Source: a bacterium
GTDB taxonomy: Bacteria; UBP15; UBA6099; DSWB01
Assembly: GCA_020061125.1 (NCBI GenBank)
Contig: JAGUYV010000160.1
Coordinates: 1 to 24,786, forward strand
Direction of reading: 5' to 3'
Length of the DNA: 24,786 bases
Numbering within the stretch: the stretch's first letter is position 1; the number at the start of each line of letters is the position of its first letter. The notes under the pieces are model-generated. The model searched no databases. It had not been told where the DNA came from and worked only from the letters and a program-made list of their open reading frames with translations. This document shows positions 1 to 24,786 of the stretch, piece by piece. The position numbers and the translations under genes were made by a program.

Positions 1-1
1 C

Positions 2-160
2 ATTTTGAGCGTGGGTTTCCAGGCGTTTCTTATCGGCTACCTCATCGAGTGCGTGTTCCACAACCACATCTTCGACAACAATTACTGGCTGCTGATCGGC
101 ATATCGTACGCCATGCTCGGCATGACGCCCGCTGGCAGCCGGGAACGGGGGGATCGCTGA
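2..160 (+). CDS. C-terminal fragment of a membrane protein, possibly O-antigen ligase/polymerase family
   Basis: An open frame enters from the left edge and stops at TGA 158-160, giving the last 52 residues of a protein. They begin with a hydrophobic stretch (VGFQAFLIGYLIE), then a short polar loop (FHNHIFDNNYW), a second hydrophobic helix (LLIGISYAMLGM) and a charged tail. A helix, a short loop with His/Asn/Asp, a second helix and a charged tail resemble the C-terminus of O-antigen ligase/Wzy-type proteins. Location directly upstream of a flippase and an SGNH protein supports a surface-polysaccharide role. The fragment is too short for a firm family call; another polytopic membrane protein is possible. 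Confidence 0.5.
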   Translation: MLSVGFQAFLIGYLIECVFHNHIFDNNYWLLIGISYAMLGMTPAGSRERGDR

Positions 161-199
161 CGCCGGATTCCAACCCTCCCGCGGCGGCAGCCCCGCGCC

Positions 200-1549
200 A
201 TGTCCCTCAAACAAACCATTCTCAAAGGCGTGCTCTACACCAACGGCGGCATCGTGGTGAATTCCGTGATGTTCCTGCTCACGAGCATATACACCTTCCG
301 CATCGTGGCGCCACGGGAATATGGCGTGGTCGGGCTGTGCATGAGCCTGGGCCTGTTCGGCGATTATCTCATCAACCTGGGGCTAAGCCCCGTGTTCGGC
401 TCGGAAATGGCAAAAAAACGCGGGGCCGGCAACATGTCCGGCGTGAAATACTATTACGACGCGCTGTTAAAACTTCAGACCGTGTCCACGATGGCGCTTG
501 TGCTTATCCTGATCGCCGTGCGGCGGCCCGCGGCCGGGTTCATCCATGTGCCGCCCGATTATCTTTACGCCGTGGCCCTGTACATCCTTTTCTACAGCGC
601 GAATGTTTTCTACACCACATTCTTCAACGCATTTCTGCTGTATTTCTGGCAGAACGCCCTGGGCATGCTTGCGGGCGTGTTTCGTTTCGCCATGGTGGCC
701 GCAGTGTATTTCGCAAAACCCGAGGATCCGGTTTTCTGGCTGCTGTGGACATTTCCTGCATCCATGGCCGGGGCCGTGCTTGTGGCCACGCCGCCCATGG
801 CGGCGCACACGGCCCGCGTGTTCCGCGGCATAACCGCGCACGGCTCCGCGGACATGCGCGCGTCTCTGCGCACACAGATTAAAATCGGTGCGTTCCAGCA
901 TCCGCTCAAATCCGTGGTGGACATCGCGCCTCCCTGGATTCTCAAGTTCTTCACCAACAACGAAGTCGTGGGCATCTATTACGCGTCCATGCAGTTGATC
1001 CGCGGGCTGTACATGTTCATGAGGGGCATGGAAACCACTCTCCTGCCCCTCATTTCCCAGTACCACGCGCAGGACAAGAGCAAGCGCCGGGAAATCATGG
1101 AGCGCATGAGCAAATACACCCTGTGGATGACGCTGATTGTGAGCGTTGCCGCGGGCGCGGCCCTGCCCTGGCTGGTGGCCTGGCTCGTGAAACTCGAGTA
1201 TCTGAAAGCCATCCCCTACTTCCGGGTCAGCCTGCTGCTGCTGATCCCGCTGGTGTACATGCAGGTGCAACGGCCGCTGCTGTACGCCATGGAGCGGCAG
1301 GACGCGCTCGTGATCACGGACATTCTCATGATCGCCGTGCTGGCTGCAGGCTCACTCACGGTGGTGCCCTGGTTCGGACTCTGGGGCATGATAGCCGTGA
1401 ACATCGCCAACAAGGCGCTGACCGTTGTGGCGTACTGGCAATTTATCCGGCAGCGTGAGCCGGATTACACTCTGGGCGGCAATCCGTTCCGCGTGGACGC
1501 CACGGACAGAAAATATCTCAAGACACTGTTAACCCTCGGACGAAAATAA
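200..1549 (+). CDS. Wzx-type polysaccharide flippase (oligosaccharide flippase family)
   Basis: This 449-residue, strongly hydrophobic protein has about a dozen predicted membrane helices. The N-terminus (LKGVLYTNGGIVVNSVMFLL, then a YTFRIVAPREYGVVGL segment) is typical of polysaccharide-biosynthesis/MATE-like flippases, which open with a helix and a 'R.l.p.eyG.. .l' loop. The family moves lipid-linked oligosaccharide repeat units across the inner membrane. Length is normal for Wzx. The start has no strong Shine-Dalgarno site, so translation may be coupled to the upstream gene, which ends 39 bases earlier. The stop overlaps the start of the next gene as TAATG, so the two are co-translated. 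The sugar substrate cannot be read from sequence. Confidence 0.85.
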   Translation: MSLKQTILKGVLYTNGGIVVNSVMFLLTSIYTFRIVAPREYGVVGLCMSLGLFGDYLINLGLSPVFGSEMAKKRGAGNMSGVKYYYDALLKLQTVSTMALVLILIAVRRPAAGFIHVPPDYLYAVALYILFYSANVFYTTFFNAFLLYFWQNALGMLAGVFRFAMVAAVYFAKPEDPVFWLLWTFPASMAGAVLVATPPMAAHTARVFRGITAHGSADMRASLRTQIKIGAFQHPLKSVVDIAPPWILKFFTNNEVVGIYYASMQLIRGLYMFMRGMETTLLPLISQYHAQDKSKRREIMERMSKYTLWMTLIVSVAAGAALPWLVAWLVKLEYLKAIPYFRVSLLLLIPLVYMQVQRPLLYAMERQDALVITDILMIAVLAAGSLTVVPWFGLWGMIAVNIANKALTVVAYWQFIRQREPDYTLGGNPFRVDATDRKYLKTLLTLGRK

Positions 1550-2715
1550 TGGACCGGAACGAAATGCGCAATTTCAGAACGGCGCGCAACCGGAGCAAGC
1601 GCCTTATCCAGAACGCAATTCTGTTCGCAGTCTCCACGGCGGCCGCACTGCTTCTGGCGGAAATAATGCTTCGCCTCTTTGTCCCCATGGAAAAAAGCAC
1701 TGTTATGTATGACCCGTTGCTGGGTTTGAGAGGGCGTCCGCATGTGAAAACCGTGTGGACGCGCGAGATTGAAAACAACCCATTGACTGTGCGCACCAAC
1801 AGCCATGGGTTCCACGATGTGGAAAGAAACGAGAGCAAAAGCAAGGGAACGCATCGCATTGTGTTCGTGGGAGACTCATTCACCGAAGCCTACCAGGTTC
1901 CCATAAACAAAAATTTTGTAAGACGCCTCGAACGGGAATTCAAAGCGGATCGCAAGTTGCCAGGCGTTGAGCACATCAACGCTGGACTGCACACCTGGGG
2001 GCTTGGGTCTTACTACCTCTACATTAAGCACCGGATCATGAAATGGTCGCCCGACACCGTGGTGTTGTGCCTGTACATGGGCAATGACCTCCATGACAAT
2101 TATTACGGAACCGGATCGTCGGCGCTGCCGAGATTCGCCACGGAAAACGGCAACCTGAAACACATCCCGGCGCCGGGATATAATTTCAAAATCTGGGCGC
2201 GGGACAATGTGGCGGGCCGCTCCAGCCTTGTGCGGCTCTTATGGACCAGCGGACTGGGCAGCAGCAAATCCGTGTTCAATATGGCGAGGCGACAGGGGCT
2301 TGTGGGCACTCCGGAGATAGCTGCCCAAAAACTTGGAGACAAGGGCCTCGCCGAGATTGCGCTCATTGCGAAACTGCAAATACGAGAAATCAATGCTTTT
2401 CTGCGCGCGCGGGGTGTGCGCCTCGTGGCGTTCGTGATTCCCGATCCCCGAAGAGTCAATGCGATCGCCGGCAAAACGGAAAACATCGGGATTCCAATTA
2501 CCCAGGAACACGCGGTCTTTTTTGAACGGGAAATCATAGACACTCTCCGGCGGGAACAGATTCCATACGCCTACCCACTTGAAGAATTCACGGCGCAAGT
2601 GCGTGCAGGACGGGAAATCTACCTTAACGGAGGGGGACACTTTTCCGTATACGGGCACCGACAAGCCGCAACAGCGATTCGCGAACCGCTTCGCAAGGCC
2701 ATTATCGAAAAATAA
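1549..2715 (+). CDS. Membrane-anchored SGNH/GDSL hydrolase-like protein
   Basis: This 388-residue protein has one N-terminal transmembrane helix (about residues 20-40), so the rest probably faces the periplasm. Block I is FVGDSF with the nucleophile Ser at 110. A glycine-containing block (HINAGLHTWGLGSYY) and a GND block (LYMGNDLHDN, Asn179) follow. The C-terminal His block is GGGHFSVYGH (His364). In many relatives this block reads D-G-H, so the Asp of the catalytic pair seems to be Gly here, though alignment is needed. SGNH proteins in polysaccharide loci usually add or remove O-acetyl groups. The gene overlaps the flippase by one base, supporting a role in modifying the exported glycan. It ends 35 bases from a convergent gene. 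Confidence 0.8.
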   Translation: MDRNEMRNFRTARNRSKRLIQNAILFAVSTAAALLLAEIMLRLFVPMEKSTVMYDPLLGLRGRPHVKTVWTREIENNPLTVRTNSHGFHDVERNESKSKGTHRIVFVGDSFTEAYQVPINKNFVRRLEREFKADRKLPGVEHINAGLHTWGLGSYYLYIKHRIMKWSPDTVVLCLYMGNDLHDNYYGTGSSALPRFATENGNLKHIPAPGYNFKIWARDNVAGRSSLVRLLWTSGLGSSKSVFNMARRQGLVGTPEIAAQKLGDKGLAEIALIAKLQIREINAFLRARGVRLVAFVIPDPRRVNAIAGKTENIGIPITQEHAVFFEREIIDTLRREQIPYAYPLEEFTAQVRAGREIYLNGGGHFSVYGHRQAATAIREPLRKAIIEK

Positions 2716-2750
2716 ATCCTTTTCTATTCAAATGGAGTCATTTCGTTTCG

Positions 2751-3521
2751 TCAGGTTCTGGCGAGGCAGATGGCTGTGATGTCGTCAGAGGTTTGCGCGC
2801 CCGCGCAGAATTCGTTGACCCGTGCGATGAGGCCGGGAACCATGGCCGCGGGGTTGTTGCCGTGCGCGAGCACATGCCCGGCAAGGCGCTTCATGCCGAA
2901 TTCGTCCTTGTCCGCGCTGCGCGCGGAGCTGACCCCATCGGTGTAAATCAGCAATGCGTCTCCGGGAACGAATTCCCTTTGCGTCAAAACATAAGTTGTG
3001 TTCTGATCGAAACCCACGGGCAGGCTTTTCCCGCCCACGGAGTGGATGCGCTTGTGTTCGTTGCTGAACAGCAAAGACGGCGGATGCCCGGCGCTGGCGT
3101 AGCTCAAGGTGTTGCGTTCCACATCCGCCACGCAGATGGCGGCGGTGAAAAAACGGCCCACGGAATTGAGCGTGTTGTAGAGAGCATCGGCCATTTCGTG
3201 CAGAAACAGGTGGGGAAACGCCAGGGCGTCCTGATGGCCGTCTATGTAATTGATGACCTGGGTGGCCACGATGGACGAGGAAAAGTCATGTCCGGAAATG
3301 TCGCCCGCGAACACTGCGGTGCGCCCGTCCTGGAGATAAACCATGCCGTAGAAATCGCCGCCCTGCGCGCCCGCTGGGATGGACGACAGATGGATGTCCA
3401 GCCCGGGCAGCAGATAGCGGACCGCGCCCTGCTCTTCGGTGCTCATGCGGCTTCCGGAACGCAGCACATCGGAGATGCGGATCAGCGAAGGGCTTGTTTT
3501 CTTTTTTTTGCGGGCGGTCAC
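2751..3521 (-). CDS. SpoIIE/RsbU-type PP2C serine/threonine phosphatase
   Basis: This 256-residue protein is essentially a bare phosphatase domain. A short basic N-terminus leads into the PP2C/SpoIIE fold. Metal-binding and core motifs are present in order: GGDFYG, AGDISGHD, a SAGHPP loop, LLIYTDGVSSAR and the terminal TSDDITAICL. These proteins dephosphorylate anti-sigma antagonists or other Ser/Thr-phosphoproteins in partner-switching signalling. No sensor domain (PAS, GAF, receiver or HAMP) is attached, so its input must come from a partner. The start is GTG, in a GTGA overlap with the stop of the DUF3786 gene, so the two are translationally coupled. No anti-sigma factor or STAS protein lies in this window. 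Confidence 0.9.
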   Translation of the reverse strand: MTARKKKKTSPSLIRISDVLRSGSRMSTEEQGAVRYLLPGLDIHLSSIPAGAQGGDFYGMVYLQDGRTAVFAGDISGHDFSSSIVATQVINYIDGHQDALAFPHLFLHEMADALYNTLNSVGRFFTAAICVADVERNTLSYASAGHPPSLLFSNEHKRIHSVGGKSLPVGFDQNTTYVLTQREFVPGDALLIYTDGVSSARSADKDEFGMKRLAGHVLAHGNNPAAMVPGLIARVNEFCAGAQTSDDITAICLART

Positions 3522-4171
3522 GATTCCTCGGCTGTGTCCTGCCAGTCGCCGGCGTACCCGGCTTCTGTGTTGGCCATATTGGCCAGGCGGTGCGCCAGAA
3601 GTTCGGAGAGCACGACCATGTCTTCTGGGTGCATCATGGCGGTTGCGTTTTTGTCGAACAGGATCTGTGCCTCGGCCGGAAACTCATCGTCCTCGGCGTG
3701 AATCACTGCGGTCCAGCGGATGCGGGGCATGGGGCGCAGCATGACCGATCCGTCTCCGATGCCGCGAGGCTCGCCGCCAAGGAGCGATCCGATGCTTTCC
3801 AGCAACTCCGGCCTGGTTCCGTAGGCGCCGGCCAGGATGTCCAGCGAGCGCCACTTTATGGTGTTGTGGTAGAGCATGAGATCGTGAAAGGTGTGAATGG
3901 GGATGTCCTCGCCCGCGGGCGCCGCGCCGGAGTCGCGCAACAAGTGGTGCAGGAGCACGATCTGGAAAATGGGGCGGACCGGCCGGCCGCCCGGCTCGAA
4001 AATCAGCCGCGCGCCCGGCTCGACGCGCAGGGTGCTCCCCAGGCTGTCCAGAAAATACGCGCCGTTGTCCGCGCGCAGGGCGCAACGCGCCGCCGTATCC
4101 TTCCAGTCTCTTTGTTCAAGCTCGTCCCAGGCCTGGTTCAGCACTTTAACATATTGTTTTTTTGCGTACAT
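3518..4171 (-). CDS. DUF3786 domain protein
   Basis: This is a 217-residue soluble protein. I place the start at ATG 4171-4169, preceded by a purine-rich GGGGAAAGGG site, although the frame stays open upstream to 4372. The upstream extension is low-complexity and overlaps a terminator. The C-terminal half, with a PRIRWTAVIHAEDDEFPAEA segment followed by ILFDKNAT and a helix with HPEDMVVLSELLAHRL, matches my memory of the DUF3786 family (Trp, an acidic EF run and an ILFD turn). The function of DUF3786 is unknown. The last codon overlaps the GTG start of the SpoIIE-type phosphatase, so a joint regulatory role is likely. Family assignment is from pattern recall, not a search. Confidence 0.7.
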   Translation of the reverse strand: MYAKKQYVKVLNQAWDELEQRDWKDTAARCALRADNGAYFLDSLGSTLRVEPGARLIFEPGGRPVRPIFQIVLLHHLLRDSGAAPAGEDIPIHTFHDLMLYHNTIKWRSLDILAGAYGTRPELLESIGSLLGGEPRGIGDGSVMLRPMPRIRWTAVIHAEDDEFPAEAQILFDKNATAMMHPEDMVVLSELLAHRLANMANTEAGYAGDWQDTAEES

Positions 4172-4222
4172 CGGCAACGACCCTTTCCCCGGTTCCGTGT
4201 TATTAACATAACGGGAACGCCG

Positions 4223-4249
4223 GAAAAAGAAAACCCGGTTTTCACCGGG
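4223..4249 (-). terminator. Intrinsic terminator of the aminotransferase-phoH operon
   Basis: On the minus strand a 6-bp GC-rich stem (ACCGGG-class arms at 4234-4239 and 4244-4249) closes a four-base loop. It is followed by a T-rich tract (TTTTCTTTTT) at 4233-4223. It lies about 60 bases past the PhoH stop codon and before the DUF3786 start, as expected for the end of that transcript. Confidence 0.7.
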
Positions 4250-4310
4250 CGGGAATGCGCCATGGGAGTGCGGCGCGCGCGCATCGCAAGACGCGGCGCG
4301 CCGATTTACT

Positions 4311-5642
4311 TTACAGCAACTGCGCGGCGGTCTCCGCGAGTTCGGAGCGCTCGCCCTTGACCAGGGTGACATGCCCGGCGAGCGGGCTGTTCTTGAAGCG
4401 CTCGACCGCGTAGTTCAATCCGTTGCTGTTCTGGTCCAGGTAAGGGTGGTCAATCTGGTACGGGTCGCCGGTGAGCACGATTTTGGTGCCCTTGCCCGCG
4501 CGGGTGATGATAGTCTTGACTTCGAGCGGAGACAGGTTCTGCGCCTCGTCCACGACCATGTACTGGTTGGGGAGGCTTCGTCCGCGTATGTAGCTCAAGG
4601 CTTCAATCTGAATAAGGTTGGAGCCGGAGATGATCTCCTTGATGTGGCGTTTGTCCCTGTCGTTCTTGCGTCCTTCCACGGAAAAAATGATTTCGAAGTT
4701 GTCGTAAAGGGGCGTCATCCAGGGGTCGAGCTTTTCCTCCACGCCGCCGGGAAGGAAGCCCATTTCCTTACCCATGGGGATGATGGGGCGGGACACCAGG
4801 AGTTTCTGGTACAGGCTGTCTTCGAGCACCTGGCGCACGCCCGCTGCCAGGGCCAGCAGGGTTTTGCCGGTGCCGGCTTTGCCGTTGAGAGTGACAAGAT
4901 CAATGCGCGGGTCCAGAAGCAGTTCGAAGGCGAAGAGCTGCTCGGGATTCAGCGGCTTGATGCCCGCGATCACATCGTCGAGCGTGACTTTCAGAGGCAC
5001 AGCCGCTTTCGCCTCGGCGTCAATGCGCAGATAAGCGGTATTGCCTCCGCTTGTGGCCACGGCGATCTGGTTGACCGTGAAATCCTTGAACACATCCAGG
5101 GGCAGGCTGCCCTTGTCTTTGAGCCGTTTGAAATCCGCGGCGTCAATCTCGATTTCATCGTAGCCCATGTACAATTCTTCGAGGTCAATCTTGTCTTCTT
5201 CATAATCCATGCTGGTGAGGCCGATGGTGTCGGCCTTGATGCGCATGTTGATGTCCTTGCTCATGAACACGACCTGGTTGTCGGGGTACTTGTCCTGAAT
5301 GGAGAGGGCCGTGGCCAGGATGCGGTTGTCTTCCTTGTTGTTGCGCAGGCTCGGGGGCAGGCATTCCATGCGCTTGTCGCCGAAGGCCACGCGCACGGTG
5401 CAGCCGTTGTCCAGGTCCACGCCCTCGGACAGGCTGCCGCGGGCGCGCAGTTCGTCGAGCAGGCGCGAGGTGCGGCGCGCGTGGCGGCCCACCTCGTCTC
5501 CCCTCCGCTTCTGGTCGTCAATTTCCTCGATCACTTCCAGCGGGATCATCAGAATCTGGCCCGGAAACGCGAAGATGGAATCCGAGTCGTGCAGGAAGAT
5601 ATTGGTGTCGGGAACGATGACCTTGCGGTTGGAGTCCGTCAT
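4311..5642 (-). CDS. PIN-PhoH ATPase (PhoH family protein)
   Basis: This 443-residue protein fuses two domains. Residues about 8-150 form a PIN-type nuclease fold beginning VIVPDTNIFLHD, with the acidic residues expected of PIN domains. Residues about 215-440 are a PhoH P-loop ATPase with Walker A GKAGTGKT near 252 and Walker B VVDEAQNL near 362. The PIN-PhoH architecture corresponds to the PhoH2/YlaK group, shown in some actinobacteria to be an RNA helicase/ribonuclease. The start ATG at 5642 overlaps the aminotransferase stop as ATGA; a longer frame upstream lies within that gene and is rejected. RNA metabolism is family knowledge; the substrate is unknown. No toxin-antitoxin partner of the PhoAT type is visible beside it. 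Confidence 0.9.
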   Translation of the reverse strand: MTDSNRKVIVPDTNIFLHDSDSIFAFPGQILMIPLEVIEEIDDQKRRGDEVGRHARRTSRLLDELRARGSLSEGVDLDNGCTVRVAFGDKRMECLPPSLRNNKEDNRILATALSIQDKYPDNQVVFMSKDINMRIKADTIGLTSMDYEEDKIDLEELYMGYDEIEIDAADFKRLKDKGSLPLDVFKDFTVNQIAVATSGGNTAYLRIDAEAKAAVPLKVTLDDVIAGIKPLNPEQLFAFELLLDPRIDLVTLNGKAGTGKTLLALAAGVRQVLEDSLYQKLLVSRPIIPMGKEMGFLPGGVEEKLDPWMTPLYDNFEIIFSVEGRKNDRDKRHIKEIISGSNLIQIEALSYIRGRSLPNQYMVVDEAQNLSPLEVKTIITRAGKGTKIVLTGDPYQIDHPYLDQNSNGLNYAVERFKNSPLAGHVTLVKGERSELAETAAQLL

Positions 5643-6820
5643 AGTTTGGCCAGCCTTTCGAGAGCTTCCTGGATGCGCGCTTCTTCTTCTACGAGCGCGA
5701 AGCGGATGTAGCCGTTTCCGGCTTCGCCGAAGCCTACGCCGGGCGCCACGGCTACGCCGGTTTCCTTGATCATCAGAGACGCGAATTCCAGGGAGGTCAT
5801 TTCCTGGAACGCCTCGGGGATGGGCGCCCACACATAGAGCGTGGCTTTGGGCCGCTGGTGCTTCCAGCCGAGTTTGTCCAGGCCGTCGCACAGAACATCG
5901 CGGCGGCGCTGGTACGCGGCCACGGTTTCATCAATGATTTCGTCGTTCAGCTCAAGGGCGCGCACCGCGGCTTTCTGGATGGCGTTGAAGCAGCCGAAAT
6001 CCACATAGCTTTTCATCTTGGCGAGGATTTTCATGATCTTGGCGTTGCCGACCACGAAGGCCACGCGCCAGCCCGCCATGCTGAAGGTCTTGCTCAAGCT
6101 GTGGAACTCCACGCCCACATCCTTGGCGCCCTCGACCTCCATGAAGCTGGGGGCCTTGTACCCGTCGAAGCAGATTTCCGTGTAAGCGGCGTCGTGGCTC
6201 ACGATGATGCGGTGTTCCTTGGCCCACGGGATGATGGGCTTGAAGTAGTCCTTGTCCACGCACACGGTGGTGGGGTTGTGCGGGTAGCTCAAGTACAGGA
6301 TTTTGGCGCGTCGCAGCACGCCCGGTTCGATGCTGTCCAGGTCAGGCAGGAAATCGTTCTCGGGCAGAAGCGGCAGATTGTAGAGGTTGCCGCCGAACAT
6401 GATCACGCTGTTGAAGAAAATGGGATAGGTGGGCGTGGGCACCAGGGCGTAGTCGTCGCGGTCCAGGAACGCGGCGGACATGTTGGCGATGCCTTCTTTG
6501 GAGCCGATCAGCACCACGACTTCTTCGCTGGGATTGATGTCCACATTGAAGCGCTTGCCGTACCAGTAGGCGATGGCGCGCTTGAGTTCGATGATGCCGT
6601 CCCCGGCGGGGTAGCGGTTGATGTGCTTGGTGTGGATGGCGTTGCACAGTTCGTCGCGCACTTCCTTGGGAACGGGCAGATCCGGGCTGCCCATGCCCAT
6701 GTCAATGATGTCCATGCCCTGGGCGCGCGCTTCCTTTTTGAGCTTGTTGATCATCGTGAAAACATACGGGGGGAGCTTGCTGATCCGGATGGATTGCATG
6801 TCTTCAAAATCTATTGGCAT
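5639..6820 (-). CDS. AlaC-like class I/II pyridoxal-phosphate aminotransferase
   Basis: This 393-residue fold-type I aminotransferase opens with the LPPYVFTMINKLK segment followed by MGMGSPDLP, typical of the AlaC/YfdZ alanine transaminase and LL-diaminopimelate aminotransferase-like group. The PLP-binding lysine is in SLSKTFSMAGWR (about Lys244), after a YLSYPHNPTT asparagine motif. A C-terminal YIRFALVEEE motif supplies the substrate-carboxylate arginine. The start ATG at 6820 is chosen because a GGGAGG site lies eight bases upstream; an earlier in-frame start seven codons up lacks this. The product probably makes alanine or a related amino acid, though exact substrate is open. The stop overlaps phoH. 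Confidence 0.85.
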   Translation of the reverse strand: MPIDFEDMQSIRISKLPPYVFTMINKLKKEARAQGMDIIDMGMGSPDLPVPKEVRDELCNAIHTKHINRYPAGDGIIELKRAIAYWYGKRFNVDINPSEEVVVLIGSKEGIANMSAAFLDRDDYALVPTPTYPIFFNSVIMFGGNLYNLPLLPENDFLPDLDSIEPGVLRRAKILYLSYPHNPTTVCVDKDYFKPIIPWAKEHRIIVSHDAAYTEICFDGYKAPSFMEVEGAKDVGVEFHSLSKTFSMAGWRVAFVVGNAKIMKILAKMKSYVDFGCFNAIQKAAVRALELNDEIIDETVAAYQRRRDVLCDGLDKLGWKHQRPKATLYVWAPIPEAFQEMTSLEFASLMIKETGVAVAPGVGFGEAGNGYIRFALVEEEARIQEALERLAKL

Positions 6821-6862
6821 AAACGAAACCTCCCGGCGCACTGGGGAGCGCCCTTGTTATAA

Positions 6863-6877
6863 CTTCCCGGAGGGAAG
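6863..6877 (-). other. Leader hairpin upstream of the aminotransferase gene
   Basis: A perfect 6-bp inverted repeat CTTCCC/GGGAAG with a three-base loop sits about 43 bases before the aminotransferase start. It overlaps the predicted transcription start. No T-tract follows on either strand, so it is not a standard terminator. Confidence 0.35.
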
Positions 6878-6880
6878 CGG

Positions 6881-6910
6881 ATATTAGCACATAATAATAA
6901 AAAAAAACAA
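6881..6910 (-). promoter_or_regulatory. Predicted sigma-70 promoter of the aminotransferase-phoH operon
   Basis: On the minus strand, a TTGTTT -35 box (6910-6905) and a TAATAT -10 box (6886-6881) are separated by 18 bases in a very AT-rich stretch. This would give a leader of about 50 bases. The T-runs make alternative boxes possible. Confidence 0.4.
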
Positions 6911-6976
6911 TTAAAAAACCATGATTATTGAAACAATGGAAACGGGTGCGCCGGGGACCGGAGGCGGGAGATTGCG

Positions 6977-7477
6977 TCAGTGTTCCGGTCCTTCGATTTC
7001 GTTGACGAGCGCCTCGAAAAGGGTGATGTTGTCGCGGCTGGCGTTGCGCAGCCTGCCCGCGAGAATCTTGGCGATCTCGCGAGTGACATACAGCCCGATG
7101 CGCGTGTCGCTGTCTCCGAGCTGGTCGAAGTCCGCTTTCTTGATGACCATGCACTCGCAATCGGTTTCCGCGATCACCGACGCGGAACGGACATCGTCGT
7201 CCATGAGCGCCAGTTCTCCGAAGAACACATTCATCTCGTCCGTGAGCTTGACCACGGTGTAACTGTCGTCCTTGAGGGTGCGTTTCTCGATGCTCACGCG
7301 GCCGCGGCTCAAGATGAACATCTCGTCGCCCTGGTCGCCTTCCTTGATGATGAAATCCCCTTTTTGAAAGGAGCGCATCTCAATAATGCCGCGGATCTTT
7401 TCAATCGCATGGCAATCGTCCTTGAATTTCACGAACAGGCTGATGTTCCGCAGTTTTTTGGTGATTGTTTCAGTCAT
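6977..7477 (-). CDS. Cyclic nucleotide-binding domain protein
   Basis: This 166-residue protein is a single CAP/PKA-type cyclic nucleotide-binding domain plus a C-terminal helix, with no DNA-binding domain. Visible landmarks are the QKGDFIIKEGDQGDEMFIL strand-turn (first glycines of the beta-roll) and the phosphate-binding cassette FFGELALMDDDVRSASV. The key Glu88 and Arg97 are both present, so cAMP/cGMP-type binding is plausible. Its start overlaps the last 8 bases of the K+ channel gene, so both are made from one message in coupled fashion. In many channels this domain is fused to the channel; here it appears as a separate chain and is likely a gating or localising partner. Confidence 0.88.
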   Translation of the reverse strand: MTETITKKLRNISLFVKFKDDCHAIEKIRGIIEMRSFQKGDFIIKEGDQGDEMFILSRGRVSIEKRTLKDDSYTVVKLTDEMNVFFGELALMDDDVRSASVIAETDCECMVIKKADFDQLGDSDTRIGLYVTREIAKILAGRLRNASRDNITLFEALVNEIEGPEH

Positions 7478-8735
7478 CGGAGGATTCCTCCTCCCTCACT
7501 TCCACGACAATGGCCATGGAATGGTCCGGAACGGCGTAATCGTCCGGCGGGTTGAAATGCGGATGATTGTTCTTGAGTTGTTTCACCTTCTGGAGATTTT
7601 CCACGATTTTCGATATGTTCGCGGTTTTCTGGGCCTCGCGCAGGGCTTCCTGCTTGCGCTCGAAAAAGCTGCCCACATTCTCGATCAACCCGATCAAGGT
7701 TATGTTCGGCCCGTAATGCGCTTTGAGATCGGAATATGGCCTGCCCACGAACTCCCTGGGGAATTCCGTGGTGGTGAGCCTGGACGGGGTGTTGAGATCC
7801 AGAAGGTCGTTCATGACCTGAACCAGTCCCGTGGCCGCAGTGGAGTGCGCCAGCATGAGGCGTCCGTACTGGCGGGGATATATGATTTCCGCGACATGGG
7901 CCTTTTGCAGATAGGTTTCAAATTTGGGATCGAGCAGTTCGGCGCAGACATGGATGTTGCGCGCGATGGTGCCGATGAGCATGGCCGTCATCACGGTTTT
8001 GGAATCAATTTCGGACGGAGACGCGTCCGAGCTTTCGTCGGCCAGAATGAATGCGCTCCTGGCCTCCTTGATATTCGCCATTTGCAGCATGGTTTCGTTG
8101 AAATCTTCGCCGCGGATAAAATTGATGTCCTTGAAATCGGGATTCTGCTGCTTGAACAGATCGATGGCGTCCTGCGAGATATTCGCAATGATGACGATGT
8201 CCGACGCTTTGATATCTTTATTGACTGTGAAGATATCCTCAAGCGTGCCCTCCATCTTCCGTTTCCAGCCGCAGATCACGGTGTGGCCCTTGAGCCTGGA
8301 AAGGTCCGTCACGCCCTTGCCCTCCCTGATCATTTTGACGACCCGGATGGATGCGAATGTGGCCGTCAGAAGCGAAAAGCAGATTACGCCCGTGAACATC
8401 ACGAAAATTATCAGCAATTTCCCCGCAGGCGTTTTCGGGGAAAAGTCGCCGTATCCGATCGTGGTCATGGTCACGATGGAAAAGTAAAACGCATCAATGA
8501 AGCGGATAAGCGGGGTCGGCGCAGGATCGCTGGGGAACATGCCCGAATTGCGCTCCAGGTACAGACCAAAGAACACTGCGGAAATCACGCCCACGATGAG
8601 GATGATGCCGATGAGCCGCGGCAGATTCTCTTTTTGTATCGAAGCCCACAATTCCCGCGCGCTGGCATAGGCCTGTTTCACTTGATCCGCAAGCCGCGTA
8701 TCGGGCGCATCTTTTTCGTTGCGTTCTTTCGCCAT
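7470..8735 (-). CDS. Two-transmembrane potassium channel with RCK (TrkA-N/TrkA-C) domains, MthK-like
   Basis: This 421-residue protein has a cytosolic N-terminus, TM1 (about 37-60), a pore helix and K+ selectivity filter TTIGYGD (about 91-97), then TM2 (about 104-130). The Rossmann-like RCK N-lobe begins at HTVICGWKRKM, as in MthK-type channels. The RCK region has acidic LADESSDASPSEIDSKT and AELLDPKFETYL segments. A C-terminal conserved block (ISKIVENLQKVKQLKNN, then FNPPDDY) ends with an MAIVVEV strand. Such channels form tetramers gated by Ca2+, nucleotides or other ligands on an RCK octamer. The gene overlaps the cyclic-nucleotide-binding gene. Its cytosolic half is homologous to the protein at 15997-16902. 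Its ligand cannot be told from sequence. Confidence 0.93.
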   Translation of the reverse strand: MAKERNEKDAPDTRLADQVKQAYASARELWASIQKENLPRLIGIILIVGVISAVFFGLYLERNSGMFPSDPAPTPLIRFIDAFYFSIVTMTTIGYGDFSPKTPAGKLLIIFVMFTGVICFSLLTATFASIRVVKMIREGKGVTDLSRLKGHTVICGWKRKMEGTLEDIFTVNKDIKASDIVIIANISQDAIDLFKQQNPDFKDINFIRGEDFNETMLQMANIKEARSAFILADESSDASPSEIDSKTVMTAMLIGTIARNIHVCAELLDPKFETYLQKAHVAEIIYPRQYGRLMLAHSTAATGLVQVMNDLLDLNTPSRLTTTEFPREFVGRPYSDLKAHYGPNITLIGLIENVGSFFERKQEALREAQKTANISKIVENLQKVKQLKNNHPHFNPPDDYAVPDHSMAIVVEVREEESSDD

Positions 8736-8756
8736 AAAAATTACCTGATCAATAAA

Positions 8757-8785
8757 TTACTACAACAATCATTAAAGTTATTCAA
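8757..8785 (-). promoter_or_regulatory. Predicted sigma-70 promoter of the K+ channel operon
   Basis: On the minus strand, -35 TTGAAT (8785-8780) and -10 TAGTAA (8762-8757) are spaced by exactly 17 bases. They lie just upstream of the channel start at 8735. The 16-bp palindrome at 8791-8806 ends five bases upstream of the -35 box. Confidence 0.55.
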
Positions 8786-8790
8786 TTCTA

Positions 8791-8806
8791 CAATGTCGCG
8801 ACATTG
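8791..8806. promoter_or_regulatory. Perfect 16-bp palindrome, candidate regulator binding site
   Basis: CAATGTCGCGACATTG reads identically on both strands (two perfect 8-base half-sites, no gap). It lies in the divergent intergenic region between the channel operon and the sensor kinase. Its centre is about 48 bases upstream of the predicted channel transcription start, a position typical for an activator; it could also act on the divergent kinase promoter. I do not recognise the site as belonging to a known regulator. Confidence 0.55.
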
Positions 8807-8820
8807 CAAACAAGAAGCCC

Positions 8821-8849
8821 TTTCAAAAACCGCCGCGCGGTGATAATAT
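8821..8849 (+). promoter_or_regulatory. Weak predicted promoter for the sensor kinase operon
   Basis: On the plus strand, TTTCAA (8821-8826) and TAATAT (8844-8849) are separated by 17 bases, about 128 bases before the kinase start. The -35 match is modest, so this is tentative. Confidence 0.3.
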
Positions 8850-8976
8850 CAATTAAGGTGTGACCTTCCCTTTCCGAACTCCGCACAGGATCTTATCATT
8901 ACGAAACAGGATGGGGATCGCCGCGTCGTTTCGAATGCGGTAAAAAAGTTCGTTCCGTGCGAACGGATCCAAAGCA

Positions 8977-11424
8977 TTGAAGACTCGAAAAGAAAACAAC
9001 TCATCGCAGGCCGCGAATCTCGCCGGGCGCCTTGCGGCCATTTACGGCCGGGTCGTGATCACGGCCGCTCTCATTTTCGCCGCACTTGTCACGGTGCTTC
9101 TGGTGAAACAGTATTATGACAAAAAAAATCAAATGATAAGATCCGCCACCGATGACCTCGAAGAAAGGGCCATCAGCGTGGATTATTTTTTAAGCAACGC
9201 GGCAGAGGATGTGATCGAGTCCAAAATCTGGGCGCAGGATTACCTCAACTTATCGCGTGACAACGAGGATCCGCCCGAACTGCCCAAGACCGTACGACTG
9301 GACACGGGCGGAAAGATCCATGTCGCGGAGCCTCCGCACAAAGACATATACGGAAATATCGTGCTCACGGATTCCGAGATACCCGCCGGTTCGGATGCGA
9401 TCCGCCAGATTGACATGGCGTTCAAGCTCTTCGAGGTGCAGCGCATCAACCATTACGCGCCGCCGGATTTCACCTGGAGCGAATTTTATTCGACTAAGGG
9501 CTTCGGCTCCGTTTATCCCTGGAGCGCATCGGACAAGAGCGTGCGGATTCTTCAACGGCGCGTGGCCAGGGACATGCTGCGGCAGTTCGAGACCTCCGCC
9601 GCGGATCTCAAACAGAGAAATCCGTTTGAGTCCCGGTTATGGAGCGAAGCCTATGTGGACGTTCCCGGCCGGGGACTGATGATCACATGCGGCTCACCCG
9701 TGTTTGATGGGGACCGGTTCATCGGCATGGTGTCAGCGGAGATGAGCCTGGATTTTTTCAGCCATTTCGTGGAAAAGCAACAAACGGCAAATGGCGCGAT
9801 CATGATCGTCAACAGCAGAAAACAAATCCTGTCAACGACCGGAATGAAGCCCAGGCTCATGGAGCGCGTGCCCGTGTTTGGAAATCACGCGCCCGGGCTG
9901 GACCTGGAATCCATATTTAACACGAACCCCGGCGGCGCAGGATATCTTCATTCAGGGAAAAACCACATTATTTCCACACGGCTGAACAATGCGGACTGGG
10001 CCATGATCAAAATCATGCCCGAATCGGACATTATGCGCGCGTTCTTTCCCGAGGCTCTGTTCGGCGCCGTGGTGGTTGGCCTGATGTTCGGATTTCTGGC
10101 AGCGGCCAACAGAGTCATGAACAGATACTTTGTAAAGCCCGCCCTCGGGTTTGTAGACTTCATCGAGGCGGAAGCCACAACCGGACGACCGGCGCCAAGG
10201 CCCAAAGTGCCGCCCGTCTGGGAACAGTGGTTCATACGCATGTCCGATACCCTTGCTCTCAAGTCCGTGGCCGCCAATCTGCCCGGCGCAATCTTCCAGC
10301 TCAAGAAAACAGGCAGCGGAAACGCGACGCTCACAATCGTGAGTTCAGGCGTCGAGCAACTGCTCGGCGTTGCCGCGGAAGATCTTGTGAACAGGGACGC
10401 CTTCACCCTCAATTTCTTGAGCGGACGCAATGCGGAACAGTTCAAGCAGAAGCTGCGGGACTCGGAATCAGACCTCAAGCCGTTCGCTTTTGAAACCGCC
10501 GTAACCATTCCATCCGGAAAAGAACGCTGGGTGCGATTCATTCTGCGGCCGAGAAAAGAACGGGACGAACCCGGCGAAACCATGTGGGACGGGCTGATGC
10601 TCGACATCTCCGACAGGAAACGCCTCGAGGACCAGCTTCTCGAACATCGCGACCGGCTCGAGGAAACCGTGGCCAGCAGAACCGGCGAGCTTAAGAATGT
10701 GAACGAGGAATTGCGCAGGGAAATTCAGGAACGCATCAAATCGGAAGCCGCGCTCAAGGTGAGCGAAGAGCGCATCCGCGCCATGTCGCAAAAAGCGATC
10801 CGCGCACAGGACGACGAACGCGAACGGCTCTCCCGCGAGTTGCACGACGAAATCGGCCAGCAGTTCGCGGCCGTGCTGTTCCAGTTGCCGGCCATCAAAA
10901 ATAAACCCTGCATCTGCCCGGACGACATCGTGCGCATTGAACACATGATCCGGGACATCGGCGAGGACCTGCACCGCATTTGCAAGGGCCTGCAGCCCAT
11001 GACCCTAACGCAGTTCGGTCTGGCCCCCGCGCTCAAGATGCTGCTGTGGGAATTCATGGAAACCTACGGCGCAAAAATCGTCACGGACATTGAAAGCCCG
11101 GTACATTGCCCCGATAATGAACTTGCGGCCGCGGCTTACCGGATCTGCCAGGAAGCCGTGTCCAACAGCATCCGGCATTCCGGCGCGGAAAAGATTCTCG
11201 TGTCGCTGAAACAGGACGCGCGCGGCATTGAACTGACAGTACGGGACAACGGCCGGGGATTCGATATGGACACAGCAAAAGACAAGGGAAACCTGGGCCT
11301 GTCCGGAATGAAACGGCGCGCGGAGCAGAGCGGCGGCCGGCTCGAGATCGAATCCGCGCCGGGCCGCGGCGCACGCGTCGCATTCTCGCATCCGGCGCTG
11401 GCCGCGGCAAAGGACGAATCATGA
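8977..11424 (+). CDS. NarL-family sensor histidine kinase with extracytoplasmic sensor and PAS domain
   Basis: This 815-residue membrane kinase starts at TTG: the frame is closed by TAA at 8941 and no ATG precedes the first helix. Its layout is TM1 (about 22-44), a large periplasmic region (45-355) resembling a double-Cache sensor (ends with the RLNNADWAMIKIMPESDI strand-turn), and TM2 (about 360-380). A PAS-like domain (about 430-545) and coiled coil (550-600) follow. The HisKA_3 phosphoacceptor is in RELHDEIGQQ (His623), and the ATPase domain has an N-box near 727 (EAVSNSIRHS) and DNGRGFDM near 756. The stop overlaps the response-regulator start as ATGA, so the two form a cognate pair. The signal is unknown; Cache domains usually bind small molecules. 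Confidence 0.9.
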   Translation: MKTRKENNSSQAANLAGRLAAIYGRVVITAALIFAALVTVLLVKQYYDKKNQMIRSATDDLEERAISVDYFLSNAAEDVIESKIWAQDYLNLSRDNEDPPELPKTVRLDTGGKIHVAEPPHKDIYGNIVLTDSEIPAGSDAIRQIDMAFKLFEVQRINHYAPPDFTWSEFYSTKGFGSVYPWSASDKSVRILQRRVARDMLRQFETSAADLKQRNPFESRLWSEAYVDVPGRGLMITCGSPVFDGDRFIGMVSAEMSLDFFSHFVEKQQTANGAIMIVNSRKQILSTTGMKPRLMERVPVFGNHAPGLDLESIFNTNPGGAGYLHSGKNHIISTRLNNADWAMIKIMPESDIMRAFFPEALFGAVVVGLMFGFLAAANRVMNRYFVKPALGFVDFIEAEATTGRPAPRPKVPPVWEQWFIRMSDTLALKSVAANLPGAIFQLKKTGSGNATLTIVSSGVEQLLGVAAEDLVNRDAFTLNFLSGRNAEQFKQKLRDSESDLKPFAFETAVTIPSGKERWVRFILRPRKERDEPGETMWDGLMLDISDRKRLEDQLLEHRDRLEETVASRTGELKNVNEELRREIQERIKSEAALKVSEERIRAMSQKAIRAQDDERERLSRELHDEIGQQFAAVLFQLPAIKNKPCICPDDIVRIEHMIRDIGEDLHRICKGLQPMTLTQFGLAPALKMLLWEFMETYGAKIVTDIESPVHCPDNELAAAAYRICQEAVSNSIRHSGAEKILVSLKQDARGIELTVRDNGRGFDMDTAKDKGNLGLSGMKRRAEQSGGRLEIESAPGRGARVAFSHPALAAAKDES

Positions 11425-12062
11425 TCACGCTCATCATCGCAGACGATCACAACCTGGTGCGCGCGGGAATCTGCGCCCTGCTCCAGCCTCACGACGACTT
11501 CCGCGTCGTCGCCGAAACCGGCAGCGGCAAAGAGGCTGTGGCTCTGTGCCTCAAGCACAAACCCAACATTCTGCTGCTCGATCTCGGCATACCGGATCTG
11601 GACGGACTCGAAGTCACAAAGCAGGTGACGGCTTCCGATCCGTGCGTAAAAATCATCGTGCTGACCATGTATGAAAATGAAGAGTACGCCACACGCGTTC
11701 TCAACGCCGGCGCCCGCGGCTATATCGTCAAACGCGTGTCCTCCGAGGAGCTTCCCGCCATCATCCGCAAAGTCATGGCCGGTGAAATCTGCATCACGGA
11801 TTCCATCATGAAACAAATCGCCATAAGGAAAACCACATCGGGCGGACAAAGCCTTCTGTCGCTTCTTTCCGACCGTGAGCTGCAGATATTCCACCACCTT
11901 GCCAAGGGGCTGACAGGCGCGCAGGTGGCCTCCAAACTGGATTTGAGCGCAAGCTCCGTGGCCACTTACAAATCGCGCATCATGGACAAGCTCGGCCTCA
12001 AGAACCACGCGGAACTCATGCGATTCGCGCTGCGCCTCGGCCTTATCGAAAAATTCGAATAA
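11421..12062 (+). CDS. NarL/FixJ-type response regulator with LuxR helix-turn-helix
   Basis: This 213-residue protein has a receiver domain (1-120) with acidic pair Asp8-Asp9, phosphoacceptor Asp54 in LLLDLGIPD, the LTMY threonine switch and the conserved lysine in GYIVKR. A linker leads to a LuxR-type helix-turn-helix (about 145-207; LSDRELQIFHHLAKGLT then VATYKSRIMDKL). Length and layout are standard for NarL-family regulators. It is translationally coupled to the upstream kinase, which should phosphorylate it. Likely targets include the neighbouring DUF1538 operon 255 bases downstream or the divergent channel operon, but this is only inferred from position. Confidence 0.95.
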   Translation: MITLIIADDHNLVRAGICALLQPHDDFRVVAETGSGKEAVALCLKHKPNILLLDLGIPDLDGLEVTKQVTASDPCVKIIVLTMYENEEYATRVLNAGARGYIVKRVSSEELPAIIRKVMAGEICITDSIMKQIAIRKTTSGGQSLLSLLSDRELQIFHHLAKGLTGAQVASKLDLSASSVATYKSRIMDKLGLKNHAELMRFALRLGLIEKFE

Positions 12063-12125
12063 CCTCGCCCCGCGCGAATCCGCCCCGGCCAATCAATATA
12101 ATGCGACAATTCCATTTCATGTTTA

Positions 12126-12153
12126 TTGACTTCGCCATGGCATAAGATATGAC
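12126..12153 (+). promoter_or_regulatory. Tentative promoter for the DUF1538/P-II/RCK operon
   Basis: In the AT-richer 255-base gap after the response regulator, TTGACT (12126-12131) and TATGAC (12148-12153) are spaced by 16 bases. The -10 box is imperfect. The rest of the leader, 12154-12316, contains an inverted repeat TTGCGT/ACGCAA (arms near 12240 and 12263) but no terminator-like T-tract and no riboswitch I recognise. Confidence 0.3.
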
Positions 12154-12316
12154 ACTTATCAGCAACTCGCAACGACATACAATTTCCATAAAAAACATAT
12201 AGTGATCTTAAGGCTTAGCGCACTTTCCCGATGCAGCATTTGCGTATTGGCATTTTGACGAAACGCAAGTCGTGCGCCGGGTCAAGCGTTTGCACATTTC
12301 CGGAGGCAAAACATAC

Positions 12317-14446
12317 ATGGACAACCAACAGCAAACAGGCGGAAAAATCAAAGTCGGGTTCAAGCAGGGAATGGCCATGTTGTTCCCATACGCGAAATCG
12401 CGCCTGATCGAGCAGGTCAAATCCGTGGCGCTCATCATCATTTACCTGATCTTTTTCCAGACCATGGTGCTGGGAATAGCCGTGGCCCAGGCGGCCATGA
12501 TCGCCGCCGGGCTTGCGCTCGTGATCGGAGGCCTGGCGTTCTTCATGGAAGGGCTGATGCTGGGTCTCATGCCCCTGGGTGAAGTCATCGGCCTCAAGCT
12601 GCCGCAGAAGTCCAAGCTGCCGGTGATCCTGGGATTTTCCTTCATTCTGGGCATGGGCGCAACCTTTGCGGAACCCGCGATCAGTGTGCTCAAAGCCGCG
12701 GGATCGTCCGTAAGGCCATGGGACGCCCCCCTGCTTTTCCTTCTGCTGAACAAATTCTCGGGTTACCTGGTCATGTCCGTGGGCGTGGGCGTGGGCATAG
12801 CGGTCGTGTTCGGAATGATCCGTTTCATGTATAACATCTCCCTCAAGCCCTTTATCTACATTCTGCTTTCGTTTCTTTTGCTCTTCACGCTCTGGTCGTT
12901 TTTCAACGCGAACATGAGAAATGTGACCGGCTTGGCGTGGGACTGCGGCGCGGTGACCACGGGACCGGTCACGGTGCCCCTGGTGCTCGCGCTGGGCATC
13001 GGCATCTGCCGTGTGGTGGGCGCCGCCGGGTCGGGGTCCTCCGGCTTCGGCGTGGTCACCCTGGCGTCGCTGTTTCCCATCATTTCCGTGCTCCTGCTCG
13101 GGGCGTCCCTTTCCGGAACCGTGCCCCAGCCCATGTCCGAAGCCGCATTCTTCAGCGCGGCCAACCGCGACAAGGCCCAGGCCCTGTTCACGAGCCGCGA
13201 GGAAATGATCGGTTTCGCATTCCAGAACGCGAAGCGGGAGAGCCAACTTGCGCTCTTCGACGGCAGCAGCGAGAAAATGATCGCTTATCTGGAATCGCTG
13301 AAATCCAGCGAAAAGGAACGGGCCGCCGTGTTCGGTCCCAAGAGAGACGCGCTCGAAAAATGGGCCGCCACCAAAGGAACCAGAACACAGGCCATGGCCG
13401 TGTTTCCGAGCGCCGAGGCCGCGCGCGAAGCCGCACAGAAATACGCCGCCATGCTGGAAGATCCCGTACAGCCAGCGGACCTCATTCTCCGCAATACCAA
13501 GGCCGCGGCCCAGGCCATCATTCCGCTTTCCATCTTCTTCCTCCTGGTGCTCACGCTCATTCTGCGCGAACGCCTGCCCCGCGCGGACGAGGTGTTTCTG
13601 GGACTGGGCTTCGCCGTATTCGGCATGATGCTATTCAGCATCGGCATCGAGATCGGCCTGTCCAAACTCGGCAACCAGGTGGGCGGCAAGGTGCCTTCCT
13701 CGTTCAAGGCCATCGAACTGCCCGAACAGAGAAGCACCATCAACAAGTTCGATCCGGACATCGTGAAAACCGCGATCACCGCGGACGGAGAAACCCAAAC
13801 CTTTTTCTATGTGAGGGAAAAAACCGGATACAGGCAGCTTCCGTACCATGAGGATCAGTACAGCCCTGAAACGAGCCAGTACAACTACACCCCCACGCGC
13901 GGGCCTCTGTTCGGCGCCGAAGGAGGCTTGACCGGCATTCTTGTGGTGCTGGTGTTCGCGTTCATTCTGGGATATGGCGCCACCCTGGCCGAACCCGCTC
14001 TGAACGCACTGGGCCTGACCGTTGAAGAACTCACGGTCGGCGCCTTCAAGAAATCTTTGCTCATGCAGGCCGTGGCCCTGGGCGTGGGCGTGGGCATCGC
14101 CGTTGGCGTGGCCAAAATCATCTGGAACATTCCGCTGCTATGGCTCATGGGACCACCTTACATACTTTTGCTGATAATCACCAAAATATCCACAGAGGAA
14201 TTCGTAAACATCGGCTGGGACAGCGCGGGCGTGACCACCGGCCCCATCACCGTGCCCCTGGTGCTGGCCATGGGCCTCGGAATCGGCGGCCAGGTGGGCG
14301 TGGTCGAGGGCTTCGGCATCCTGTCCATGGCCTCGGTGTGCCCCATCCTGTCCGTGCTGTGCGTGGGCCTCATGGTGACCCGCAAGCGCAAGGCGGCGCT
14401 ACAGGAAGCAAGCGAAACCGCTGAACCGAAGGAGGTGGCGGCATGA
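12317..14446 (+). CDS. Duplicated DUF1538 membrane protein, putative transporter
   Basis: The start ATG at 12317 has a GGAGG site ten bases upstream; an in-frame codon 15 residues earlier lacks one. The 709-residue protein contains two DUF1538-type membrane halves. Matching motifs recur: GATFAEP (about 115) and GATLAEP (about 555); GVGVGIAV twice; TTGPVTVPLVLA (about 212) and TTGPITVPLVLA (about 638), each preceded by WD; and a final FPIISVLLLG/CPILSVLCVG helix. Between the halves lies a polar, helix-rich, probably soluble insert (about 265-385) plus an additional soluble loop (about 450-510). Such internal duplication is usual in secondary transporters. DUF1538 has no established substrate that I know. 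The stop overlaps the next gene as ATGA. Confidence 0.85.
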   Translation: MDNQQQTGGKIKVGFKQGMAMLFPYAKSRLIEQVKSVALIIIYLIFFQTMVLGIAVAQAAMIAAGLALVIGGLAFFMEGLMLGLMPLGEVIGLKLPQKSKLPVILGFSFILGMGATFAEPAISVLKAAGSSVRPWDAPLLFLLLNKFSGYLVMSVGVGVGIAVVFGMIRFMYNISLKPFIYILLSFLLLFTLWSFFNANMRNVTGLAWDCGAVTTGPVTVPLVLALGIGICRVVGAAGSGSSGFGVVTLASLFPIISVLLLGASLSGTVPQPMSEAAFFSAANRDKAQALFTSREEMIGFAFQNAKRESQLALFDGSSEKMIAYLESLKSSEKERAAVFGPKRDALEKWAATKGTRTQAMAVFPSAEAAREAAQKYAAMLEDPVQPADLILRNTKAAAQAIIPLSIFFLLVLTLILRERLPRADEVFLGLGFAVFGMMLFSIGIEIGLSKLGNQVGGKVPSSFKAIELPEQRSTINKFDPDIVKTAITADGETQTFFYVREKTGYRQLPYHEDQYSPETSQYNYTPTRGPLFGAEGGLTGILVVLVFAFILGYGATLAEPALNALGLTVEELTVGAFKKSLLMQAVALGVGVGIAVGVAKIIWNIPLLWLMGPPYILLLIITKISTEEFVNIGWDSAGVTTGPITVPLVLAMGLGIGGQVGVVEGFGILSMASVCPILSVLCVGLMVTRKRKAALQEASETAEPKEVAA

Positions 14447-15561
14447 ACGGCAAACAGGTCTCCAGAGTCATTGCGGCGGTTGCGCGAGGCGCGGCCGACC
14501 CCGTTCTCAAATCCTTGAGAGAGGCAGGCATTTCAACAGGCCATCTGGCCGCGGGCCGTTCCGTGGCCCTTGAAGACAAAAAAGGGTTTCTCGGACTTGG
14601 GGAACGATCCGTGATCGTCGAAGACCCCATCGAGATATTTTCGTTCCTGGTCAGTCCCGAACTCGAAGACACCGCGCTCGATATCATTATCAGAACCGGA
14701 CGCCTGGACATTCTGGGGAGAGGATCCGTACACAGCGAGACCGTGCACTTAATCAAATCGCACGCCCTGTGCGCCGAAAACTCCGGGGCCGCAGCCCCGG
14801 ACAAAGAACTGCCGCTGCTCACCGAACTCATGGGCATCTGCTGCATCGTGCAGCGCGGACAGGGCGACGCCGTGGCGCGCATGGCGCTGGACACCGGAAC
14901 CTGCGTTCCCGCCATCACCTTCGGAACGGGAACGGGCGTGCGCGATAAACTCGGCCTTCTGCGCATCACCATTCCCGCGGACAAGGAAGTCATCTCTCTG
15001 GCCGCCAGCGTTCACGACGCGGATGCTGTGATGGACCTCATGATTGATGCGGGGAAACTTGACGAACCGGGCAAGGGTTTTATATATCAGTACCCCCTCA
15101 AGCAGGGCATCGTGAACACAAAGATATCCCGCGGCATGCCCAAGCACGCCGCCAGCATCGAGCAGATCATTTCCACCATTGACCAGATTAAGGGCAACAC
15201 GCAATGGCGCAGCCGCTCTGGCATGGCGTCCACAAACGGCGGCGCGCGGCGCAAGTATCTTACCAATCTGATTGATCTGACGCTGATATGCAACGAAGGC
15301 CGCGCGGACGATCTTGTGAAGTCCGCAATGGCCGCAGGCGCTGCCGGCGCCACCATCAGCATACTCAAGCATGTGCGGCCCCAGGATTCCGGCGCCGCAA
15401 AGGTGTCCCCCGCCCGCGAAAGCTGCAACATGATCGTCGGCGAGCAGCAAATTCCCGCGATTCTGGCCGAACTCGACAAGGTCGGAGCGTTCGACGACAA
15501 AACGCACGGCTTGCTATACGGCAAACCCGCGCCCAAGGCGTGCACATACCTTGGCAAATAG
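14443..15561 (+). CDS. Triple P-II-like (GlnB-fold) regulatory protein
   Basis: This 372-residue soluble protein has three tandem GlnB-like domains (about 5-105, 125-230 and 275-365). Each ends in a related turn-strand: TGRLDILGRGSVHSETV (85-101), AGKLDEPGKGFIYQYPLKQG (203-222) and VGAFDDKTHGLLYGKPAPKA (347-366). These correspond to the C-terminal GK(I/V)FV strand of P-II proteins. A Gly-rich GTGTGVRDKLG loop (161-171) precedes the core strand of domain 2. P-II proteins are normally about 112 residues and trimeric, so one chain could fold as a pseudo-trimer. The start overlaps the DUF1538 stop and has an ideal AAGGAGG site. Relatives in databases pair P-II proteins with DUF1538, suggesting that it gates that membrane protein. 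Confidence 0.85.
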   Translation: MNGKQVSRVIAAVARGAADPVLKSLREAGISTGHLAAGRSVALEDKKGFLGLGERSVIVEDPIEIFSFLVSPELEDTALDIIIRTGRLDILGRGSVHSETVHLIKSHALCAENSGAAAPDKELPLLTELMGICCIVQRGQGDAVARMALDTGTCVPAITFGTGTGVRDKLGLLRITIPADKEVISLAASVHDADAVMDLMIDAGKLDEPGKGFIYQYPLKQGIVNTKISRGMPKHAASIEQIISTIDQIKGNTQWRSRSGMASTNGGARRKYLTNLIDLTLICNEGRADDLVKSAMAAGAAGATISILKHVRPQDSGAAKVSPARESCNMIVGEQQIPAILAELDKVGAFDDKTHGLLYGKPAPKACTYLGK

Positions 15562-15604
15562 CGGAATGCAATGACGCGGCGGCAAACGAACCGGAGGAAA
15601 GAAC

Positions 15605-15994
15605 ATGGCTGATTACGATGCGTATTCCTCGCAGGGCTGTCCGGAGTGTGTGCGCGCGGCCGTTCAACCGCCGCAGTGCGCGCAATCCAAGCGCAGCGGC
15701 TGGTCCCTGTTCGACTTTCAGAGGAATTCCGGCCTACCACAGGTCTTGTTGATACTGGCCCCATTTTTCGCGGCCGCGGTCGCGTTCAACAAGTATGTCG
15801 TGATACCCGCGGGCGGACAGTCCGCGGTTTCCCTCGCGAGCGCCCCCTCCGGGTTGCCTGATCGGAATAGCGGCCTGGTCACGGTTCCAGTCGAATTGTT
15901 CTTTGTCATGTTCGCCGCCGTTGCTTTCGTAGTGGCCACAGTCACGGCAATCGTGATTTCCGGATTGATCGAGCGAAAGCTGAAAGGAGAATAA
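15605..15994 (+). CDS. Small two-helix membrane protein, possible pore-less relative of a 2TM channel
   Basis: This 129-residue protein has a GGAGGAAAG site directly before its ATG. A polar N-terminus with Cys12, Cys15 and Cys25 is followed by TM1 (about 44-67, starting GLPQVLLILAPFF), a polar loop of about 25 residues, and TM2 (about 95-120), then a basic tail. Position and helix spacing resemble the membrane part of the K+ channel at 7470-8735, where TM1 also begins LPRLIGIILI and TM2 runs into a basic linker. However, the pore helix and TxGYGD filter are absent. The next gene, two bases later, encodes a free RCK module, so the two may act as a membrane anchor plus sensor. Relationship to channels is my inference. 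Confidence 0.75.
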   Translation: MADYDAYSSQGCPECVRAAVQPPQCAQSKRSGWSLFDFQRNSGLPQVLLILAPFFAAAVAFNKYVVIPAGGQSAVSLASAPSGLPDRNSGLVTVPVELFFVMFAAVAFVVATVTAIVISGLIERKLKGE

Positions 15995-15996
15995 TC

Positions 15997-16902
15997 ATGA
16001 TCCATTCACATAAATTTTCCGAAGCCCGTATTCTGGTGTGCGGATGGAAAGAGGATATGGGAAATTTCCTGAAATCGGCGATCAACGGTCATGAGCCGTT
16101 TGCGCCCGGCGCAGTGGCAGTTATTGCCGCCGTGGATCCGGCTTGTTTCGAAAGCATGAAGCGGGAAAACACGGCTCTTCTGAATGTCTCGTTCATAAGC
16201 GGAGCATGCGACGATGAAACCGTGTTGCGCCAGTCGGGCGCGGCCGTCGCGTCAACCATTGTTGTGCTGGCAGATGAAAGCAGGCCCGGCGCCAGGGGCT
16301 CCGATATTGACGCCCGGACATTGAAAACGGTTGCCGCAATCCGTTCCATAAATCGCTCCGCCCGGCTCTGTGTGGAGATTCTTGATGAAAGGCTCAAGCC
16401 ATTGCTTCTGGATTCGCACGCCGACGAAGTGGTATGCGCCGGTGAATTGGCGCGCCGTATTCTTGGCCGCGGTTCCGTGATGACCGGTTTCCCGGCGATC
16501 CTGTCGGGATTGCTCTCTGGAATGGAGCAGGGAACCGTTTATACCGCCCGCATTCCGGACGAATATCAGGGACAGCCTTTCGATGCCCTTGCCGCTCATT
16601 TCCAGGAGTCAGGCGAATTGCTGGCCGGTCTTGTTGAGAACGCGGTTATGCCTGGCGCATCACGAAGCGAGGCAATACGCGAAGCCCTTAAGACGCCCTC
16701 CGTATCCAGAGCCGTTGAGAATTTACTCAAGATCAAAAAAATGAAAACCAATGTGCCTGTGTTCAATCCTGGCGTCGGATACATTGTTCCCCAAAACGCT
16801 CTGGCCATTGTCATCGGCCGTTCCGCCTTGCCGCATGCAAAGCGAAGCAAGCCATACAAACGAGACCCAATGGATCTTCCCGCCGCGAGAACATTGATCT
16901 AA
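15997..16902 (+). CDS. Soluble RCK/TrkA-N-like regulatory protein
   Basis: This 301-residue protein lacks membrane helices and corresponds, end to end, to the cytosolic half of the channel at 7470-8735. Shared landmarks include ILVCGWKEDM versus TVICGWKRKM near the N-terminus, an FISG/FIRG strand, a VLADES/ILADES acidic loop followed by DIDARTLKT/EIDSKTVMT, and CVEILDERL/CAELLDPKF. The C-terminal block SRAVENLLKIKKMKTN then FNPGVGYIVPQNALAIVI matches the channel tail. RCK domains bind ligands (cations, nucleotides, c-di-AMP) and control channels or transporters. A GGAG site lies within the end of the preceding gene, so it is co-translated. It probably regulates the DUF1538 transporter or the two-helix protein. 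Confidence 0.88.
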   Translation: MIHSHKFSEARILVCGWKEDMGNFLKSAINGHEPFAPGAVAVIAAVDPACFESMKRENTALLNVSFISGACDDETVLRQSGAAVASTIVVLADESRPGARGSDIDARTLKTVAAIRSINRSARLCVEILDERLKPLLLDSHADEVVCAGELARRILGRGSVMTGFPAILSGLLSGMEQGTVYTARIPDEYQGQPFDALAAHFQESGELLAGLVENAVMPGASRSEAIREALKTPSVSRAVENLLKIKKMKTNVPVFNPGVGYIVPQNALAIVIGRSALPHAKRSKPYKRDPMDLPAARTLI

Positions 16903-16928
16903 ACGGTATTCCTCGCCGTGTCCATATT

Positions 16929-16943
16929 TGATTCAGCGAATCA
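16929..16943. terminator. Possible bidirectional hairpin between convergent genes
   Basis: TGATTC and GAATCA form a perfect 6-bp stem with a three-base loop, between the RCK gene stop (16902) and the convergent GT4 stop (16941-16943), which lies in the hairpin. Flanks are T/A-rich only for three or four bases, so terminator activity is uncertain. Confidence 0.35.
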
Positions 16944-18197
16944 TTTGCGGGGCGCGAGCGCGAACTTCTCCGAAAATGCCCGGAACAGATCTTTATTCAT
17001 GAAAATCATGAGCAAAAGATAATTTTTCACATGCCGGGTGAGCAGATAATTACTGCGCACAAGCTCGCGGCCGCTGGCGCCCATCCAGTCGCCCCTGCCG
17101 GGGTCGCGCAGCAGGTCCTCGATGCGTTTGGCGCAGCCCTCGATGGAGTGCACCAGATAACCGGTGACGCCGTTGATGACCTGGGCCTTGATGCCGCCCA
17201 CAGCGCCGCCGATGACCGGCCGCCCCTTCCACAAAGCCTCGGTCACGGTCATGCCGAATCCTTCCTTGAGCGACTTTTGCAGCACCACGGCGCTGGCGCG
17301 CTGCAGCGCGTTGATGTCAAGGTCGCTGAATGGGGGCAGCTCGAGAATTTTGATGTCCGGGTCGCCGTCTGCGGCCTCGCGCACCTCGCGCAGCACGGCC
17401 TGGCCCTCGGGATCGTCCGACGCGCCGCCGCCCGCAAGGCACAACTGGCAGTCCATCCGCTTGCGCACCAGCTTGTACGCTTGAATCACGCCGATGGGAT
17501 CCTTGAGGCGATCAAACCGCGAGATTTGCGATATCATGGGCCTGCCGGGATCGAGATCGAACTTTTCCAGGGTTTTCTCAATGGTCTTGCGGTCCAGTTC
17601 CCGGTTCTTGTCGCTCAAGGGATCAATGGACGGCGTGATCAGAATCTGGGGGATGGACAATTCTCTGGAGAACTGCGGCATGGTGAAAATCGAGGCGTCG
17701 TATTTTTCCACTTCATCGTCCAGGAAATTCCACACCTTTTTGTTGGGCGAGGACACATCAATATGGCAGCGCCAGGCCCACATGGAACCTGGAAATTCGT
17801 GGCGTTTTCGCACCAGGCCCACGGGCTGGGGGTCGTGGATGATGTAATAGTCCGCTTCCTTGTCGAAAAGGTCCAGGTTCATCCTGGTATAGCGGTCGAA
17901 AATGCGGAACATGCCGTCGGTGATCCCGACATCCGCTCCGTGCAGCGCATTGTGGAAAGCCTTGGTGACCTCAAAGAAATCGGTGTCTCCCTTGATGACA
18001 TCCCAGGAGGCGCGGACGCCAAGGCTGTTGAGCAGCGGAACCAGGCGCGTGAGGATTTCCGCCACGCCTCCGCCCTCGAAGGTGGCGTTGACATTGTGCA
18101 TGCGCCGCCCTTCCAGCATAGACGCGAGCATTTTAATCTCTTCCACTTCGTTGGCGCCGATGATCCTGCGGTAACTGTCAATGGTGGTCTGATTCAT
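16941..18197 (-). CDS. treT: GT4-family glycosyltransferase, TreT-like trehalose synthase
   Basis: This 418-residue enzyme has the GT-B fold. The N-terminus contains FEGGGVAEILTRLVPLL and WDVIKGD, then FFEVTKAFHNALHG, which I associate with the trehalose glycosyltransferring synthase (TreT) group. The C-terminal nucleotide-sugar domain has ISRFDRLKDPIG, a GGGASDDPEG loop and the GT4 E-x7-E motif in EGFGMTVTEALWKG. TreT makes trehalose from an NDP-glucose and glucose. A start with an AAGGA site follows the DUF5752 stop by 12 bases. It is the last gene of the otsA-otsB-DUF5752-treT operon, which is odd because OtsA/OtsB already give a complete route. A different acceptor is possible, so the symbol is tentative. 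Confidence 0.8.
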   Translation of the reverse strand: MNQTTIDSYRRIIGANEVEEIKMLASMLEGRRMHNVNATFEGGGVAEILTRLVPLLNSLGVRASWDVIKGDTDFFEVTKAFHNALHGADVGITDGMFRIFDRYTRMNLDLFDKEADYYIIHDPQPVGLVRKRHEFPGSMWAWRCHIDVSSPNKKVWNFLDDEVEKYDASIFTMPQFSRELSIPQILITPSIDPLSDKNRELDRKTIEKTLEKFDLDPGRPMISQISRFDRLKDPIGVIQAYKLVRKRMDCQLCLAGGGASDDPEGQAVLREVREAADGDPDIKILELPPFSDLDINALQRASAVVLQKSLKEGFGMTVTEALWKGRPVIGGAVGGIKAQVINGVTGYLVHSIEGCAKRIEDLLRDPGRGDWMGASGRELVRSNYLLTRHVKNYLLLMIFMNKDLFRAFSEKFALAPRK

Positions 18198-18209
18198 GGC
18201 GTTCCTTTC

Positions 18210-18881
18210 TCAAAGCTCCTGCTCGACCAGGGCGCAGATGCTCTCACGCAACTGATCCAGCGTGCAGACATAGGGATTGAGCCTGTTGATGGCGTCCGCG
18301 AGGTCCTGGCGCTCGAACCGCTGGGCGATCCACAGGGAAAAGTCGTTGATGGGCAGCCCCACGCGCAGCCTGGCTTCCACGAAATGAAAGAAGATGCTGT
18401 TTCTGGAGCAACGCGCAAGATGGTTGGCGAACTCCTCGAGGGTGGCCGCGCGGCGGCCCGTGGGAATGACGAATGTGTGGGCGCTGCACAGGTGGAACCG
18501 GTCGTGCTCGCGGGCGTCATGGCTCGCGGCGCGCGGGTGTTTCTTAAGATGCTCCTCGATGATGGAGATCATCTTCTCGCGGTAAGCCCGGATTGTGGTG
18601 TAGTCAATCAGGTCTATGGCCGAAAGCCTTTCGCTCAACTCGTCGTCGCCCAGGGCGTCGCCCACCCAGAATGCGAAGTCGTTGCGGAAACCCTCGGTGA
18701 TGAAGTGCTGCATGAGCATGGTGCGAAATGTGTGGCAGTATATGACCGACCCGCTCACGGAGCGCAGCCGGTCGAGCATCTCGCCAAGATTGAGGACGCT
18801 GTCGCCCGTGGCTTCCACGAGCTGTACTGCGGTATAAAATTCGAATGGATCCGTTGTCACGCTCTGTTGTGCCGTATTCAT
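18210..18881 (-). CDS. DUF5752 family protein
   Basis: This is a 223-residue soluble protein. The start ATG at 18881 is preceded by AGAGAGG and lies 16 bases after the otsB stop; a longer open frame upstream overlaps otsB and is rejected. Two similar blocks are visible: SVIYCHTFRTMLMQHFITE then NDFAFWVGDALGDDELSERL (about 45-85), and RNSIFFHFVEARLRVG then NDFSLWIAQRFERQDLADAI (about 165-200). Both have an I/F-Y/F-x-H centre followed by NDF-x-x-W, so the protein is an internal duplication. The pattern fits DUF5752 as I remember it. Function is unknown; its place between otsB and a GT4 gene points to trehalose or related sugar metabolism. Confidence 0.7.
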   Translation of the reverse strand: MNTAQQSVTTDPFEFYTAVQLVEATGDSVLNLGEMLDRLRSVSGSVIYCHTFRTMLMQHFITEGFRNDFAFWVGDALGDDELSERLSAIDLIDYTTIRAYREKMISIIEEHLKKHPRAASHDAREHDRFHLCSAHTFVIPTGRRAATLEEFANHLARCSRNSIFFHFVEARLRVGLPINDFSLWIAQRFERQDLADAINRLNPYVCTLDQLRESICALVEQEL

Positions 18882-18897
18882 GGGAACCTCTCTGATG

Positions 18898-19749
18898 TTA
18901 TTTGCCGCTCGCGGCGGCATCGGCCGCTCCGGGATCGCGGCCGCCCGCTTCTCGCGCGCACAACGCCAGGGATTCGAGCAGCGCTCGCACACGCGACACG
19001 GATGGGATACGGTAATGCGCAGCCGAAGTTCGGTCCTGTTCCGCAACAAGAATGCACGCCGCATGCTCCGCGCCCGCGGCGGCGTGCAGCGCGGCGAAAG
19101 CGTCTTCGTCCGTGAGATCGTCGCCCATGTACACCGCCAGGGTGCGCACGGGCCACACGGACCCGAACCACCGCTCCAGAAGCCCCAGAACGGCCGTGCC
19201 TTTGTTGGTCTTCACGCGCGGGCGGATCTCCAGAACCTTCTTGCCCGGGGCCACCTGAAACGCGGACAGATTTCCGTGCGCCAGCCACCAGTCGAAAAAC
19301 GCGGCCAGCAACTCGGGCGCGGCATCCGGCGCCGCCTGGCGGAAATGGATGCCGAGCGCGGTTTCCTTGTCCTCGATCAGCGCCCCCGGAAACTGCTGCG
19401 GCAGCCATGCGAGCGCGTATTTGTACCGGGTGACGCACTCGCTGTAACGCGCCGGGCCCTCGAGCGCCGCGCCATGGTCTCCGATCAGCTCTGTATTTTC
19501 AAGGCCGGGAAGAAAGCGTTCCAGTTCCGGCCTGGTGCGCCCGGAGAGCACGGCGGTGCGCACGCGGGCGCACGACTCCAGGGCCTTCAATGCGGGCAGC
19601 ACGCCCTCGCCCGCCACGGCCAGATCCGGCGTTGGCGCTATGGGCGACAGGGTGCCGTCGTAGTCCAGCACAAGGGACAGAACCTTGTCCGATTCCAGCG
19701 CCGCGCGCACACGGTCAAGCAAGAGTTTTTCGTCAAGAAGACCCGGCAT
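18898..19749 (-). CDS. otsB: Trehalose-6-phosphate phosphatase
   Basis: This 283-residue HAD-superfamily phosphatase hydrolyses trehalose 6-phosphate to trehalose. Motif I is LVLDYDGTLSPI (nucleophile and acid/base Asp, about residues 29 and 31). Motif II is LSGR, followed by the IGDHGAALEG substrate segment. Cap-domain strands follow, and KTNKGTAVLGLL contains the motif III lysine. Motif IV is YMGDDLTDEDAF. Length fits the OtsB family (about 240-290). The start is two bases after the otsA stop, so the pair is translationally coupled. The extreme C-terminus is Ala/Gly-rich and may be disordered. Confidence 0.95.
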   Translation of the reverse strand: MPGLLDEKLLLDRVRAALESDKVLSLVLDYDGTLSPIAPTPDLAVAGEGVLPALKALESCARVRTAVLSGRTRPELERFLPGLENTELIGDHGAALEGPARYSECVTRYKYALAWLPQQFPGALIEDKETALGIHFRQAAPDAAPELLAAFFDWWLAHGNLSAFQVAPGKKVLEIRPRVKTNKGTAVLGLLERWFGSVWPVRTLAVYMGDDLTDEDAFAALHAAAGAEHAACILVAEQDRTSAAHYRIPSVSRVRALLESLALCAREAGGRDPGAADAAASGK

Positions 19750-19751
19750 GC

Positions 19752-21227
19752 TTACACTTCCAACCCCGCAGATTTTAAGCCCGCGATTTCCGAGGCGGCT
19801 TTCAGGAACCCGTTGACCCAGTCAAAAACGGTATAGGAGCCGGCTTCATCGCGCGCGGCGCGGATCATGGCCTTTCTTTCATCCGGGGGCATGGCCACGG
19901 CCCGGTAAATGCTGTCCGCGAAGGAATCGCGCTCGAAGGGATTGCAGGGGATAGCGTTTTTGATGGAGCCTGCCGCGCCCGCGAACTCGCTCAACACCAG
20001 AATCCCTTTTTCGTCCACCTGCGCGGCGATGAATTCCTTGGCCACAAGGTTCATGCCGTCCACCAGGGGCGACACCACGGCCACATCCGCCATTCGATAC
20101 ATGGCCAGGATGTGCTCGAACGGCACCTTGCGGTGAAACGCCACCACGGGCGTCCAGTCATCCGATCCGAAACGGCTGTTGATGCGGTTCGTCAATTCCA
20201 CAACTCGCGTTTTGATGGACTTATATTCGGATATTTCGCCTCTGCTCGGGGAACACACCTGCAGGAAAGTGAATTTCCCGCGCAGCTCCGGGCGCTTGTC
20301 GAACAGGATTTCCAGGGCTTCGAGCCGCTCTGGGATGCCTTTGGTGTAATCCAGCCGCTCCACGCCGCAGCCCACGATTCTGCCATCGAGCCGGTATCTG
20401 TCGCGGAGCTGTTTCATGAACTTCTTCACGCGCGCGGTGCGCGCGCCGCGCTCGATGTCGCGGACATCTATGCTGATGGGAAACGGCTCCACGCGCGGCA
20501 TGGCCGCGGACCAGATCTGTTCACGTGTGAATGCGCGCTCCAGGCATTCCTGGAAATTGCGGCAGTAGCGCGGTATATGGAATCCCACGAGGTCGCTGGC
20601 GCAGATTCCGCGAAGCAGGGATTTATGGTCCGGGCAGATCTTGAAAATATCATGTTGCGGCCAGGGAATGTGCCAGAAGAACACGACCGTGAGTCCAGGC
20701 TTTTCCTTCTTGAGCATTTCAGGCAGGAGCATGAGATGATAATCATGAACCCACACCACATCCCTGTCCCCGGCTTCATCGAGAACGGCGCTGGCGAATT
20801 TGCGATTCACCCGCACATATGCTTTCCATTTGAAATTGTCGAAACGGACTTTGCTGACCAGGTTGTGCGCGAGCGGCCAGAGGCCCTCGTTGCAGTATCC
20901 TGAATAATAATTTGCAACCTCGTTTGCGGACAGCCACACGCGCTTGAGCGTGTATGACGGCTTGATTGGCGGAACCTTGATGCGGCTGCGGCTGTCCACG
21001 ACATCCTTGTCCGCCCCGCCACTGCCCCATGCCACCCATGTGCCTCCCATTTCCTGCATCACCGGGTCCATGGCCGCGGTCACGCCGCCCGTGGGAATGG
21101 AGCACACAATATCGCCGTCCTCCGCGTGGCTGTGCGCATACGGCTCCCGGTTGGTCACAATCACAAGGTTGCGGCCCTTGAACCATTTCTTTGAAAAGTC
21201 TATTGTTTCTTGGTCGTTTTGTTCCAT
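19752..21227 (-). CDS. otsA: Trehalose-6-phosphate synthase
   Basis: This 491-residue GT20 enzyme joins UDP- or ADP-glucose to glucose 6-phosphate. Visible motifs are VTNREPY and the SIPTGGVTAAMDP segment at the N-terminus, HDYHLMLLPEML, FFWHIPWP, GVERLDYTKGIPERL (phosphate-binding Arg and Lys of the GT-B donor site) and DGMNLVAKEF near the C-terminus. I place the start at ATG 21227, spaced properly from a GGGAG site; a GTG two codons earlier would overlap that site. It is the first gene of a four-gene operon, driven by a well-formed promoter 172 bases upstream. Trehalose normally serves as an osmolyte or stress protectant. Confidence 0.95.
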   Translation of the reverse strand: MEQNDQETIDFSKKWFKGRNLVIVTNREPYAHSHAEDGDIVCSIPTGGVTAAMDPVMQEMGGTWVAWGSGGADKDVVDSRSRIKVPPIKPSYTLKRVWLSANEVANYYSGYCNEGLWPLAHNLVSKVRFDNFKWKAYVRVNRKFASAVLDEAGDRDVVWVHDYHLMLLPEMLKKEKPGLTVVFFWHIPWPQHDIFKICPDHKSLLRGICASDLVGFHIPRYCRNFQECLERAFTREQIWSAAMPRVEPFPISIDVRDIERGARTARVKKFMKQLRDRYRLDGRIVGCGVERLDYTKGIPERLEALEILFDKRPELRGKFTFLQVCSPSRGEISEYKSIKTRVVELTNRINSRFGSDDWTPVVAFHRKVPFEHILAMYRMADVAVVSPLVDGMNLVAKEFIAAQVDEKGILVLSEFAGAAGSIKNAIPCNPFERDSFADSIYRAVAMPPDERKAMIRAARDEAGSYTVFDWVNGFLKAASEIAGLKSAGLEV

Positions 21228-21330
21228 GAACACTCCCTGACCGGCGCTTCCTGGATTCTTTGACCGCCATGCTCCGGAATCATGCCATTTGCATCAGACG
21301 GTTTGCGGACAAATCGCTGAAAATGGGATT

Positions 21331-21347
21331 ACAGCCTTTTGGGCTGT
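21331..21347. other. Hairpin in the otsA leader
   Basis: ACAGCC and GGCTGT form a perfect 6-bp stem with a five-base loop in the otsA leader, about 105 bases before the otsA start. On the plus strand it is followed by TTT and could be a weak terminator, but there is no plus-strand gene to terminate. On the minus strand no T-tract follows. The surrounding 21228-21523 region is AT-rich and otherwise holds only the promoter. Confidence 0.4.
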
Positions 21348-21398
21348 TTTGATCAAAAAATGGTTTCCGGGCAACGATTAATCCATGTTTTCAATATT

Positions 21399-21427
21399 AT
21401 TATAACACTTTTCAATGAATTTGTCAT
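21399..21427 (-). promoter_or_regulatory. Strong predicted sigma-70 promoter of the trehalose operon
   Basis: On the minus strand, -35 ATGACA (21427-21422; one mismatch to consensus) and -10 TATAAT (21404-21399; exact consensus) are spaced by 17 bases. The predicted leader is about 165 bases long and contains the hairpin at 21331-21347. Confidence 0.65.
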
Positions 21428-21523
21428 TAAAACAGAGAAAAATGCCTTAAACAACAATCTAATTTCAAAATGCGATTCAATACAGCATCCCTGTGGCTGC
21501 AATCGGAAAAATATTTTGCGGCG

Positions 21524-23101
21524 TCAGTTTTTGGGAGCTGAAACTTTGCCGCAGTCTTTGCGCGGATGCCGCAGCAGAGGGTTGGTCCAATGTTCGATGA
21601 GGTCCGCGAACAGGTCCGCGCGGCGGCGCTCGCAATCGTTGACCGTGTAGCGGCGCCTGTCCCGGTACATGATGTACGGCGAGGACATGGCCGGGATGAT
21701 CTGCTCAAGGGAAAACCCGTGAAATCCCTGCGCGCCCAGAGCCGCTCCCAGCGACAGGAACGATGTGAGGCGCAGAGCATCCTGGTATGACAGGCGGAAG
21801 GAGCGGCGGCCGTGGTCCAGCACCTGGTTCATGAGCCTGCGAAGGCGTGCGGCTTCGCCCGGAGGCAGTTCGTTGCGCGCGCGGGTTTCCTCATCCACAA
21901 GATGCTTGGCGAACCCGAGCACGCGCGCGGCGATCTCGTCCTCGGCGGTGTGAAACGGCACCAGGCTGGACACGGTGAAGAACCCGTGGCGCTCGATGCC
22001 GCGCCCGCACAGCGGTTCGAAGCGCACGCCAGCCCGGTCCGCGCGCGGCGGAAAAAGCTGCATCCGGTCCAGGCACAGGGAGAACGGCAAATGAAGGAAC
22101 ACGGACACGCGCATGGCCGCGCCCATGTTGCGCGGGGCCGCGGACAGATAGCCGAATCGAGGCGAGAACGCAAACTCGGTGTGACGCTCGAACAGAGCCA
22201 GGTCCGCGCGCGCCTCGCGCACGGCATGCACAGGGTTCGTCTCCTGGCCGTGGCTGACGAAGCACAGGTGATCTTCATCGTTGATCAGGATCATGCGGCC
22301 CGGCTCTTTGTGCAGGGCCAGGATGCTGTCCACGGCCAGAGCCTTGTGGAAATGGCGGCGCTCCAGAGCCAGGCGCTGCAGCGGCGACAGGCGCCATGTA
22401 TGCAGCAGCCGGCGCGAGGCCGCGCCCGATTGCATGAGTATGTCCGATACATGCCTCTCAACCGCGGCCCTGTGTTGGGCACCCATGCGGGCCGGGAACA
22501 GGAACTCGGGAAAGTTTCTGCGAATCTGAATCCTCGTCTGAAGCCAGGGGTCCGTGGGATCGGCGTTCAGGTTGTTATTCCGCAGGAGACGCGCCACATG
22601 CTTTGCCTGGGCCGGGGCCACGCAGGATTCACCGCCTGGCTCCGCTTGGTCCGCATTCGCCAACTGTTCGAGTCGCGCGGACAGGGGTGCGACTTTTGAT
22701 TTTCGCGGCCTCGCCGGGGGCTGGCCGGGATACAGGGGCTTGAGCCGTGCGGCGTCCGGTGACGCCGCCAGCAGGGACGCATAATTGAACAGCAGGGAGC
22801 CGAAGATGTGGCAGCAGTTGTCGCACCCGAGGCGGAATTCGCGCTCGAAAGCGCCCAAGTCCGTGCCGCACACGCGGCACGAGTCCGCAAATTCGATGGG
22901 CATGGTGGGATCGAGCATGGGGCCGGAAGCGGGCATGCTCAACCCATATCCGTGCAGCAGGCTTTCCACCTTGTGCAGGGCGGTGAAAATACCCAGTTCA
23001 TCCGCACATGCGTCGCAGAATCCCACTTTCACGCCCTGCTCCGCGGTGTCCCGGGACAAGAAAAAAACAGCCTGGTTTTTATTGCATTTGCGGCACAACA
23101 T
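21524..23101 (-). CDS. Fused McsA-McsB-like protein (zinc-binding activator plus protein-arginine kinase domain)
   Basis: This 525-residue chain starts with a McsA-like part (1 to about 110): four CxxC pairs (CRKC, CDAC, CRVC, CDNC) that should bind two zinc ions. A linker leads to a guanido-kinase/McsB domain (about 185-525) with ILINDEDHLCFV, FGYLSAAPRNMGAAMR, VFLHLP and CGRGIERHG, and ends in a CERRRAD segment where McsB has its phosphoarginine-binding RDxxRA. Both catalytic glutamates seem kept (Glu276, Glu370), but positions usually Arg (280), Cys (322) and Arg (third residue of TRIQ) are Cys, Ala and Gln. Activity is therefore uncertain. In Firmicutes, McsA and McsB are separate and mark proteins for ClpCP. 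The ATG has no Shine-Dalgarno site. Confidence 0.88.
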   Translation of the reverse strand: MLCRKCNKNQAVFFLSRDTAEQGVKVGFCDACADELGIFTALHKVESLLHGYGLSMPASGPMLDPTMPIEFADSCRVCGTDLGAFEREFRLGCDNCCHIFGSLLFNYASLLAASPDAARLKPLYPGQPPARPRKSKVAPLSARLEQLANADQAEPGGESCVAPAQAKHVARLLRNNNLNADPTDPWLQTRIQIRRNFPEFLFPARMGAQHRAAVERHVSDILMQSGAASRRLLHTWRLSPLQRLALERRHFHKALAVDSILALHKEPGRMILINDEDHLCFVSHGQETNPVHAVREARADLALFERHTEFAFSPRFGYLSAAPRNMGAAMRVSVFLHLPFSLCLDRMQLFPPRADRAGVRFEPLCGRGIERHGFFTVSSLVPFHTAEDEIAARVLGFAKHLVDEETRARNELPPGEAARLRRLMNQVLDHGRRSFRLSYQDALRLTSFLSLGAALGAQGFHGFSLEQIIPAMSSPYIMYRDRRRYTVNDCERRRADLFADLIEHWTNPLLRHPRKDCGKVSAPKN

Positions 23102-23109
23102 ACCATTCA

Positions 23110-23138
23110 AGTATAACCGCGCGGATCCGCGTTTTCAA
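23110..23138 (-). promoter_or_regulatory. Predicted promoter of the McsA-McsB gene, likely giving a leaderless mRNA
   Basis: On the minus strand, -35 TTGAAA (23138-23133) and -10 TATACT (23115-23110) are separated by exactly 17 bases. Only eight bases lie between the -10 box and the ATG at 23101, so transcription should start at or within a base or two of the ATG. The spacer contains the perfect 12-bp palindrome CGCGGATCCGCG (23120-23131), a candidate operator. Confidence 0.6.
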
Positions 23139-23214
23139 ACGCGCGAACGCGGGTTTCACAGTGTGTTTTCGCTGGGGAAACCAGAGGGAAACAGCGCCGG
23201 ATCCGCGAAGGAAA

Positions 23215-23655
23215 TCAGCGGGATTTGTTGAGACCCGCGTCGAGGTATTTATTGGCGAGTTTGTCGGCCGCAGCGTTGTGTTTGCGGCGGATGTCGTGGA
23301 TTTCGAAGCAGTCAAATTTTGCGATTAGCGCGTCGGCATCGCGCTTGAGCGCGCGCAACTCGTCATCGCGGATTTTGTATTCACCGCGCACCTGGCGCGC
23401 CATGAGCTGGCTGTCCGTCATCACGGTGAGGCGGTGGCAACCGGGAAATTCTGCGGCGCGCGAAAGGGCCAGAAGCAGGCCCCGGTATTCGGCCCTGTTA
23501 TTGGTGGACTCGCCCAGGAATTCCCCGGCTTCGAGCACGGTCTGGCCGTCGCAAAGGATCACGGCGGCGCAGGCCGCGGGTCCGGGATTGCCGCGGCACG
23601 CTCCGTCAATATACGCGGTGAGGCTGATGGGACCGGATTCGCTGGGCTGGGTCAC
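23215..23655 (-). CDS. rnhA: Ribonuclease HI
   Basis: This 146-residue enzyme degrades the RNA strand of RNA-DNA hybrids. The four catalytic acids are visible: Asp in AYIDGACRGNPGP, Glu in NNRAEYRGLLLAL, Asp in VMTDSQLMARQ and the final Asp in HNAAADKLAN, with the associated histidine before it. Length matches the RNase HI core (about 145-155), with no N-terminal hybrid-binding domain. The start is GTG at 23655, 15 bases after the zinc-ribbon gene stop; the Shine-Dalgarno site is weak, suggesting coupling. The symbol is used in the broad sense, as type 1 subgroups are not resolved here. Confidence 0.93.
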   Translation of the reverse strand: MTQPSESGPISLTAYIDGACRGNPGPAACAAVILCDGQTVLEAGEFLGESTNNRAEYRGLLLALSRAAEFPGCHRLTVMTDSQLMARQVRGEYKIRDDELRALKRDADALIAKFDCFEIHDIRRKHNAAADKLANKYLDAGLNKSR

Positions 23656-23670
23656 ACGCGCACGCCCGTG

Positions 23671-24405
23671 TCAGGATTCGATGTGCGCGCGCTCGGGCAC
23701 GATGAGAATGCGGCTGCAATGCGGGCAGCGCACGATGCCTTCGTCTTCTTCGATGCGCATGAGCGTTGACTTGGACACTTCCACGAAACAGCCTTCGCAC
23801 ACGCCGTCGTTGAGCGTGGCCAGGGCCACGCCGTCGTTCTCGCGCTGCAGTTTCTGATAAAGAGCCAGAAGACTCTTGTCCTTGAACTCGTTGAACGCTT
23901 TGCGCTCCTGCTTGAGTTCCTCGACACGCTGGTTCAGCTCCTGCCGGGTGGCGTCGCGCGCGCCCATTTCCTGCTTGTACTGGGGCTCGAGTTCCGAGAG
24001 CTTTTCCTCGATTTCCATTTTCTTGATGTTCACGCTGTCCACCTTGACCATGAGGCGAACGAGCTCGTCTTCGTTTTTCTTGATGAGGTTGATGTATTGC
24101 TCGCGTTCTTTCTGGAGGTACTGCAGATCGCGCGGGTCGGTGTCTCCGTTGAACAGGCGGTCTTCGCAGTCCTTTTTCTTTTCCGTGTGTTTCATGTTCT
24201 CGGCCTTGATCTCTTCTGCGCGATCCACGATGGGCTGGATTTCCTTGTGCAGCTTCTCGTGCAGATCCTTGAGATCCAGATATTGCTTGTGGGTTTGCGA
24301 GTCCTCGGCTTCGAGTCTTTTGAGATGACGCATATTTTCCAGGATTTCGTTGTCAATCATCTGCAGCTTGAATAACTGGTTCAACTTATCTCTTAGCTCA
24401 CTCAT
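23671..24405 (-). CDS. Coiled-coil protein with C4-type zinc ribbon (CT398/HP0958-like)
   Basis: This 244-residue protein is almost entirely charged heptad-like helix (about 1-185), forming a long antiparallel coiled coil. It ends with a C4 zinc ribbon (about 195-240): VCEGCFVEV and RCPHCSRIL supply two CxxC pairs. A conserved FNGDTDPRDLQYLQKE block lies in the hairpin turn (about 85-100). This matches the family that includes Chlamydia CT398 (CdsZ) and Helicobacter HP0958, linked to secretion-apparatus or flagellar assembly and sigma-54 interactions, though the general function is unclear. It is the first gene of an operon with RNase HI, has an AGGATTAGAGG site and a strong promoter 77 bases upstream. 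Confidence 0.9.
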   Translation of the reverse strand: MSELRDKLNQLFKLQMIDNEILENMRHLKRLEAEDSQTHKQYLDLKDLHEKLHKEIQPIVDRAEEIKAENMKHTEKKKDCEDRLFNGDTDPRDLQYLQKEREQYINLIKKNEDELVRLMVKVDSVNIKKMEIEEKLSELEPQYKQEMGARDATRQELNQRVEELKQERKAFNEFKDKSLLALYQKLQRENDGVALATLNDGVCEGCFVEVSKSTLMRIEEDEGIVRCPHCSRILIVPERAHIES

Positions 24406-24481
24406 GCCTCTAATCCTTTAATCAGGAGTCCGGCGTAGGTTCCGCCTTGAAGAGAAGAAACGAAAGGTCTTCTAAAAGTGT

Positions 24482-24510
24482 AGTATATAGAAAAGCAAAA
24501 GGCGTGGCAA
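24482..24510 (-). promoter_or_regulatory. Strong predicted promoter for the zinc-ribbon/RNase HI operon
   Basis: On the minus strand, -35 TTGCCA (24510-24505) and -10 TATACT (24487-24482) are spaced by 17 bases. The leader would be about 70 bases and includes a small GGCG/CGCC hairpin. Confidence 0.65.
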
Positions 24511-24541
24511 GGACGGGATTTTCAAAACAACCGCCGTGCGA

Positions 24542-24570
24542 TTGAGCGCAGGCGCGCGCCATGCTACAAT
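24542..24570 (+). promoter_or_regulatory. Strong predicted promoter for the gene at 24600
   Basis: TTGAGC (24542-24547) and TACAAT (24565-24570) are spaced by exactly 17 bases, 29 bases before the ATG. It is back-to-back with the minus-strand promoter at 24482-24510, so the two operons are divergently transcribed. Confidence 0.65.
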
Positions 24571-24599
24571 GAGAGAACAACGCTAGCGAGGAGCGCGCC

Positions 24600-24786
24600 A
24601 TGCAGATTGCGGATTTCACACCCGACTCGTTCCACAACTTCCTTGCGGGCCTCGAGTCCGAACAGGCGAGTCACAGGCAGTCCTATTACCTGGCCACGCA
24701 GCGCGTGTTCTTCAACAGACAGCAGGCCACGAACCAGAATTTTTCCAAAGAGCTGCGCCGCGGGAGCGGAAGGGTACTGGACAGCG
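24600..24786 (+). CDS. N-terminus of an unrecognised protein (runs off the window)
   Basis: An ATG at 24600 follows a GAGGAG site by seven bases and a near-ideal promoter. The frame stays open to the window end, giving 62 residues. They are polar and Gln-rich with aromatic residues (FTPDSFHNFLAGLESEQ, then SYYLATQRVFF, then NFSKELRRG). No signal peptide, helix or motif that I recognise is present. The QRVFFNRQQ/NFSKELRRG run could be the start of a soluble enzyme or a nucleic-acid-binding protein, but I make no family call. Confidence 0.7.
   Translation, partial: MQIADFTPDSFHNFLAGLESEQASHRQSYYLATQRVFFNRQQATNQNFSKELRRGSGRVLDS

Follow-up and report, generated by a model that had tools for sequence, protein, structure and literature searches.

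The 24,786-nt stretch of DNA analysed here (the window) carries a plus-strand run of four genes, encoding a DUF1538 membrane protein, a triple P-II-like protein (PII3), a two-helix (2TM) membrane protein and a free-standing RCK protein (Table 1). The first two genes share an ATGA overlap, and PII3 and 2TM are 43 bases apart and 2TM and RCK only 2 bases apart, confirming the single run, the ORF positions, the overlap and both gaps described in an earlier note on this DNA. A Shine–Dalgarno-like sequence precedes all four starts: CGGAGG (DUF1538), AAGGAGG (PII3), GGAGGA (2TM) and AAAGGAG (RCK). A promoter scan returned 4 sites, against 3.7 in shuffles, and was therefore left out of the argument.

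Directly upstream of the run lie a membrane histidine kinase and a response regulator, and beyond them, on the minus strand, an intact 2TM K+ channel gene overlaps a gene for a cyclic-nucleotide-binding-domain (cNMP) protein. These same-window genes were missing from the list in the earlier note. The channel–cNMP pair is kept in this small phylum with or without DUF1538 nearby (also at L073–L077), and is thus a separate unit. On the other side, trehalose genes face the run and provide an osmolyte context; an open frame antisense to them is most likely a GC-rich antisense artefact.

Table 1 Features of the window
Feature	Position	Strand	Length	Basis or remark
cNMP-binding-domain protein, overlapping the channel gene	6977..7477	-		cNMP_binding E 2.7e-20
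Intact 2TM K+ channel, TIGYG filter, same RCK type as gene 4	7470..8735	-		Ion_trans_2 E 2.8e-17, Slo-like_RCK E 1.7e-12
Membrane histidine kinase (dCache, PAS, HisKA_3, HATPase)	8977..11424	+		Pfam; 58% identical gene at same position in L005
LuxR/NarL-type response regulator	11421..12062	+		Response_reg E 3.6e-27, GerE E 1.1e-15; 73% identical gene at same position in L005
Gene 1, fused UmpA+UmpB-type DUF1538 membrane protein	12317..14446	+	709 aa	Pfam, NCBIfam
DUF1538, first half	12434..13105	+		Pfam
DUF1538, second half	13532..14371	+		Pfam
ATGA overlap, genes 1 and 2	14443..14446	+		
Gene 2, PII3, triple P-II-like protein	14443..15561	+	372 aa	Profile, AF2, Foldseek/VIA
Gap, PII3 to 2TM	15562..15604		43 bases	
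Gene 3, two-helix (2TM) membrane protein	15605..15994	+	129 aa	No family match
2TM N-terminus, with Cys motif CPEC...C before first helix	15605..15700	+		Possibly metal-binding
Gap, 2TM to RCK	15995..15996		2 bases	
Gene 4, free-standing RCK protein, CASTOR/Slo-like	15997..16902	+	301 aa	Pfam, CASTOR structures
Trehalose genes (TreT-like, DUF5752, trehalose-phosphatase, GT20 synthase)	16941..21233	-		
Open frame antisense to trehalose genes	17031..19115	+	694 aa	

The DUF1538 protein and its P-II-like partner

The gene 1 product matches Pfam DUF1538 (PF07556) with an E-value of 3.5e-106 (353.7 bits against a gathering score of 22.6), and the two Pfam stretches bear out its description as a duplicated membrane protein. 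NCBIfam UmpA aligns to residues 31–262 with 177.4 bits and UmpB to residues 541–684 with 144 bits, far below the equivalog cut-offs of 490 and 500, so the product is a relative of these proteins rather than an equivalog. Five acidic residues (E78, E119, D209, E559 and D635) are invariant across 31 aligned members. Short DUF1538 members lack two parts of the fused proteins, a helical insert and a beta-rich segment. The AF2 model of the fused protein (pLDDT 81.5) has no significant match in the PDB (best E 0.045) and its VIA rows are weak (Z at most 6.0); we claim neither a fold relation nor a new fold.

In Halomonas zhaodongensis, UmpA and UmpB jointly make up a Na+(Li+,K+)/H+ antiporter (PMC5484666). 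The DUF1538 family is therefore not functionless, and the label 'transporter of unknown function' given to gene 1 in the earlier note no longer fits. Families linked to growth pH also include DUF1538 (PMC13255231). The gene 1 product is predicted to be, and probably is, a monovalent cation/H+ antiporter of the sodium/potassium-proton type, given the antiport activity of UmpAB, the UmpA and UmpB matches to its two halves and the invariant acidic residues. It shares with UmpAB the family, conserved acidic residues and paired homologous halves in the order A then B, but differs in that the halves are fused and carry long inserts, and in that a triple P-II-like gene follows.

When searched alone, PII3 matches no Pfam family at E<=1, so PF00543 is not matched by the protein itself; 7 of its 31 orthologs match PF00543 at E<=0.1. 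Searched against the PDB, a profile built from the 31 orthologs picks up P-II proteins (E 1.5e-4), with the first unit matching Corynebacterium glutamicum GlnK and the second archaeal GlnK. The AF2 model (pLDDT 85) consists of three repeated alpha/beta units, and the P-II units are located at about residues 4–106, 126–223 and 276–367. Structural comparison of the model with P-II/GlnK structures gives a Foldseek probability of 1.00 and a VIA alignment with Z 7.5 and rmsd 3.5–3.6 over 105–107 aligned positions, placing it in the P-II fold. The P-II call thus draws on the ortholog profile and the model, not on the window sequence alone, and both agree with the three-domain P-II-like protein first proposed. 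PII3 thus holds three P-II-like units in one chain and is perhaps a single-chain pseudo-trimer.

P-II proteins are best known for regulating the uptake of nitrogen and carbon, and act on transporters in the GlnK–AmtB and SbtB–SbtA pairs. The window resembles both in that a gene for a P-II-fold protein adjoins a membrane transporter gene. It differs in the transporter family, since the partner is DUF1538 by Pfam and not, as for GlnK, an ammonium transporter. PII3 also differs from GlnK and SbtB in having three P-II units per chain and in its nucleotide loop: the canonical GDGK of GlnB/GlnK aligns with GRGS in unit 1 and GKGF in unit 2. With the lysine replaced in both units, classical ATP/2-oxoglutarate sensing by PII3 cannot be assumed.

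Conservation and genomic neighbourhood of the pair

A P-II-like gene accompanies DUF1538 in 47 of 48 loci from many phyla, and the contig of the 48th ends inside DUF1538. As these loci were chosen by similarity to gene 1, two family-based samples of DUF1538 were added to lessen bias. In the phylum of a Desulfobacterales genome (DUF1538 in 17 of 297 genomes; 13 loci fetched), P-II adjoins DUF1538 in 12 of the 13 loci, and at the remaining one it seems to be present as a frameshifted copy. The second sample came from the phylum of the L039 genome (Polynucleobacter; DUF1538 in 123 of 398 sampled genomes; 20 loci): there, P-II lies next to DUF1538 at 19 of 20 loci, with L092 the only exception, and 14 of the 20 also have a CBS-domain gene next to P-II. 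Such a gene is an addition at many loci with split DUF1538. Runs of UmpA–UmpB–P-II–CBS with a small CBS-domain gene are seen at L078–L085, L090, L091, L093–L095 and L097, and also at L065–L067. The neighbour count had been set beforehand as a test that could refute the link; P-II adjoins DUF1538 almost everywhere sampled, so the link withstands it.

Long fused DUF1538 proteins pair with triple P-II proteins, and split or short ones mostly with smaller P-II genes. The DUF1538 and PII3 distances correlate (r 0.81, 25 loci), which shared descent alone could give. In the nearest relative, L005, DUF1538 is 80.7% identical to that of the window, and the two loci have in common the kinase–regulator–DUF1538–PII3 order with the channel–cNMP pair alongside, inverted in the window. 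The 2TM+RCK pair is missing after PII3 in L005 and in every other sampled locus, and no intact four-gene cassette occurs among the 48 similarity-chosen and 33 family-chosen loci. The proposed 'four-gene cassette' is therefore seen in this genome only, among the sampled loci; only its first two genes are retained together as a module in many bacterial phyla. Our search of the open-access literature found no description of the DUF1538–P-II link beyond UmpAB-related papers, which is not proof of novelty. P-II-controlled transporters are a known kind; what would be new are the transporter family, the three units in a single chain and the association with CBS and RCK proteins.

Genes for cation transport recur beside the pair. 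Among 38 loci outside the Burkholderiales group, an ion-channel match falls in the fetched stretch at 7, where each genome's own count predicts 0.14, and a TrkA_N match at 4, against a predicted 0.35, although the loci are not fully independent, which makes the probabilities indicative only. RCK/TrkA-bearing and K+-channel genes are thus unusually common beside DUF1538, in line with the co-occurrence that had been suggested. The neighbours comprise channels with a cNMP domain (L011, L014, L020, L049), six-helix channels (L039 and relatives), a channel with TrkA domains (L089), TrkA (L046, L096), TrkA with TrkH (L039), Kup (L018), CPA2 with TrkA (L017, L072) and Castor/Pollux-like proteins (L083, L085). 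At L009, the gene directly after PII3 (6136–7071, +) encodes one helix together with TrkA_N and TrkA_C, has no pore and resembles a K+ channel without its first helix and pore. By these predicted domains, it is a second, unrelated pore-less helix-plus-RCK gene at the same place as that of the window. A sulfate-permease-family gene with a cNMP domain (L012, 11264–13537, +) and a cyclase-domain gene with a ZIP-like gene bearing a cNMP domain (L005, 12992–16346, +) also lie near DUF1538–PII3.

The recurring K+ channels, TrkA/RCK proteins and Kup/Kef-type transporters lend supporting evidence to a predicted role in cation homeostasis. No nitrogen transporter genes were seen among the neighbours of the sampled DUF1538–P-II loci. 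A role in nitrogen status, which had also been put forward, is not supported, given the replaced GDGK lysine and neighbours that point to cation and osmotic homeostasis.

Channel ancestry of the RCK gene and, probably, of 2TM

The RCK protein matches Slo-like_RCK (PF22614) marginally (24.3 bits against a gathering score of 24) and CASTOR structures with an E-value of 5e-7, which upholds its assignment as an RCK module. Over 261 aa it shares 32% identity with the RCK part of the intact channel in the window (E 1e-47, two-sequence comparison). Six channels have 81 invariant positions in common, of which the RCK protein retains 42, the CGWK, LAD and PxxN motifs among them. The 2TM protein has no family match in Pfam or NCBIfam. 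Its sequence contains two hydrophobic segments and lacks the TxGYG selectivity filter (TVGYG or the like) of a 2TM K+ channel, as expected of the two-helix, pore-less protein reported earlier. A Cys motif precedes its first helix.

With 2TM and RCK computationally joined, the channel profile runs past the junction into the second 2TM helix (197.2 vs 188.5 bits). This junction score is reached by 1 of 1000 shuffles; 4 of 172 membrane-tail controls beat it, all four scoring at least 236 and probably representing true channels that contaminate the control set. The second 2TM helix is thus probably derived from a K+-channel inner helix, and the pair is best read as a K+ channel paralogue split in two, without the pore helix and filter. 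Judged by homology, its source paralogue is the intact channel 8 kb away in the same window. Among 6 other genomes of the phylum, 5 carry full-length relatives of that channel, and every other Slo-like RCK match in the phylum falls within a frame as long as a full channel, at one per genome. The 2TM and RCK starts lie 392 bases apart, hence in different frames, and we therefore rejected the idea that a stop codon simply split a channel gene. At 0.58, GC3 in the RCK gene is lower than in its neighbours, which fits a young or relaxed gene.

The pair resembles the RCK channels MthK, BK and CASTOR in RCK homology, in the intact paralogue nearby and in the probable inner-helix homology, and differs in lacking the selectivity filter and in having its membrane part and RCK as separate proteins. 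A second comparison is offered by KhtTU and CpeAB, in which an RCK_C subunit acts with a K+/H+ antiporter (PMC10117811): there too, an RCK-bearing gene lies beside a cation/H+ antiporter gene. However, the window antiporter belongs to DUF1538 and has no CPA2 (Na_H_Exchanger) match in Pfam, and its RCK is CASTOR/Slo-like with a separate 2TM partner.

A candidate regulated antiporter

On balance, we lean towards reading the locus as a UmpAB-type monovalent cation/H+ antiporter with a dedicated P-II-like regulator and a lineage-specific, pore-less RCK add-on. The DUF1538 chain would carry out the antiport. PII3 would bind its cytoplasmic side, on the model of GlnK with AmtB and SbtB with SbtA, and would open or close the antiporter in response to a small ligand, for which an adenine nucleotide is the probable candidate. 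The upstream kinase and regulator probably set transcription. The 2TM+RCK pair, added in this lineage, may serve the antiporter as a membrane-anchored accessory that senses ions or nucleotides, like the RCK subunits of KhtU, a precedent for RCK on an antiporter (PMC10117811). Besides the evidence on gene 1 given above, this reading is favoured by the position of P-II beside DUF1538 in 47/48, 13/13 (one frameshifted) and 19/20 loci, the ATGA coupling, the cation-transport neighbours, the L009 gene, the channel-invariant positions retained in RCK and the KhtTU precedent. Against the whole reading stand the low equivalog scores, the restriction of 2TM+RCK to one genome, the replaced GDGK lysine and the low GC3 of RCK.

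Alternatively, 2TM+RCK may be a decaying duplicate of the neighbouring K+ channel, leaving only DUF1538 and PII3 as a functional unit. We consider this a real but lesser possibility: occurrence in one genome, the missing pore, two ORFs in different frames and the lower GC3 all fit decay, whereas neither ORF is interrupted, each has a good ribosome-binding site, only 2 bases separate them, the RCK protein keeps 42 of 81 channel-invariant positions with its motifs among them, and a pore-less RCK gene occupies the same place in L009. It is rather unlikely that the pair modulates the intact channel, as part of a mixed gating ring or as a silent subunit, instead of the antiporter. RCK domains build rings with their own kind, as in MthK, BK and CASTOR, and pair and channel share ancestry; yet 2TM+RCK lies within the DUF1538–PII3 run, outside the channel–cNMP unit, and its identity to the channel RCK is only 32%. 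Least probable is that the fused DUF1538 protein carries another substrate, for example ammonium or bicarbonate, with P-II reporting nitrogen or carbon status as in GlnK–AmtB and SbtB–SbtA: the sole DUF1538 pair assayed is that of PMC5484666, the fused proteins have segments that short members lack, and the P-II transport partners known so far are nitrogen and carbon carriers, but the neighbouring genes encode cation channels and transporters, among which no nitrogen carrier was seen, and the canonical lysine is replaced.

Returning to the P-II-regulated antiporter, a bolder and doubtful version gives it two cytoplasmic gates, the single-chain P-II pseudo-trimer and an RCK that would be held to the membrane by a former, now non-conducting, part of a K+ channel. 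If true, channel remnants were recruited as transporter regulators, here and separately in L009. The filter-less split channel is a possible case of a channel turned regulator. More broadly, a P-II protein, often with CBS, beside a Na+/K+–H+ antiporter family would couple the sensing of small ligands to the balance of cations and pH, and the near-constant P-II partner makes control of DUF1538 antiporters directly testable. The locus points to an undescribed way in which bacteria may control ion balance.
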